DNA from: Micromonospora lutea
GTDB lineage: Bacteria; Actinomycetota; Actinomycetes; Mycobacteriales; Micromonosporaceae
Length of the DNA stretch: 64,000 nt
Assembly: GCF_016863535.1 (NCBI RefSeq)
Contig: NZ_BOPB01000001.1
Location: 124,001-188,000 of the forward strand
Direction: 5' to 3'
Every line of letters starts with the position of its first letter. Position 1 is the stretch's first letter. This document shows, one piece after another, positions 1 to 64,000 of the stretch. Both the position numbers and the translations under genes were made by a program. The notes beneath the pieces are model-generated. The model ran no database searches, was not told the DNA's origin, and worked only from the letters and a program-made list of their open reading frames with translations.

Positions 1-1549
<1,549 letters not shown>

Positions 1550-1585
1550 CGGCCCGGTCGAGGGCGGCGGTGCGGGTAGGGGTCG

Positions 1586-2155
1586 ATGGCCGAAGGGGTG
1601 GCGCGGAGCGTGGATCAGGGGCCCGGAGCGCCGGTGACCGGCGACAGTGTCCAGATCGGCATCGCGGTCGACATCCCGGAACCGTGGGGCAGTCTGCTGA
1701 CCCGACGCCGGTTGGAGGCCGGTGACCACAACACCGTGCCGGCCCACGTCACCCTGCTCGGGCCGACCGAGATTCCGGTGACGGCGTTGCCGGGGGTGGA
1801 ACGGCACCTCGCCCGGGTCGCCGCCGCGCACCTTCCGTTCACGCTGCACCTGCGGGGCACCGGCACCTTCCGGCCGGTGACCCAGGTGGTCTTCGTCGCG
1901 GTCGCCGCCGGCATCAGCGAATGTGAACTGCTCGCCGCTGCCATCAACGCCGCCCCTCAGCTACGTCGGGAGCTTCGGTTCCCTTACCATCCGCACGTGA
2001 CGGTGGCCCAGGACGTCGCGCCGGAGGCACTGGACCGGGTGTACGAGGACCTGGCGGACTTCTCCGCCATGTTCGAGGTGGACCACTTCACGCTCTTCTC
2101 GCACAGCGGAGAGACGCGGTGGCAGCCACGCCGGGACTTCCGACTGGGCGGCTGA
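1586..2155 (+). CDS. 2'-5' RNA ligase / 2H phosphoesterase family protein
   Basis: A 189-residue cytoplasmic protein with the two H-x-T/S signatures of the 2H phosphoesterase superfamily: PAHVTLLGP near residue 53 and HPHVTVAQD near residue 136. These histidines form the catalytic pair in family members that act on 2',3'-cyclic phosphates or make 2'-5' RNA linkages. The first ~25 residues (to about VQIGIAVDIP) look disordered, so translation could begin a little later than ATG 1586. It sits between trpS and a BrkB-like gene on the same strand, which might suggest RNA processing, but the substrate cannot be read from the sequence. Confidence 0.8.
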   Translation: MAEGVARSVDQGPGAPVTGDSVQIGIAVDIPEPWGSLLTRRRLEAGDHNTVPAHVTLLGPTEIPVTALPGVERHLARVAAAHLPFTLHLRGTGTFRPVTQVVFVAVAAGISECELLAAAINAAPQLRRELRFPYHPHVTVAQDVAPEALDRVYEDLADFSAMFEVDHFTLFSHSGETRWQPRRDFRLGG

Positions 2156-2218
2156 CCGTCCCAGCCGGCACGTCGGGTACCTCTGACGCGGCGACGATGG
2201 ATCGGCGAGGATGACGAC

Positions 2219-3142
2219 GTGAACGTTCTGGGTCGGGTCGAGGCGGCCGTCGACCGTCGGCTGACAGCCGCGCGTCGCCGCTCCCCGGCCTTCGGTCACC
2301 TGTGGCGTGCCGGGGTGCTCTACACCGATCTGCAGGGCGGTCGGCTGGCCGCTGCCATCGCCTACTACGGCTTCTTCGCGGTCTTCGCGCTGGCTCTGGT
2401 CGCGTACGCGATCTTCGGTGCGATCCTGGAGGACAACGACGAGGTGAGCGCGGCGGCGGAGGAGTTCCTCGGCGAGAACCTGCCGTTCCTCGATCCGACC
2501 CAGATCGCCGACAGCAGCGGCACCGCCGGGCTGGTCGGTCTGTTGATCCTGGTGCTGACCGGGATCGGGTGGGTGGAGGCGATCCGTTCCTCGCAGCGGC
2601 TGATCCACGGGCTCAACCAGCATCCGGGCAACCTGGTCGTGCGCCGCCTGGTCGACCTGGGCGTGTTGGTGATCGTCTTCGTGCTGCTCGGCCTCTCGGT
2701 GGCGGCCGTGGACGCGTTGGAGTCGTTGCTGCGTTTCCTGCTCCGCAGCACCGGTTCGTTCGCGCTCACCACAGTCAGCGCGCTGCTCAGCGTGCTGGTC
2801 AACGCGGTTCTCGCCACGTTGCTGCTGGTAGCGGTGCCCCGGTTACGAATGAGTCGTTCCCGGCTGCGACCGGTGGTGCTGATCGTCGCGGTCGGCATCA
2901 CCCTGCTCAACACCGTCGGCCGCTTCTGGGTGGGTCGGGTCGAACACAATCCTGCGTACACGGTGGTGGCCACCGCTGTCGGCCTGCTGGTCTATCTCTA
3001 CCTGCTCAACCAGCTGGTGCTCTTCGGGGCCGCGCTGGTCGCGACCAGCCGCCGCGGGCGGGTGGTCGATCTGGCGGTCCGCCCCCGACCGACCGACATC
3101 GACGTGGACACCGATCCGGGTGCTCCGGGCGGGGCCGGCTGA
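2219..3142 (+). CDS. YihY/BrkB family inner-membrane protein
   Basis: A 307-residue integral membrane protein with about six hydrophobic segments, including AAAIAYYGFFAVFALALVAY, GLLILVLTGIGWVEAIRSS, LVDLGVLVIVFVLLGLSVA and AVLATLLLVAVPRL. The AYYGFFAVFALAL motif in helix 1 and the WVEAIRSSQRL segment are typical of the YihY/virulence factor BrkB family (older label: ribonuclease BN-like). Function in the family is poorly defined. GTG 2219 is used because the ATG at 2211 is in another frame and stops after three codons. The GntR gene starts 20 bases downstream, suggesting cotranscription. Confidence 0.85.
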   Translation: MNVLGRVEAAVDRRLTAARRRSPAFGHLWRAGVLYTDLQGGRLAAAIAYYGFFAVFALALVAYAIFGAILEDNDEVSAAAEEFLGENLPFLDPTQIADSSGTAGLVGLLILVLTGIGWVEAIRSSQRLIHGLNQHPGNLVVRRLVDLGVLVIVFVLLGLSVAAVDALESLLRFLLRSTGSFALTTVSALLSVLVNAVLATLLLVAVPRLRMSRSRLRPVVLIVAVGITLLNTVGRFWVGRVEHNPAYTVVATAVGLLVYLYLLNQLVLFGAALVATSRRGRVVDLAVRPRPTDIDVDTDPGAPGGAG

Positions 3143-3161
3143 ACCGGTGGAAGGAGCAGAG

Positions 3162-3530
3162 GTGCAGATCGCGATCGACCCGGGTTCGCCGGTGCCACCG
3201 TACGAGCAGGTGCGCTTGCAGCTCGCGCAGTTGGTGGGGGAGGGCCGGCTGCCGGTCGGGGCGAAGCTGCCCACCGTCCGGCGGCTCGCCGCCGATCTTG
3301 GGCTGGCGGCGAACACGGTGGCCCGGGCGTACCGCGAGTTGGAGGCGGCGGGCCTGCTGGAGACCCGTGGTCGGCACGGCACCTTCGTCGCACCCGGACG
3401 CGACGACGCGGTGGACCGGTTGCAGCGGCTGGCCGCCGGGTACGCCGCCGAGGCAGCCCGGCTGGGAGTTCCATCGGATCGGGCGTTGTCCCTGGTCCGG
3501 GCGGCTCTGGACGTCGCCCGGCCCGGCTGA
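3162..3530 (+). CDS. GntR-family transcriptional regulator (small, YtrA-like)
   Basis: A 122-residue regulator with an N-terminal GntR winged helix-turn-helix: PPYEQVRLQLAQLVGEG, then LPTVRRLAADLGLAANTVAR and YRELEAAGLLETRGRHGTFV. Only a short helical tail follows, as in the YtrA-type subgroup, with no large effector-binding domain. The frame is open further upstream, but GTG 3162 is chosen because an AAGGAG Shine-Dalgarno (3151-3156) is placed 5 bases before it and the preceding residues overlap the end of the BrkB gene. YtrA-type regulators often control neighbouring membrane-protein genes, so autoregulation of the BrkB/GntR pair is plausible but not shown. Confidence 0.88.
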   Translation: MQIAIDPGSPVPPYEQVRLQLAQLVGEGRLPVGAKLPTVRRLAADLGLAANTVARAYRELEAAGLLETRGRHGTFVAPGRDDAVDRLQRLAAGYAAEAARLGVPSDRALSLVRAALDVARPG

Positions 3531-3666
3531 GGCGGCATGGCGCGGGCTGAGTCTCGCCGTCACCTGCCCGACCACGCCCACCGGTCGTCACCGTCAATGT
3601 CACCTCGACCGGTGGGATGCGTCGAACTCGCGTCCGACCTGCCTGAACGACCACCATGATGAGCGG

Positions 3667-4101
3667 GTGGGGGCACTCGTGACGCTGGACCTGCCGGACG
3701 ATTCGCCGATGCTGGACCTGCCGTGGATCATCACGTTCGGGCCGCTCGGCGACGTCGACGAGTGGGAGGCGGTGGTCTGCGGCCCGTACGAGCGACCGCA
3801 CGCGCTGGCGCTGGCCGAGGCGGTGGTGGCGCAGGAGCAGCTCATGGCGGTGGTGGAGCCGCTGGTGCCGGCGGTCTCGGTGGAGCAGATCCGCAGCGAG
3901 ATCGCCGCCGCTCAGGTGGCTGCCGCCGACGACGCGGCCCGGACCGACCAGGCCGACCTGTACGGCGACTTCGAAGACCTCGTCGCCGAGGAGCTGACCG
4001 AACCCGACCACCCGGCGGAGCCGCTACCCGCGCCGAGCGAGGCAGAGCTACGCGCCGGCTTCCGCCGAGTCGCCGCCCGCCTGCCGGGCGCGACCGGGTG
4101 A
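3667..4101 (+). CDS. Hypothetical acidic protein
   Basis: About 144 residues, cytoplasmic by appearance, with no signal peptide or membrane segment. It opens with TLDLPDDSPMLDLPWIITFG and PLGDVDEWEAVVCGPYERPH, then an alanine/glutamate-rich helical section (ALALAEAVVAQEQLMAVVEP) and an acidic C-terminal part. I do not recognise the family. Reading frame and codon bias support coding from about 3660. The much longer open frame upstream is an antisense-free artefact overlapping BrkB and GntR. GTG 3667 and GTG 3679 are both possible starts and neither has a clear ribosome-binding site. It converges on the glucosidase gene across a strong terminator hairpin. Confidence 0.6.
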   Translation: MGALVTLDLPDDSPMLDLPWIITFGPLGDVDEWEAVVCGPYERPHALALAEAVVAQEQLMAVVEPLVPAVSVEQIRSEIAAAQVAAADDAARTDQADLYGDFEDLVAEELTEPDHPAEPLPAPSEAELRAGFRRVAARLPGATG

Positions 4102-4212
4102 GGGACCCATCTCGACACGTTGCGTACCCGGGCAGTGGGTGGGCGGCTCGCCCAGCACGAACCGGGCTGACCATCGGTCGTCGCCGTGACCGTACGCCGG
4201 ACGACACACGGC

Positions 4213-4247
4213 GGCCGGTGCCCGGGGGATCGCCCCGGGCACCGGCC
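4213..4247. terminator. Bidirectional terminator-like hairpin
   Basis: Perfect inverted repeat: GGCCGGTGCCCGGGG pairs with CCCCGGGCACCGGCC around a 5-base loop. It lies between two convergent genes (stop at 4101, stop at 4339). There is no U-tract, as is usual for actinobacterial terminators. Confidence 0.6.
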
Positions 4248-4338
4248 TCCGTCGCACCCCCCACCACAAGGGGTCGTGCCCGGCCGCCCGGCGGCGCGCA
4301 GCACGCCGAACGGCCGAGTCGATGGCGGGCTTACCCGT

Positions 4339-5970
4339 TCAGCACCGCTCGAACCACACCGCCGCGTCCACCGGCAGCAGGTGTCCACCGTCGCGTTCGG
4401 TGAGCGTCGCGCTGGCGACGAGCGGGGTGCCGTACCCGTCGATCGTCACCGGTGCGCCGCTGAGGTTCACCACGCAGGTCAGCACGGTCTCGCGGGCACG
4501 TCGCTCGAAGGCGAGCACTCCCGGGCCGGTCTCCAGCCAGGTGATGCCGCCGAGGCCGGCCAACGCCGGGTGGCGGTGACGGATCCGCAAAGCCGAGCGG
4601 TACAGCTCCAGCGTGGAGTCGGGCGCACCGGTCTGTGCGGCCACCGACAGCTCACGCCAGGTCGTCGGGGCCGGCAGCCAGCTCAGCTCGCTGCCGGCGG
4701 GCCCGAAGCCGTACGGTGCCAGCTCGCCGTTCCACGGGATCGGCACCCGGCAGCCGTCCCGGCTCTCGCCGGTGCGCAGGAAGGCCGGATCCTGACGTAG
4801 CTCGTCGGGGAGGTCGAGCACCTCGGGCAGGCCCAGTTCCTCGCCCTGGTAGAGGTAGGCGCAGCCGGGCAGCGCGAGCATCAGCAGCGCGGCGGCCCGG
4901 GCCCGACGCAGCCCGATCTCGCCATCGCCGTAGCGGGTGACGTGCCGTTGCCGGTCGTGGTTCGACAGCACCCAGGTGGTCGGTGCGCCGACGATTGTCG
5001 ACTCGGCGAGCGCCGCGTCGATCACCTTTCGGAACGAGTCCGCCGACCAGGTGGCGTCGAGGAAGTCGAAACTGAAAGCCTGGTGCAGTTCGTCCGGGCC
5101 GATGTAGCGGGCGAGCCGCTGAGGGGTCTCGGCCCAGGCCTCGGCGACGGCCATCCGACCGCCCGGGTAGCTGTCCAGGATGGGCCGCCAGGCGCGGTAG
5201 ATCTCGTGTACCTCGTCCTGGTCGAAGTAGGGCAGCCGACCCTTGCCGAGCAGCTCGGACTGGCGCCGGCCGGTGCTCATCGAGCTGAAGCCGACGTCCG
5301 GCAGCCCTTCGGCCTTGATCATGCCGTGGGCCACGTCGATCCGGAATCCGTCGACGCCACGGTCCAACCAGAAGCGGAGGATGTCCTCGAACTCGGCGCG
5401 TACCTCGGGGTGCCGCCAGTTCAGGTCGGGCTGGGCGGGGTCGAACAGGTGCAGGTACCACTGACCGTCGGGAACCCGGGTCCAGGCGGGGCCACCGAAG
5501 ATGCTCTCCCAGTCGTTTGGGGGCTGCTCGCCGTCGTCGCCCTTGCCGTCGGCGAAGAGGTAGCGCGCACGTTCCGGGGAGCCGGGAGCGGCAGCCAGCG
5601 CCGCGGTGAACCAGGGGTGCTTGTCGGAGGTGTGGTTCGGCACGATGTCGACGATGATCCGCAGGCCGAGCGCGTGAGCGTCGGTGATCATCGCCTCGAA
5701 GTCGGCGAGGTTGCCGAACATCGGGTCCACGTCGCGGTAGTCGGCGACGTCGTAGCCACCGTCGACCATGGGTGAGGTGTAGAACGGGGTCAGCCAGAGC
5801 GCGTCGACACCCAGGTCACGCAGGTAGGGCAGACGTTGCCGGATGCCCTGGAGGTCGCCGATGCCGTCGCCGTCGGAGTCGGCGAAGCTACGGACGTAGA
5901 CCTGGTAGACGACGGCGGATCGCCACCAGTCGGCGTCGGAGGTCAGCGGCGAGGGGATGCTGACGGTCAT
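4339..5970 (-). CDS. GH13 alpha-glucosidase (oligo-1,6-glucosidase/AglA type)
   Basis: A 543-residue glycoside hydrolase of family 13, probably cytoplasmic because no signal peptide is seen. It hydrolyses terminal alpha-glucosidic bonds of imported malto-oligosaccharides or alpha-glucosides. Seen: WWRSAVVYQVYVRSFADSDG at the N-terminus, region I DIVPNHTS (residues ~108-115), region II DGFRIDVAHG with the nucleophile D212, region III with the acid/base in MAVAEAW, and region IV SNHD. The start at base 5970 gives MTVSIPSPL; a longer frame upstream runs into the regulatory region. It is transcribed away from convergent neighbours and lies next to the LacI regulator. A TCTTGCGCAAGA palindrome upstream suggests LacI control. 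Substrate preference is inferred. Confidence 0.92.
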   Translation of the reverse strand: MTVSIPSPLTSDADWWRSAVVYQVYVRSFADSDGDGIGDLQGIRQRLPYLRDLGVDALWLTPFYTSPMVDGGYDVADYRDVDPMFGNLADFEAMITDAHALGLRIIVDIVPNHTSDKHPWFTAALAAAPGSPERARYLFADGKGDDGEQPPNDWESIFGGPAWTRVPDGQWYLHLFDPAQPDLNWRHPEVRAEFEDILRFWLDRGVDGFRIDVAHGMIKAEGLPDVGFSSMSTGRRQSELLGKGRLPYFDQDEVHEIYRAWRPILDSYPGGRMAVAEAWAETPQRLARYIGPDELHQAFSFDFLDATWSADSFRKVIDAALAESTIVGAPTTWVLSNHDRQRHVTRYGDGEIGLRRARAAALLMLALPGCAYLYQGEELGLPEVLDLPDELRQDPAFLRTGESRDGCRVPIPWNGELAPYGFGPAGSELSWLPAPTTWRELSVAAQTGAPDSTLELYRSALRIRHRHPALAGLGGITWLETGPGVLAFERRARETVLTCVVNLSGAPVTIDGYGTPLVASATLTERDGGHLLPVDAAVWFERC

Positions 5971-6064
5971 CGGGTGTTCCCCGTTCTGTGGCGCGGGACA
6001 GCGGCAACCCGGCGTTGGCAAGGTGGGGACGCACGGGTGTCTGAGAAGGATGCCGCGCCGGCTC

Positions 6065-6093
6065 TGCAAGAGTCAAGCATTTCTTGCGCAAGA
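6065..6093. promoter_or_regulatory. LacI-type operator upstream of the GH13 gene
   Basis: TCTTGCGCAAGA (6082-6093) is a perfect 12-base palindrome 112 bases before the glucosidase start, and a TGCAAG half-site lies at 6065-6070. The TTCTTGC half-site recurs before the LacI gene (7233) and the binding-protein gene (7487). It also lies just past the 3' end of the lacI-type gene. Confidence 0.55.
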
Positions 6094-6124
6094 GGGGTTG
6101 CTGATGCTCCTGGTGCGGGCTAGG

Positions 6125-7207
6125 TCACGCCGGGACCACGAGCGCTGGCGACGCCGGCCGTTGCCGGCCCGGGCCGTTCGGACCGCCGGCGTCCTGTCGT
6201 GCCACGGCCGTCGACCCACGGACCACCAGCTCCGGTCGGAACAGGTACTCCGAGTGCGGTGCGCCGTGTCCGTTGATCTCGTCGACCAGCGCCCGCACCG
6301 CGGCGACCGCCATGGCGGCCACCGGCTGACGCATGGTGGTCAGCGGCGGGTCGGTGAAGGCCATCAGTGGCGAGTCGTCGTAGCCGACCACCGAGAGGTC
6401 CTCCGGCACGGACATGCCCCGCTGTCGGGCGGCCCGGATGGCACCGAGCGCCATCAGGTCGGAGCCGCAGACGATGCCGGTGGCGCCGCGCTCGATCAAC
6501 CGGGCGGCGGCGGCCTCCCCGCCTTCGACGCCGAACAGCGACAGCTCGGTCAGCTCGGCCAGCTCGTGCTCGTCGACGCCGGCGAGCCGCTCCATCGCCG
6601 ACTTGTATCCGCTGACCTTGCGCTGTACCGGCACGAAGCGGTCGGGGCCGGTGATCAGGCCGATCTGCCGGTGGCCCAGGGCCACCAGGTGGGCCACGGC
6701 CAGCTCGGCGGCCTCCCGGTCGTCGCAGGAGACGAAGGGCGCGGGAATGCCCGGCGCGTAGCCATTGATCATCACGATCGGCAGCGGGCGGGCGAGCAGG
6801 GTGCGGTAGCGGTCATGGTCGGCGGCGGTGTCGGCGTGCAGGCCGGAGACGAAGACGATCCCGGACACCTGTCGGTCCAGCAGCATCTCGACGTACTCGT
6901 CCTCGCGTACCCCACCGGGGGTCTGGGTGCAGAGCACCGGGGTGTAGCCGGTGGGGGCCAGGGCCGACTCGATGATCTGCGCGAACGCCGGGAAGATCGG
7001 GTTGTCCAACTCCGGGACCACCAGACCCACCAGCCCGGCGCTGCGCTTGCGCAGCCGGGCGGGGCGCTCGTAACCGAGCACGTCGAGGGCGGTCAGGACG
7101 GCCTGCCGAGTCTCGGGTGCCACGCCGGGGCGGTCGTTGAGCACCCGCGACACCGTGGCCTCACTGACGTCGGCCTGCTGGGCGATGTCGGACAGACGAG
7201 CGCGCAT
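6125..7207 (-). CDS. LacI-family transcriptional repressor (alpha-glucoside/maltose regulator)
   Basis: A 360-residue repressor. The N-terminal LacI headpiece is complete: RLSDIAQQADVSEATVSRVL followed by the hinge-helix region DVLGYERPARLRKRS. A periplasmic-binding-protein-like sugar-sensing domain follows, with VGLVVPELDNPIFPAFAQII, GVEGGEAAA and AAMAVAAVRALVDE. The start at 7207 (MRARLSDIA) is preferred over 7228 because LacI proteins begin right at the headpiece. It is divergent from the binding-protein operon and co-directional with the glucosidase. CTTGC half-sites in front of all three units make it the likely local repressor, released by an imported sugar. It may be the MalR/AglR equivalent; the inducer is inferred from neighbours. 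Confidence 0.9.
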   Translation of the reverse strand: MRARLSDIAQQADVSEATVSRVLNDRPGVAPETRQAVLTALDVLGYERPARLRKRSAGLVGLVVPELDNPIFPAFAQIIESALAPTGYTPVLCTQTPGGVREDEYVEMLLDRQVSGIVFVSGLHADTAADHDRYRTLLARPLPIVMINGYAPGIPAPFVSCDDREAAELAVAHLVALGHRQIGLITGPDRFVPVQRKVSGYKSAMERLAGVDEHELAELTELSLFGVEGGEAAAARLIERGATGIVCGSDLMALGAIRAARQRGMSVPEDLSVVGYDDSPLMAFTDPPLTTMRQPVAAMAVAAVRALVDEINGHGAPHSEYLFRPELVVRGSTAVARQDAGGPNGPGRQRPASPALVVPA

Positions 7208-7535
7208 GGCGGCACTGTAGCTCACCATCCAGTTCTTGCGCAGTGGCCAGCAAAAACTTGCAGGATCGAGCAGCGTGTGTCGGGATCGTGCCCACGAAGG
7301 ACGTGGCAGCGATGCCGTCCGGATGCTTTAAGTGATTACAGGGTGCACGGAGAGTGGCAGGTGTTGATGGTCCGGCGGTTGCGTCCGGGGACGAAATGCC
7401 CAGACAGCGGCACTTGTCGGTCACTTACGTTGCGGATGGGGCACGGTGTTTGCAGGCAGGCCGCAAGGGGTTTCTAGTTTCGAAACTTCTTGCTAATGTC
7501 CCGGCCGTTACCCGGCAGGCAACTTAGGAGCGAAC
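7208..7535. promoter_or_regulatory. Divergent control region between the LacI and sugar-ABC genes
   Basis: 328 bases with no gene. It holds, from the repressor side, TTCTTGCGCAG (7233-7243) and ACTTGCAGG (7256-7264), which sit where the repressor promoter should be. On the other side are a candidate promoter TTGCAG (7450-7455), 17-base spacer, TCTAGT (7473-7478), a perfect palindrome AGTTTCGAAACT (7476-7487) overlapping it, and another TTCTTGC (7487-7493). CTTGCAG-type repeats are known from actinomycete alpha-amylase and maltose promoters. The middle 7270-7440 shows nothing I can name. Confidence 0.5.
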
Positions 7536-8837
7536 ATGCGCCGCACAGCCAGGGGAATCGCCGTACTCGCCTCTGCCACTCTCGCCCTTTCCGTCGCCGC
7601 GTGCGGCGGGGAGGAGAAGGCGGCCGAGGAGCAGCCGGCGGTCGACCCCGCCTCCCTCACCGCAGAACTGACCTGGTGGGACACCTCGGATCCGAAGAAC
7701 GAGGGTCCGGCGTTCCAGGAGCTGATCGCCAAGTTCAACCAGACCTACCCGAACGTCAAGATTAACCATCAGTCGGTCCCGTTCGGCGAGGCGCAGAACA
7801 AGTTCAAGACCGCCGCGCAGGCCAAGACCGGCGCCCCGGACATCCTGCGGGCCGAGGTCGCCTGGGTGCCCGAGTTCGCCTCGCTGGGCCACCTGTACGC
7901 GCTGGACGGCTCCGAGTTGCTGGCCGACGAGTCCGACTTCCTGGAGACCCCGCTCGCCTCCAACAAGTACGACGGCAAGACCTACGGCGTTCCCCAGGTC
8001 ACCGACAGCCTCGCGCTGATGTACAACAAGGAGCTGCTGAGCCAGGCCGGCATCAGCGCGCCGCCGAAGACCTGGGCCGAGCTGAAGACGGCGGCGCAGA
8101 CCATCAAGGAGAAGACCGACGCCGAGGGTGTGTACCTCAACCCGGCCGGCTACTTCCTGCTGCCCTTCATGTACGGCGAGGGTGGCGACCTGGTCGACGC
8201 CGCGAACAAGAAGATCGTCATCAACTCGGAGCAGAACGCGGCCGGACTGGCGATCGCCAAGGACCTGATCGACAGCGGAGCTGCCGCCAAGCCGTCCGCC
8301 AACGACGCCTACGGCACCATGATGACCCTCTTCAAGGAGAAGAAGGTCGCCATGATCATCAATGGGCCGTGGGAGGTCAACAACGTCAAGCAGGCGCCGG
8401 ACTTCGGCGGCCTGGAGAACCTGGGCATCGCACCGGTGCCGGGTGGCTCGGTCAAGGCCGGTGGCCCGGTCGGTGGCCACAACTACGTGATCTGGTCCGG
8501 GATGCCGCAGGAGAAGGTCGACGCCGCCGTCGCGTTCGTCAAGTTCATGAGCTCCGCCGAGTCGCAGGCGTTCCTGTCCGAGAAGCTCGGCCTGCTGCCG
8601 ACCCGCACCTCGGCGTACGACCTTGACGCGGTGAAGAACAACGCCACCGTCGCCGCGTTCCAGCCGGTGGTCGAGGCCGGCGTCGGTCGCCCGTGGATCC
8701 CGGAGGCCGGTCAGTTCTTCGGCCCGCTCGACCAGATGGCCACCGAGGTCCTGATCCAGAACAAGGACCCGAAGGCCGCGCTGGACACCGTCGCGAAGAA
8801 GTACAAGGCCGAGGTCGTCCCCTCCTACGAGAACTGA
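7536..8837 (+). CDS. Sugar ABC transporter substrate-binding lipoprotein (maltodextrin/alpha-glucoside type)
   Basis: A 433-residue extracytoplasmic binding protein anchored as a lipoprotein: basic MRRTARGIAVLASATLALSV, then the lipobox VAAC with Cys near residue 23. The mature part has the SBP_bac family 1 pattern LTWWDTSDPKNEGPAFQELI, YPNVKINHQSVPFGEAQNKF and MIINGPWEV, and closes with PWIPEAGQFFGPL, typical of MalE-like proteins. ATG 7536 follows an AGGAG at 7527-7531. It is first in an operon with two permease genes (gaps 105 bases and 1 base). No ATPase gene follows, as in actinomycetes where a shared MsiK energises several sugar importers. A LacI-type operator overlaps the promoter. Confidence 0.93.
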   Translation: MRRTARGIAVLASATLALSVAACGGEEKAAEEQPAVDPASLTAELTWWDTSDPKNEGPAFQELIAKFNQTYPNVKINHQSVPFGEAQNKFKTAAQAKTGAPDILRAEVAWVPEFASLGHLYALDGSELLADESDFLETPLASNKYDGKTYGVPQVTDSLALMYNKELLSQAGISAPPKTWAELKTAAQTIKEKTDAEGVYLNPAGYFLLPFMYGEGGDLVDAANKKIVINSEQNAAGLAIAKDLIDSGAAAKPSANDAYGTMMTLFKEKKVAMIINGPWEVNNVKQAPDFGGLENLGIAPVPGGSVKAGGPVGGHNYVIWSGMPQEKVDAAVAFVKFMSSAESQAFLSEKLGLLPTRTSAYDLDAVKNNATVAAFQPVVEAGVGRPWIPEAGQFFGPLDQMATEVLIQNKDPKAALDTVAKKYKAEVVPSYEN

Positions 8838-8942
8838 CCTCACCGCCGGCTCTCTCGCCGGTGACCTCTCGGCACCCGGCAGGGTCACGTGGCCGTCGTC
8901 GGCCGCGGGCCCTGCCGGACCTCCCCGCATGGAGCGCAGCTG

Positions 8943-9959
8943 ATGACCACCGTGACAGCCGATCCGGCGCCCCCCACGCCGCCGTCCGGCCGATCCGCTC
9001 GTCCCTCCCGGCTGCGCCGCAGCTGGGAGAAACACTGGTACGCCTGGGCGATGGTGCTGCCCGTCGTCATCGTCCTGGCAGTTCTGATCTTCTACCCGCT
9101 GGTACGGGGGATCTGGATCTCCCTCACCAACCTCACCGAGGCCAACCAGGCCGCAGAGATCTGCACCAGGTCGATCACCGGTGGCGAGGTCTGTGCCGAG
9201 AACCCCAACAAGTGGGAGTTCATCGGTCTCGACAACTACGTGAACGTGCTCAGCGGCAACGTCGGGGACTTCTGGCAGTGGACCGCGATCACGCTGATCT
9301 GGACCCTCGGCTGCGTCGTGTTCCACTACGGCCTGGGCCTCGGCCTGGCCGTGATGCTCAACCGCCCGATGTGGGGCCGTGGCCTCTACCGGGTGCTGCT
9401 GGTCCTGCCCTGGGCGGTGCCCGCCTTCGTCAGCGCCTTCGCCTGGAAGTTCATCTTCAACGAGCGCTTCGGCCTGGCGAACTCGCTGCTCACCTCGCTC
9501 GGCATCGACCCGGTCGACTGGTTCGCCAACCAGTGGACGTCGCTGTTCACCGCGATCGTCACCAACATCTGGCTCGGAGTCCCGTTCATGATGGTGGCCC
9601 TGTTGGGCGGGATGCAGACCATCCCCGGCGAGTTGTACGAGGCCGCGGAGATCGACGGTGCCTCCGCGTGGCAGCGGTTCCGCAACATCACCCTGCCGGG
9701 ACTGCGCCCGGTCAGCATGACGGTGATCCTGCTCGGCACGATCTGGACGTTCAACATGTTCCCGATCATCTTCCTGGTGACCGAGGGCCAGCCGGCGGGG
9801 GAGACCGAGATTCTGGTGACCGGTGCCTTCCGGGCGGCGTTCGAGGGCATCCGCAACTACTCGCTCGCGTCCACGTACGGCGTGTTGATCCTGTCGATCC
9901 TGCTGGTGTTCTCGATGTTCTACCGGCGGGCGCTGCGCAAGCAAGGCGAGGTGTGGTGA
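8943..9959 (+). CDS. Sugar ABC transporter permease, MalF-like
   Basis: A 338-residue membrane subunit. A Pro-rich cytoplasmic N-terminus precedes helix 1 (AWAMVLPVVIVLAVLIFYPLV), and further helices span the rest. The EAA loop that contacts the ATPase is EAAEIDGASAWQRFRNITLPGL, near residues 235-255, with the conserved G-x-x-x-F-x-x-I-x-L-P spacing. ATG 8943 is preferred to the upstream GTG because MTTVTADPAPPTPP follows a GGAG-containing stretch, while the longer N-terminus falls in the intergenic spacer. The long loop between helices 1 and 2 resembles MalF homologues. It pairs with the next gene, which begins 1 base after its stop. Confidence 0.92.
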   Translation: MTTVTADPAPPTPPSGRSARPSRLRRSWEKHWYAWAMVLPVVIVLAVLIFYPLVRGIWISLTNLTEANQAAEICTRSITGGEVCAENPNKWEFIGLDNYVNVLSGNVGDFWQWTAITLIWTLGCVVFHYGLGLGLAVMLNRPMWGRGLYRVLLVLPWAVPAFVSAFAWKFIFNERFGLANSLLTSLGIDPVDWFANQWTSLFTAIVTNIWLGVPFMMVALLGGMQTIPGELYEAAEIDGASAWQRFRNITLPGLRPVSMTVILLGTIWTFNMFPIIFLVTEGQPAGETEILVTGAFRAAFEGIRNYSLASTYGVLILSILLVFSMFYRRALRKQGEVW

Positions 9960-9960
9960 C

Positions 9961-10875
9961 ATGAGCCAACTGACCACTCCGGCGGCGGCAACGCCGGCGG
10001 CGGCTGTTCCGGTCGCCTCGGCGAGGACCGTCAAGCGGCCCGGCCGCAGCCGGCGGAGCCCGGCGAAGTCCCTGCTGCTGCACGGCACGCTGATCCTCGC
10101 CTCGCTGATCGCGCTCGGCCCGATCGTCTGGGTGCTGCTGTCCTCGTTCAAGCCCGGGTACGCGGTGCAGAGCAGCGACATGTCGCTGGTCAAGGATCCG
10201 ACCCTGGCCAACTACAGCTACGTGCTGTTCGACACGAACTTCCCGAAGTGGCTGCTGAACTCGGTGATCGTCGCGGCGTTCACGATGCTGATCGGCATCT
10301 TCTTCTCGGCGACCACCGGGTACGCGGTGTCCCGGTTCAACTTCCCGGGGCGTCGCCCGTTGATGATGACCTTCCTGATCACCCAGATGTTCCCGGCGGC
10401 CATCCTGATCGTGCCGATCTACACGATCATGGCGCGGTTCGGCCTGATCAACACGCTGCCGGCACTGATCATCGCGTACCTGACCATCGCGGTGCCGTTC
10501 TGCGCCTGGATGCTCAAGGGTTACTTCGACTCCATCCCCACCTCGCTGGACGAGGCGGCGGCGCTGGACGGCTGCGGCCCGTTCGCGATCTTCTGGCGGG
10601 TGGTGCTGCCGCTGGCCCGGCCGGCCATCGCGGTCACCGCCTTCTACACCTTCCTCACCGCCTGGGGTGAGGTGATGTACGCGTCGGCGTTCATCCAGAC
10701 CGACAACAAGTTCACCCTGGCGTACGGGCTCCAGCAGTTCGTGCCGCAGTTCAACCCGCAGTGGGAGTACCTGACGGCGGCGGCGGTCCTGGTGACCGTG
10801 CCGGCCGGCGTGGTGTTCATGATCGCGCAGCGGCACCTGGTCTCCGGGTTGACCGCCGGCGGCACGAAGGGCTGA
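9961..10875 (+). CDS. Sugar ABC transporter permease, MalG-like
   Basis: A 304-residue membrane subunit with six predicted helices. The first is LLLHGTLILASLIALGPIVWVLLSSF, and the family motif ANYSYVLFDTNFPKWLLNSV follows it. The EAA loop reads DEAAALDGCGPFAIFWRVVL near residue 195 and provides the ATPase-coupling helix. The C-terminus AQRHLVSGLTAGGTKG is the classic MalG ending. The ATG at 9961 follows the MalF-like stop by a single base, so the two permeases are almost certainly translated together to form the heterodimeric channel. Confidence 0.93.
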   Translation: MSQLTTPAAATPAAAVPVASARTVKRPGRSRRSPAKSLLLHGTLILASLIALGPIVWVLLSSFKPGYAVQSSDMSLVKDPTLANYSYVLFDTNFPKWLLNSVIVAAFTMLIGIFFSATTGYAVSRFNFPGRRPLMMTFLITQMFPAAILIVPIYTIMARFGLINTLPALIIAYLTIAVPFCAWMLKGYFDSIPTSLDEAAALDGCGPFAIFWRVVLPLARPAIAVTAFYTFLTAWGEVMYASAFIQTDNKFTLAYGLQQFVPQFNPQWEYLTAAAVLVTVPAGVVFMIAQRHLVSGLTAGGTKG

Positions 10876-10961
10876 CCGGCCGGCTACGTCGTGCTGGTGC
10901 TGGTGGGCGTGCCGGCTCGGCCGGGGATGCCTCTACTACAAACCGTCGTTGGTAGGGCAGG

Positions 10962-11312
10962 ATGGGTCGGGTGGAAGCACTTCGACTCATCCTCCTCTAC
11001 GTCCATCTGATCGGGTTCGCGCTGCTGCTCGGTGGTGCGATCGCCCAATACCTCACCGGCACGTTCCGGATCAACGCCGCCATGCTCTGGGGTGCCGTGA
11101 TCCAACTGTTGACCGGCATCGGCCTGAGCGCGCCGCTGCGCGACGGCGATGAGCCAGCTCCGGCGAAGCTTGTGACGAAGCTGGTGATCGCTCTGCTGAT
11201 CTTCGTCATGGTTTTCTTCTCCCGCAAGCGCGCCGACGTCAACCGGGGGCACTTCCTTGCCATCGTGGGATTGACCCTGGTCAACGCGGCCGTGGCGGTC
11301 TTCTGGCGGTAG
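10962..11312 (+). CDS. Small conserved membrane protein, function unknown
   Basis: A 116-residue protein with three or four hydrophobic helices: LILLYVHLIGFALLLGGAIAQ, AAMLWGAVIQLLTGIGL, LVTKLVIALLIFVMVFFS and FLAIVGLTLVNAAVAVFW. A YVHLIGFALLLGG motif with a histidine in helix 1 recalls small CopD-like or DUF2269-like membrane proteins, but I do not assign a family. ATG 10962 is preceded closely by AGGGCAGG, which may act as a ribosome-binding site. It stands between the maltose-type operon and the nucleoside importer on the same strand, with no clear functional link to either. Confidence 0.75.
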   Translation: MGRVEALRLILLYVHLIGFALLLGGAIAQYLTGTFRINAAMLWGAVIQLLTGIGLSAPLRDGDEPAPAKLVTKLVIALLIFVMVFFSRKRADVNRGHFLAIVGLTLVNAAVAVFWR

Positions 11313-11569
11313 CCCGCCGGACGCCCGGCCAACGGAGAAAACGGCTTTCCTGACACGCGCGCGCCCGCCTGCCGGCACCCTGAGTGATGTGGCCCACCCG
11401 AGCATTACGTACGGGTAACAGGCCTCCAACAGTCCTGCACGATTGTCGGTCGGCAGGTGGGCGCGGGCGTACGCTCTGCTCCCGTAACGTGGGACGCCGG
11501 CGGCAAGGCGCAGGCCGGTTCAAGGGCTGCCACCGCGTACCCCGCGGTGTGCAATGGGAAGGAGTCGTC

Positions 11570-12652
11570 TTGCGCTCGGTGCGTGGGATGCGGATCGCCT
11601 CGATCATCGCGGCAGGTGGGCTCGTACTGAGCGCCGCCGCCTGTGGCGAGGCCCCGGATGAGGACAACAACGCCGGTTCGGGCGGCGAGCAGTACACCGC
11701 CTGTATGGTCACCGACGTCGGCGGCATCGACGACAAGTCGTTCAACGCCTCCGCCTGGAAGGGCCTGGAAGAGGCGAAGGCGCAGAACGACAACGTCAAC
11801 ATCAAGTACGTCGCGTCCAAGGCTGAGGCGGACTACGAGCCGAACCTCACCCAGTACGTCAACCAGGACTGCGACTTCATCCTGGCCGTCGGCGGCCTGA
11901 TGAGCGACGCCACCAAGAAGATCGCCGAGGCGAACCCGGACCAGCAGTTCGGCATCGTCGACGCCAACCCGGGCGTGGCCAACGTCTACCCGATGGAGTT
12001 CGACACCGCCCAGGCCGGCTTCCTGGCCGGGTACGTCGCCGCCGGGATGAGCGAGAGCGGCAAGGTGGGCACCTACGGCGGCATGAAGATCCCGCCGGTG
12101 ACCATCTTCATGGACGGCTTCGTCGACGGTGTGGCCCACTACAACCAGGCCAAGAGCGCCAACGTCCAGGCCCTCGGTTGGAACAAGGAGACCCAGAACG
12201 GCTCCTTCACCAACGACTTCATCAAGCAGGACGAGGGCAAGAAGGTCAGCGACGCGCTGGTCGCCCAGGGTGCGGACATCATCATGCCGGTGGCCGGTGG
12301 CGCCGGCCTCGGCACCACGGGTGCGGCCAAGGCCTCCGGTGGCAAGTACAACACCATCTGGGTGGACGTCGACGGCTGCGAGAGCACGCCGGACTGCTCG
12401 GCGATCATCACCACCGTGGTGAAGAACATTCCGGGTGCGGTCAAGGATGCCGTGCTCAAGGCTGCCGGTGGCGAGAAGCTCAACGCCGAGGAGGGCTTCG
12501 TCGGCACCCTGGCCAACGACGGCGTCTCGCTCGCCCCGTACCACGAGTTCGACAGCAAGGTCCCGGCCGAGCTGAAGGCCGAGGTCGACAAGCTGAAGGC
12601 GGACATCGCCGCCGGCACCGTCACGGTCACCTCGGCCGCCCAGCCGAAGTGA
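11570..12652 (+). CDS. BMP-family nucleoside-binding lipoprotein of an ABC importer
   Basis: A 360-residue substrate-binding protein of the basic membrane protein (PnrA/BMP) family, which bind purine and pyrimidine nucleosides. The signal peptide IASIIAAGGLVLSAAACGE ends at a slightly relaxed lipobox (AAAC). The mature part begins with the hallmark CMVTDVGGIDDKSFNASAWKG and contains FGIVDANPGVANVYPMEFD and IIMPVAGGAGLGTTGAA. The start is the TTG at 11570: GGAAGGAG (11557-11564) sits 5 bases before it, and no better start lies between it and the signal peptide. It heads the importer operon; the ATPase gene follows after a 195-base gap holding a very strong hairpin. Neighbouring cdd, deoA and add support nucleosides as substrate. 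Confidence 0.93.
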   Translation: MRSVRGMRIASIIAAGGLVLSAAACGEAPDEDNNAGSGGEQYTACMVTDVGGIDDKSFNASAWKGLEEAKAQNDNVNIKYVASKAEADYEPNLTQYVNQDCDFILAVGGLMSDATKKIAEANPDQQFGIVDANPGVANVYPMEFDTAQAGFLAGYVAAGMSESGKVGTYGGMKIPPVTIFMDGFVDGVAHYNQAKSANVQALGWNKETQNGSFTNDFIKQDEGKKVSDALVAQGADIIMPVAGGAGLGTTGAAKASGGKYNTIWVDVDGCESTPDCSAIITTVVKNIPGAVKDAVLKAAGGEKLNAEEGFVGTLANDGVSLAPYHEFDSKVPAELKAEVDKLKADIAAGTVTVTSAAQPK

Positions 12653-12657
12653 CCCGT

Positions 12658-12700
12658 CGCCGGCCGTCCCCGGTGAGACGATCACCGGGGGCGGCCGGCG
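12658..12700 (+). terminator. Very stable intercistronic hairpin between binding-protein and ATPase genes
   Basis: A 19-base-pair stem with one G-U pair and a 5-base loop begins 6 bases after the BMP stop codon. Such hairpins protect or terminate the upstream message so that more binding protein than transporter is made. Confidence 0.7.
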
Positions 12701-12847
12701 AGCAAGAGCCACACCTGATCCGGCCGCTGGGGCGCGGGGTGAGCCCGCCATGCCGCAGCGGCCGATCCGCGCCACCGGTCCGGCCGACGCCGTGCCCGCT
12801 CGCCAGCAGCTACGCTGCACCATCGCTTCGCACTCCAGGAGGTTGCG

Positions 12848-14545
12848 CTGAGACTCGAACTGCGCGGCATCACCAAGCGGTTCGGTGATCTGGTCGCCAA
12901 CGACCACATCGACCTCACGGTGGAGCCTGGAGAGATCCATGCCCTGCTCGGCGAGAACGGCGCCGGCAAGTCGACCCTGATGAACGTGCTCTACGGGCTC
13001 TACCAGCCCGACGAGGGCGAGATTCTGATCGACGGCAAGCCGCTGAAGCTGCGCGGCCCCTCCGACGCGATCGCGGCCGGCATCGGCATGGTGCATCAGC
13101 ACTTCATGCTGGTGCCCGTCTTCACTGTCACCGAGAACATCATGCTCGGCGCCGAGCAGGTGCGCGGCGGCATCGCCGGGTTCCTGGACCGGCGTCGCGC
13201 CCGGCGCGAGGTCGCCGAGGTCTCCGAGCGGTACAACCTGCAGGTCGACCCGGACGCGGTGATCGAGGACCTGCCGGTCGGTGTCCAGCAGCGGGTGGAG
13301 ATCGTCAAGGCGCTCACCCGCGACGTCGACCTGCTCATCCTGGACGAGCCCACCGCGGTGCTCACCCCGCAGGAGACCGAGGAACTGCTCGCCGTGATGC
13401 GGTCGCTCAAGGCCGCCGGCAAGTCGATCGTCTTCATCACCCACAAGCTCGGCGAGGTCAAGGCCATCGCCGACCGGATCACCGTCATCCGGCGCGGGAA
13501 GACCGTCGGCACCGCCTCACCGGAGGCGAGCCGCGACGAGTTGGCCGCGCTGATGGTCGGTCGCACCGTCCGGCTCACCGTGGACAAGACCCCGGCCACC
13601 CCGGGCCAGCCCGTCCTGGAGGTGTCCGGCCTGGTCGTCGACGACGACCGTCAGGTCCGCGCGGTGGACGGCGTCGACCTGACCGTACGCGCGGGTGAGG
13701 TGCTCGGCGTCGCCGGCGTGCAGGGTAACGGGCAGACCGAGCTGATCGAATCGATCATGGGGCTTCGTCCGGTGCTCGCCGGCACGGTCGCCCTCGACGG
13801 GCAGCGGATCGACGGCTGGTCGACCAAGAAGGTGCTCCGGGCGGGCGTCGGCTACGTGCCGGAGGACCGCAGCGTCGACGGCCTGGTCAAGGAGTTCACC
13901 GTCGCGGAGAACCTGGTGCTGGACATTTACGACCGGCCGCCGTTCGGCCGGGGCCTGTCATTGCGGCCGGACGAGATCGACAGGTCGGCGGCGGAGCGGA
14001 TCGAGCAGTTCGACGTCCGGACCTCGTCGGCCGATGCGCCGGTCGGCACCCTCTCCGGCGGCAACCAGCAGAAGGTGATCGTGGCTCGGGAGCTGTCCCG
14101 GCCACTGAAGCTCTTCATCGCCGCCCAACCGACCCGGGGGGTGGATGTCGGCTCGATCGAGTTCATCCACAGCCGGGTCATCCACGAGCGCGACATCGGC
14201 ACCGCCGTGCTGGTGGTCTCCAGTGAACTCGACGAGGTGATCGGGCTGGCCGACCGGATCGCGGTGATGTATCGCGGGCGGATCATCGGCGTGGTCGGCC
14301 CGGACACGCCCCGCGAGGAGATCGGCCTGCTGATGGCGGGCATCATCCCGGACGCCCCGGGCGGCTCGCCGGACGACGGGACCGCACCGACGGCGACCAC
14401 CGACCCGGACGTGGCGGCCACCACCGACGCGGACGTCGCGTCCGACGCCGGCACCCCGGCGACCACCGCCCGGAACGTCACGGCCACCACCGACGGCGTG
14501 GTGTCGGCCGACAGGCCGGGCAGCGAAGACGAGAAGGATCGATGA
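12848..14545 (+). CDS. Nucleoside ABC importer ATPase (double ABC, RbsA/NupA-like)
   Basis: Cytoplasmic ATPase with two fused nucleotide-binding domains, about 565 residues. Domain 1 has Walker [10 protein letters not shown], a degenerate signature VGVQQRVEI and Walker [13 protein letters not shown]. Domain 2 has a degenerate Walker [10 protein letters not shown], the sugar/nucleoside-family motif [11 protein letters not shown] and signature [17 protein letters not shown]. The C-terminal ~55 residues are a Thr/Asp/Ala-rich repeat-like tail. Start: residues [20 protein letters not shown] are needed for a complete first strand, yet no ATG, GTG or TTG lies in frame upstream. CTG 12848 stands 5 bases after AGGAGG (12837-12842) and is the best start. 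A later GTG (12920) would truncate the fold. Confidence 0.9.
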
Positions 14546-14606
14546 GCGAGCGAACCATCAGGCACGGCGGCCCTGCGGCGGCACGGAGCGGAGCGGAGTT
14601 GCCGGC

Positions 14607-15932
14607 ATGAGTGACCTCAACGCCCAGCCGGGTTCCCCGGACAAGGAACCGGCGAGTGAGGACCAGGCCGCCCGGACCGCGCTCGGCAACACCGAACGGG
14701 CCGAGGCAGCCACCACACCAGGCGAGTCTGGGCCGCGCCCCACGTTGGGACGGCTCTTCCTGGAGAACCTGTGGGCCGCCAACACCTTCACGGTGACCCT
14801 GCTCTCGCTGGTGCTCGCGATGATCGTCGGTGCCATCCTGATGATCATCTCCGACCGGGAGGTGCTGGCCACCTACAGCTACATCACCGCCCGCCCGTCG
14901 GATGCGCTCAACGCGAGTTGGACGCTGGTCAGCGAGGCGTACGCGAACCTGTTCAAGGGCTCGATCTTCGACCCGGCCGCGACCAACGCCGACGCGGCAC
15001 TCAGCCCGATCTCGGAGACCCTCACCTACACCGCGCCGCTGGTCTTCACCGGCCTGTCGGTGGCGCTGGCCTTCCGTGGCGGCCTGTTCAACATCGGCGC
15101 GCAGGGGCAGGCGACGATGGGCGTCATCCTGGCCGCGCTGGCCGGCTTCCTGTTGCCGCTGCCGCCCGGACTGCACCTGCTGGTCGCCGTCCTGGCCGGT
15201 GCGCTCGGCGGGGCCATCTGGGGCTTCATCCCGGGCATCCTCAAGGCGCGCACCGGCGCCCACGAGGTGATCAACACGATCATGCTCAACTACATCGCGG
15301 TCTACTTCCTCACCTGGCTGATCGTGCAGAACGGGGTGCAGGACCCGAACCGCACCGACGCGATCAGCCGGGCCGTGGACAGCTCCGCTCAATTTCCTCG
15401 GGTCTTCGGTGAGCCGCTGCGGGCGCACACCGGCATCGTCCTGGCCGTCCTGGCCACCTGGGCGGTCGCCTGGCTGCTCAACCGCTCCACGGTCGGCTTC
15501 GAGCTGCGGGCGGTGGGCGCCAACCCGGACGCCGCCCGCACCGCCGGCATGAGCGTCACCCGCACGTACGTGTTGATCATGGTTATCGCCGGGGCGCTGG
15601 CCGGTCTCGGTGGCTCGCAGATGGTGCTCGGCACCACCGCCGCCGCGCTGACCCCCTTGGTGGTGGCCCAGATCGGCTTCGACGGCATCCTGGTCGCCCT
15701 GCTCGGCCGGGTAAAACCGTGGGGCGTGGCGCTGGCCGCACTGCTGTTCGGTGCCCTGCAGGCCGGCGGCAACCGGATGCAGTCGTACTCGGGGATCTCG
15801 CTGGAGCTGGTCACCGTGCTCCAGGCCCTGATCGTCATCTTCATCGCCGCGCCGGCACTGGTGAAGGCGATCTTCCAGCTCCGGGCCGCGCGGGCCGCCC
15901 GGTTGCAGACGAGCCTCGCGAAGGGCTGGTGA
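14607..15932 (+). CDS. Nucleoside ABC importer permease 1
   Basis: A 441-residue membrane protein of the BPD_transp_2 (branched-chain amino-acid/ribose/nucleoside) permease family. A ~50-residue charged N-terminus precedes about ten helices. The family pattern FRGGLFNIGAQGQATMGVIL is near residue 155, and GAHEVINTIMLNYIAVYF near residue 215. ATG 14607 lies 61 bases after the ATPase stop, preceded by GCGGAGTTG, a weak ribosome-binding site. It forms the channel with the next gene, which begins 3 bases after its stop. Its codon usage is typical of the core genome, with no TTA codon seen. Confidence 0.92.
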   Translation: MSDLNAQPGSPDKEPASEDQAARTALGNTERAEAATTPGESGPRPTLGRLFLENLWAANTFTVTLLSLVLAMIVGAILMIISDREVLATYSYITARPSDALNASWTLVSEAYANLFKGSIFDPAATNADAALSPISETLTYTAPLVFTGLSVALAFRGGLFNIGAQGQATMGVILAALAGFLLPLPPGLHLLVAVLAGALGGAIWGFIPGILKARTGAHEVINTIMLNYIAVYFLTWLIVQNGVQDPNRTDAISRAVDSSAQFPRVFGEPLRAHTGIVLAVLATWAVAWLLNRSTVGFELRAVGANPDAARTAGMSVTRTYVLIMVIAGALAGLGGSQMVLGTTAAALTPLVVAQIGFDGILVALLGRVKPWGVALAALLFGALQAGGNRMQSYSGISLELVTVLQALIVIFIAAPALVKAIFQLRAARAARLQTSLAKGW

Positions 15933-15935
15933 GGC

Positions 15936-17216
15936 ATGTCCACCACGGCTGTTCCCGACGTCGCGGTCGCGGCGGTCAACGAGGGCTTCTGGACCCGTAC
16001 CCGCAAGGTTGGCCTGGTGCTGGTGGCGCTCGGGTTGCTGGCCACCGTGCTGTTCGGCGCGTTGGCCACCGGCGAGCAGGCGCGCTTCACGCTCAGTGAG
16101 GACGCCGCCGGCGCCGCGTTGGAGGTCAACGGCACTGTCGGAGCGATCGTCTTCGGCCTGATCACGCTCGCCGCCGGTGCGGCGATGCTCGCCGGCCTGC
16201 CGAAACGTTGGTTCATTCCGGTGCTCGCCGTCGGCCTGGTCGCCTTCGTGTTCTCCTTCCTGTGCTGGCAGGTCTCCGCCGCGCCGACCGGGCAGAACTT
16301 CATGCCGTTGGTCAACATCGTGCGGGGCACCTTCCTGCTCGCCCTGCCGCTGATCTTCGGCTCGCTCGCCGGCGTGCTCTGTGAGCGGTCGGGCGTGGTG
16401 AACGTCGCCATCGAGGGACAGCTGCTGATGGGCGCGTTCAGCGGCGCGTTGTTCGGCAGCATCTCCGGCAGCGTCTGGGTCGGACTGATCGCCGCCGCCA
16501 TCGGCGGGTCGTTCATCTCGCTGCTGCTGGCCGTGTTCAGCATCCGCTACCTGGTCGACCAGGTGGTCATGGGCATCGTGCTGAACCTGCTGGCGGTCGG
16601 CATCACCGGCTTCCTCTACGAGCGGTTGATGCAGACCGACGCCGCCCGCTACAACAGCGCCCCGCGCTTCAGCAACTGGGAGATCCCGCTGCTGTCGGAG
16701 ATCCCGGTGCTCGGGCCGGCGCTGTTCCGGGGCAACATCTTTCTCTACCTCGCCCTGCTGCTGGTGCTCGTGATCCACATCGCGCTGTTCCGTACCCGGT
16801 GGGGGCTGCGGACCCGGTCGGTCGGTGAGCACCCGACGGCGGCGGACACCCTGGGTGTGAAGGTGCTCGGCCTGCGCTACCGCAACGTGATCATGGCCGG
16901 TGCCGTGGCTGGCATCGGTGGCGCCTCCTACACGCTGGCGCTCTTCTCCTTCACCAAGAACATGATCGGTGGCAAGGGCTTCATCGCCCTGGCCGCACTG
17001 ATCTTCGGCCGGTGGAGCCCGACCGGCGCGCTGCTCGCCGCGCTCTTCTTCGGCTTCGCCGACCAGCTGGCCACCTACCTGGGCGCGATCAACAGTGTGA
17101 TCCCCGGCCAGTTCCTGGCCATGCTGCCGTACCTGGCGACGATCCTGGCGGTGGCCGGGCTGGTCGGTCGGGTGCGGGCACCGGCCGCCGACGGCAAGCC
17201 GTACATCAAGGGCTGA
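15936..17216 (+). CDS. Nucleoside ABC importer permease 2
   Basis: A 426-residue membrane permease, second half of the channel. Two to three extra N-terminal helices (LVLVALGLLATVLFGALA and IVFGLITLAAGAAMLAGL) precede the family core VNVAIEGQLLMGAFSGALFG near residue 160. Later come YLVDQVVMGIVLNLLAVGITG and LRTRSVGEHPTAADTLGV. It ends with VRAPAADGKPYIKG. The gap of 3 bases to permease 1 indicates translational coupling. Downstream the operon logic breaks: instead of salvage enzymes, three TTA-containing genes follow before cdd resumes at 23629. Confidence 0.92.
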   Translation: MSTTAVPDVAVAAVNEGFWTRTRKVGLVLVALGLLATVLFGALATGEQARFTLSEDAAGAALEVNGTVGAIVFGLITLAAGAAMLAGLPKRWFIPVLAVGLVAFVFSFLCWQVSAAPTGQNFMPLVNIVRGTFLLALPLIFGSLAGVLCERSGVVNVAIEGQLLMGAFSGALFGSISGSVWVGLIAAAIGGSFISLLLAVFSIRYLVDQVVMGIVLNLLAVGITGFLYERLMQTDAARYNSAPRFSNWEIPLLSEIPVLGPALFRGNIFLYLALLLVLVIHIALFRTRWGLRTRSVGEHPTAADTLGVKVLGLRYRNVIMAGAVAGIGGASYTLALFSFTKNMIGGKGFIALAALIFGRWSPTGALLAALFFGFADQLATYLGAINSVIPGQFLAMLPYLATILAVAGLVGRVRAPAADGKPYIKG

Positions 17217-17275
17217 CCGGCGCACCGTCGGTCGGTAAACCGTCCGATGTCGTCTGTCGCGCCCACCGCGGGCCG

Positions 17276-17289
17276 GTGACGTCGCGTCT
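17276..17289 (+). repeat. Left copy of an imperfect direct repeat bracketing the accessory cassette
   Basis: GTGACGTCGCGTCT here matches GTGACGCCGCGTCT at 23582-23595 in 13 of 14 bases. The two copies enclose the three-gene cassette almost exactly. It may be a target-site relic or chance. Confidence 0.3.
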
Positions 17290-17383
17290 CCGGCCCGCCG
17301 GGAGCGATGGGCCGCCGATGGCTCGACAGTGATAATGACCTCGACGCTTCACGCAATCGACCGCTTCCGCGTGAGGTGTATCA

Positions 17384-20300
17384 ATGAAACGGACCCTGGC
17401 CCCCGTGGCGGTGCTGCTGTGCGCCGCCACACTCATCTCAGCGCCGGCGGCGCACGCGAGACCTCCCGGTCCCGGCACCACGGCAGAGCACGCCGACCAG
17501 CAACCGTCCGAGACGGCCAAGTCCCGCCCGGCGGCAAAGCCGGACCGGGTGCTGAATCCCGACTCCCGCCTGGGCCGAGCCTGGCGTCAGTCGTCCGATC
17601 GCGCGGTGACGACCTCTGGCGATGCCACGGGTTTGCACCTGCTCGTCGCCGACGAGGCACAGGCATACGCCTGGCGGACGGTTGCGACGCTGGCGGAACC
17701 CGGGTTCGAGACCGACCAATGGATCGGGCAGGCCTGCGTCACCGGGTCCGGTCGCCGCGCCGTGGTGGTGTACGCCCCACGGGCCTTCTCCAACCGCGAC
17801 GTTCTGATGCAGCGGGGCGGTTTCGCGGCTGTCGTTGACCTGAGGACCGGTTCGGTGACGAAGCTGGCGGAGCGCGTCTCGCTCGCTTATCACAACCCAG
17901 GCTGTGGGGCGGGAGAGGAGGCGGTGCTCTCCCGGTTGGAGATGCCGGTTCGCGCCGGGGACGTGGCGCGTACCTGGGTGGGCACGGTGGACACCCGCCG
18001 CCCGGGTGCCGTCCGCGTCGTGCGTGCGCCCGGTCAGGTTAGCTCGCTGCTGCCAGTCGGTAGGCGGCTGATCGGTGTGAAGGGGCGCAGCCTGGTGCAG
18101 GTTGAGGCCAGGGGCGGAGTTGCCCCGCTGGCGTCCGCCAGTGGCACGCCGTTCCGGCTGCTGGCTGACGGCAGTGACGGCGTGGCCTTTCAGGTCGTGC
18201 GGGGCGGCCGAACCGAGTTCAAGCGTTTCGCCGACGGCAAGGTCACGGCGCACGGTTCGGTCCCGGTCGGCGAGGTGAAGCTGCGGCCGGGCGCAAGCGG
18301 CCGGGTCTTCGCCGTCGGCGGAAAGGCCGAAGCCCGGGTCGGCAGCCGTCTACCGCGTACCTGGCGGGCGATTGACGGGCTTCCCGACAGCGATGTCTCC
18401 ACCACCGGGGCGCTGGTCGTGCTCCGGGCGACCACCGGCCGGGAGGCGGCCGGGCGGCTCACGGACCGGCCGAACAACGGTCGGCCGGAACGGGTGGAGA
18501 TCGTGGCCAGCCGGACGGCGGACGAGAGTCGCTTCGACTTCTCGGTCGAGCCGCAGGTCAAGGGGGCCGGCCGGGCCATCTCGCCGACGCTGGCTGGTAC
18601 GACCGGCGCGGCTGGCGAGTCAGCCGGCGCCCGCACCGCCGCCTCGACCGGGGATCCGAGCGTGTCCGACGACCCGGACCGCAGCTGCGCGGTGTCGCGC
18701 AACGATCCGACCATCCAGGTCTATCAACCGACGGTGGCGCAGATGGAGTGGGCGGCGGATCTAGCCGTGCGGGGCCAGCTCACCTTCCAACGCGCTGCCA
18801 ACTGGAACAACAACGGCATGTCGGCGTACTCCCCGCAAGGGATGTTCCCATCGATGGCTCTTTCCGGTGGTGGCTACGTACCCGCCCAGGTCTACCTCGG
18901 CATTCTCGCCCAAGAGTCGAATCTGTGGCAGGCGAGCTATCACGCCGTCGATGCTTCGGTAGGTAACCCGTTGACCAGCCTCGGCTACTACGGCCTGGAT
19001 CTGGGAAATCCCAACTTTGACAAGATCAACTGGGCGCACACCGACTGCGGATACGGCGCGGGGCAGGTCACCTCCGGAATGAAGCGCTCCGACACCAACC
19101 AGGTAATTGCCGGCGTAACCTGGGACTACACCAAACAGAAGGCGGTGGCACTGGACTACGCGACGAACGTCGCCGCCGGGCTGCGGATCCTTCAGGATAA
19201 GTGGAACATCACCCGCAATGCCGGCCTGATCGCGAATAACGGCGACCCGCAGTACATCGAGAACTGGTGGTTCGCCATCTGGGCGTACAACACTGGCTTC
19301 TATCCGCGCAACGCGCAGAACCCATCTGCGCCGTGGGGAGTCGGCTGGGCCAACAACCCGGCGAACACCGACTACCCGGCCGACCGGAAGCGGTTCCTGA
19401 CCGCACCGCTTGATGTGCCGGACGCCAACCCGCCGATAGACGACCAGATCGGCTACGACAATGCCAAGCACCCGAACCACTGGTCGTACCCGGAGCGGGT
19501 GACGGGCTTCGCCTACACCTCGCTGATCCGCTACAACTACAAGGCCCAGGCATGGACGCCGACGTACGCGACGGCGCAGGCACGTCAGCCGGACATCGCG
19601 CAGGCCGGGCGGTACACCTTCTGCGCGCCGAACGTCAATCAGTGCGACCAGACGCTGCCGCCCAAAATTCCCGCCGACTACCCCGCGACAAAGGCCGGCG
19701 CGTGCCAACGCGACGACCTGAAGTGCTGGTGGAACGGGCCTGTCACCTGGACCGACTGCTCCATTCATTGTGGACTCGAAGCGCGGCGGTACACGACCGT
19801 CGAGCCCAGGCCCTACACGCAGCCCGGTGACAATATCCACCCAACCCCCGTCAACTCCGACGGGTCTTGCAAGGTGTCCGGGCTGCCCGCCGGCGCACAG
19901 ATCATCGATGACATCTCCACTGCGGTGGCGCTGGGCGCGGAGGGTTGCACGCCGATGTTCAGCAAGGGAGGCAGGTTCGCGCTGAACTTTGCCACTGTCA
20001 CCCAGCCGGGCGGTGATGTCGTGACACCGGGCAAGGTGGATCTACATCAAATCGGCGCAGGGTTCGGCGGGCACTTCTGGTTCGGTCACACCTATAAGCA
20101 GGAGCAGCGACAGTCCTATCGGATCACCGGCACCTGGAACATCAATCCTACCAACGCGTGGACCCGGGTGTGGGTACACCTACCTGATCACGGCGCCCAT
20201 ACCCGGCAGGCGAAGTACATCATTCGCCGGCCAAATGGCGCCACCGAGGAGCGAATCATCCCAACCCAGTGGGAGTCGAACCGCTGGGTGAACCTTGGCG

Positions 20301-21376
20301 TCTTCGATTTCACCGGCACGGGCACACCGAAGGTGGAATTAAGCAACTTCACCCTGGATGGCACCGGCGTGCAGGACATCGCGTGGGACGCCCTCGCGTT
20401 CCAGCCGCTGCCCCGCAAGCCGCGGCACTTTGTAGTGGCGCTCGGCGACTCGTTCTCCTCCGGCGAAGGCACCGGCGACTACACCCGGGTCAGCGACCAG
20501 TACGGCGACGAGGGTGCCACTACCAGGAACTCCTGCCGGCGAAGTTCGCACGCGTGGTCGCAGCGAGCTGTCATTCCCGGCGCATCGAGCAACATCGCCA
20601 CGCTTTCCGAGCAGCACCACCCGGATATCGACGCGCAGTTCGTGGCCTGCAGCGGCGCCCGTACGCACAATGTCATGAGTCCGAGTATGGTGAGCAACGG
20701 GCAGTGGAAAGGCCGGACGGCGGAAGGACAGTACGGAGAGATCAGCCAGATCGACCAGGGTTCGCTGACCCCGAACACCACCGCTGTGATGCTCTCCATC
20801 GGCGGCAACGATGCCCGGTTCACCAAGGTGGCCACCTCCTGCGCGACCGGCATCGACTGCAGCGCGCCTGACTACCGCATGGAAGGGGACAGCAAGCCTT
20901 TGAGGCAGGCTCAGGAGGAACTCATTCAGGGCGAAGTCAAACAGGGAATTCAGGAGGTGGTGCGGCAGATCCGGGTACGCGCGCCGAACGCGCGGATCTT
21001 CGTGATGGGGTATCCGCACCTGTTTGAGACAAACTGCGAGTATGGAGCCGTCCTGCCGGGAATCACCGTCGGCTTCTCGTGGGATGAGACGATCTTCCTC
21101 AATCAGATGTCGGACTGGCTGGTCACTCAGGCGTTACCATCCGACGCGGCGAACCGGATCCACGGCATGGATGCCCGTAGCACGTTCGCGGGCCACGCGA
21201 TCTGCGGCAGGGACTTCTACCTGAACGGCGTCGTAGCCGGTGACCTGTTTGCCGACGACGACGGTGACCCGAAGCAGTTGCTGAGCATGGAGTCCTTCCA
21301 CCCGAACAGACCCGGCAATCTGGCCTACGCGAGCATCCTCAACGACTACATGGCCCTGTACAACTATCACTGGTGA
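17384..21376 (+). CDS. Large secreted multidomain protein: transglycosylase-like + golvesin-like + SGNH esterase
   Basis: 1330 residues, secreted through an N-terminal signal peptide (MKRTLAPVAVLLCAATLISA, cut near AHA). Residues ~80-390 are beta-rich and unassigned. Residues ~455-670 resemble a lysozyme-like lytic transglycosylase: AQESN with candidate catalytic E511, GYGAGQ (556-561) and AYN (634-636). A Cys-rich linker (~735-810) and a golvesin-C-like beta domain (~890-1005, FWFGHTY to IAWDALAFQPL) follow. The C-terminal 310 residues are an SGNH hydrolase: block I GDSFSSGEG with S1023, GGND at 1140-1143 and SFHPN with H1306. TTA codons occur at 20339 and 21134. I infer a role on cell wall or extracellular polymers. 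The domain calls are by motif only. Confidence 0.75.
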   Translation: MKRTLAPVAVLLCAATLISAPAAHARPPGPGTTAEHADQQPSETAKSRPAAKPDRVLNPDSRLGRAWRQSSDRAVTTSGDATGLHLLVADEAQAYAWRTVATLAEPGFETDQWIGQACVTGSGRRAVVVYAPRAFSNRDVLMQRGGFAAVVDLRTGSVTKLAERVSLAYHNPGCGAGEEAVLSRLEMPVRAGDVARTWVGTVDTRRPGAVRVVRAPGQVSSLLPVGRRLIGVKGRSLVQVEARGGVAPLASASGTPFRLLADGSDGVAFQVVRGGRTEFKRFADGKVTAHGSVPVGEVKLRPGASGRVFAVGGKAEARVGSRLPRTWRAIDGLPDSDVSTTGALVVLRATTGREAAGRLTDRPNNGRPERVEIVASRTADESRFDFSVEPQVKGAGRAISPTLAGTTGAAGESAGARTAASTGDPSVSDDPDRSCAVSRNDPTIQVYQPTVAQMEWAADLAVRGQLTFQRAANWNNNGMSAYSPQGMFPSMALSGGGYVPAQVYLGILAQESNLWQASYHAVDASVGNPLTSLGYYGLDLGNPNFDKINWAHTDCGYGAGQVTSGMKRSDTNQVIAGVTWDYTKQKAVALDYATNVAAGLRILQDKWNITRNAGLIANNGDPQYIENWWFAIWAYNTGFYPRNAQNPSAPWGVGWANNPANTDYPADRKRFLTAPLDVPDANPPIDDQIGYDNAKHPNHWSYPERVTGFAYTSLIRYNYKAQAWTPTYATAQARQPDIAQAGRYTFCAPNVNQCDQTLPPKIPADYPATKAGACQRDDLKCWWNGPVTWTDCSIHCGLEARRYTTVEPRPYTQPGDNIHPTPVNSDGSCKVSGLPAGAQIIDDISTAVALGAEGCTPMFSKGGRFALNFATVTQPGGDVVTPGKVDLHQIGAGFGGHFWFGHTYKQEQRQSYRITGTWNINPTNAWTRVWVHLPDHGAHTRQAKYIIRRPNGATEERIIPTQWESNRWVNLGVFDFTGTGTPKVELSNFTLDGTGVQDIAWDALAFQPLPRKPRHFVVALGDSFSSGEGTGDYTRVSDQYGDEGATTRNSCRRSSHAWSQRAVIPGASSNIATLSEQHHPDIDAQFVACSGARTHNVMSPSMVSNGQWKGRTAEGQYGEISQIDQGSLTPNTTAVMLSIGGNDARFTKVATSCATGIDCSAPDYRMEGDSKPLRQAQEELIQGEVKQGIQEVVRQIRVRAPNARIFVMGYPHLFETNCEYGAVLPGITVGFSWDETIFLNQMSDWLVTQALPSDAANRIHGMDARSTFAGHAICGRDFYLNGVVAGDLFADDDGDPKQLLSMESFHPNRPGNLAYASILNDYMALYNYHW

Positions 21377-21435
21377 GTACGATTCGGGGGCTTGGTCGGA
21401 CTGCCGGCCAAGCCCCCGGCCCCTGGGAGCCGTCG

Positions 21436-22341
21436 ATGAATGTGCTGGCCCGCATGACTGCAGCGGCGGTGCCCGGCGCCGTGGGATCTGGTGCTCTCGC
21501 CGCCCTATGGCAGCAGCAGGCGCGTTCGGTGGCCGACTGCGAGTCGGACACGATCGGCGGCTGCCTCGATCTTGGCTTCCCGACACTGTTGGTCGGCCCG
21601 TTGGTCGTGATGGTGGCGGTGTGGCTGACGCTGCGGACCTTCGGTGTCGAGCCGGCCCGTTGGGCTACGTTGGTCGGTGCCCTGGCAAGTGGTGGTTTGA
21701 TCCTGCTCGAGCAGGCGCGCCATCCCCGATGGACGCTGCCGCCGGTGTGGCTGGTGGTGGTGCTGGCAATGATCGGTTTTGCGGTCGGCGTATTTGTCGT
21801 GACTGCCACCCTGCCACCCGTTGTCCGCGTGGCGCTGGTACTCGTACTGTTGGCCCCGTTGGCCGCGTTTCCGACCCTGCGGCAGCAGGCCCGGCGTGTG
21901 GATGATCGGGAGGCCTTTGCCGGGCTCGGGTTACCGCTGCTGGTGCCGCGGGTTCCGGGGTACGAACTCGGGCCGGCGCTTGCGTACCCGGCTGATCGAG
22001 TGCTGCTCATGACGCTGGTGCGGGAACGTGGCTGGATATCGGTGTACGTCACCGACGTTCCGGACGACTTCGCCCCGCCTCGCCAGTGTGGTCCGGTCGT
22101 GAGCGACATCCTGCCGAGTGGCCCGGGTGGACCAGCATCCACTGCGTCCGGTTGTCGGCGAGTAGATGGTGACCATTGGATCCGTACCGAGTCGGGGCGG
22201 GAGGTTCACGTGGTACGACGCGACGGAGCGCTCGTGACTATCAGTCCCGGACCCGACGTGCGGTCCGGGGAGTTGGCGACGGCGGCGACGACACTCACAG
22301 CTGTGACTCCGCGTCGCCTCGCCGAACTCAGCAATCCGTAG
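21436..22341 (+). CDS. Membrane protein with extracytoplasmic C-terminal domain, function unknown
   Basis: 301 residues. Helices: MTAAAVPGAVGSGALAALW, LLVGPLVVMVAVWLTLRTF, WATLVGALASGGLILLE, VWLVVVLAMIGFAVGVFVV and VRVALVLVLLAPLAAF. A soluble C-terminal ~140 residues follow with two cysteines (QCGP, GCRR) and a WIRTESGREVHVVRRDG strand pattern. ATG 21436 has GGGAG (21425-21429) 6 bases upstream. A GTG at 21373 overlaps the previous stop and would add 21 residues without a good ribosome-binding site. It has a TTA codon at 21931. I do not recognise the family. Position between the secreted fusion protein and the SARP suggests one functional cassette. Confidence 0.7.
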   Translation: MNVLARMTAAAVPGAVGSGALAALWQQQARSVADCESDTIGGCLDLGFPTLLVGPLVVMVAVWLTLRTFGVEPARWATLVGALASGGLILLEQARHPRWTLPPVWLVVVLAMIGFAVGVFVVTATLPPVVRVALVLVLLAPLAAFPTLRQQARRVDDREAFAGLGLPLLVPRVPGYELGPALAYPADRVLLMTLVRERGWISVYVTDVPDDFAPPRQCGPVVSDILPSGPGGPASTASGCRRVDGDHWIRTESGREVHVVRRDGALVTISPGPDVRSGELATAATTLTAVTPRRLAELSNP

Positions 22342-22560
22342 AGGTTGTCCTGCCCTTCGGGCCGTCGGACCGTGGCGGAACGCTGTGACGCGAGCCGGAC
22401 AAGTACTGCATTCGTTGCCGCGAATGGCTCTCTGTGATTGCTCTCCCAGCTACCGCTCGTGGTCGCTGGCCTTCCGGAACCTGCTGGTGCGGACTGCGGT
22501 CTTGACGCGACATCGGCGCTCGCGCAGGATGGTGACGAGGTCTCGCTCACGGGGGAGTGT

Positions 22561-23538
22561 ATGGATTTCAAAATCTTGGGACCAGTGTCTGTGCGCTCCA
22601 ACGGCAGATTCCGTTCGATCTCCGCACATCGCCAGCGAAAAATACTGGCGGCCATGCTGGTCGATCCCAACCGTCCTGTTTCCACCTCGCAACTCGTGGA
22701 AGTGCTCTGGGGGGAAGAACCGCCATTAACTGCTGTTCAGCAGGTGCAGAACTGCGTAGGAGCGCTCCGTAGATATTTGTCAGAGACGGCGGTCGAAGCG
22801 GAGCTGACCCGGATTTCCTCAAGCTACTTCCTGGAGCTGTCCGTCGAACAGATCGACGCGGTGCGGTTCAGGCAGCTGTGCACGGACGTCCGAGCGTGCG
22901 CCCGACGAGGGGATCTGAAAGAGGCATCGCAGACGGCGAGGCGAGCGCTTGATCTGTGGTCCGGGGAGGCACTGGAGGACGTCGGATCGGACGCCCTTGC
23001 GCCTGCGGTGACACGCCTTGAGGAACTGCGGATTGGGCTGGTCGAGGAATACAGCCAAATCGAGCTCGCTCGTGGCAATAATGCAGGCGTGGTGGTGGAG
23101 CTTTCCGGATGGGTCACGCGACATCCGTACCATGAAATTCTGCACGGCCAGCTCGCCCTCGCGATGCATCACATGGGTCGCACTGCGGAGGCCCTGGATG
23201 TATTGCAGGGCCTCCAGTCGCGGCTTCGCACGGAGCTGGGCATTGAGACGGGTGCGTTCGTGAAGAAGGTGCATCGTGGATTGCTCGACTCCCATGAGGG
23301 CGTCGGCTCGCATTCGGGCGAGCTGATCGTAGCCGCCGAGGCGCTGAACTTGCTGCTCTCCGCGCTTGAACAACTGAGGTTCGTCGCCGAGCTGCTCACC
23401 TCGCCGGGGAGCCTGCACCGGCTCGGCGGTCCACCCGTCGGCGCAATCGTCGCGCCTCGACCGATGGTCGGCGAACTCTCGACGGTGGCGGGCCGCGCCA
23501 CGCGGGTGGCCGGCGGCACAGCTGAGCGAGCGGTGTGA
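22561..23538 (+). CDS. SARP-family transcriptional activator (AfsR/DnrI type)
   Basis: 325 residues. An OmpR-like winged helix (residues ~1-95) opens with MDFKILGPVSVRSNGRFRSI and contains LAAMLVDPNRPVSTSQLVEV and VQNCVGALRRYL. A bacterial transcriptional activation domain follows (~96-245) with DLWSGEALEDVGSDAL and the BTAD ending LHGQLALAMHHMGRTAEALD. A C-terminal ~75-residue tail has no recognised domain, so there is no AfsR-type ATPase module. ATG 22561 has GGGGGAG just upstream (22551-22557). A TTA codon at 22726 suggests bldA-type translational control. SARPs bind heptameric direct repeats at -35 regions, and the adjacent cassette is the natural target. That link is inferred. Confidence 0.9.
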   Translation: MDFKILGPVSVRSNGRFRSISAHRQRKILAAMLVDPNRPVSTSQLVEVLWGEEPPLTAVQQVQNCVGALRRYLSETAVEAELTRISSSYFLELSVEQIDAVRFRQLCTDVRACARRGDLKEASQTARRALDLWSGEALEDVGSDALAPAVTRLEELRIGLVEEYSQIELARGNNAGVVVELSGWVTRHPYHEILHGQLALAMHHMGRTAEALDVLQGLQSRLRTELGIETGAFVKKVHRGLLDSHEGVGSHSGELIVAAEALNLLLSALEQLRFVAELLTSPGSLHRLGGPPVGAIVAPRPMVGELSTVAGRATRVAGGTAERAV

Positions 23539-23581
23539 TGCGGCGCCCCTGATAGCTGTGCCGAGGATCCGGGTTGTAGTT

Positions 23582-23595
23582 GTGACGCCGCGTCT
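23582..23595 (+). repeat. Right copy of the imperfect direct repeat bracketing the cassette
   Basis: GTGACGCCGCGTCT, matching 17276-17289 with one difference. It lies 22 bases before the cdd -10 box, so the cdd promoter would be intact after an insertion here. Confidence 0.3.
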
Positions 23596-23616
23596 GAGCT
23601 GGTGAGCAGGCTACGG

Positions 23617-23622
23617 CAGAAT
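23617..23622 (+). promoter_or_regulatory. -10 box (CAGAAT) for leaderless cdd
   Basis: CAGAAT is 6 bases before GTG 23629, the same layout as in front of trpS. It supports this start and implies that cdd has its own promoter downstream of the inserted cassette. Confidence 0.4.
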
Positions 23623-23628
23623 GTCGGA

Positions 23629-24333
23629 GTGAGCGAGATTGACTGGGAGCGGCTGCGAGCCGCCGCCACCGAAGTGATGCGGCACGCGTACGTGCCGTAC
23701 TCGAAGTTCCCGGTGGGTGCGGCGGCGCTGGTCGACGACGGCCGGGTCGTGGTCGGCTGCAACGTCGAGAACGCCGCGTACGGTGTGGTGCTCTGCGCCG
23801 AGTGCGGGGTGGTCTCCTCGTTGCACGCCACCGGCGGCGGCCGGATCGTGGCGCTCTCCTGCGTCGACGCCACGGGTGAGCCGCTGATGCCCTGCGGGCG
23901 CTGCCGGCAGTTGCTCTGGGAGCAGGGCGGGCCGGACTGCCTCATCGAAGCCAAGGGCGGCCCGCTGCGGATGGCCGAACTGCTGCCACACGCCTTCGAC
24001 GTTGCCGACCTCGAAGCGGTCACCGGTGAGCAGCCGGTACCGGTGGTGCCCGGTCGGCTCGCCGCCTGGCGTGGGCGAGGCACCGTCTTCGTGCATCCCG
24101 ACCTGTCGGCGGGACAGCAGGTCTGGACGGCCTACTGGGAACGCTCGGCCGGTGACGACGCTGGTGCCGAGACCGGGGTACTGGAGGAGGGGCCGAGCTG
24201 GGGCGACCCGGCGGAGGCGATCGCCTGGGGGTTGGCCCGTACGCCCCGGGTGGTGGTGGTCGACGAGTCCGGCACGATCTTCTGGGCCGGTGAGGGGGAG
24301 CCGCCGGCGGAGATCCCGGTTCGCTGGGGTTGA
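23629..24333 (+). CDS. cdd: Cytidine deaminase with a C-terminal extension
   Basis: Converts cytidine and deoxycytidine to uridine forms in nucleoside salvage. Of 234 residues the first ~130 are a tetramer-type cytidine deaminase: FPVGAAALVDDG, CNVENAAYG, then zinc ligand C56 and catalytic E58 in CAE, and zinc ligands C89 and C92 in PCGRC. The remaining ~100 residues (VFVHPDLSAGQQVWTAYWER to EIPVRWG) are extra compared with the usual ~130-residue enzyme and match nothing I know. GTG 23629 is chosen by its leaderless promoter; GTG 23602 would add nine residues. It is followed by a repeat-type hairpin and deoA on the same strand. It belongs functionally with the importer at 11570-17216. Confidence 0.93.
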   Translation: MSEIDWERLRAAATEVMRHAYVPYSKFPVGAAALVDDGRVVVGCNVENAAYGVVLCAECGVVSSLHATGGGRIVALSCVDATGEPLMPCGRCRQLLWEQGGPDCLIEAKGGPLRMAELLPHAFDVADLEAVTGEQPVPVVPGRLAAWRGRGTVFVHPDLSAGQQVWTAYWERSAGDDAGAETGVLEEGPSWGDPAEAIAWGLARTPRVVVVDESGTIFWAGEGEPPAEIPVRWG

Positions 24334-24368
24334 GCTGGGGAATGGGCCGGCCATCCCGGGTTGCGGTG

Positions 24369-24444
24369 GGGCCGGGGGCCTGCCGTACCCGGCTCCGGGC
24401 GGTCAGGCTTGATCCCTCCGCCGGGCACGGCAGGCCCCCGGCCC
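24369..24444 (+). repeat. Structured intergenic stem-loop repeat, copy 1
   Basis: Outer stem: 18 perfect base pairs (24369-24386 with 24427-24444). Next come one A-C mismatch, a 6-bp inner stem (24388-24393 with 24420-24425) and a 26-base core containing GGGCGGTCAGGCTTGATCCC. The same core occurs on the minus strand at 47823-47850, inside a stem of unrelated but again perfectly paired sequence. It lies between cdd and deoA, in their direction of transcription. Confidence 0.75.
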
Positions 24445-24545
24445 GTCGTGGTCGCCGGCCGCCCGATGGTCACGACACGCGTTGTCTCCCGGTGTGGCGC
24501 GGTGCGCGAACCGGTATCGCCAAACGACGAGGGAAGATCTGACTG

Positions 24546-25826
24546 ATGAGTGGGTTTGCGGCGGTTGATGTCATCCGGACCAAGCGGGACGGGGGGGTGT
24601 TGTCGGACCGGCAGATCGACTGGGTGGTGGATGCGTACACCCGGGGGGTGGTGGCCGACGAACAGATGTCGGCGCTGGCCATGGCGATCCTGCTGAACGG
24701 CATGACCGGGCCGGAGATCGCCCGCTGGACGGCCGCGATGATCGCCAGCGGCGAGCGGCTCGACCTGTCTGCCGTGACCCGGCCGACCGTCGACAAGCAC
24801 TCCACCGGCGGGGTCGGTGACAAGATCACCCTGCCGCTCACCCCGCTCGTCGCGGCCTGCGGGGGCGCGGTTCCGCAACTGTCCGGGCGCGGGCTCGGGC
24901 ACACCGGCGGCACGCTGGACAAGCTGGAGTCCATCCCGGGCTGGCGGGCGGCGCTGAGCAACGAGGAGTTCACTGCCCAACTGCGCGACGTCGGCGCGGT
25001 CATCTGCGCCGCCGGCTCAGGGCTAGCCCCGGCCGACCGCAAGCTGTACGCGCTGCGTGACGTCACCGGCACCGTCGAGGCCATCCCGCTGATCGCCAGC
25101 TCCATCATGAGCAAGAAGATCGCCGAGGGGACCGGCGCGCTGGTGCTGGACGTGAAGGTGGGCTCCGGCGCGTTCATGAAGTCCGTCGACGACGCCCGGG
25201 AACTGGCCCGGACCATGGTGGAGTTGGGTGGCGCGCACGGCGTGAAGACCGTCGCCCTGCTCACCGACATGTCCACCCCGCTCGGCCGGGCCATCGGCAA
25301 CGGCATCGAGGTGACCGAGTCGGTGGAGGTGCTCGCCGGTGGCGGGCCGGCCGACGTGGTGGAACTGACCCTGGCGCTGGCCCGGGAGATGCTCGACGCG
25401 GCCGGGCTGCCCGACGCCGATCCCGCCGCCGCGCTGCGTGACGGGCGCGCGATGGACGTCTGGCGGTCGATGATCCGGGCGCAGGGTGGCGACCCGGACG
25501 CGCCGATGCCCGAGGCAGCGGAAATCGAGGTGGTCCGTGCCGACGCGGACGGTCACGTCGCGGCGGTCGACGCGTACGCCATGGGCGTGGCGGCGTGGCG
25601 GCTCGGCGCGGGACGGGCGCGCAAGGAGGATCCGGTCAGCGTGCCGGCCGGCGTGCTGCTGCACAAGCGTCCCGGTGACCCGGTGCGCGCCGGGGAGCCT
25701 CTCTACGAGCTGCGGGCCGAGCGTGCGGAGCTGATCCCGGCGGCGTTGGCGGAGGCGGCTCGCGCGGTGACCATCGCCGCACGACCCCCGGCCGTGGCAC
25801 CGCTGGTGATCGAACGCGTCGAGTGA
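24546..25826 (+). CDS. deoA: Thymidine (pyrimidine-nucleoside) phosphorylase
   Basis: Cleaves thymidine, deoxyuridine or uridine with phosphate to the base and (deoxy)ribose-1-phosphate. 426 residues, the usual length. The family signature SGRGLGHTGGTLDKLESIPG lies near residues 116-135, and KHSTGGVGDK binds phosphate near residue 84. The C-terminal PYNP domain holds GRARKEDPVSVPAGVLLHKR. ATG 24546 follows GAGGGAAG at a suitable distance. It shares strand with cdd but is separated by a 212-base region with the stem-loop repeat. Its product deoxyribose-1-phosphate could feed the phosphomutase and DeoC encoded further on. Confidence 0.95.
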   Translation: MSGFAAVDVIRTKRDGGVLSDRQIDWVVDAYTRGVVADEQMSALAMAILLNGMTGPEIARWTAAMIASGERLDLSAVTRPTVDKHSTGGVGDKITLPLTPLVAACGGAVPQLSGRGLGHTGGTLDKLESIPGWRAALSNEEFTAQLRDVGAVICAAGSGLAPADRKLYALRDVTGTVEAIPLIASSIMSKKIAEGTGALVLDVKVGSGAFMKSVDDARELARTMVELGGAHGVKTVALLTDMSTPLGRAIGNGIEVTESVEVLAGGGPADVVELTLALAREMLDAAGLPDADPAAALRDGRAMDVWRSMIRAQGGDPDAPMPEAAEIEVVRADADGHVAAVDAYAMGVAAWRLGAGRARKEDPVSVPAGVLLHKRPGDPVRAGEPLYELRAERAELIPAALAEAARAVTIAARPPAVAPLVIERVE

Positions 25827-25910
25827 CGAATACCCGGGTCCAGCCATGGTGTCGGAGCGTGAGGGCCGCTATTCTCGCAGGCCAGGGGGGACCGTCGGCG
25901 CCGAGACATC

Positions 25911-26612
25911 ATGATCGGACAGGATGTTGCCGTGATCGTGCCTGCCCCTGACCCCCGCGAGGTGCGTGAGGCGAGCCTGGAAGAGCTGGCCCGGTTGCGG
26001 CTGCCGTTGCCACCGCCGCAGTTTCCGCTGGTCTGGGAGCCGGGCGACGACATCGAGCTGCGCCCGACGGCGGAGATCGAGGCGCGGATCGCGGTGCTGC
26101 ACCTGATCCTGGCCCGATGCTTCGGCATGCCGCCCCAGGCCGCGATGAGCTGGCTGCTCGCCTCGCACCTGGTGGAGATGGTCACCCCGCCGGAGTTCCA
26201 GTTCGTCACCGGAGCCAAGGGCGACCACCGCTCCTTCGTGCTGCACCACGATGCGCTGTTTTCGCTGGCCTGGGTGCTCGGCCTGACCAAGCAACTGGAC
26301 CCCACCATGCCGACCGACGACCGGCTGGTCGAGCGGCTGCCGCACATCCCCGAGGGGGAGACCTTCCGGCAGTGGCGGTCCCGGATCCTGGCCGCGCCGC
26401 AACACCCGGCGGACGCGGCCGCCCTGCTCGACCTGCACTACTGCCTGGACTGGTCGTATCTGGCGGTGAGTCGCGCCGGCCGAACCCTGCCGGGCCTGGT
26501 GGACGCCAACGCGATCGGTCAGCGGCGGTGGGCGTTGGAGTGGGCGGTGATCCTGCGCGGGCCGTACCATGACGAACCCCCTGGCTGGGAAGAGGTCGAC
26601 CTCTCCACCTAG
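25911..26612 (+). CDS. DUF4272-like protein
   Basis: A soluble 233-residue protein without signal peptide. Segments such as FVTGAKGDHRSFVLHHDALFS, AWVLGLTKQLDP and DLHYCLDWSYLAV recall the DUF4272 family, whose biochemical role is unknown. ATG 25911 is used; GTG 25932 (VIVPAPDP) is an alternative start. A TATTCT sequence near 25870 could be its -10 box. It is convergent with the rRNA methyltransferase gene, and the two stop codons share the palindrome CTAG at 26609-26612. No functional tie to the nucleoside genes can be seen. Confidence 0.65.
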   Translation: MIGQDVAVIVPAPDPREVREASLEELARLRLPLPPPQFPLVWEPGDDIELRPTAEIEARIAVLHLILARCFGMPPQAAMSWLLASHLVEMVTPPEFQFVTGAKGDHRSFVLHHDALFSLAWVLGLTKQLDPTMPTDDRLVERLPHIPEGETFRQWRSRILAAPQHPADAAALLDLHYCLDWSYLAVSRAGRTLPGLVDANAIGQRRWALEWAVILRGPYHDEPPGWEEVDLST

Positions 26613-27487
26613 GGACGCGGGCCCTGGGGTCGGTAGATCCCGAGCCGCACCGCCACGGTCACCCGGACCGGCTCGCCGAGGGCGTCGATCCGGGCGGCCA
26701 ATCCCGCCGGGTCGGTGTGCCAGGCACTCGGGCCCATGCCGACCAGGGTGGCTACCTCCGCGCCGGACAGCGTCAGCTCCTGCCGGTGCACGGTCGTCGC
26801 ATCCTCGGTGAAGTGGCCGGCCAGGCTGGCCGACACCCGGTCCTGCTTGGCCGGGTCGACCCGGAGCAAGCCGAGTGCGGCGACCAGTTCGGCGAGGTGC
26901 TCCGGGGCCGGGGTCACCACCACCAGCCGCCCGGTCGGGGCGAGAACCCGGCGGAACTCGACGCCGTTCCGGGGCGCGAAGACGTTCAGCACCAGCGTCG
27001 CCGAGGCGTCCGCCAGCGGTAGTCGCTGCCAGGTGTCGGCCAGCGCGGCGGTGACCCGCGGGTGGGCGCGAGCGGCCCGACGGAGCGCGGGTTTGGAGAT
27101 GTCCAGCGCGAGACCGACGGCCGCGGGCACCTCCGCCAGCACCGCGGCGAGGTGCTGGCCGGTGCCGGCCCCCGCGTCCACCACCAGGTGGTACGCGCCA
27201 GGCGTGCCGGGGCTGTCCCCGAGGGCGGCGTCGGCGGCGGCGGCCAGGGCGCGGGAGATGACGTGGTAGTGACCGGCGGACAGGAAATCCGCCCGGGCGG
27301 CGACCATCTCGGCGGTGTCCCCGCTGTGCGGGGCACGGCCGCTGAGCAGGTTGACGTAGCCCTGCCGGGCGATGTCGAAGCTGTGCCGGCGTGGGCACCG
27401 CAACGCCCGGGAACCACCGGAGACGACCTCGGCGAGCGGCGCGTGGCAGACGGGGCAGCGCAGCCGGGCCACGACGCAGGAATCCAT
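26609..27487 (-). CDS. 23S rRNA (guanine-N1)-methyltransferase, RlmA/TlrB-like
   Basis: A 292-residue SAM-dependent methyltransferase. The N-terminal zinc finger CPVCHAPL ... CPRRHSFD (C11, C14, a later Cys and His) is the hallmark of the RlmA group, followed by GYVNLLSGRAPHSGDTAEMV. The SAM-binding motif VVDAGAGTGQHLAAVL and the post-motif LVLNVFAPRNGVEFRRVL come next. Relatives methylate G745 (Gram-negative RlmA-I) or G748 (Gram-positive RlmA-II); TlrB of tylosin producers is of the second kind. In an actinomycete RlmA-II activity is the likelier, with a possible effect on macrolide sensitivity. The ATG at 27487 is preferred because the fold starts at MDSCVVARLRCPVC. Confidence 0.85.
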   Translation of the reverse strand: MDSCVVARLRCPVCHAPLAEVVSGGSRALRCPRRHSFDIARQGYVNLLSGRAPHSGDTAEMVAARADFLSAGHYHVISRALAAAADAALGDSPGTPGAYHLVVDAGAGTGQHLAAVLAEVPAAVGLALDISKPALRRAARAHPRVTAALADTWQRLPLADASATLVLNVFAPRNGVEFRRVLAPTGRLVVVTPAPEHLAELVAALGLLRVDPAKQDRVSASLAGHFTEDATTVHRQELTLSGAEVATLVGMGPSAWHTDPAGLAARIDALGEPVRVTVAVRLGIYRPQGPRP

Positions 27488-27591
27488 CACGGCCGCCTCA
27501 CGGGTCGAGTCTAGGGCGTGTGTCGGAGCCGGCTGACCGGTGGAGGGCTTCGACACACGCCCTGCGTGGGTGCCCGGACGCAGGAGCGGAC

Positions 27592-27634
27592 TAGGGTCGG
27601 GAGCATGGGTTGTGAGCGGGGCGAGCGGCGATGA
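27592..27634 (+). promoter_or_regulatory. add promoter with a leaderless 9-codon upstream ORF
   Basis: TAGGGT (27592-27597) stands 7 bases before an ATG at 27605. That ATG opens a short frame MGCERGERR whose TGA (27632-27634) overlaps the add start as ATGA. Translation of add may therefore be coupled to a leader peptide. Confidence 0.4.
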
Positions 27635-28710
27635 GCACTGATATCGGGTACGAGGACATCGTCAGGGCGCCGAAGGCGTTGTTGCACGATCACCTGGACG
27701 GCGGCCTGCGCCCCGCGACGATCGTCGACCTGGCGGCGGAGGTCGGTCACGAACTGCCCACCACTGACCCGGCGGAGTTGGGGCGCTGGTTCGTGGCGGC
27801 GGCCGACTCGGGTTCCCTGGAGCGCTACCTGGAGACCTTCGCGCACACCGTGGCCGTGATGCAGACCGGTTCCGCGTTGCGCCGGGTGGCCCGGGAATGT
27901 GCCCTCGACCTGGCCGCCGACGGGGTGGTCTACGCCGAGGTGCGGTTCGCCCCGGAACAGCACCTGGAGAAGAACCTCACTCTCGACGAGGTGGTCGAGG
28001 CGGTGCTGGCCGGCTTCGTCGAGGGCAGCACGCTCGCGGCCGAGGCCGGTACGCCGATCCGGGTAGGCACGCTGCTGACCGCGATGCGGCACGCGGCTCG
28101 TTCGCAGGAGATCGCCGAGCTGTCCGTACGCCACCGCGACCATGGCGTGGTGGGCTTCGACATCGCCGGTGCGGAGGCGGGTTTCCCGCCCACCCGCCAC
28201 CTGGACGCCTTCGAGTACCTCCAGCGGGAGAACTTCCACTTCACCATCCACGCGGGTGAGGCGTTCGGGCTGCCCTCCATCTGGCAGGCGATTCAGTGGT
28301 GCGGGGCCGACCGTCTCGGTCACGGCGTCCGCATCGTCGACGACATCACCCCCGGCCCGCAGCCGCAGCTCGGCCGGCTGGCCGCGTACGTGCGGGACAA
28401 GCGGATCCCGCTTGAGCTGTGCCCGTCCTCGAACGTGCAGACCGGGGCCGCCCCGTCCATCGCGGAGCATCCGATCGGGCTGCTGCGGGACCTGCGCTTC
28501 CGGGTGACCGTCAACACCGACAACCGGTTGATGAGCGGCACCTCGATGTCCCGCGAGATGGCCCTGCTGGTCGACGCCTTCGGCTACGGCTGGCGGGAAC
28601 TCCAGTGGTTCACGATCAACGCGATGAAGTCCGCCTTCATCCCGTTCGACGAGCGGCTGAGGATCATCGACGAGGTCATCAAGCCGGCGTACGCGAAGCT
28701 GCTGGGCTGA
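27631..28710 (+). CDS. add: Adenosine deaminase
   Basis: Deaminates adenosine and deoxyadenosine to inosine forms in purine salvage; cytoplasmic zinc enzyme. 359 residues. Zinc and active-site motifs seen: HDH at residues 19-21 (LLHDHLDGG), [10 protein letters not shown] with the third zinc His and catalytic Glu, [21 protein letters not shown] and [15 protein letters not shown] with the metal-binding Asp. The N-terminal methionine at 27631 overlaps the stop of a 9-codon upstream frame. No Shine-Dalgarno is obvious apart from GCGAGCGG. It converges with the kinase-like gene 18 bases beyond its stop. Confidence 0.96.
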
Positions 28711-28728
28711 GCGACGCGCGGCCGGCGG

Positions 28729-29340
28729 TCAACCGGTCCTCGGCGGATGGCCGGCGGCGAGCAGACCGGCCACCCGGCGCAGCACGTCCCGACCACGGGC
28801 GGCCTCCGCGCCGAGCCCGGTCTGCCGACGCAGCACGGCCGGCTCGGCGCGCAGCAGTGCCATGCTCCGTCGCAGCAGCACCCGTGGAGCCTTGCGTTGC
28901 TCGGCGAGGTCCCGGACCAGCCGGCGGAGGAAGGTGGCACTACGCGGCCGACGCAGGGCGTACGCCCCGGCGAGGAGCCCCCGACGCCGGCACTCCTCGA
29001 CGATCTCGGCGGCAAAGATCCCTTCGGCCACGAAGAGTGGCGAACTGGCCAGCTCGAAGCGCCGAGTGGCTACCCGTCGATCCTTGTTGATGGCATACAC
29101 CGGCACCTCCGCCCGGCCGTGTCTGACCAATTGGTCAATCACCTCCACCGCTGCCTCGGCGTCCCACGAATCGGGCGACTCCCAATCGATCTGACCGTTC
29201 CGTCTCGGTAACGTTGGGTCATCGCCGTCCTTATAGAAATCGTCCAAACAGAGCACTGGCAGCCCGGTTTGCCGCGCTATGTACGACTTTCCGGAGCCGG
29301 AGGGGCCGGCCAAGAGGACGACTCGGTGCGGGGGAATCAT
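28729..29340 (-). CDS. Uridine-kinase-like P-loop kinase
   Basis: 203 residues, cytoplasmic. Walker A GPSGSGKSYIARQ is near the N-terminus, followed by LCLDDFYKDGDDPTLPR, the nucleoside-kinase motif that places the catalytic Asp. Then come IDWESPDSWD and FVAEGIFAAEIVEECRRRG, as in the uridine/cytidine kinase and phosphoribulokinase superfamily. It is shorter at the C-terminus than classical Udk and I cannot confirm the substrate. With add, cdd, deoA and upp nearby a salvage role (uridine to UMP) fits. The ATG at 29340 is the only reasonable start (MIPPHRVVLLAGPSGSGKS). Confidence 0.8.
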   Translation of the reverse strand: MIPPHRVVLLAGPSGSGKSYIARQTGLPVLCLDDFYKDGDDPTLPRRNGQIDWESPDSWDAEAAVEVIDQLVRHGRAEVPVYAINKDRRVATRRFELASSPLFVAEGIFAAEIVEECRRRGLLAGAYALRRPRSATFLRRLVRDLAEQRKAPRVLLRRSMALLRAEPAVLRRQTGLGAEAARGRDVLRRVAGLLAAGHPPRTG

Positions 29341-29462
29341 TACTTCGAGTAACTCCGAACAGACGGACCGCGATCAAATTGCATCAACATCTCATCACAC
29401 CTCCGGCTGGGGCCAACCTGGGCTTTCTCTTTCCGTGGCGGCGTGATGGAATCTCGGATGGT

Positions 29463-29479
29463 CCGACCCGCCGGGTCGG
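29463..29479 (+). promoter_or_regulatory. Small hairpin in the conservon leader region
   Basis: CCGACCC-GCC-GGGTCGG is a perfect 7-bp stem, followed at 29487 by a second short GCGTTG/CAACGC pair. Both lie within 80 bases of the kinase start and could affect translation. Otherwise the 193-base gap 29341-29533 shows nothing recognisable. Confidence 0.25.
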
Positions 29480-29533
29480 CTGCTGGGCGTTGTCCGGGGG
29501 CAACGCAGACCCTGCAATCACGAGGGCGGTGAC

Positions 29534-32500
29534 GTGAGCAAACGGCCGAAGACGGCGGGTTCCTTCCTGTCGCGTCTACGCCGGCCGGCAGGTCGGCTCC
29601 GCGACATGCCGATCTGGTCCAAGCTCGGTCTCATCATGATCGTGCCGACCATCGCCACGGTCGTCGTGGGTACCAGCGGTCTGGTCGACCACCTGGACGA
29701 GCTCAACGACGCCAACCGGGCCGGCGACCTCGCGGAACTCATTGGTCACTCCGGTGCGCTGGTCGATGGGCTTCAGGACGAGCGGACCGCCGCCGTGCTG
29801 CTGCTCGGTCTGGATCCGCAGCGGAGCAGCGCCGAGCAGAAGGAAACCGCCTCCACCCGCTACAACGAGGTCTCGTCCGGCGTCGACCAGGCCAAGGCCC
29901 CTTACTCGCGGCAACGGTCGGACCTCACCGACCTGCCCGTCAGCCTGCAGAGCCTGCTCGCCCAGATCGACGAGCGCCTCGCCGACCTGCCGGGTGCCCG
30001 CAGTCAGGTGCTCAACGGAAAGTTCCGGATCACCGACGCGCTCCAGTCCTACGACGAGCTGATCAACCAGCTCCTCACCATCCGGGACTCGGCCAGCCAG
30101 CTGGCCGGTGACAACGATCTGAGCGACCGCATGCGGGCCGCCGCCGCAGTGGCCCGGGAGAAGGAATGGCTCTCCGTCCGCCGGGTGGTCGTGCACCGGG
30201 CGTTGATCTCGGGCGGCATGAGCTCGACTCTGCGGACCGACTACATCTCCAGCGAGACCGGTCAGCAACAGGCGCAGCAGAGCTTCGACGCGGTGGCGAC
30301 CGAGGCGGAGGCGGAGTTCCACGCCCAGACCATCGGCGGCGGTGACCGTCGGCAGGCGACGATCTACATCAGTCAGGTCAACGCCGACAACTCCCAGAAC
30401 CTCGCCGGCATCTCGTTCACCCCGCAACAGTGGGACGACGCGCTGGTCGCCAACGGCAAGCTGATCCGCTCGGTCGAGACGAAGTTCGACTCCGACGTGG
30501 CGGACCAGGCCGGCGAACTCCGCTCCGAGGTGCAGCGCACGGTGTTCCTGGAGACCGGCCTGCTGCTCACCATGCTGCTGCTGGCCATCCTGCTGGCGTT
30601 CCTGGTGGCCCGTTCGATGGCCCGCTCGCTGCGTGAGCTGCGTCAGGGTGCGCTCTCCATCGCCCAGTACGGGCTGCCCCAGGCCGTGGCTCGACTGCGT
30701 GACCCGCAGGTCACCGGGCAGCTCTCGCCGGTGCAACTCGCCAACCAGATCGCCGAGCCACTGCCGGTACGCAGCAAGGACGAGTTCGGTCAGGTGACCG
30801 AGGCGTTCAACGCGGTCCACCTGGAAGCGGTCCGCACCGCTGCCGAGCAGGCCGCGCTGCGGTCGTCGGTCGCGACGATGTTCGTCAACCTGGCCCGCCG
30901 GTCCCAGATCCTGGTCGACCGGTTGATCGGCCACCTGGACCGGCTGGAGCGAGGCGAGGAGGACCCGGACCGGCTGGCGGAGCTGTTCCAGCTGGACCAC
31001 CTCGCCACCCGGATGCGCCGCAACGACGAAAACCTGCTGGTTCTCGCCGGTGCCGACTCGACCCGCGTGCAGCGCGAGCCGGCCGCACTCATCGACGTGC
31101 TGCGGGCCGCCCAGTCCGAGGTCGAGCACTACACCCGGATCGAGTTCGGGGTGATCGACCGGGACATCGAGGTCGCCGCGCACGCGGTCAACGACCTCGT
31201 CCACCTCGTCGCCGAGCTGTTCGACAACGCGACCGCCTTCTCGCCGCCGGACTCGCAGGTGCTGGTCGAAGCCCGCCGGGTCGGCGATCGTGCCTCGCTG
31301 TACGTGGAGGACCGCGGCATCGGCATCAGCGGTGAGCAACTGGCCGAGCTGAACGAGCGGCTTGCCACGCCACCGCAGGTGGACGTCGCCGTCTCCCGGA
31401 TGATGGGTCTCGTCGTGGTCGCCCGCCTGGCCTCCCGGCACGCCGTCAAGGTCGAGCTGCGGCCCGGCAGCGATCGGGGCACCGTCGCCGAGGTCACGTT
31501 GCCGCCCACCGTGCTGGTGCCTCGGGCGCTCTCCGGTCGCGGGCAGCAGCCCGCCGCACTGCCGCCGGCAGCCAACCCTCCGTCCGGGCCGACCCCGGCG
31601 TTCGGTGCGCTGGCCGCGCTCGGCAACGGCGCACACCCGCCGGCCCATCCCGCCGCGCACACCCCGGGCGGTTCGGGCAACCAGGTGACCCTTGGCGGTC
31701 GGCCCTTCGACCCGGCCAGCCGCAACGGTGCCGGCACGCCGTCCACCGTGGGCAGCGGAGGTAACCTGCCCGCCTGGTCGGACCTGACCGGTGCCAGCGG
31801 CGCCACCGGTGGTAACGGCAATGGCAACGGCTTCGCGCCGCTCACCTCGAACGGTCACCCGATCGACCCGCTGCCGCACCGCCGCTCCACCGACGAGTCG
31901 GGCGGCCAGCCGCCGGCCATCCCGCGTCAGCTGCCGAGCAGCCCCGAGGCCGGGCCGTACGCCCCGCCGGCAGTGTCGGCTCCGCCGGTGCCTCCGGTGT
32001 CGTCGCCCCCGGTCTCCGGTACGCCGTACTCGGCTCCGCCGGTCTCGGCGGCCCCGGTCTCCGGTCACCCCGTGTCGGCCTCGCCCGTCTCGACGCCGCC
32101 CGGCGGACCGCTGCCGCAGCGGCCCGTCTCGGCGGCACCCAGTGCCGCCGCGGCCTCGGCACCTCCGGCATGGCCGCCGGTGGCCGGGGAGCCCGCAGCC
32201 CCGCCCGTGCCCGAGCGGCTGGCCGCCGCCCTGGACATGACCACCGAACTGCCTCGGGTGCAGCACCAGACCCCGGCCGCCAGGCCGGCACCGGCGCAGC
32301 GACAGCCGGCTGCACCCACGACGCCGCAGGCCCAGAACCGGCAGCGGTACGCCGATGAGACGATGGAGCTGCCGATCTTCCGGGAGCTGGAGTCGGCGTG
32401 GTTCCGTACCCGTCGTCCTGGCCCGGAGGAGTCGGCCGGTGCGCGTCAGCCGGCTACGGCCGCTGCGACGACCCAGCAGCTCTCCACGGTCGACGTCGGT

Positions 32501-33004
32501 GAGCGGCAGGCCCAGCAGACCCCGACCGGGACGACAGGTAACGCACCAATGGCACAGACTCCGACGGGGGCGGGCGCGTCCGGCGGGAACGGCGCGGCAG
32601 CGAGCGGCGGGCCCCGTCCCGGCGCTGCCGACAGCGCGCCCACGCACCGCCCGACACCACAGGAGAGCATCTGGCGGACTGCGGCCGACGACGGTTGGCG
32701 GGCGGCCAGCGCCGCCAGCCAGGCGCCGGCGGCGGGCACCACCGAGACCGGGCTGCCGAAGCGTACGCCGATGGCACAGCTCGTGCCGGGGGCGGTGGAG
32801 AAGCCCACCACCTCCGTGCAGCGCCGAAACCCGGAATCGGTACGCGGTCTGCTCTCCGCCTACCACCGGGGTGTCCAGCGGGGACGTAGTCACCCCTCGG
32901 ACAGCAACCCGACCGGCTCGGAGGGAACTCCGGGCGGGCAGCAATCCTCGCAGTCTGGCTCTGGCCCGGTGGCCGGGAGCGGGCAGAAGGAGCAAGAAGG
33001 ATGA
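29534..33004 (+). CDS. Conservon sensor histidine kinase with NIT domain (CvnA-like)
   Basis: 1156-residue membrane kinase. A short cytoplasmic N-terminus leads to TM1 (~30-50, [20 protein letters not shown]), an extracytoplasmic nitrate/nitrite-sensing-type (NIT) domain (~55-330), TM2 (~338-357, [20 protein letters not shown]) and a HAMP region. The dimerisation segment around [20 protein letters not shown] is followed by an HATPase_c domain: N box [14 protein letters not shown] (~561) and G box [10 protein letters not shown] (~590). The last ~500 residues are Pro/Ala-rich and end with conserved islands [27 protein letters not shown] and [12 protein letters not shown] 29534 is the start. Its ATGA overlap with the roadblock gene shows coupling. 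Signal and partner are unknown. Confidence 0.9.
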
Positions 33005-33405
33005 CTAGTACGCAGGATCTCGGTTGGCTGCTGGCCAACTTCGCCGATCGGGTACCCGGTGTCGCACACGCGGTCGCCGTCTCCGCGGACGGCCTGCTCC
33101 TGGCGTCGTCACGAGACCTTCCGCGGGACCGGGCGGACCAGCTGGCGGCGATCGCCTCCGGCCTGGTCAGCCTGACCCAGGGCGCGGCCCGTTGCTTCGA
33201 AGGAGGCGCCGTGCTGCAAACCGTGGTCGAGATGGACAATGGCTTCCTGTTCCTGATGTCGATTTCCGACGGCTCGTCGTTCGCGGTACTCGCCGCACGT
33301 AGTTGCGACGTGGGACAGGTCGGTTACGAAATGGCCCTGCTCGTTGACCGGGTGGGCGATGCCCTTACCCCACAGCCGCGCACGGCTGTGGGGATGATGG
33401 GCTGA
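33001..33405 (+). CDS. Roadblock/LC7-domain protein of the conservon (CvnB-like)
   Basis: 134 residues, a single roadblock/LC7 domain: [40 protein letters not shown], then [20 protein letters not shown] and [16 protein letters not shown]. Roadblock proteins bind and regulate small GTPases, here most likely the CvnD-type GTPase two genes on. The ATG at 33001 overlaps the kinase stop as ATGA, so translation is coupled. Confidence 0.93.
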
Positions 33406-33506
33406 TCGTCGCGCCAGCCGGTGGGGGCAGGCGGGACGGCAACATTGCATACGACGGGTAATGCCGGTGCGAGCCGGTGTTGGGTGCGAAGGAGGTGAGC
33501 GGCAAT

Positions 33507-33884
33507 ATGGTTGATCGTGACGAGCCGACCGGTGCGCTGGTACGTCCATACGCCGTGACCCGCGGTCGTACCCGTCCCCGCCTCGACATCGCCCTTGAGG
33601 CGCTCGTCGAGACGACGGTGCGCGGTCGGGCCGCTGCCACTGGCAATGGTGGTCAAGGCCGTGAGCACCAGTACATCGCCGCGCTGTGTGACGGACGCGT
33701 GCAGTCGCTCGCGGAGATCGCGGCGCGGATGCAGCTTCCGCTCGGCGTGGCCCGGGTGCTCATCGCCGACATGGCGACGGACGGCCTGGTCGCGGTCCAC
33801 GAGCCGACCATCCTGGACGACTCGGACGACGCGGTGGGCACTGAACTGCTGGAGAGGGTGCTGAGTGGACTTCGCAGGCTCTGA
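33507..33884 (+). CDS. DUF742 protein of the conservon (CvnC-like)
   Basis: 125 residues. DUF742 hallmarks: LVRPYAVTRGRTRPR near the N-terminus, a winged-helix-like core HQYIAALCDGRVQSLAEIAA followed by RMQLPLGVARVLIADMATDG, and the ending LLERVLSGLRRL. ATG 33507 is chosen; GAAGGAGG at 33488-33495 lies 11 bases upstream, a slightly long spacing. It overlaps the GTPase gene by 20 bases. DUF742 proteins are found almost only in conservons and their precise role is unsettled. Confidence 0.92.
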   Translation: MVDRDEPTGALVRPYAVTRGRTRPRLDIALEALVETTVRGRAAATGNGGQGREHQYIAALCDGRVQSLAEIAARMQLPLGVARVLIADMATDGLVAVHEPTILDDSDDAVGTELLERVLSGLRRL

Positions 33885-34479
33885 CATGTCGCACCGGCCG
33901 CCGGCCCCGAGCGGGCGCGTGACGTCGGCGAAGATCGTTATCGCCGGTGGATTCGGCGTCGGCAAGACGACGCTGGTCGGCTCGGTCTCGGAGATCACGC
34001 CGCTGACCACCGAGGCCATCATGACCTCCGCCGGAGTCGGCGTCGACGACACCCGGCAGGTGCCGGGCAAGACGACGACCACGGTGGCCATGGACTTCGG
34101 CCGTATCTCGATAGATCGCGACCTGATCCTGTACCTGTTCGGTACGCCGGGTCAGACCCGTTTCTGGTTCATGTGGGATGAGCTGGTGCGGGGCGCGATC
34201 GGCGCGGTCGTGCTGGTGGATACCCGCCGGCTGGCCGACTGCTTCGCGGCGATCGACTTCTTCGAGCACCGGCGGCTGCCGTACCTGGTTGCCATCAACT
34301 GCTTCGACGGGATGCAGTACCACGACCCGCAGGACGTTCGGGAGGCGCTCGCGATTTCCAGCGACGTGCCGGTGGTGGCCTGCGACGCCCGGAACCGGGA
34401 GTCGACGAAGCACGTGCTGATCTCGCTGGTCGAGTACGTGCTCACGATGCGTCGCTCCCGGGCCGTCGCACCCGCCTGA
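33865..34479 (+). CDS. Conservon GTPase (CvnD-like)
   Basis: 204 residues, small Ras-like GTP-binding protein. Seen: P-loop GGFGVGKTTLVGS, switch-type segment DDTRQVPGKTTTTVAMDFGR, G3 LFGTPGQTRFW with the Gln-Thr characteristic of MglA-like GTPases, and a degenerate G4 (VAINCFDG) rather than NKxD. It is thought to complex with the roadblock and DUF742 partners and respond to the kinase. GTG 33865 gives MDFAGSDMSHRPP, overlapping the DUF742 gene. It is the last gene of the conservon and is followed by a terminator hairpin. Confidence 0.93.
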   Translation: MDFAGSDMSHRPPAPSGRVTSAKIVIAGGFGVGKTTLVGSVSEITPLTTEAIMTSAGVGVDDTRQVPGKTTTTVAMDFGRISIDRDLILYLFGTPGQTRFWFMWDELVRGAIGAVVLVDTRRLADCFAAIDFFEHRRLPYLVAINCFDGMQYHDPQDVREALAISSDVPVVACDARNRESTKHVLISLVEYVLTMRRSRAVAPA

Positions 34480-34488
34480 CGATCGGCA

Positions 34489-34528
34489 CCAGCGCCCGGT
34501 GGCGGCCACCGCCGTCACCGGGCGCTGG
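34489..34528. terminator. Terminator hairpin after the conservon
   Basis: CCAGCGCCCGGTG pairs perfectly with CACCGGGCGCTGG over a 14-base loop, 9 bases beyond the GTPase stop. It lies between convergent genes and may serve both. Confidence 0.6.
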
Positions 34529-34576
34529 TTGGTGCCCTGAGCAGACCTGGTGGGCGGTGCCGGGCGTCCACCGCCG

Positions 34577-35794
34577 TCAGCTGAGCCGGTTCCAGGCACC
34601 GCCGTCGACCCGGTACACCCCGAGGGAGTGGCGGTCCATCCCGCTGTGCCGGATGGGCGTGAACGAGTACATCCCGGCCAGCCCATCGGTGACCTGGTTC
34701 TGCAGGTACGCCCGAAGCCGTCCGCGGTCCACACTGTCGGCCAACCGGGCCGCCGTGCTGATCAGCAGCAGCGCGTCCGAGGCGTACGGGGCGAAGCCAC
34801 GGTAGGTGCCGTGCGCGCGAATGTACGCCGAGACGAGGTCGCGGTAGGCACGGCCGGCGGCGCTGCTGTTGGCGATCGTGGAGCCGCCCAGTGAGGACGG
34901 GTGGACCGCGAAGGAACCCTCGACGGCGGGGAGGTTGCGGCCGTCGAGGGTCTCGTCGGCCACCGCTCCGGCGTCGAAGAACAACTCACCGTCATGTCCG
35001 GCAGCGCGTAGCGCCCGCGCAGCGGCACCGGAGTTGGGTGCGGTGGCCCAGACCACCACACCGTCCGCGCGGGCCGCGACGGCCTGTTCAGCGGCGCGGG
35101 AGACGCCAGCCTTGTCGGCGGGTAGCCGTAGGGTGCGGGCCAGACCCACGTCCGCGGTGCGCAACGCGCCCCGCATGGCCCGTACGCCCGAGTCGCCGTG
35201 CAGCCCGTCTTCGGCCAGCAGCACCACCCGGCGCAGCCCTTCGCCTCTGATCAGCTGGGCGAGCCGCCGGGCCACGTCTCCAGCGTCCGGGGTGACCTTG
35301 TAGATGAAGGCCCGCTGGGCCAGCGGCACGGCGATGGGGTCACCGAACGCCAGCGACACGAACGGCACCCGAAGCTTCTGCGCCACCCCGATGACCGACA
35401 TCGAGGTTTCCGCCAGGGTGGCCCCGAGCAGGGCGTGCACGTCGTCCCGCTGGCCCAGTTCGGTCGCCTGCCGGGCGGCCAGCCGGGGATCGCTGCGGTT
35501 GTCCAGCACCTCCACCCGTACCGTGCGGCGCAGGTTGCCGACCGCCACGCCCTTCTCGTTGAGGGCGGCCACGCTGATGGCCAGCGCCCGCTCCTGGAGC
35601 ACTCCCAGTGCCGCGCCGGGGCCACTCAGCTCCAGCGTGGCACCGACGACCAGCTCGTGACCGGGGGTGGGTCGGGCGACGGCGTTCTCCCGCTCGCGGT
35701 CACGCCCGCAGGCGCTCAGCAGAAGCGAGCCCGCCGCTGCGGCCAGTACGCCGCGTCGAGTGATCACGGATGGGCCGGTTACCGGTGTCGCCAT
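34577..35794 (-). CDS. LivK-type substrate-binding lipoprotein, probably Tat-exported, no transporter nearby
   Basis: 405 residues. The N-terminus ITRRGVLAAAAGSLLLSACG combines a twin-arginine motif with a lipobox (LSAC). The mature protein follows the periplasmic-binding-protein type 1 pattern: VVGATLELSGPGAALGVLQE, VHALLGATLAETSMSVIGVA, YKVTPDAGDVARRLAQL and FAPYASDALLLISTAARLAD. Such proteins bind amino acids, amides or related small ligands. No permease or ATPase gene is adjacent, so it may act as a ligand receptor rather than transport component. It faces the conservon and may be cotranscribed with the IS110-like gene upstream of it. Confidence 0.83.
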   Translation of the reverse strand: MATPVTGPSVITRRGVLAAAAGSLLLSACGRDRERENAVARPTPGHELVVGATLELSGPGAALGVLQERALAISVAALNEKGVAVGNLRRTVRVEVLDNRSDPRLAARQATELGQRDDVHALLGATLAETSMSVIGVAQKLRVPFVSLAFGDPIAVPLAQRAFIYKVTPDAGDVARRLAQLIRGEGLRRVVLLAEDGLHGDSGVRAMRGALRTADVGLARTLRLPADKAGVSRAAEQAVAARADGVVVWATAPNSGAAARALRAAGHDGELFFDAGAVADETLDGRNLPAVEGSFAVHPSSLGGSTIANSSAAGRAYRDLVSAYIRAHGTYRGFAPYASDALLLISTAARLADSVDRGRLRAYLQNQVTDGLAGMYSFTPIRHSGMDRHSLGVYRVDGGAWNRLS

Positions 35795-35955
35795 GAGTCG
35801 CCTTCCCGCCCGGCGACCTGCCGCCGGATGTTCCGCGGGTATGCTCCCGGCCCTGCCGACCCGGCGTCAAATTATCCGGGTGTGGGCAGAAACACGCAGG
35901 TGAAAGGCCCGATGAGACCGTCGGCAAGGTCGCTCTGCCGACGGTGCCTCTCAGG

Positions 35956-38280
35956 TCAGGAGCGGTAGCCGGCGGAGCGGTACTCGTACTCCCGATCGTC
36001 GTCGCGGTCGCCGGTGTCGCGGGTGAAGTCCCAGCCTCCGGCGGACTCCCGTCCGGGCCGCCCGCCGACCGCGAAACCGCCGATCTCCTGCCCGCGACGC
36101 CAGCCGCGGAAGTAACCGGTGGTGTTCTCGGCCAGGCTGGCCGCGTCTCGCACGATCCGCAGCGGGCGCTCCTCGCGCAACGGCGAACCAGGCACCAGGT
36201 TGGCCTGCGGTACGCGCTTGGGTAGCCCGGCGTTGGTTTCGTCGCCCACCGCGGGACGGGCCGCCTGCTCGGCGGCCTGCCATCCGCTGTCGGCCGTGGT
36301 GGACCAGTCCAGGTCAGCCTCTTCGCCGTGTCCCACGAACCAGGCGGAGCGGGCCTGCGCGAAGATCAGCAGATCGCCGTCGCCCTCGTCGGAGACCGGC
36401 GGTGGCCGGTGCTCGATCGGCGGCTCGGGTGCACGGCGGGCCGGCGAAAGCTCCAAGCGCTCGGATCCCCGGTTACCGCGTTCCGGGCTGTCCCGATCGA
36501 CGAGCCGTAGCGGCGGTGTCTCCGGTGGCGGCGCAGCCCCGTGGCGTAGCGCCCGGTCGGCCAGCGGTGGCGGCTCGACCAGCCGCAGCACGGGCGGCTC
36601 CGGCGGCAGATCGTCAGCGAGCCACGGCGGGGTGACCCGGCGTTCGGCGCTGTGGTCGGTGGGCGTCTCGGGTGCGCTGCGCCGACCCCGGTCGTCGTAC
36701 GAGCCGACGACGGGATTACGGGCCGAGCTGTCCGCCGGGTTCTCCGGGTTGTTGACCAACGGCCAGTTCGAGCGGGAGCCCGGGGGAGCGGTCTTCTCAT
36801 CCTCGGGGCGGGAGGCCGGTACCGGGACGCTGAGGTCGGTGGCGCTGAAACCGCCGGTCGGCGCCGATGGTCCACCGTTGGTTTTCGGCCGGGGCGGGAT
36901 GACGGTGCGTTGGCGCTCCGCTCGCGCGTTGTTGATCGCCGCGGTGGTCAGGGTCGGCCGGAACGGCTCACCGGCCTCGGCGGGCGGGATGTTCCCGCGC
37001 TGCGTCGGTGCGATCGGGGTGATCCCGGGCGGCGGCGGTGGCGGCGAGGAGATCGGTCGGTTGCTCGGACCCTCCCCACGGGAGGGTGACCCGGTCCGGG
37101 ACGGCAGGGCGGGTGGGCCGGCAACGGCGGCCGGAGTCACCGGCGCGGGCGCGACCGGCGGCGGAGCGACCGGCGCGGGCGCCACCGGTGGTGGCCCGAG
37201 CGGGCGCGGCGAAGGCGGCTGGGCAGTGCCCGGCACCGGCTCCGGCCGGCTGCGGCGGCCACCCCCGGCCGGCTCGGGTCCGTTGGGGCGCACCGACCGC
37301 AGGCCGGATGCGGTGTTGGGGGTGCTCGCCGACAGTTCGCCGACCTGTTCGCCGCGTCGTGCGGCGGCTCGCCGACCGGTCGCCTGCACCGGCCCGGCGG
37401 TGCGGGCACGCAGGGCGCCGACGAGCGCGTCGCAGCCGGCGTCACAGGCTCGCACCGAGGCCACCGCCTGCCGGATGGTCTCCGCGGCGGCGGAGGTGAG
37501 GGCCCGGTTGACCGTGGCCCGCCGGGGTGTCTCGGAGATGGCCACGCGCAGCGCGGTGACCGCCTCGTCGATCGCCTCAGCGTCACCGGCCCCCTCGGCG
37601 GCGAGTTGGGCGGTCACGGCGTCGGCGGTGACTGCGGCGTCGCGGGCACGGCTGGCCGCGTCGGTCAGCATGCCCGGCTCGGGAAGTGCGTCCAGCACGG
37701 CCAGCGGGATCGGCTCGGCGGGGTCGGGATAGGCGCGCAACGCGGCCGGGTAGAGCTCCCGGAGCACCTCGCGCAGCGCGACCGCGGCGGAATGCCGGCC
37801 GCTGGCCAGCGCGGCGTGTGCGGCGAGAATCTGCTTGTAACCGGCGAGGTCACGGGGGGCGGGCAGGGTCACCGCCGACAGGGCGCCGGCCTGCAGCGAC
37901 CGGGCCAGACCGATCGCGCGCCGCACAGCCGGCGGTGACTGCATCTCCTCCAGCGAGTCGTCGTCAGCGAACCGTTCGGCGAAGTCGTCAACCGAGTCGT
38001 CGTCGGCGATCGCCAGCGGACGACCGGCGGCGCTGAGCAGGGAGGTGATGGTGTGGTCGTCGCTGTCGGCGGCTATCGCCGCACCGCTCGGCCCGCCTGA
38101 GCGTTCCACGAGCAGCGTGACCAGCCGGGCGTAGCCCGTCGGATCGTCGCCGATCTCGCAGACATGCAGCAGACGGCCTGCGTCGTCGACCACAGCGGAC
38201 GTCAGCGCCGATCCGGCCGAGACCGGTCGGTCGGCCGGGTCCGCCGAGGTCAGACCGCAGTACACGCGCACGAGCGCCAC
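35956..38280 (-). CDS. IS110-transposase-like protein with Pro-rich linker and conservon-type C-terminal tail
   Basis: 774 residues. Residues 1-~120 follow the N-terminal layout of IS110-family DEDD transposases: VRVYCGLTSAD, VVDDAGRLLHVCEIGDDPTG, AIAADSDD, AAGRPLAI. A LRELYPAALRAYP segment resembles the IS110 middle region. The expected first Asp (Cys-Gly-Ile-Asp) is Thr11 and the Glu is Ala70, so catalysis seems lost. A ~230-residue Pro-rich region (~370-620) follows. Residues ~630-740 repeat the conservon kinase tail: IFAQARSAWF, WSTTADSGWQAA, GLPKRVPQANLVPG and FRGWRRGQ. The GTG at 38280 is preferred: AGGAGG stands 9 bases before it. No inverted repeats or second transposon gene are present. 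I infer a domesticated protein; the homology call rests on motif reading only. Confidence 0.65.
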   Translation of the reverse strand: MALVRVYCGLTSADPADRPVSAGSALTSAVVDDAGRLLHVCEIGDDPTGYARLVTLLVERSGGPSGAAIAADSDDHTITSLLSAAGRPLAIADDDSVDDFAERFADDDSLEEMQSPPAVRRAIGLARSLQAGALSAVTLPAPRDLAGYKQILAAHAALASGRHSAAVALREVLRELYPAALRAYPDPAEPIPLAVLDALPEPGMLTDAASRARDAAVTADAVTAQLAAEGAGDAEAIDEAVTALRVAISETPRRATVNRALTSAAAETIRQAVASVRACDAGCDALVGALRARTAGPVQATGRRAAARRGEQVGELSASTPNTASGLRSVRPNGPEPAGGGRRSRPEPVPGTAQPPSPRPLGPPPVAPAPVAPPPVAPAPVTPAAVAGPPALPSRTGSPSRGEGPSNRPISSPPPPPPGITPIAPTQRGNIPPAEAGEPFRPTLTTAAINNARAERQRTVIPPRPKTNGGPSAPTGGFSATDLSVPVPASRPEDEKTAPPGSRSNWPLVNNPENPADSSARNPVVGSYDDRGRRSAPETPTDHSAERRVTPPWLADDLPPEPPVLRLVEPPPLADRALRHGAAPPPETPPLRLVDRDSPERGNRGSERLELSPARRAPEPPIEHRPPPVSDEGDGDLLIFAQARSAWFVGHGEEADLDWSTTADSGWQAAEQAARPAVGDETNAGLPKRVPQANLVPGSPLREERPLRIVRDAASLAENTTGYFRGWRRGQEIGGFAVGGRPGRESAGGWDFTRDTGDRDDDREYEYRSAGYRS

Positions 38281-38344
38281 GGCGTCGTCCTCCTCCCGGG
38301 ACACAGGGCTTTCTCTGCCAGAGACTGATGCTCCCTGGTGCGGG

Positions 38345-39310
38345 TCAGTCGCGCCAGTCCACGACCGCAGAGATCTTCCCGACAATGGTCCGCCAACCCA
38401 GACTTGCGGTTTGTGCCCCAATTTTCTTCAGCCTACGCCGTCCCATGAAGGCGCCGATGCCGCCGCCGATCGACGCACGGAGCGCCTCGTCAAGGTCGTC
38501 GAGACTGGAGCCTGCGGAGAGCATGTGCAGCACCGCCGGCAACCGCAGGGCGTACGCCAGGTCGCGGGCCACCTCGCCGGCCTCGATGAGCAGCGTCGGG
38601 TCCCAGGTGTCATGCCCGCCGCGGAGGTTCTCCACGACGAGGTCGAGCTCGTAGACGTCATCCTCCAGCGGCGCGATGTCGGCGGGTTCCACCCGTTCGG
38701 ACAGTGCATTCCAACTGTCCAGCTGAGACAGGTCGTTGGGCGCCCCGGAACGGACGAAGCTGACCAGGGACTCCGGCGTCTTGAACAGCAGCAGTCGCCC
38801 CCGGTGGGTCAGGAAGATCGGCACCTCCTCGTCGCCCGCCTCGTCGACGGCGGGCTCCTCGGCCTCGTCCTTCCCGTCCTCGGTGGCGTCCCCGTCCCCG
38901 GTGGCGTCGCCGCGCTGAGCCCGCTTTTCCTCGTCCTCGCTCTCGGCGAACTCCCGGGCGACGTCCTCGTCGAGGATGACCACGTCGTCCTCGTCGTCGT
39001 CGCCGTCCCCGACCGTGTCGGCCTGCCGGCGGGCGAGGAAGGGGTCGTCCGCGTCGCGCTCGGCCACGTCGGTCGGGGTCAGTTCCCGGGCCGGCCGGTA
39101 CGCCCGCAGGGTGAAGCCGGTGCCGGACGGCAGCGCGATTTCCACCGGGTCGATCCGCAGCTTGTCCCAGAGCTCGCGGTTCGCGGTCTCCACCGCGGCG
39201 ACGTCGGGCGCGGAGTCGGCCGGCTCGGCGACGTCCGGCTCGCTGGTGCCGGTCGTGTCATCGAGCTCGGGCTCGTCGGCGTCCGGCCGTTGGGGCGACT
39301 GGCGGGCCAC
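38345..39310 (-). CDS. Acidic conserved hypothetical protein
   Basis: 321 residues. An acidic, Asp/Glu-rich low-complexity stretch (~95-160) divides the protein. After it comes an ordered C-terminal part with PIFLTHRGRLLLFKTPESLV, SFVRSGAPNDLSQLDSWNAL, VENLRGGHDTWDPTLLIEAG and GGGIGAFMGRRRLKKIG. I do not recognise the family and see no signal peptide or membrane helix. GTG 39310 is chosen because GGAGG is 5 bases upstream on the minus strand; ATG 39376 would add 22 residues. It lies 64 bases upstream of the IS110-like gene on the same strand, so the two are probably cotranscribed and may act together. Confidence 0.7.
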   Translation of the reverse strand: MARQSPQRPDADEPELDDTTGTSEPDVAEPADSAPDVAAVETANRELWDKLRIDPVEIALPSGTGFTLRAYRPARELTPTDVAERDADDPFLARRQADTVGDGDDDEDDVVILDEDVAREFAESEDEEKRAQRGDATGDGDATEDGKDEAEEPAVDEAGDEEVPIFLTHRGRLLLFKTPESLVSFVRSGAPNDLSQLDSWNALSERVEPADIAPLEDDVYELDLVVENLRGGHDTWDPTLLIEAGEVARDLAYALRLPAVLHMLSAGSSLDDLDEALRASIGGGIGAFMGRRRLKKIGAQTASLGWRTIVGKISAVVDWRD

Positions 39311-39441
39311 GGTGACCTCCGTGTGCGTCGGGCTACCACCCACGGCGCTGATGCCGGTGAGTGACTCTGGGCACATACCCTAGTTGGCTGCGCTGGGTAA
39401 CCGCTGGCCGCACCCCGGTGGCCCACCACGCGGATAACCAG

Positions 39442-39447
39442 TAGCGT
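39442..39447 (+). promoter_or_regulatory. -10 box (TAGCGT) for leaderless padR-type gene
   Basis: TAGCGT ends 8 bases before the ATG at 39456 and no Shine-Dalgarno is visible. Same layout as upp and the GPP34 gene. Confidence 0.4.
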
Positions 39448-39455
39448 GTCTACGC

Positions 39456-39797
39456 ATGAACGCCCAGGCGCTGCACGGACACCTCGACGCCCTGCTCCTG
39501 GCGGTGCTGGAGCGGGGGGCCCTGCACGGCTACGCCATCATCGAGGCCCTGCGGGTACGCAGCGACGGTCGCCTCGACCTACCCACCGGAACCGTCTATC
39601 CGGCGCTGCGGCGACTGGAGCGGGCCGGCCACGTGGTCAGCGCGTGGAGCACCGTCAACGGGCGGGAGCGGCGGACCTACGAGCTCACCGACGCCGGTCG
39701 GCGGGCGCTGGCCGACCAGCGGTCGGGGTGGCGTGAGTTCAGGTCGACGGTCGGCCGCTTCCTGGATCCGGGCACCACGACCGTCACGGCGGGCTGA
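39456..39797 (+). CDS. PadR-family transcriptional regulator
   Basis: 113 residues with a PadR winged helix: HLDALLLAVLERGALHGYAI, LPTGTVYPALRRLERAGHVV and ERRTYELTDAGRRALAD. Regulators of this small type usually repress a neighbouring membrane-protein or transporter gene. The candidate target here is the convergent permease-prefix protein gene, whose stop is 3 bases away; partner genes are more often co-directional. Leaderless start inferred from the -10 box. Confidence 0.92.
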   Translation: MNAQALHGHLDALLLAVLERGALHGYAIIEALRVRSDGRLDLPTGTVYPALRRLERAGHVVSAWSTVNGRERRTYELTDAGRRALADQRSGWREFRSTVGRFLDPGTTTVTAG

Positions 39798-39800
39798 CCG

Positions 39801-40472
39801 TCATCGGGTGGCCAGCAGCCAGGTGCGGGCGGCGCTGCCGAGCCAGACATGGGCGGTGGCGCCGACGACCATCCCGATGATCATCGGCGGCCAGGTCAGG
39901 GCCGCGTCCCACAGCAGGATCGACCAGGAGAACAATCCGACCCCGGCCACCGCGCCCAGCAGGGCGGTCCCGGTCAGCGCGACACCAACGCCACGCGCCA
40001 GGGTGGTCAGGGTGGGGTACGCCGAGCGGGCGGTGGCCGTGACCAGCACGAGGCCGGCCAGGCCGAGCAGGAACGCCCCGACCCAGAGCCACTCCACCGA
40101 CTGGGACAGCAGCAGGTAGCCGGAGGGCGGTCGCGGGCCGGTGCTCCAGCTCGAACCGTGCCAGGTCAGGTCACCGGCGATCGCGGCGATCGTGGCGAAG
40201 GCGACCACCCGCAGGGACAGCCCGCGCAGCGCGGCCACCGCGAGTTCGGCCTGGTAGGCCGGGGCCAGCTCATCCGGCGTACCGAATTCGGCGACCGCCT
40301 GCCGCGACGCCTCACCCGACGACAGGCCACTGTCCCGGTACGCCTCGACAGCGTCGAGCAGCCCGTGCCGCGCCTCGGTCATCAGATCGTCCCGCAGCCG
40401 GCGCGGCCCACGGAGTCGATCGGCGAGCTGCCGCAGGTGCTCCTCGACCAACACGTCGTCCCTGACCGGCAT
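39801..40472 (-). CDS. Membrane protein with N-terminal permease-prefix domain
   Basis: 223 residues. The N-terminal ~85 residues (VEEHLRQLADRLRGPRRLRD, TEARHGLLDAVEAYRDSGLS, EASRQAVAEFGTPDELAPAY) are a permease prefix domain 1 of the type often encoded beside PadR regulators. Four or five helices follow (VVAFATIAAIAGDLTW, WLWVGAFLLGLAGLVLVTAT, VGVALTGTALLGAVAGVGLF, WPPMIIGMVVGATAHVWLG). The ATG at 40472 gives MPVRDDVLVEEHLRQL. Its role is unknown. Confidence 0.82.
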   Translation of the reverse strand: MPVRDDVLVEEHLRQLADRLRGPRRLRDDLMTEARHGLLDAVEAYRDSGLSSGEASRQAVAEFGTPDELAPAYQAELAVAALRGLSLRVVAFATIAAIAGDLTWHGSSWSTGPRPPSGYLLLSQSVEWLWVGAFLLGLAGLVLVTATARSAYPTLTTLARGVGVALTGTALLGAVAGVGLFSWSILLWDAALTWPPMIIGMVVGATAHVWLGSAARTWLLATR

Positions 40473-40539
40473 GGCCCCAACCCTGCCATGCCGGCTCGGT
40501 TCCCGGCCTCCGGGGCATCCCGGAGACGCCCCCGAGGCT

Positions 40540-42297
40540 TCAGCCCGACACCGCCAGGTAGCCGTGCTCGGCGGCCTGCTGCACCATCCACTGATCCCGG
40601 TACCAGCCGGGCGTCGCCACGAGCGCCGCGTGCCCGCCCCGCTGCACGACCCGGCCGGCGTCCAACACCACGATCTCGTCGACTTCGGCAAGGCCGTTGA
40701 GCCGGTGGGTGATCAGCAGCACCGAGTGCCCGGCCCGGGTCGCGGCCAGCGCGCTGGTCAGTACCTGGTCGGCGGCGACCGGGTCGAGACCCTCGGTGGG
40801 CTCGTCGAGCACCAGTACGCCCGGCGCGGCCAGCAGGGCGCGGGCCAGAGCGAGTCGCTGCCGTTGACCGCCGGAGAGCTGTCCGCCCTCCTCGCCGACG
40901 ACCGTGTCCCAGCCGTCCGGCTGAGCCCGGACCCAGTCGGCCAACCCGGCTGCGGTGGCGGCGGTGAACAGCGCGTCCTCGTCCGCCCCCGGACGGCCGA
41001 GCAGCATGTTGTCCCGGACGGTGGCGTGGAAGACGTACGCCTCGGCGAGCAGCCCGCCGACCAGCCGGGGCAGTTCCTGGGGCGGGTACGCCGACACGTC
41101 CCGCCCGTCCAGGGTGACCCGGCCGGCGGTGGGCGCCACCGCGCCGGTCAGGACGGCGGCCAAGGAGCTCTTGCCCGCGCCGCTCGGGCCGACGACGGCG
41201 ACCCGACGTCCGGGCGGCAGCTCAAGGTCGAACCCGTCGAGCGCGGCGGGCACACCGATCCGGTACCGAACGGTCACCCCCTCGAACCGGACCGTCGGTG
41301 CCGTCCCGGTCGGGCCGGCGGTGTCAGCGTCGGCGGCGGCCCGGGCGGTCTCGGAGCCGACGTCGTCGGGTGCCAGGAGCTGGGCGACCCGCGTCAGGCC
41401 GGACCGCAGACCGGTCCATTGCCGGGCGGCCCCCACCAGCGCGAGCGCGATCTCCACGGCGGCCAGTGTGCCGACGGCCAGGACACCGATCAGCACCCCG
41501 TCCACCCCGGCGCGGAGGGCCACGAACACCACCGTGCCGGCGGTGAGGCCGGCCACCAGCACTCCGGCCGCGTCCACCGCGAAGCCGAGTGCCGCGAGTC
41601 GCCGCTCCAGCCGGGCCAGCCGGCGGGCCCGCCGACCGGCGGCGGCCAGCGCGTCCGAGGCGGCACCGAAGGCGGTCAGGTCGGCCGCGCCATGAGTGAG
41701 ATCGATCGCGTCGGCGGCGAACGCACCGCGCAGTGGTGCCACCTCCGCGCCGGCCCGTCGGGTCAGCGCGATCGCCAGCGCCGGCAGGGCCACGGCGGCC
41801 ACCAGCAGCCCGACGGCGAGCGCGAGCGCGGCCGGCAGCGAGACCAGCACGGTCAGCCCGACGGCAAGTACGCTGACCAGCCCGGCCGCTGCCGCCGGCA
41901 CGACCACCCGCAGCAGCAGATCCTGTACCGCCTCCACATCGGAGACCAGTCGGCTCAGCGCGTCCCCGCTGCGTGGCGGGTTGCCGCGTCGAGCCGCCAG
42001 GGTGTCGAAGACCCGGGCCCGAACGTCGGTGACCAGGCGCAGCACGGCGTCGTGCCCGGCCAGGCGTTCGGTGTAACGCAGCACGCCCCGGCCCACCGCC
42101 AACGCCCGTACCGCCACGATCGCCACGGTGAGCCGGTCCAGCGGGGGCTGACCGGCGGCGGTCATCAGCAGCCAGGTCGCGGTCGCCATCAGGGCCAGCC
42201 CGGCGAACTCGGTGGCCGAGGCGAGCAGACCGGCACCGATCAGGCGGGTCAGGTACGGCCGAGCCAACCGCAACACGACCAACTCGGGTGCCCTCAT
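40540..42297 (-). CDS. cydC: Thiol/heme ABC exporter subunit CydC (cytochrome bd assembly)
   Basis: 585 residues, half of the CydDC exporter needed for cytochrome bd assembly (export of glutathione/cysteine-type thiols, heme-linked). Six-helix exporter domain (~1-300), then an ABC domain: Walker A GPSGAGKSS, signature LSGGQRQRLALARALL, Walker B GVLVLDEPTEGLD, H-loop ITHRLNG. ATG 42297 overlaps the cydD stop as ATGA. It is the fourth gene of cydABDC, all on the minus strand. Actinobacteria lack glutathione, so the physiological substrate here is open. Confidence 0.92.
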   Translation of the reverse strand: MRAPELVVLRLARPYLTRLIGAGLLASATEFAGLALMATATWLLMTAAGQPPLDRLTVAIVAVRALAVGRGVLRYTERLAGHDAVLRLVTDVRARVFDTLAARRGNPPRSGDALSRLVSDVEAVQDLLLRVVVPAAAAGLVSVLAVGLTVLVSLPAALALAVGLLVAAVALPALAIALTRRAGAEVAPLRGAFAADAIDLTHGAADLTAFGAASDALAAAGRRARRLARLERRLAALGFAVDAAGVLVAGLTAGTVVFVALRAGVDGVLIGVLAVGTLAAVEIALALVGAARQWTGLRSGLTRVAQLLAPDDVGSETARAAADADTAGPTGTAPTVRFEGVTVRYRIGVPAALDGFDLELPPGRRVAVVGPSGAGKSSLAAVLTGAVAPTAGRVTLDGRDVSAYPPQELPRLVGGLLAEAYVFHATVRDNMLLGRPGADEDALFTAATAAGLADWVRAQPDGWDTVVGEEGGQLSGGQRQRLALARALLAAPGVLVLDEPTEGLDPVAADQVLTSALAATRAGHSVLLITHRLNGLAEVDEIVVLDAGRVVQRGGHAALVATPGWYRDQWMVQQAAEHGYLAVSG

Positions 42298-43967
42298 CGG
42301 CGCTCCCCGACGGGTACCGGAGCCAGTTCGGTGACCCGCCCGTCCTCGACCCGCAGGATGCGGTCGACGTCGGCCAGCAGTGCGGGCCGGTGCGCCACCA
42401 GCAGCGCGGTACGGTCGGCGACCAGTTGCCGGGTGGCCGACAGCACCGCCGCCTCGGCGGCGGCGTCGAGACGCGCGGTCGGCTCGTCGAGCAGGACCAC
42501 CGGCGCGTCCCGCAGGAACGCCCGGGCCAGCGCCACTCGCTGCCGTTGCCCGCTGGACAGGCCGTGCCCCCGCTCGCCGAGCAGAGTGTCCAGGCCGTCG
42601 GGCAGGGCGTCGACCACCTCGTCCAGCGCGGCGGCGTGGACGGCGGCAGCGAGAGCGGGAGGTGGGGTGTCGGGAGCGCCGAGCCGGATGTTGTCGGCCA
42701 GCGACGCGGCGAACAGGTGGGCCCGCTGTGGCACCCACGCCACCTGACGTCGCCAGGATTCCAGGTCGGCGTCGGCCAGGTCGACACCGCCGACGGTGAC
42801 CCGGCCCTCGGTCGGGCTCACGAGGCCGAGGAGCAGGTTGAGCAGGGTGCTCTTCCCGGCGCCACTGGGCCCGATGATGGCGATGCGTTCGCCGGGTCGG
42901 ATGGTCAGCGACACGTCCCGCAGCGCGGTGGTGCGCTCGTACTCAACCGTCACCGACTCGAAGCGGATCTCAGCGCGCCCGTCCGGTCGCGCGCCCGCAT
43001 GACCCGTCGGTGCCGGGGGTGCCGAGCCGGAGAGGGTGAGCGCCTCGTCCAGCGCGGTGAGTCCTTCCATGCTGGCGTGGAACCGGCTGCCGGCCGCCCG
43101 CAACGGCAGGTACGCCTCCGGCGTCAGCAACAGCACCAGCAGCGCGGTCTGCAACGCCAGCCCGCCGTCGAGCAGCCGGATGCCGACCGGGACGGCGACC
43201 AGCGCGACCGACAGGGTGGCGACGAGTTCCAGCACCAGCGCGGAGAGGAAGGCGATCCGCAGCGTCTTCATGGTGGCGATCCGGTGACCGTCGGCCATCC
43301 GTCGTACCGCGTCGGTCTGCGCCCGGGCCCGACCGAACGCGCGCAGCGTGGGCAGGCCGGCAACCATGTCCAGGAAATGCCCGCCGAGGAGGGACAAGCG
43401 CCGCCACTGGCGTTCGGTGGCGGCCTGGGCCTGCCAACCGAGCAGCGCCCCGAAGATCGGGATGAGCGGCAGCGTCAACGCGATGATCACCGCCGAACTC
43501 CAGTCGGCGAAGAGGACCCGACCCAGCACCGCGACCGGCACGGTGATGCTGAGCACGAGCTGCGGCAGGTATCCGGTGAAGTACGCGTCGAGCGCGTCCA
43601 GACCCCGACCGGCGAGCGTGGCCAACTGCCCGGCCCGCTGGCCGGCGACCCAGCCGGGCCCGTGCCGGGCGACCGCACCCAGCAGGTCGGCCCGCAGCGC
43701 CGCCTTGACCGTGGCGGCCAACCGCGCGGACACCGCGCCCTGTGCCCAGACCACCAGCGAGCGAGCCGCGACGGCGACCAGCAGGCCGGTCAACGCGGCC
43801 CGGTCCAGCCGCCCGGTGAAGGCCGTGGCCAGCAGCCCGGCCAAGGCGGTGGCCTGCGCCACGACCAGCCCGGCGGCGAGCACCCCGAGCAGCGTGAGCA
43901 GGACGAGGTCGCGTCGGGCCGCAGGAACCCGACGCACCAGCCGCGGGTCGAAGGGGCGGCGGTTCAC
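42294..43967 (-). CDS. cydD: Thiol ABC exporter subunit CydD
   Basis: 557 residues: exporter membrane domain (~1-310) with LVLLTLLGVLAAGLVVAQAT and YLPQLVLSITVPVAVLGRVL, then an ABC domain with Walker A GPSGAGKST, LSSGQRQRVALARAFL and VVLLDEPTARLD. GTG 43967 is preferred: it overlaps the cydB stop as GTGA. The ATG at 44018 would run 55 bases into cydB. The first Ser-Ser of the signature (LSSGQ rather than LSGGQ) is as seen. It partners CydC, to which it is joined by a 4-base overlap. Confidence 0.91.
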   Translation of the reverse strand: MNRRPFDPRLVRRVPAARRDLVLLTLLGVLAAGLVVAQATALAGLLATAFTGRLDRAALTGLLVAVAARSLVVWAQGAVSARLAATVKAALRADLLGAVARHGPGWVAGQRAGQLATLAGRGLDALDAYFTGYLPQLVLSITVPVAVLGRVLFADWSSAVIIALTLPLIPIFGALLGWQAQAATERQWRRLSLLGGHFLDMVAGLPTLRAFGRARAQTDAVRRMADGHRIATMKTLRIAFLSALVLELVATLSVALVAVPVGIRLLDGGLALQTALLVLLLTPEAYLPLRAAGSRFHASMEGLTALDEALTLSGSAPPAPTGHAGARPDGRAEIRFESVTVEYERTTALRDVSLTIRPGERIAIIGPSGAGKSTLLNLLLGLVSPTEGRVTVGGVDLADADLESWRRQVAWVPQRAHLFAASLADNIRLGAPDTPPPALAAAVHAAALDEVVDALPDGLDTLLGERGHGLSSGQRQRVALARAFLRDAPVVLLDEPTARLDAAAEAAVLSATRQLVADRTALLVAHRPALLADVDRILRVEDGRVTELAPVPVGERR

Positions 43968-44971
43968 CAGTACACCGGTGCCCTGCCGTCGGTCCGTCCC
44001 CGAAAAATCCACCAACACATCGCCTGGAAGCCTAGTAGGGCCGGCAGTAGCGGCACCGCCAGCCAGCCCAGCAGACGCAGGGTCGGCCCGCTCGCGGCCG
44101 CGTCGGTCACCGTCAGCGACGCGTTCGGTTCCAGGGTCGACACCAGCACGTACGGCCAGAGGGTCGCACCGACCAGCAGCACCGGCAGTGCGAGTGCCGT
44201 CGCGGTGGCGACGAAGGCGACACCTGGTCGTCGACGCCCGAGCGCCACCCGTGCCGCCAGCAGGGCCGCCACCAGCAACACCGCTAGTAGCACGCCGACC
44301 GCAGGACGCTGTGCGGTGGCGCGTACCCGGTCGGCGGACAGCCCGACGACGGCGGCTGCGCTGACCGCGACGGCCGCGGTGACGAGCAGGCGGCGAGCCA
44401 AGGGCCGGAGCTGGTCACTCTCGGCGACGGGCATCCGGAGCGTGAGAAAGGTCGCACCGTGTGCCACGGTGAGTGCCAGCACGGCCAGCCCGGTGGCGGC
44501 GGCGAACGGGGTGAACAGGTGCGTCACCCCGGCGACGTGTCCGTCGGCTCGCAGCGGTACGCCCTGGAGCAGCCCGGCGAGCATCACGCCCCAGCCGAGC
44601 GCGGCGAGCAGGCTGCCGATGACGATCACCCGGTCCCATGCGCCACGGGCCCGTTCGCCCTCCGGGCGACTGCGTAGCTGCACGCCGGCGGTCACCAGGA
44701 TCACCCCGACAAGCGCGGCGAGCACCGCCGGGTAGCTGCCGGCGAGCAGTTCCCCCTCCAGCACCGGGAACGCGCCGAACAGGATGCCGACGGCAGCCAC
44801 CAGCCACACCTCGTTGCCGAGGAAGAACGGCCCGACCGCGTTGAGGGCGGCGCGTCGGCGCGACGCGTCGACACCCCGGGCGAGCAGCAGGCCGACGCCG
44901 TAGTCGTAACCGCCGAGCACCAGGTAGCCGGCGAAGAAGAGGCCGAGCAGGGCGTACCAGGCGAGTTCCAT
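43964..44971 (-). CDS. cydB: Cytochrome bd oxidase subunit II
   Basis: 335 residues, about nine helices. Family motifs ALLGLFFAGYLVLGGYDYGVG at the N-terminus, NAVGPFFLGNEVWLVAAVGI and the C-terminal LPALLGFQAMCWWIFRG are seen. It forms the heterodimer with CydA in the cytoplasmic membrane. ATG 44971 (MELAWYALLG) is 10 bases beyond the cydA stop with CCGGAG before it. Conserved tryptophan W in GNEVW supports the assignment. Confidence 0.95.
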   Translation of the reverse strand: MELAWYALLGLFFAGYLVLGGYDYGVGLLLARGVDASRRRAALNAVGPFFLGNEVWLVAAVGILFGAFPVLEGELLAGSYPAVLAALVGVILVTAGVQLRSRPEGERARGAWDRVIVIGSLLAALGWGVMLAGLLQGVPLRADGHVAGVTHLFTPFAAATGLAVLALTVAHGATFLTLRMPVAESDQLRPLARRLLVTAAVAVSAAAVVGLSADRVRATAQRPAVGVLLAVLLVAALLAARVALGRRRPGVAFVATATALALPVLLVGATLWPYVLVSTLEPNASLTVTDAAASGPTLRLLGWLAVPLLPALLGFQAMCWWIFRGRTDGRAPVYW

Positions 44972-44981
44972 CTCCGGCTCC

Positions 44982-46238
44982 TCAGGCGAAAGCGGGTTCG
45001 GGGCGTGGGTCGTCGGCCGGCGGTTGGGCCGGCGGCCGACCGAGGGCGGGGTCGGCGGCACCTCGGGCGGCGTGCCGGGCGAGCAGCACCCAGTTGGTGA
45101 CGGCGAGCGCGCCGAGCAGCAGGGTGAATCCGACCAGCGAGGTCCCCATCAACCAGGGGCTGATCGGCGAAACCGCCTGATCCACCGGCAGTAGCCCGTA
45201 CGCGACCCAGGGCTGGCGGCCGACCTCGCGAGCGATCCAGCCGAGGATCAGCGCCACGAAGGGCAGCGGCAGGGCGAGGATCAGCAGCCAGAGCGGAAAC
45301 CGGAGGCGGATGATCCAGTCCCGCCAGAGCAGCGGGACGAACAGCCAGAGCAGGCCGAGGGTGAAGCCGATGAGGATCATGAAGCCGAGGCCGACGCTGG
45401 ACAGCGTGGGCGGCAGGTAGTCGCCGGGACCGAAGCGGGCGGTCCAGTCGGCGATCAACGCCTCGGCCTGCGGACTGGTGCCGCCGAACTTGGTGGGTTG
45501 CGCGCCGCCCACCGGCCCGAACTGGGCGAAGCCGAACCCTTGCACGAGGCTGATCGCCACTGCGGCGGTGACCACACCGATCCGCAGCGAGCTGCGGAAC
45601 AGCGCGAAGTCAGGGGTACGGCGGCTGAGGTGCCAGGCACTGATCGCCGCCATCAGCAGGCCACCGGTGAGCAGGGCGGCCGACACCACGTGCCCGAGCG
45701 CGGTCCACAGGGCCGGGTTGGTCAGCAGCGCCGAGAAGTCGGTCAGGTGGGCGACGCCGTCGCGTACCTCGTAGCCGACCGGGTTCTGCAACCAGGAGTT
45801 GGCCACCATGATCCAGAAGGCCGAGGCGTACGCGGTGATCGCGACTCCGTAGAGCAGGGCGAGGTGCACGCCTCGGCGCAGCCGGTGCCAGCCGAAGATC
45901 CACATGCCGAGGAAGGTCGACTCCAGGAAGAAGGCGACCAGGGTCTCGATCGCCAGTGGGGCCCCGAAGACGTTGCCGACGTAGCGCGACAACCCGCTCC
46001 AGTTCAGCCCGAACTGGAACTCCATCACGATGCCGGTCGCGATGCCGAGCACGTAGTTGATCACGTAGAGCTGGCCCCAGAAGCGGGTCGACCGCTCCCA
46101 GCGCTGGTTGCCGGTGACCACCCAGGCGGTCTGCATCCCGACGAGCAGTGTGACCAGGCCGAGCGTGACGGCCACGAAGAGGAAGTGCACCGAGGCGGTC
46201 GTGGCGAACTGCAGACGAGCGAGGAGCAGGGTGTCCAT
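44982..46238 (-). CDS. cydA: Cytochrome bd oxidase subunit I
   Basis: 418 residues, shorter than the E. coli subunit because the quinol (Q) loop is of the short type. Heme b595/d region: H19-like His in ATTASVHFLFVAVTLG. LLTNPALWTALGHVVSAALL carries the heme b558 His, and WLMGTSLVGFTLLLGA supplies the Met ligand region. Function: terminal quinol oxidase with high O2 affinity. ATG 46238; a BlaI-like operator overlaps its promoter at 46279-46302. It heads cydABDC. Confidence 0.96.
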   Translation of the reverse strand: MDTLLLARLQFATTASVHFLFVAVTLGLVTLLVGMQTAWVVTGNQRWERSTRFWGQLYVINYVLGIATGIVMEFQFGLNWSGLSRYVGNVFGAPLAIETLVAFFLESTFLGMWIFGWHRLRRGVHLALLYGVAITAYASAFWIMVANSWLQNPVGYEVRDGVAHLTDFSALLTNPALWTALGHVVSAALLTGGLLMAAISAWHLSRRTPDFALFRSSLRIGVVTAAVAISLVQGFGFAQFGPVGGAQPTKFGGTSPQAEALIADWTARFGPGDYLPPTLSSVGLGFMILIGFTLGLLWLFVPLLWRDWIIRLRFPLWLLILALPLPFVALILGWIAREVGRQPWVAYGLLPVDQAVSPISPWLMGTSLVGFTLLLGALAVTNWVLLARHAARGAADPALGRPPAQPPADDPRPEPAFA

Positions 46239-46278
46239 GGTGGCTCTCCCGGTATGACGGTCGATGCAGATAGGGAGC

Positions 46279-46302
46279 CTACACGTAGCGACGCTACCTA
46301 TA
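46279..46302 (-). promoter_or_regulatory. cydA promoter with CTAC/GTAG dyad (candidate BlaI operator)
   Basis: A TATAGG -10-like box (minus strand, 46302-46297) is followed directly by GTAGCG-T-CGCTAC, a perfect inverted repeat at 46285-46297. A further CTAC at 46279-46282 forms CTAC-AC-GTAG. Similar half-sites lie before blaI (47650-47665). Confidence 0.45.
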
Positions 46303-46352
46303 AGGCCGCCAGTGCGGCCGGGACCGACATGATCAGGGTTAACTCGGGGTCG

Positions 46353-47258
46353 TCAGCTGAGGAAGAGCGAGATGGGCAGGGCGGCCACGGTCACCGTCAC
46401 GGTCAGAGCGGCGGCGCCGAGCAATCGGGGAGGGCGCTCGGAGACCAGCAACCGCTGCACCCGTACGTCCAGGTCCCGGTCGCCGATGCCGAGCGCGCCG
46501 GCAGGTGTGATCCGGTTCCCGGCGGCGGCGAACCGGCGCAACGCACCGGCCAGCGGGGCCTCGGCGTGCAGCTCGCGGGCCTTGTCGTCGGCGCGCATCT
46601 CGACCAGCAGGGAAACCCGCTCGTGTGCCTCGCGCACCCAACGAAGCCACGGCAGCGCTCGGCGGAGCGCGGTGAACGGCAGCAGCACCAGGTCGTGCCG
46701 CTCCTGCGCGTGCGCCCGCTCGTGAGTCAGCACCGCCTCCAACTCCGCCCGGTCGAGCAGGCTGAGCGTGCCGGCGCTGACCACCACCCGGGGCCTCACC
46801 CCCGGAAGGCAGTACGCGGCCGCACCCGGGTGGTCGAGCACCAGTGCGCCGGGCAGATCCGGATCGTGTCGGGCGACCAGGGTGAGCAAGTCCCGGTGCC
46901 GGCGCTGGGCGCGTACCGCGCTGTGGATGCTGCGTACCGTCGTGGCCGACAAGACCGCTCCGATGCCCAGACCGACACCGACCAGCCCCAGATGCACGGG
47001 GCCGAGGCCAGCGGGCAGGGTGTCGTGCCAGAGGTCGTCAGCCAGCGCCAACAGGGCGCTCCCGGTGCCGCGCTGGTACGGGGCGAGGCCCAGCGCGATC
47101 GGTATGCCCATCGCGGAGAGGCCGACCCCCAGGCCGATCGCCTGCCAGCAGAGGATCGCCACCCGAGGGCTGCGCCACGGCCAGGTGGATCGGGCCAGCA
47201 CCTGGGCGATCAGCCAGCACGCCACCATCGAGCCGGCGAAATGCAGGGTGTGCGCCAC
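46353..47258 (-). CDS. M56-family (BlaR1-like) membrane metallopeptidase
   Basis: 301 residues. Three to four N-terminal helices (HTLHFAGSMVACWLIAQVLA; LCWQAIGLGVGLSAMGIPIA; LGLVGVGLGIGAVL) precede a zinc protease with motif VLTHERAHAQE (HExxH as HERAH). A final helix follows (ALTVTVTVAALPISLFLS). There is no penicillin-binding sensor domain, unlike true BlaR1. The GTG at 47258 (MAHTLHFAGS) is preferred because the longer frame overlaps blaI. In BlaI/BlaR systems the protease relieves BlaI repression; the signal here is unknown. It lies between blaI and cydA, all co-directional. Confidence 0.9.
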   Translation of the reverse strand: MAHTLHFAGSMVACWLIAQVLARSTWPWRSPRVAILCWQAIGLGVGLSAMGIPIALGLAPYQRGTGSALLALADDLWHDTLPAGLGPVHLGLVGVGLGIGAVLSATTVRSIHSAVRAQRRHRDLLTLVARHDPDLPGALVLDHPGAAAYCLPGVRPRVVVSAGTLSLLDRAELEAVLTHERAHAQERHDLVLLPFTALRRALPWLRWVREAHERVSLLVEMRADDKARELHAEAPLAGALRRFAAAGNRITPAGALGIGDRDLDVRVQRLLVSERPPRLLGAAALTVTVTVAALPISLFLS

Positions 47259-47268
47259 GGCGTCGGCC

Positions 47269-47640
47269 CTACCGCTCCGCGGCCTCGTCGGCCAGGGCGG
47301 CTCGCAGCACGTCGGCCTCGGTGCCGGTGACCGAGCGGGCGAACCGGACCAGCGCCGCGTCCCGGCTACCGCCCAGGTCGAGCGCATCGAGCATGAGTTG
47401 GGCGATGTACGCCTCACGGCTTGCCGCAGCGCGGTAACGCCACGCCCGGCCCTCCCGCTGGCGCTGCACCATGCCCTTGCCGGCCAGCCGGTCCAGCACG
47501 GTCATCACCGTCGTGTACGCCAACTCCCGCCCGTTCAGGGCATCGGCCACCTCGCGCACGGTGACCCCATCCGACGTGGCGGGAACCGTGTCCCACAGCA
47601 CGTCCATCACCGCACGCTCAAGATCCCCCAGCCGAGTCAC
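47269..47640 (-). CDS. blaI: BlaI/MecI/CopY-family transcriptional repressor
   Basis: 123 residues. Penicillinase-repressor winged helix: LGDLERAVMDVLWDTVPATS, VREVADALNGRELAYTTVMT, VLDRLAGKGMVQRQREGRAW and RYRAAASREAYIAQLML. It is translated just ahead of the M56 protease (10-base gap), the usual sensor/repressor pair. Actinobacterial BlaI proteins recognise CTAC/GTAG-type dyads, and such a dyad occurs upstream of this gene and of cydA. Target genes are inferred. Confidence 0.93.
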   Translation of the reverse strand: MTRLGDLERAVMDVLWDTVPATSDGVTVREVADALNGRELAYTTVMTVLDRLAGKGMVQRQREGRAWRYRAAASREAYIAQLMLDALDLGGSRDAALVRFARSVTGTEADVLRAALADEAAER

Positions 47641-47649
47641 CCCTGAATC

Positions 47650-47665
47650 CTACCCCCCGTAGTAG
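47650..47665 (-). promoter_or_regulatory. Candidate BlaI autoregulatory dyad
   Basis: CTAC-CCCCC-GTAG followed by TAG lies 10-25 bases before the blaI start on the plus strand. Its half-sites match those before cydA. The spacing is not ideal, so this is a weak call. Confidence 0.3.
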
Positions 47666-47799
47666 ACCCACCCCCACCCCCCCGGGCTGCGCCAGCAACC
47701 TCGGGGATGTTGGCGTCGGAAGCCATGCCGTCGACCGGGGAGCCCACGCTGGGCAGCAACCCGCAAGTCGTGACCCACCGACGGTCCGTGCGCACGTCA

Positions 47800-47873
47800 G
47801 GGTTTCCGGGGAGCCCCGCCCGCGCAGGGATCAAGCCTGACCGCCCGGAGCGGGCAGGGCTCCCCGGAAACCC
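47800..47873 (-). repeat. Structured intergenic stem-loop repeat, copy 2
   Basis: Outer stem: 17 perfect base pairs (47800-47816 with 47857-47873). Then come one mismatch, a 5-bp inner stem (47818-47822 with 47851-47855) and the core (47823-47850), which read on the minus strand contains GGGCGGTCAGGCTTGATCCC. The arms bear no relation to those of copy 1 (24369). It lies between an aldehyde dehydrogenase stop and blaI. Confidence 0.75.
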
Positions 47874-47889
47874 CCAGGAGCAACGAGAG

Positions 47890-48714
47890 TCAAACCCCCT
47901 TGGGATGCCAGACCGTCTTCGTCTCCAGCAGAGCCGTCATCCGGCCAAGCCCAGGATCGGCCAACCAGTCGTGATCTACCGGAACCGGGCGGAGCACCCG
48001 CTTGAGGTTCTCCGCCGCCCTGACCTCAAGGTCGGCGGCGAGTTCCGGGTCGGTCACCCCGGTCAGGTCGATGGCGTTGACGTCCATGTGCGCGGCCAGC
48101 GTCGGCACGGTCTCCGACAGGCGACCGGTGAGGATGTTGACCACCCCACCCGGCACGTCCGAGGTGGCCAGCACCTCGGCCAGGGTCACCGCGGCCAGTG
48201 GTGCCGTCGGGGAGGCGGCCACCACCACCGTGTTACCGGTGACGATCGCCGGGGCGATCACGCTGACCAGCCCGAGCAGCGCCGGTGTCTCGGGGGCCAC
48301 CACCGCCACCACGCCGGTCGGCTCGGGTGCCGACAGGTTGAAGTACGGCCCGGCGACCGGGTTCGAGCCCCCGTACACCTGCGGGAGCTTGTCCGACCAG
48401 CCGGCGTACCAGACCCAACGGTCGGTCGCCGCGTCCACCTCGTCAGCCGGCACGCCGAGCGCGACGAACTGCTCGCGCCGGCCTTCCAGCATTTCGGCGA
48501 CCCGGTAGAGGATCTGCCCGCGGTTGTACGCGGTCGCCCCGGCCCAGCCCTTCACGGCCGCACGGGCGGCCAGCACGGCGTCTCGCGCGTCCTTGCGTGA
48601 GGCCAGCGACACGTTGGAGTCCTGCACGAGATACGACCGTCCCGACTCGCTACGCGGGAACTTCCCGCCGACGAAGAGCTTGTACGTCTTGCGTACCGCG
48701 ACCCGTTCAGACAT
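47890..48714 (-). CDS. Truncated aldehyde-dehydrogenase-like protein without catalytic Cys
   Basis: 274 residues of the aldehyde dehydrogenase superfamily, only the N-terminal NAD-binding part. Segments YKLFVGGKFPRSESGRSYLV, WVWYAGWSDKLPQVYGG and VPGGVVNILTGRLSETVPTL match the family. The protein ends after LETKTVWHPKGV, before any ELGGK segment or catalytic Cys block. It contains no cysteine at all. The frame is intact and the gene overlaps the preceding full-length dehydrogenase by 8 bases, so it is likely a genuine, conserved pseudo-enzyme subunit rather than a pseudogene. It may bind the full enzyme. ATG 48714 is used. Confidence 0.85.
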   Translation of the reverse strand: MSERVAVRKTYKLFVGGKFPRSESGRSYLVQDSNVSLASRKDARDAVLAARAAVKGWAGATAYNRGQILYRVAEMLEGRREQFVALGVPADEVDAATDRWVWYAGWSDKLPQVYGGSNPVAGPYFNLSAPEPTGVVAVVAPETPALLGLVSVIAPAIVTGNTVVVAASPTAPLAAVTLAEVLATSDVPGGVVNILTGRLSETVPTLAAHMDVNAIDLTGVTDPELAADLEVRAAENLKRVLRPVPVDHDWLADPGLGRMTALLETKTVWHPKGV

Positions 48715-50164
48715 TGAGGTACGCCTCCAGCCCGTGCCGGCCGCCCTCGCGACCGTAGCCCGACTCCTTGTAACCGCCGAACGGCGAGGTCGGGTCGAAC
48801 TTGTTGAACGTGTTGGCCCAGACCACACCGGCGCGCAGCCGGTCGGCCATCCACAGGATCCGGGAACCCTTCTCGGTCCAGATCCCGGCCGACAGCCCGT
48901 ACGGCGTGTTGTTGGCCTTCTCGACGGCCTCGGCCGGGGTGCGGAAGGTCAGCACGGACAGCACCGGGCCGAAGATCTCCTCGCGGGCGATCCGGTGTGC
49001 CTGGGTGACCCCGGTGAAGATGGTCGGCGCGAACCAGAAGCCCCGTTCGGGCAGCTCGCAGGGGGGTGACCAACGCTCGGCGCCCTCGGCCGAGCCGGCG
49101 TCGGACAGCTCCTTGATCCGCGCCAGCTGGGCCGCCGAGTTGATCGCACCGATGTCGGTGTTCTTGTCCAGCGGATCGCCGATCCGCAGCTGGGCCATCC
49201 GTCGCTTGAGCGACTCCAGCACCCGGTCGGCGACGGACTCCTGGATCAGCAGCCGGGAACCGGCGCAGCAGACATGCCCCTGGTTGAAGAAGATGCCGTT
49301 GACGATGCCCTCGACCGCCTGGTCGACCGGGGCGTCGTCGAACACGATGTTGGCGGCCTTGCCGCCGAGTTCCAGGGTGAGCTTCTTGCGGCTGCCGGCG
49401 ACGGCGCGGGCGATGGCCCGGCCGACGTCGGTCGAGCCGGTGAAGGCGACCTTGTCCACGCCGTCATGCTCGACCAGCGCCCGGCCGGTCTCGCCGGCAC
49501 CGGTGACGATGTTGACCACACCAGGCGGCAGGTCGGCCTGCTGGCAGATCTCGGCGAAGAGCAGGGCGGTCAGCGGGGTGGTCTCGGCCGGCTTCAACAC
49601 CACCGTGTTACCGGCGGCCAACGCCGGGGCGATCTTCCACGACAGCATCAGCAGTGGGAAGTTCCACGGGATGACCTGCGCCGCCACGCCGAGCGGCTGC
49701 GGGTTGGGACCGCTGTGCTGGCTCGTCGGCCTCCGGCTGAACCCGGCGTGCTCCAGCTTGTCGGCCCAGCCGGCGTAGTAGAAGAAGTGGGCGGCGACCA
49801 ATGGCAGGTCGACGTCGCGGGACTCCTTGATCGGCTTGCCGTTGTCGAGTGACTCCAGCACGGCGAGTTCCCGCGAGCGTTCCTGAATGATCCGGGCGAT
49901 GCGGAACAGGTACTTGGCCCGGTCCCGGCCCGGCATCGGGCCCCAGACCTTCTCGTACGCCTCGCGGGCCGCCCGGACGGCGCGGTCCACGTCCTGCGCG
50001 CCGCCCTCGGCGATCTCGGCGAGCACCTCCTCAGAGGCCGGGTTGATCGACTTGAAGCTGCCACCGTCGGCCGGGTCGACGAACTTCCCGTCGATGAAGA
50101 GCCCGTACGAGGACTTGAGGTCTACCACCGAGCGTGACTCGGGGGCGGGTGCGTATTCGAACAT
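48707..50164 (-). CDS. NAD(P)-dependent aldehyde dehydrogenase
   Basis: 485 residues, full-length family member. Seen: IPWNFPLLMLSWKIAPALAA, GVVNIVTGAGETGRALVEHD, AFTGSTDVGRAIA, LELGGKAANIVFDDA with the general-base Glu, FFNQGHVCCAGSRLLI with the nucleophile Cys near residue 297, and EEIFGPVLSVLTF. Being the gene after deoC, it may oxidise the acetaldehyde released by DeoC, an inference from position. Substrate cannot be read directly. ATG 50164 is 6 bases beyond the deoC stop, so the two are coupled. Confidence 0.93.
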   Translation of the reverse strand: MFEYAPAPESRSVVDLKSSYGLFIDGKFVDPADGGSFKSINPASEEVLAEIAEGGAQDVDRAVRAAREAYEKVWGPMPGRDRAKYLFRIARIIQERSRELAVLESLDNGKPIKESRDVDLPLVAAHFFYYAGWADKLEHAGFSRRPTSQHSGPNPQPLGVAAQVIPWNFPLLMLSWKIAPALAAGNTVVLKPAETTPLTALLFAEICQQADLPPGVVNIVTGAGETGRALVEHDGVDKVAFTGSTDVGRAIARAVAGSRKKLTLELGGKAANIVFDDAPVDQAVEGIVNGIFFNQGHVCCAGSRLLIQESVADRVLESLKRRMAQLRIGDPLDKNTDIGAINSAAQLARIKELSDAGSAEGAERWSPPCELPERGFWFAPTIFTGVTQAHRIAREEIFGPVLSVLTFRTPAEAVEKANNTPYGLSAGIWTEKGSRILWMADRLRAGVVWANTFNKFDPTSPFGGYKESGYGREGGRHGLEAYLNV

Positions 50165-50169
50165 CGCGG

Positions 50170-51129
50170 TCAGTCCAGGGTGAAGTAGTCGGGGCCGGCG
50201 TAGACGCCGGTCGTCAGCTTGGTGCGCTGCATCAGCAGGTCGTTGAGGAGGCTGGAGGCGCCGAAGCGGAACCAGTCCGGGTGCAGCCAGTCCGGGCCGA
50301 CGGTCTCGTTCACCATGACCAGGTACTTGATCGCGTCCTTGGTGGTCCTGATGCCGCCGGCCGGCTTCACGCCGACCTGCCGACCGGTGGCGGCCCGGAA
50401 GTCGCGTACCGCCTCCAGCATCACCAGGGTCACCGGCAGCGTGGCGGCGACCGGGACCTTGCCGGTGGAGGTCTTGATGAAGTCACCGCCGGCGAGCATC
50501 GCCAGCCAGGAGGCGCGGCGCACGTTGTCGTAGGTGGCCAGCTCGCCGGTCTCCAGGATCACCTTGAGGTGGGCGTCCCGGCAGGCCTGCTTGGTGGCGA
50601 CGATCTCGTCGTACACCTCGGAGTAGCGACCGGCCAGAAAGGCACCCCGGTTGATGACCATGTCGATCTCGTCGGCGCCCGCCTCGACGGCGGCCCGGGT
50701 GTCGGCGAGCTTGATCTCCAGCGGTGCCTGGCCCGACGGAAACGACGTGGCCACGCTGGCCAGGTGTACGGCGCTGCCGCGCAACACCTCGGCCACGTGC
50801 GGGACCATCGAGGGGTAGACGCAGACCGCGCCGACATGCGGGCAGGACGGGTCGGCCGGGTCGGGTCGCAGTGCCTTGGCGGCGAGCGCCCGCACCTTGC
50901 CCGGCGTGTCCGCGCCCTCCAACGTCGTCAGGTCGACCATGCCGATGGCGAGGTCGATCGCCTGGGCCTTGGCGGTGGTCTTGATGGATCGGGTGCCGAG
51001 TTGGGCTGCCCGCTGCTCCGCGCCGACCTGGTCCACGCCCGGTAGGCCGTGCAGGAAGGTCCGCAGAGCGGTCTCGGATCGTCCCAGCTCGGAGAGGTCC
51101 GAGCGGGCCGACGTCGCTGTCGCCGTCAT
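50170..51129 (-). CDS. deoC: Deoxyribose-phosphate aldolase
   Basis: 319 residues. Splits 2-deoxyribose-5-phosphate into glyceraldehyde-3-phosphate and acetaldehyde. TIM-barrel class I aldolase: ADEIDMVINRGAFLAGRY, KVILETGELATYDNVRRA, GGDFIKTSTGK with the Schiff-base lysine, and VGVKPAGGIRTTKDAIKYL with the second active-site lysine. The N-terminal ~60 residues are longer than in E. coli, as in other actinobacteria. The ATG at 51129 is preferred for its leaderless promoter (TAGACT at 51142-51137). Confidence 0.95.
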   Translation of the reverse strand: MTATATSARSDLSELGRSETALRTFLHGLPGVDQVGAEQRAAQLGTRSIKTTAKAQAIDLAIGMVDLTTLEGADTPGKVRALAAKALRPDPADPSCPHVGAVCVYPSMVPHVAEVLRGSAVHLASVATSFPSGQAPLEIKLADTRAAVEAGADEIDMVINRGAFLAGRYSEVYDEIVATKQACRDAHLKVILETGELATYDNVRRASWLAMLAGGDFIKTSTGKVPVAATLPVTLVMLEAVRDFRAATGRQVGVKPAGGIRTTKDAIKYLVMVNETVGPDWLHPDWFRFGASSLLNDLLMQRTKLTTGVYAGPDYFTLD

Positions 51130-51136
51130 GCCTCGA

Positions 51137-51172
51137 AGTCTACGCAGGTTCACGTCGCGTGATCTTGGTCAC
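51137..51172. promoter_or_regulatory. deoC promoter with CRP-like GTGA-N6-TCAC site
   Basis: On the minus strand TAGACT ends 7 bases before the deoC ATG. GTGA-TCTTGG-TCAC (51159-51172) has the spacing of a CRP/GlxR-family operator, and TCACG-TCG-CGTGA (51150-51162) is an overlapping inverted repeat. It lies in the deoC/upp divergent region. Confidence 0.4.
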
Positions 51173-51247
51173 CGTGGCGTCGGAGCGCTCACGGGTGAGC
51201 GACATCGCTGGTCGCGCCGGGACCCGCGCGTCGGTGTCCGGGGCAGG

Positions 51248-51253
51248 TAGGTT
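51248..51253 (+). promoter_or_regulatory. -10 box (TAGGTT) for leaderless upp
   Basis: TAGGTT ends 8 bases before GTG 51262; no Shine-Dalgarno is visible. Same layout as other leaderless genes here. Confidence 0.4.
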
Positions 51254-51261
51254 GACCGATC

Positions 51262-51894
51262 GTGGACGTACTCGTCATTGACCACCCGCTCGCCCAGTCC
51301 CGGCTGACCGCCATGCGGGACGAACGCACCGATTCCTCCTCGTTCCGGGCGGCGCTGCACGAACTCACCACCATGCTGGTGTACGAGGCTGCCCGCTCCT
51401 TCCCGGTGGAGACGTACCCGGTGCAGACGCCGGTGACCGCCACCGACGGCACCCGGCTGGCCAACCCTCCGCTGCTCGTGCCGGTGCTGCGGGCGGGCCT
51501 CGGCATGGCCGACGCCGCGCTGGGTCTGCTGCCCGAGTCCTCGATGGGCTTCGTCGGGTTGGCGCGCGACGAGGAGACGTTCGAGCCGCGTGCCTACATG
51601 GAGTCGCTGCCCCGGGACCTCGCCGGCCTGCCGGTACTGGTCCTCGATCCGATGCTGGCCACCGGCGGCTCGCTTGAGCACTGCTGTCGGCTGCTGGCCG
51701 AGCGTGGCTGCACCGACATCACCGTGCTCTGCGTGCTCGCCGCGCCGGCCGGCATCGAGCGGTTGGAGCGTTCCGGGCTGCCGCTGCGCCTGGTCACCGC
51801 CGCCATCGACGACGGCCTCAACGAGAGCATGTTCATCGTGCCGGGCCTCGGAGACGCCGGAGACCGACAGTTCGGTGGCATGCCCCGCTTCTGA
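51262..51894 (+). CDS. upp: Uracil phosphoribosyltransferase
   Basis: 210 residues. Transfers phosphoribose from PRPP to uracil, giving UMP. Seen: [20 protein letters not shown] at the N-terminus, [20 protein letters not shown], the PRPP loop [12 protein letters not shown] and the C-terminal uracil-binding [14 protein letters not shown] 51262 is the only start that gives the standard N-terminus. Divergent from deoC. It completes uracil reuse after DeoA and Cdd. Confidence 0.96.
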
Positions 51895-51930
51895 GCGCGG
51901 TTTGTGCTGCGGGCGGTGGCGTCCAGCGGC

Positions 51931-51936
51931 TAGCGT
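51931..51936 (+). promoter_or_regulatory. -10 box (TAGCGT) for leaderless GPP34-type gene
   Basis: TAGCGT ends 8 bases before ATG 51945, and the same hexamer precedes the PadR gene at an identical distance. Confidence 0.4.
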
Positions 51937-51944
51937 CTCGGGCC

Positions 51945-52619
51945 ATGACTGGTGTTCCGCTCGCCGAGGAACTGCTCCTGCTCGCGTACGACGACGAGAC
52001 CGGTAAGGCGACCCTGCCGCGGATCAGCCTCGACCTGGGGATGGCCGCCGCCGTCCTCATCGAGCTGGCCCTGGCTGGGCGGATCGCGTACTCCGACGGG
52101 GCCCTGACAGCGGTGGACCCGACGCCCACGGGAGAGCCGGTCATCGATGATGTGCTGACCAGGATCGTGGCGGACACGCCGCACAGCCCGTCTTCCTGGG
52201 TGCAGCGGCTGCGGCACGGCCTGCGCGAGAGGATCCTCGGCGACCTCTGCGAGCAGGGGGTCATCGAGAGCGTCGACGAGACGGAGTTGGGGTTCATCCG
52301 GGTGCACCGCTACCCGGTGGTGGACCCGTCGGTCGAGGAGGAGACCCGACAGCGGCTCGCCGTGGTGCTCACCGGCGCGGCCCCGGACGAGCGGACCGCC
52401 GCACTCGCGACCCTGGTCGCCGTGCTCCGGATGGAATCCGCACTCGGCATCACCGGCGAGGACGCCGACGCCGCCCGCAACCGGCTGGAGGAGATCGCCA
52501 GCGGTGCGGGCTTCTCCGGTGAGGTCAGCCTGGACGACTCCGTGGTCCGTCCCTCGGTCGCCCTGGTGGTGGCCGCCCTGGGCCGCGCCGTGGAACAAGC
52601 CCTGGGCCCCCGCCCCTGA
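51945..52619 (+). CDS. GPP34 (GOLPH3/VPS74)-family protein
   Basis: 224 residues, soluble. GPP34 pattern: PLAEELLLLAYDDETGKAT, LDLGMAAAVLIELALAGRI, a central LRHGLRERILGDLCEQGVIE and a C-terminal helix with VRPSVALVVAALGRAVEQAL. In eukaryotes the family binds PI4P and glycosyltransferases at the Golgi. Bacterial versions, frequent in actinomycetes, have no settled role, though they may bind phospholipid. ATG 51945 is set by the leaderless promoter. It converges on the phosphomutase gene across a hairpin. Confidence 0.85.
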   Translation: MTGVPLAEELLLLAYDDETGKATLPRISLDLGMAAAVLIELALAGRIAYSDGALTAVDPTPTGEPVIDDVLTRIVADTPHSPSSWVQRLRHGLRERILGDLCEQGVIESVDETELGFIRVHRYPVVDPSVEEETRQRLAVVLTGAAPDERTAALATLVAVLRMESALGITGEDADAARNRLEEIASGAGFSGEVSLDDSVVRPSVALVVAALGRAVEQALGPRP

Positions 52620-52647
52620 CCCACACCCACCCCCTTTCCTCCGTTGA

Positions 52648-52698
52648 TCATGAGGTTGGCGGCGAAGTTAATCTCTAAAACTGCCGCTGACCTCATGA
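52648..52698. terminator. Hairpin with AT-rich loop between convergent genes
   Basis: A 16-bp stem with two G-U pairs (52648-52663 with 52683-52698) carries a 19-base loop of unusually AT-rich sequence. The right arm covers the stop codon of the phosphomutase gene (52693). It could be a bidirectional terminator or a dispersed repeat. Confidence 0.5.
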
Positions 52699-54378
52699 CC
52701 GACGAGGGGAGTCGGGCATGCCGAGGGCGGCGGCGGTTTCGGTGCGGAGTGCCGAAACCGCCGCCGTCGCGCGGGTCCGGGCCGCGGCGATGTCGCCGTC
52801 GGTGACCGGTTCCACCACTTCGAGGTACGCCTTGAGCTTCGGCTCGGTGCCGGAGGGGCGGATCACCACCCGGGCCGCCCCGGTGCGCAGGATCACCACG
52901 TCGGCGTCGGGGAGCAGATCCTGCGCCTCGGTGACCGGCTGGCCGAGCAGGCTGGTCGGGGTGGCCGCGCGGATCCGGGCCATCGCGTCGGTGATCAGGC
53001 GTAGGTCGTCGACGCGTACCGAGAGCTGGTCGGTGTGGTGCACGCCGAACTCGGCGGCCAACTCGTCCAGCCGGTCGGAGAGTGTGCGGCCCTGCGCCTT
53101 GAGGCCGGCCGCCAGCTCGGCCACGGTCAGCGCCGCGGTGATGCCGTCCTTGTCGCGTACGTGGTCCGGGGCGACGCAGTAGCCGAGCGCCTCCTCGTAG
53201 CCGAACACGAGCGACGTGGACCCGTTCCCGGCCCGGACGATCCACTTGAACCCGGTCAGCGTCTCCCCGTATGGCAGCCCGCGCGCGGCGCAGATCGCCC
53301 GCAGCAGTGACGACGAGACGATGGTGGTGGCGTAGAGGCCGCTCACGCCGCGTCGCATCAGATGATCGGCGAGCAGCACCCCCACCTCGTCCCCGCGTAG
53401 CATCCGCCAACCCGAACCCTCGCGGACCGCGACGGCGCAACGGTCGGCGTCCGGGTCGTTGGCGATGGCCAGGTCCGCGTCGGTGCGTTCGGCGAGCGCG
53501 ACCAGCCGATCCACCGCGCCCGGTTCCTCCGGGTTGGGGAAGCTGACCGTCGGGAAGTCCGGATCCGGCTCCGCCTGGTCGGGCACCACGCCGGGCACCG
53601 GGAAACCGGCGGCGGCGAAGGCGGCGGTGAGCACCGCCGCCCCGACGCCGTGCAGTGGGGTGTACGCCACGGACAGGTCCCGGGGACCGCCCGGCGCGAC
53701 GACCTCGACTGCCCGCGCCACGTACGCGGCGACCAGGTCGTCGCCGAGCACCTGTCCGGCCGGGCCGAGGGGCACCTGCGCCAACGGGCCGACCGCGCGG
53801 ATGGCGGCCTCGATACCGGCATCGGCCGGCGGCACGATCTGCGCCCCGGCACCCAGCTCCCCACCCAGCTCGGCACCGAGGTACACCTTGTAGCCGTTGT
53901 CCTGCGGCGGGTTGTGGCTGGCCGTCACCATCACCCCGGCCACCGCTGACAGGTGCCGCACCGCGTAGGCGAGCACCGGGGTGGGCAGCGGGCGGGGCAG
54001 CAGCAGTGCGGCACGTCCCGCCCCGGTGGCCACCTGCGCGGTGCGCTCGGCGAACTCGCGGGAGCCGCGCCGGGCGTCGTACCCGATCACCAGTGGGCCG
54101 GTGCCGCCCTGGGCGGCGAGCCAGGCGACCAGCCCGGCGGCGGCCTGGGTGACCACCGCGAGGTTCATCCCGTTGGGGCCGGCGCGCAGCGGCCCGCGCA
54201 GCCCGGCGGTGCCGAACGTCAGCGGCCCGGAGAACCGGTCCGCCAGCTCCGGCGCGCTCGCCGGCAGCCGGTCGAGCACCGCCCGCAGTTCCGCCCGGCT
54301 GGTCGGGTCGGGGTCGTCGGCGAGCCAGCGTTCGGCCCGCTCGCGGATGGTGTCGAGGTCAGTGTTCTCCGCCGCCAT
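52693..54378 (-). CDS. Phosphohexomutase-family enzyme (PMM/PGM; candidate phosphopentomutase)
   Basis: 561 residues, alpha-D-phosphohexomutase superfamily. Seen: substrate loop LTFGTAGLRGPL near the start, active-site serine loop VMVTASHNPPQDNGYKVYLG, metal loop NDPDADRCAVAV, sugar loop FGYEEALGYC and phosphate loop RPSGTEPKLKAYLE. The family handles phosphoglucose, phosphomannose and, in several bacteria, phosphopentose. Location beside deoC/upp and the absence of a classical deoB in the window make (deoxy)ribose-1-phosphate to 5-phosphate conversion plausible. ATG 54378. A hairpin overlaps its stop codon. Confidence 0.9.
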   Translation of the reverse strand: MAAENTDLDTIRERAERWLADDPDPTSRAELRAVLDRLPASAPELADRFSGPLTFGTAGLRGPLRAGPNGMNLAVVTQAAAGLVAWLAAQGGTGPLVIGYDARRGSREFAERTAQVATGAGRAALLLPRPLPTPVLAYAVRHLSAVAGVMVTASHNPPQDNGYKVYLGAELGGELGAGAQIVPPADAGIEAAIRAVGPLAQVPLGPAGQVLGDDLVAAYVARAVEVVAPGGPRDLSVAYTPLHGVGAAVLTAAFAAAGFPVPGVVPDQAEPDPDFPTVSFPNPEEPGAVDRLVALAERTDADLAIANDPDADRCAVAVREGSGWRMLRGDEVGVLLADHLMRRGVSGLYATTIVSSSLLRAICAARGLPYGETLTGFKWIVRAGNGSTSLVFGYEEALGYCVAPDHVRDKDGITAALTVAELAAGLKAQGRTLSDRLDELAAEFGVHHTDQLSVRVDDLRLITDAMARIRAATPTSLLGQPVTEAQDLLPDADVVILRTGAARVVIRPSGTEPKLKAYLEVVEPVTDGDIAAARTRATAAVSALRTETAAALGMPDSPRRS

Positions 54379-54426
54379 GGCCTCTTGATAGCACGGCGAC
54401 GGATCTCCACGGGCGTGCGCCCCGAC

Positions 54427-56514
<2,088 letters not shown>

Positions 56515-56718
56515 AGAAAAGCCACCGGGGGAAGTCGAGAGGGCTGGGACACAACCCCCCTATCTTGCTGGTTCAGACGCCCGATGCGAAAGCCGGCGCG
56601 GCGGACGTTTCCACTACTCGACGGTACGTGTGCGGGTCCTCACCTGCTGTCGTCGCAGGCGAGGTGGTGTGCGGTATCCCTCACCCGACGACCTGCCCGC
56701 GCGTCCTACCATCCGGTG

Positions 56719-58302
<1,584 letters not shown>

Positions 58303-58758
58303 GGACGGGTACCGCCCGTCGCGGAGCGTGTCGAACGTCCCGTCTCCGGGTACTCCGCTTTGGGTGATCACTCGGACGCACACGGTGTGCGGTCGGGGAG
58401 CCTCCGTGCATGTGAACGTCGTCGGGTGCCTGTTGCCGAGAGTGGTCGGGTAATTGTCGTACCGTCAGTTCATTGGCACGACTAATGCGACAATTCGGAA
58501 CGACAACGATGGTGCCGAGAAAGATTCTCGGCCCCTTGGGCGCGATTACGCGTTGTAGGAGGTGAGGAGTGGATGACGGCGTTCGACCGCGATCTACCTG
58601 CTGTCCCGCTCACCTGTGGACGCTCTCAGCAGGGCATACGTGACGCTGTGCGGTCTGATCATCACTGGAACGAGGTTGCGCAGAGTTACCGTCGTGGGTC
58701 TACGCTGTCTGCTGTTCCCGATGATCCATCCATTTCTAGTGATCGAAGAGAATTCGAC
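58303..58758 (+). promoter_or_regulatory. Long leader region before the M20 gene
   Basis: 456 bases with no assigned gene. Seen: an 8-bp inverted repeat AATTGTCG/CGACAATT (58452-58459, 58488-58495), a hairpin GCCGAGA-AAGAT-TCTCGGC (58514-58532) and a strong AGGAGG (58557-58562) 10 bases before ATG 58573. That ATG is in frame with the M20 protein and would add 62 residues. Their composition is less GC-biased and unlike the rest of the protein, so I treat the stretch as leader. Confidence 0.4.
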
Positions 58759-60018
58759 GTGACGAGTGCGTTGACCATGCCGTCCGGTCACCAAACGGCG
58801 CCGTCCTGGCCGGAGCTGCCGACCGGAACCCAGCCCCTGCCCTTCGAGCTGGATCACCTGCTCGCCCTCCGGGTACCGGGCTTGATCGCCACGCGCCGTC
58901 ACCTTCACTCGCACCCCGAACTGTCCGGCGCGGAGTTCGAGACCGCCGCCCTGGTCGCCCGGGAACTCTCCCTGGCCGGGTTGCAGCCCCGACTGCTGCC
59001 CAAGGGCAACGGGGTGATCTGCGACATCAACGGCCGCCCGGACGGTCCCGTGATCGCGCTGCGTGCCGACATCGACGCGCTGCCGCTGACCGACGTCAAG
59101 GACGTGCCGTACCGCTCCACGGTCGACGGGGTCTGCCACGCCTGTGGTCACGACGTGCACACCACGATCATGTTGGGCGTCGGCATGCTGCTCGCGCAGC
59201 TGGCCGACCTGGGCGAGCTGCCCGGCCGGGTCCGGCTGATCTTTCAGCCCGCCGAGGAGATCCTGCCCTGCGGCTCGCTTGAGGTGATCGAGGCCGGCGG
59301 CCTCGACGACGTGGTGCAGATCTTCGCGCTGCACTGCGACCCGAACCTGCCCGTCGGTCAGGTGGGCCTGCGGGTCGGTCCGATCACCGCCGCCGCCGAC
59401 AACGTCACCGTCCGGCTCACCGGGCCGGGCGGTCACACCGCCCGCCCGCACCTGACCGTGGACCTGGTCGACGCGCTCGGCCGGCTGATCACCGAGGTTC
59501 CGACCATGGTCAGCCGTCGGGTGCCGGCGAGCAGTGGACTGCTGCTGGTCTTCGGGCACGCCTCGGCGGGCACCCGGTACAACGTCATCCCGTCCGAGGC
59601 GTCCGCCTCCGGCACCCTGCGGGTGATGGACCGTGACGCCTGGGAACTGGCCCCGAAGATCGTGTCGCAGGTGGTCCGGGATGTCATCGCACCGACTGGA
59701 GCCACCGTCGACCTGGAATACCTGCGCGGTCGTCCGCCGGTCTGCAACGACGCGCGGGCCATCGGGGTGTTGAACGCGGCCACCGCCGCCGCGCTCGGCC
59801 CGGAGGGTGTGGCGGAGACCCCGCAGAGCATGGGAGGCGAGGACTTCTCCTGGTATCTGGAGTACGTCCCCGGTGCCCTCGCCCGGCTCGGGGTCGGCCG
59901 CTCCGGGCCGAACGTCGACCTGCACCGGGCGTCGTTCGATGTGGACGAACGAGCCATCCCGGTGGGCGTACGACTCATGGTGCAGACCGCGCTCCAGGCA
60001 CTGGCGGCGGCACGCTGA
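58759..60018 (+). CDS. M20-family amidohydrolase/peptidase
   Basis: 419 residues from GTG 58759. Zinc amidohydrolase of the M20D (hippuricase, IAA-amino-acid hydrolase-like) type: TRRHLHSHPELSGAEFETAA, ALRADIDALPLTDVKDVPYR, CHACGHDVHTTIMLGVGMLL, LIFQPAEEILPCGSLEVIEA with the catalytic Glu pair, and MGGEDFSWYLEYVPGALARL. The substrate (N-acyl amino acids or similar amides) is unknown. A start at ATG 58573, backed by AGGAGG, is possible. The end overlaps the convergent DUF4349 gene by 44 bases. Confidence 0.9.
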   Translation: MTSALTMPSGHQTAPSWPELPTGTQPLPFELDHLLALRVPGLIATRRHLHSHPELSGAEFETAALVARELSLAGLQPRLLPKGNGVICDINGRPDGPVIALRADIDALPLTDVKDVPYRSTVDGVCHACGHDVHTTIMLGVGMLLAQLADLGELPGRVRLIFQPAEEILPCGSLEVIEAGGLDDVVQIFALHCDPNLPVGQVGLRVGPITAAADNVTVRLTGPGGHTARPHLTVDLVDALGRLITEVPTMVSRRVPASSGLLLVFGHASAGTRYNVIPSEASASGTLRVMDRDAWELAPKIVSQVVRDVIAPTGATVDLEYLRGRPPVCNDARAIGVLNAATAAALGPEGVAETPQSMGGEDFSWYLEYVPGALARLGVGRSGPNVDLHRASFDVDERAIPVGVRLMVQTALQALAAAR

Positions 60019-60955
60019 CACCCGGCGGTGGCGGCGCGCCGACCGGCGTGGTCAGGGCCGGCACCGTCGGTCGGTTCCGGCGGCGCCGGCGGACCAGCCA
60101 CCACAGCGCACCCGCCGGTACGCCGAAGACCAGCAGCCACGGCAGGATCGCCCCGAGCACGGTGAGCAGGACGGTCATCGAGGCCAGGAAGACCTTCCAG
60201 CCGCCCTTGAGCCCCACCAGGAAACCGATCTGGTTCTCCTCGTCGGCGATGGTGACTCCCGGTCCCACCAGGGTGACCGTGATGGTGGACAACGCGGTCA
60301 GGTCGGCCAGCCGCCGCTTCTTCGCCTCCAGCGAGGCGAGGTCGGCCTCCCGCCGGGCCAGTTCGTTCTCGATGCTCACCAGATCACTGATCGAGTCGGC
60401 CTGGGCGAGCAGCCGCCGCGCACTCTCCACCCGGGCCCGCTGGCTGGCGATCCGGGCGTCGAGGTCGATGGTCTCCTCGGTGACGTCCTGCGTGCCGATC
60501 TCCCGCCGTTCCTGGCGACCGAGGCCGGCAAGCTCCTCCACGACCGCGTAGAACCGCTGCGCCGGCACCCGCAGTTCGAGATCGGCCACCGCGTCGGCGT
60601 CGGAACTGCGGCGTTGGTCCCCGCCGACGAAGCCGCCGGCCCGGGTGGCCGCGGCGGCGGCGTCCCGGGCCGCGAGGTCCACATCGTCCACCTGTACCCG
60701 GATCGATCCGGTGTAGATGATGGCCCGCTGGTCTACCCGGGTGTCCGCAGCCGCGCCGGTCCCGCCCTGCGCGTCGCCGCCCTGCTGCGCGTCGGCCCGG
60801 GCGTTGCCGCCTTCCGGGGCCATCGCGGGTGCCTCTGCCGCGGTGTCGGCGGACCCGCCGTCGCTGCCGCCGCTGCCGCAGCCGGCGAGGATCAGCAACG
60901 CGGCCAGTGCCGCCACCGCCGTGGTTCCGTGACGGCGGACTCTCCCCATTTCCAT
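59975..60955 (-). CDS. DUF4349 membrane lipoprotein
   Basis: 326 residues. Signal peptide with lipobox LAGC (VAALAALLILAGCGSGG). The outer part holds the DUF4349 pattern: IIYTGSIRVQVDDVDLAARD, GGFVGGDQRRSSDADAVADL, ELRVPAQRFYAVVEELAGLG and DLDARIASQRARVESARRLL, i.e. a beta-strand set then a coiled-coil hairpin (SIENELARREADLASLEAKK). A C-terminal helix and a basic/Pro-rich cytoplasmic tail close it. ATG 60955 follows GGAAGGGGAACGGGG; ATG 60949 is also possible. Role unknown. The tail overlaps the M20 gene. Confidence 0.9.
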   Translation of the reverse strand: MEMGRVRRHGTTAVAALAALLILAGCGSGGSDGGSADTAAEAPAMAPEGGNARADAQQGGDAQGGTGAAADTRVDQRAIIYTGSIRVQVDDVDLAARDAAAAATRAGGFVGGDQRRSSDADAVADLELRVPAQRFYAVVEELAGLGRQERREIGTQDVTEETIDLDARIASQRARVESARRLLAQADSISDLVSIENELARREADLASLEAKKRRLADLTALSTITVTLVGPGVTIADEENQIGFLVGLKGGWKVFLASMTVLLTVLGAILPWLLVFGVPAGALWWLVRRRRRNRPTVPALTTPVGAPPPPGVSVPPPVPGARSAP

Positions 60956-61070
60956 CCCCGTTCCCCTTCCTCCTGCCCCGAGCGGGCAATGGCTCGGACG
61001 CCACACACCACCGCACAGGTTCCGGCAGACTGCGCTCAGGACGTCACGAATCGATATGGGAGGCATCACG

Positions 61071-61703
61071 ATGCGGCTCACCAAGTACGCCCACTCGTGC
61101 CTGCGGGTCGAGCACGACGGGGGAGTGCTGGTCATCGACCCAGGGATGTTCAGTGATCCGGCGGTGGCGCTGGACGGGGCCGATGCCGTGCTGATCACCC
61201 ACGAACACCCGGATCATCTCGACCTGGCGGCGGTGAACCGGCAGTTGGCGCGACGTCCGTTCGTCATCCACGGTCCCGCGTCGCTGGCCGGCGCACTCGG
61301 CGACGCGGCCGACGCGCTGCGTCCGGTGACCCCCGGGGAGTCGTTCACCGCCGCTGGGATCCCGGTACGCGCCCACGGCGGCCGACACGCGGTGATCCAT
61401 CCCGACATCCCGGTGATCGACAACCTCGGCTACGTGATCAACGAGGTCGTCTACCATCCCGGTGACGCCCTGTTCGTGCCGGAGGACGTCCAGGTCGACA
61501 CCCTCTTCGCGCCGATACACGCCCCCTGGTCGAAGTTCTCCGAGGTGGTCGACTTCATTCGGGCGGTGGCACCACGTCGGGTCTTCGCGCTGCACGACGC
61601 CCTGCTGAACGACAACGGCTACGCGGTGCTCGACCGGCAGTACACGGCGCTGTCCGGCAGCGAGTACCAGCGGTTGGAGCCAGGCACGCGGATTGACGGC
61701 TGA
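61071..61703 (+). CDS. MBL-fold metallo-hydrolase (UlaG-like)
   Basis: 210 residues with the metallo-beta-lactamase fold. Metal motif THEHPDHLD (HxHxDH) near residues 43-50; the N-terminus MRLTKYAHSCLRVEHDGG is the UlaG-type pattern. Later His/Asp ligands fall in VRAHGGRHAVIHPDIPVID and FALHDALLND. Probably a cytoplasmic hydrolase; substrate not known. ATG 61071 has GGGAGG (61059-61064) 6 bases upstream; ATG 61056 is less likely. It leads a short run of genes on the plus strand. Confidence 0.9.
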   Translation: MRLTKYAHSCLRVEHDGGVLVIDPGMFSDPAVALDGADAVLITHEHPDHLDLAAVNRQLARRPFVIHGPASLAGALGDAADALRPVTPGESFTAAGIPVRAHGGRHAVIHPDIPVIDNLGYVINEVVYHPGDALFVPEDVQVDTLFAPIHAPWSKFSEVVDFIRAVAPRRVFALHDALLNDNGYAVLDRQYTALSGSEYQRLEPGTRIDG

Positions 61704-61707
61704 GCCG

Positions 61708-62631
61708 ATGTCCGACCCGCCGACCGACCTCGTCGAGCAGCTCTACCGCACGCCGCCGGACCGGTTCGTCGCCGCCCGGGACAAAGCCGCCGCGCAGGCC
61801 CGCCGGGCGGGTGATCCACGTACCGCCCGGGAGATCGCCCGGCTGCGTCGGCCCACCGTGGCGGCCTGGCTGGTCAACCTGCTCGCGCTGGAGAAACCAG
61901 AGCTGGTGTCCGAGCTGGCGCAGCTGGCCGAGGCGTTGCGGGAGGCTCAGCGCGAGCTGCGCGGCCCGCGACTGCGGGAACTGTCCGCGCAGCGACGGGC
62001 GGTGGTCGGCGCGCTGGTCGCCGAGGTACGCCGGCTCGCCACCAGCGTCGAGGGCGCCCCGTCGGGCGGGAAGTTGCCGCTGGCCGAGGTCGAGGCGACC
62101 CTCAATGCCGCGCTCTCCGACGTCGCGGTGGCCGAGCAGGTGCGGTCCGGTCGACTGCTGAGGCCAGCCCACTACGCGGGGTTCGGCGAGGTGCCCCGGC
62201 CGCAGTTGCGTCTGGTGACCGGCGGGGAGGAACCGCCGCCCGCCGCGCCGGTCCGGCAGCGTCCAGCGGACCGGAGCGCGTTGCGGGCCGAACAGGCGCA
62301 GCGGGCCGCCCGCGCCGAACGGACCCGCCGTCGTAGGGCGTTGGAGAAGGAACTGGAGCGGGCACGTACCGACCAGGAACGGGCCGAGGTGGATCTGGCC
62401 GGCGCGGTGGAGGTCGAACGCGACGGTACCGCCACGCTGGACGCCGTCGAGGCGGAGCTGGCCGAACTGGAACGCCGCCGCGCCGTGGCCGAGCAGGAAC
62501 TCAGCCGATCCCGGCTGGCCCGCCGGGCCGCCGAACGGGCGCTGACCAGCGCCCGGCGACGAGCCGGCGAAGTCGAGGCCGCCATGGAGGCGTTGGACGC
62601 CGAGGAGGGGGATGTCGACGCCGATGATTGA
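61708..62631 (+). CDS. Coiled-coil-rich hypothetical protein
   Basis: 307 residues, cytoplasmic. The N-terminal domain contains LYRTPPDRFVAARDKAAAQA and IARLRRPTVAAWLVNLLALE, and the C-terminal ~120 residues form a long Arg/Glu/Ala-rich coiled coil (RALEKELERARTDQERAEVD). I do not recognise the family. It begins 4 bases after the MBL gene stop (ATG 61708) and its stop overlaps the region before the next gene, so it is probably cotranscribed with both. Confidence 0.8.
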   Translation: MSDPPTDLVEQLYRTPPDRFVAARDKAAAQARRAGDPRTAREIARLRRPTVAAWLVNLLALEKPELVSELAQLAEALREAQRELRGPRLRELSAQRRAVVGALVAEVRRLATSVEGAPSGGKLPLAEVEATLNAALSDVAVAEQVRSGRLLRPAHYAGFGEVPRPQLRLVTGGEEPPPAAPVRQRPADRSALRAEQAQRAARAERTRRRRALEKELERARTDQERAEVDLAGAVEVERDGTATLDAVEAELAELERRRAVAEQELSRSRLARRAAERALTSARRRAGEVEAAMEALDAEEGDVDADD

Positions 62632-62675
62632 CCGGCAAACTGGTCCCTCATGGACGGACCTTCGGGTGGGGCGGG

Positions 62676-63413
62676 ATGACGCCGGAGCAGATCGCGACGG
62701 CGAGCAAACCGGCTGTGCTCGCCCTCGGCGAGGCGTACACGCGGTGTCCCACCACGCTGCGTCGGGCGCGGCTGCTCGGCATCTCCGGGTGGGCCTTCTA
62801 CGTGAGCAGCCGAGCCGGCGCGCTGGGTGACGTACGGGCCGAGACCGTGACCGCGGCGCTCGGCTTCATCGCCCCCGACGCCGTGGCCGACGGCTGGGAC
62901 GCCGCCGCCCGCGTGGTCCGGCCGTGCGAGGTGGCCGCCGCAAGCCTCGCGGAGTGCTGCCGGTGGGGCGAGGAAACGCTGGGTGACCTGCCCCGTGTCG
63001 ACCAGCTCGCGGCGCTGGTGGAACGGGCAGTGGCAGCGGCCGACGCCAGCGCCATGCCACTGTTCGCGGCATGGCGGGCCATGCCGGTGGACGCGTCGAC
63101 TTCGGGTGCCCGGGTCGCCGCCGGCCTACGCGTGCTACGGGAACACTTCACCGGTGCGCACCTGGTGGCCGTACGCGCCAGTGGAATGACGCCACTGGAG
63201 GCGGTGCTGGCCGGGCCCGAGGGAGCCAGCGGCGCGATGGCCTGCGGCTGGCCGCCACCGTATCCGCCGGTCGGACCCCTGGTGCGGCGGCGACTGTGGG
63301 CCGAGGCGCTGACCGACCGGCTCGTCGCGCCCGCCTTCACGGCGCTGGGTCCGGTCGACGGTGCGGAACTGGTCGAGCTGCTGACCGTGGCACGGAACCA
63401 CGCACAGCGCTGA
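62676..63413 (+). CDS. SCO6745-family-like hypothetical protein
   Basis: 245 residues, all-helical and alanine-rich. FRAC-type pattern: MTPEQIATASKPAVLALGEA, GWAFYVSSRAGALGDVRAET, AALGFIAPDAVADGWDAAAR and RLWAEALTDRLVAPAFTALG, which recalls the actinobacterial SCO6745 family of unknown role. ATG 62676 is preferred; TTG 62628 overlaps the previous stop but has no good ribosome-binding site. Last gene of the plus-strand run that begins with the MBL hydrolase. Confidence 0.75.
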   Translation: MTPEQIATASKPAVLALGEAYTRCPTTLRRARLLGISGWAFYVSSRAGALGDVRAETVTAALGFIAPDAVADGWDAAARVVRPCEVAAASLAECCRWGEETLGDLPRVDQLAALVERAVAAADASAMPLFAAWRAMPVDASTSGARVAAGLRVLREHFTGAHLVAVRASGMTPLEAVLAGPEGASGAMACGWPPPYPPVGPLVRRRLWAEALTDRLVAPAFTALGPVDGAELVELLTVARNHAQR

Positions 63414-63507
63414 GAACCAGCCCATCCTGGGACGATCCTCCCCGGAGCCCGGGGGCGGCGCTCGACGCCACGATGACCGGTAGCAGACTGGAGCGGTGGG
63501 TGACGCG

Positions 63508-63963
63508 CTACGCCGAAGCGGTGCCGGTGGGCCGGGACCGCAGCTCGATGACGTAGTCGTCCGGCGCGCCGGCCTTCTCGGCGGCGTTCGCGATCTCCGA
63601 GAGGTACCAGGATGTGGGCAGCCCGCCCTCGTAGCCGTCGAAGACGTAGACCCAGGCCGTCACGTCCCCGTCCAGCGTCGAGACGCGGACGGTCAGCTTC
63701 CGGTATGTGCCGGAGGTGACGCCCTCGATCTCGTCCAACTGGGCGGCGTCGTACGGATGGATGTCGTAGAGCGCCACGAAGACCCGGTCGCCGGGCGACT
63801 CGACCACCGTGCTGACCGCGCCTTCCCAGCCGATGACGTCCTCACCGGCGAAGGTCAGGCGCCAGCCCTCCAGCCAGCCGATGCCCACCATCGGCGAATG
63901 CGGGCAGTAGGCGCGCATCCGAGCAGGGTCCAGGTTCGAGCCGTAGGCGGCGTAATGACGCAC
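63508..63963 (-). CDS. Gamma-glutamylcyclotransferase-like protein
   Basis: 151 residues with the GGCT (AIG2-like) fold: the substrate loop YAAYGSNLDPARM and the catalytic Glu in LDEIEGVTSGTYRKL. A central FVALYDIHPYDAAQLDEIEG and the C-terminal SWYLSEIANAAEKAGAPDDY complete the pattern. Such enzymes cyclise gamma-glutamyl groups; the bacterial substrate is mostly unknown. GTG 63963 is the start. It converges on the hypothetical gene ending at 63413, and the edge of the window is 37 bases upstream. Confidence 0.85.
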   Translation of the reverse strand: MRHYAAYGSNLDPARMRAYCPHSPMVGIGWLEGWRLTFAGEDVIGWEGAVSTVVESPGDRVFVALYDIHPYDAAQLDEIEGVTSGTYRKLTVRVSTLDGDVTAWVYVFDGYEGGLPTSWYLSEIANAAEKAGAPDDYVIELRSRPTGTASA

Positions 63964-64000
63964 GGCGATGACGATAGCCCGGCCGGCGCGTGGGGGAGAA

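What the first reader, a model, noticed from the sequence alone, without database searches (positions are those of the whole stretch)
35956..38280. Apparently catalytically dead IS110-type transposase kept as a long host protein
Seen: residues 1-~120 follow the layout of IS110 DEDD transposases (CGLTSAD, VVDDAGRLLHVCEIGDDPTG, AAGRPLAI, then LRELYPAALRAYP). The first acidic residue is replaced by Thr11 and the Glu by Ala70. The frame is intact over 774 codons, has a good AGGAGG, and is continued by a Pro-rich linker and a signalling-type tail. No insertion-sequence ends are visible. Inference: an IS110 protein fold domesticated for signalling or DNA binding beside a conservon.
Basis: partly seen in the sequence, partly recalled or inferred. 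Interest (0 to 1): 0.75.

Follow-up and report, generated by a model that had tools for sequence, protein, structure and literature searches.

The report
Dead transposase turned signalling protein
A fragment of a jumping-gene enzyme that has lost its cutting residues has been joined to the tail of a bacterial signalling receptor and kept at the same chromosomal spot across one family of soil bacteria, which suggests that it now works as an input part of a G-protein switch.

Summary
The gene is real, on the MINUS strand (38280..35956, GTG, 774 aa). Residues 3-296 are homologous to the RuvC-like plus helical part of IS110 recombinases (profile-profile probability 99.6%, E 1.5e-24; PF01548 matches 7 of 16 members of an orthologue alignment, not this protein alone). 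The first catalytic Asp is lost in 41 of 41 members and the Transposase_20 serine domain is absent; the Glu position is a conserved Asp (D72), not Ala70. The gene has a SatS-like same-strand neighbour in 39 of 40 loci, a match in 197 of 200 genomes of the family, no recognised orthologue in the sampled genomes outside it, and low dN/dS. A stretch of about 100 residues near its C-terminus is homologous to the tail of conservon sensor kinases (CvnA); in 26 of 26 tail-bearing frames examined outside the family a roadblock gene follows. In 15 of 40 loci the IS110-like gene is itself followed by a roadblock gene; the other 25 face a convergent conservon, as here. Best reading: an IS110 fragment took the place of the kinase part of a conservon receptor and now acts as a catalytically dead, probably protein-binding input or scaffold for a roadblock/G-protein module. 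Roadblock binding is inferred, not shown.

The parts
35956..38280 (-). IS110-like/CvnA-tail chimeric gene, 774 aa, GTG start (the finding)
   Evidence: match in 197 of 200 genomes of the family
38289..38294 (-). AGGAGG ribosome-binding site, 8 nt before the GTG
   Evidence: sequence read
37906..38271 (-). RuvC/RNase H-like part (residues ~4-125, border approximate), first catalytic Asp replaced by Thr11, Glu position Asp72, DxxD positions lost
   Evidence: predicted strand/helix order E-E-E-H-E-H in a low-confidence model
37381..37905 (-). helical part (residues ~126-300) corresponding to IS110 up to, not including, Transposase_20
   Evidence: (alignment ends at IS110 residue 268 of 410)
36382..37380 (-). 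Pro-rich, faster-evolving linker (residues 301-633)
   Evidence: dN/dS of residues 291-640 is 0.32
36037..36381 (-). CvnA-type C-terminal tail (LLIFxxxxSAWF ... ADxGWxAA ... GLPKRVPQANLVPGS ... GYFRGWRRGQ)
   Evidence: dN/dS of residues 641-774 is 0.10
38345..39376 (-). SatS-like gene directly upstream, same strand, conserved neighbour (start codon not settled)
   Evidence: NCBIfam NF050072 E 7.4e-14, 51.5 bits against a curated cut-off of 700; neighbour in 39 of 40 loci
29534..33004 (+). cvnA: NIT-HAMP-HATPase sensor kinase whose tail is homologous to that of the finding gene
33001..33405 (+). cvnB: Roadblock/LC7 protein, candidate partner of the tail
33477..33884 (+). cvnC: DUF742
33865..34479 (+). 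cvnD: small GTPase
   Evidence: ATP_bind_1 and, weaker, GTPase profiles
35917..35945 (-). hairpin just after the stop codon, terminator-like

Best explanation
The gene is a fossil chimera. An IS110 recombinase gene fragment (RuvC-like plus helical part, without the serine domain) became fused to the C-terminal tail of a conservon sensor kinase (CvnA) in an ancestor of the family, in front of a roadblock gene. The product lacks what IS110 recombination needs. It most likely works as a cytosolic, probably dimeric, input or scaffold protein: the dead RuvC/helical part receives a signal or binds a partner, the flexible Pro-rich linker spans distance, and the CvnA-type tail docks a roadblock (CvnB-type, GAP-like) protein, so coupling it to a small GTPase. 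In deep lineages the roadblock partner is encoded directly downstream; in the branch that holds Micromonospora that gene was lost and the convergent conservon's CvnB is the likely partner. Shown here: homology of both ends, loss of catalytic residues, conservation, synteny, tail-roadblock linkage. Inferred: docking, dimer state, what is sensed, and the order of the fusion events.
For: IS110 homology; ISCro4 is the top and IS621 the fifth PDB match of a model built on family sequences alone. Dead: first Asp 0 of 41; alignment stops before Transposase_20. Host gene: match in 197 of 200 genomes and 43 of 44 genera of the family, 1 copy in this genome, SatS-like neighbour 39 of 40, median dN/dS 0.15 for the domain and 0.10 for the tail. 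Signalling link: tail 42% identical to the neighbouring CvnA tail over 74 aa, E 7e-10; the tail profile finds this genome's CvnA at E 9e-17 and a second tail-bearing frame at 2e-17; in this genome the 3 other tail-bearing frames (E under 0.01) are each followed by a roadblock match 59-125 nt on; in 26 of 26 further tail-bearing frames a roadblock gene follows on the same strand; the gene has its own roadblock match 14-145 nt downstream in 15 of 40 loci (Pfam for four of them), and a convergent CvnA-D set in the 25 others.
Against: No binding, expression or phenotype data. In the window, and in the two other Micromonospora loci, no roadblock gene follows the gene on its own strand. No CvnC or CvnD homologue lies on the gene's own strand in any of the 40 loci, so a full G-protein module is not encoded with it. 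Roadblock genes also occur without a tail: of 11 roadblock places at E under 1e-4 in this genome 3 lie behind a tail-bearing frame. The 26 tail-bearing frames are the best-scoring ones, not a random draw, and I did not check their N-terminal domains. The structure model is poor (mean pLDDT 50) and its match to ISCro4 has TM-score 0.30 and rmsd 17.7. The Glu position stays acidic and several deep members keep a shifted D-x-x-[D/E], so weak metal binding is not excluded.
Confidence: 0.62

Rival explanations
1. A nucleic-acid-binding regulator: the dead RuvC/helical domain still binds RNA or DNA (as IS110 binds its bridge RNA) and the tail brings a roadblock/GTPase to it.
For: The retained helical part probably overlaps the region of IS110 reported to contact guide RNA (PMC12045711, passages; the mapping to this protein is mine); IS621 and a Nop5 structure (E 0.17) are in the Foldseek list.
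Against: The helical part has lost its positive charge: mean net -2.3, range -10 to +2 (41 members) against +6.9, range +3 to +11 (17 IS110 rows); whole-domain pI 4.7 against 9.2. The Tnp domain, which recognises conserved bridge-RNA bases in IS621 (PMC11208158, passages), is at least in its Transposase_20 part absent. No Rfam match in the window at gathering thresholds, and only 64 nt lie between the gene and its upstream neighbour.
Confidence: 0.15
2. The protein is an accessory part of SatS-linked protein export rather than of the conservon; the tail is a generic docking motif.
For: The SatS-like gene is the most constant neighbour (39 of 40 loci), more constant than a convergent conservon (34 of 40).
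Against: The tail is shared with CvnA proteins, and each of the 40 loci has either its own downstream roadblock gene or a convergent conservon. The SatS match is far below that model's cut-off.
Confidence: 0.13
3. A recently inserted, decaying IS110 element or an annotation artefact.
For: Only the IS110-like layout itself.
Against: Same position across the family, low dN/dS, one copy in this genome, and the 41 family rows stand apart from the 17 IS110 rows with SH-aLRT 100 in a quick tree.
Confidence: 0.01
4. The IS110-like domain kept a metal site with altered residues (Asp72 plus shifted DxxD in deep members) and is a nuclease acting with a partner.
For: Asp at the Glu position in 34 of 41; shifted D-x-x-[D/E] in several deep members, seen by eye.
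Against: First Asp lost in 41 of 41; in IS621 mutation of D11, E60, D102, D105 or S241 abolished recombination (PMC11208158, passages); the window protein lacks both Asp of DxxD.
Confidence: 0.05

Closest known systems
IS110-family DEDD recombinases (IS621, ISCro4; PF01548 + PF02371)
   Same: Homologous RuvC-like and helical parts over 263 aligned columns
   Different: First Asp lost, no Transposase_20 domain, fixed position, acidic to neutral helical part, fused to a CvnA tail
CvnA sensor kinases of conservons (actinobacterial G protein systems)
   Same: C-terminal tail; neighbourhood of roadblock genes
   Different: No NIT, HAMP or HATPase domain in the finding protein; an IS110 remnant stands in their place
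CvnF/CvnE accessory proteins of conservons (PMC13343842 and PMC8510531, passages read)
   Same: Extra component beside a conservon
   Different: CvnF is a GAF protein and CvnE a cytochrome P450; the passages mention neither a CvnA tail nor an IS110 domain in them
Nop5 and inactive TasR (dead RuvC + coiled coil; PMC12045711, passages read)
   Same: A RuvC-like domain without catalysis in front of a coiled coil; in Nop5 it recruits fibrillarin
   Different: These are RNA-guided complexes; the finding lacks Transposase_20 and its helical part is acidic to neutral
Piv invertase (recalled, from no call: an IS110-type protein used as a DNA invertase)
   Same: IS110-type protein kept for a function of the host
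   Different: Piv is catalytically active on DNA (recalled, not tested here)

Membership tests
IS110 transposase | Homology to DEDD_Tnp_IS110 (PF01548) | tested here: met
   Family profile against 17 IS110 rows: prob 99.6%, E 1.5e-24; PF01548 in 7 of 16 members of A4, best E 2.2e-7, but not in the window protein at E up to 1
IS110 transposase | DEDD catalytic residues | tested here: not met
   First Asp 0 of 41; Glu position E in 2, D in 34, other in 5; third D in 3 and fourth D in 1 of 41; IS110 controls D 17 of 17, E 17 of 17, D 15 of 16 and D 16 of 16 with a letter there
IS110 transposase | Transposase_20 (PF02371) domain with catalytic serine | tested here: not met
   No PF02371 match in the full protein; alignment ends at IS110 residue 268 of 410, before the Transposase_20 match at 286-297 in three IS110 controls
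IS110 transposase | Mobility: several copies or variable position | tested here: not met
   One copy in own genome; same upstream neighbour in 39 of 40 loci
IS110 transposase | Bridge/seek RNA in a non-coding flank | tested here: inconclusive
   No Rfam match in the window; upstream gap 64 nt; no dedicated bridge-RNA model was run
Conservon CvnA | NIT/HAMP/HATPase sensor kinase | tested here: not met
   No such Pfam match in the finding protein
Conservon CvnA | C-terminal tail as in CvnA proteins | tested here: met
   42% over 74 aa, E 7e-10; tail profile matches in 100 of 246 genomes of the class, mostly in frames of 800-1450 aa
Conservon | cvnB-type roadblock gene next in the operon | tested here: inconclusive
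   15 of 40 loci yes; 25 of 40 no but with a convergent conservon, as in the window
Conservon | cvnC and cvnD in the same operon | tested here: not met
   No same-strand CvnC or CvnD homologue in 40 loci
Conservon | GTPase-dependent signalling output | not testable with these tools
   needs genetics and biochemistry

The most novel reading that the evidence does not exclude
A transposon swapped the receptor of a bacterial G-protein system: an IS110 gene fused into a cvnA-cvnB pair and gave a kinase-less branch in which a dead domain derived from an RNA-guided recombinase is the sensor or scaffold and the CvnA tail is the roadblock dock. On this reading the CvnA tail, for which I saw no described role (the two conservon papers searched do not contain 'C-terminal' in their main text), is the general docking element of conservon receptors.
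Probability: 0.4. Interest if true: 0.82.

Novelty: new variant of a known kind. Interest (0 to 1): 0.66.

Why it matters
It is a family-wide, old domestication of an IS110 recombinase that has lost catalysis, and it ties the input side of conservon G-protein systems, which PMC13343842 (passages) calls largely unexplored, to one short conserved tail. The tail-roadblock link makes a testable rule: a protein that carries this tail should feed a roadblock/GTPase module.

Tried and rejected
Tried and weak: Pfam, NCBIfam and PHROGs with the window protein alone gave no IS110 match, and phmmer against PDB sequences none; the homology needs relatives or profiles. A two-sequence alignment of the tails failed because I gave a wrong frame for cvnA; it is not used.

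Rejected: recent IS insertion, pseudogene, DNA binding as first choice (see rivals). Literature: searches for IS110 with domesticated, Micromonospora with conservon, CvnA/CvnB/CvnD and catalytically inactive IS110 (10 of 64 papers listed) showed no paper that, by title and start of abstract, describes this protein; that library lacks most subscription papers, so this is not proof of absence.

Limits of the absence outside the family: the genome search scored only part of its first-look candidates in each genome (6 per genome, up to 17), and very diverged orthologues could be missed. Of 11 deep-profile loci outside the family that were held (L295-L305), 8 show at least two IS110 marks; L301, L304 and L305 show none or doubtful ones; no frame listed there carries the tail. 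Further matches in that call were not read.

Rows dropped: of the IS110-type loci read, four (L124, L129-L131) gave no start motif, repeats were merged to 21 sequences, and four of 250 aa or less were left out, leaving 17. L269 was not examined for a roadblock neighbour because my motif missed it. Of the 80 loci, the dN/dS set used 60 plus the window; 19 end at contig ends and L004 stops at residue 378; only pairs with dS 0.15-1.2 were counted. L191 has its frame broken before the tail; its cvnA is broken too, which suggests sequencing errors.

Full report
What is there. The finding's frame lies on the minus strand, 38280 to 35956, starting at GTG with AGGAGG 8 nt upstream, 774 aa. Upstream on the same strand is a SatS-like gene (38345-39376; NCBIfam NF050072, E 7.4e-14, far below its cut-off). 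Beyond a lipoprotein-type substrate-binding gene (34577-35794, minus strand) lies a complete conservon on the plus strand: NIT-HAMP-HATPase kinase, Roadblock, DUF742, small GTPase.

IS110 homology. The window protein alone matches no IS110 model in Pfam, NCBIfam or PHROGs. Residues 1-300 used as a query nevertheless hit four frames in other genomes at E 1e-6 to 3e-11 that read as IS110 transposases (L100-L103), and a partial one at 3.6e-4. A profile of 41 family rows (window plus 40 loci) aligned to 17 IS110 transposases gives probability 99.6%, E 1.5e-24, over 263 columns, window residues 3-296 against IS110 2-268 of 410. PF01548 itself matches 7 of 16 members of the diverse alignment A4, best E 2.2e-7. 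The deep profile A4 finds the IS110 frame of G087:C21 at E 7.5e-24 and, best outside the gene itself, an unread 415-aa frame at 5.6e-25. A low-confidence model made from close relatives only (pLDDT 50) has ISCro4 as its best PDB match (E 6.8e-4, TM-score 0.30) and IS621 fifth (E 0.025), among Spt6/Tex and integrase cores.

Catalytic residues. IS621 uses D11, E60, D102, D105 in RuvC and S241 in Tnp, and mutation of each abolished recombination (PMC11208158, passages). In 41 family members the first Asp is Ala 33, Thr 6, Ser 1, Val 1; the Glu position is Asp 34, Glu 2, other 5; the third is Asp in 3 and the fourth in 1. By eye, several deep members keep a D-x-x-[D/E] shifted by one residue, as if the site decayed stepwise. 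The alignment ends before Transposase_20, which in three IS110 controls begins at residues 286-297 of the frames scanned; the protein goes on with the Pro-rich linker instead.

A host gene of one family. With profile A1, 197 of 200 genomes and 43 of 44 genera of the window's family have a match at E up to 1e-4; the weakest of these are genus g187, of which five genomes were read and carry the whole chimera with its tail. The three genomes without are assemblies of 360-780 contigs and stayed negative when all candidates were scored. In 394 genomes of the class, 21 match: 3 of the own genus with the gene itself, and 18 outside the family, of which 17 show an IS110 transposase start (GIDW, GVDW or GDDW) and one (L124) a partial frame without it. 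In 150 genomes of the order, deep-profile matches outside the family lie in frames of 140 to 576 aa; of 11 such loci held, 8 show IS110 marks, 3 are unclear, none shows the tail. These searches score part of the candidates per genome, so absence is not proven. The own genome holds one copy and, elsewhere, one IS110 at full Pfam score. In 40 loci spread over the family the SatS-like gene is the same-strand upstream neighbour in 39. Median dN/dS among 61 sequences is 0.15 (residues 1-290), 0.32 (291-640) and 0.10 (641-774).

The tail. Residues from about 634 on match the tail of the window's own CvnA, 42% over 74 aa, E 7e-10. The shared pattern is L-x-I-F....S-A-W-F, then W..AADxGWxAA, GLPKRxPxAxLVPG, and a closing stretch rich in G and R; it is present in 39 of the 40 loci (30 by pattern, 9 read by eye, L191 broken). 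The tail profile matches in 100 of 246 genomes of the class. Of 27 best-scoring tail-bearing loci outside the window's genus, 26 could be placed, and in 26 of 26 a roadblock gene follows on the same strand, the match starting -18 to +257 nt from the stop; the three Micromonospora IS110-like loci in the same set have none. In the own genome the three other tail-bearing frames (C10, C1 = window cvnA, C25) are each followed by a roadblock match 59-125 nt on.

A roadblock partner. In 15 of 40 loci the IS110-like gene is itself followed by a roadblock gene, the match starting 14-145 nt after its stop, within 42 nt in 14 of the 15; four tested have Pfam Robl_LC7 at E 2e-12 to 8e-17. These are mainly the deep lineages. 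Six of them have no conservon within the fetched stretch; the 25 loci without a roadblock gene of their own all face a convergent CvnA-D set, in L191 with a broken cvnA. On a quick tree the presence of this gene needs 2 changes. So each of the 40 loci has a roadblock gene close by, which is the main reason for the docking idea. In mycobacteria the CvnB homologue MfpD is described as a GAP and MfpC as a likely GEF (PMC13343842, passages).

How it probably works. Not as an IS110 recombinase. Not, on balance, by binding nucleic acid: the helical part is basic in all 17 IS110 rows (net +3 to +11) and not in the family (mean -2.3, range -10 to +2), and median pI of the whole domain falls from 9.2 to 4.7. 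The nearest analogy is Nop5, where an inactive RuvC-like domain recruits a partner protein (PMC12045711, passages). I propose a soluble protein whose dead RuvC/helical part is the input or scaffold and whose tail docks a roadblock protein, parallel to CvnA. The arrangement SatS-like / [IS110 remnant + CvnA tail] / roadblock looks like the result of an IS110 gene landing in or beside a cvnA-cvnB pair; this order of events is inference.

Limits. Everything is sequence-based; partner, signal and output are untested. Genomes from the genome search are unnamed, so taxa are known only as codes, apart from the named Micromonospora, Verrucosispora, Salinispora, Plantactinospora and unclassified Micromonosporaceae contigs.

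Noticed in passing
L209, L210, L212-L222, L224, L225 (downstream of the IS110-like gene): A second, CvnB-like roadblock gene forms an apparent operon with the IS110-like gene in deep lineages, without cvnC or cvnD on that strand.
   Followed up: yes
window 34577-35794 (-): Lipoprotein-type periplasmic-binding-protein gene between the finding gene and cvnD; a same-strand homologue is present in 9 of 40 family loci, so it comes and goes.
   Followed up: partly
window 35917-35945: Strong hairpin directly after the stop codon (z -2.7 for the 76-nt stretch 35880-35955), probably a terminator.
   Followed up: partly
window 38345-39376 (-): SatS-like protein with an acidic N-terminal region, the most constant neighbour; its role outside mycobacteria is unknown to me.
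   Followed up: no
own genome G000:C1:220426-220890 (L306): A full-score IS110 transposase match (PF01548 E 7e-47) about 32 kb beyond the window end, in a 405-aa open frame.
   Followed up: no
G271 (class search): One genome with 8 tail-profile matches, several of them covering nearly the whole tail; it may hold several conservon-type receptors.
   Followed up: no
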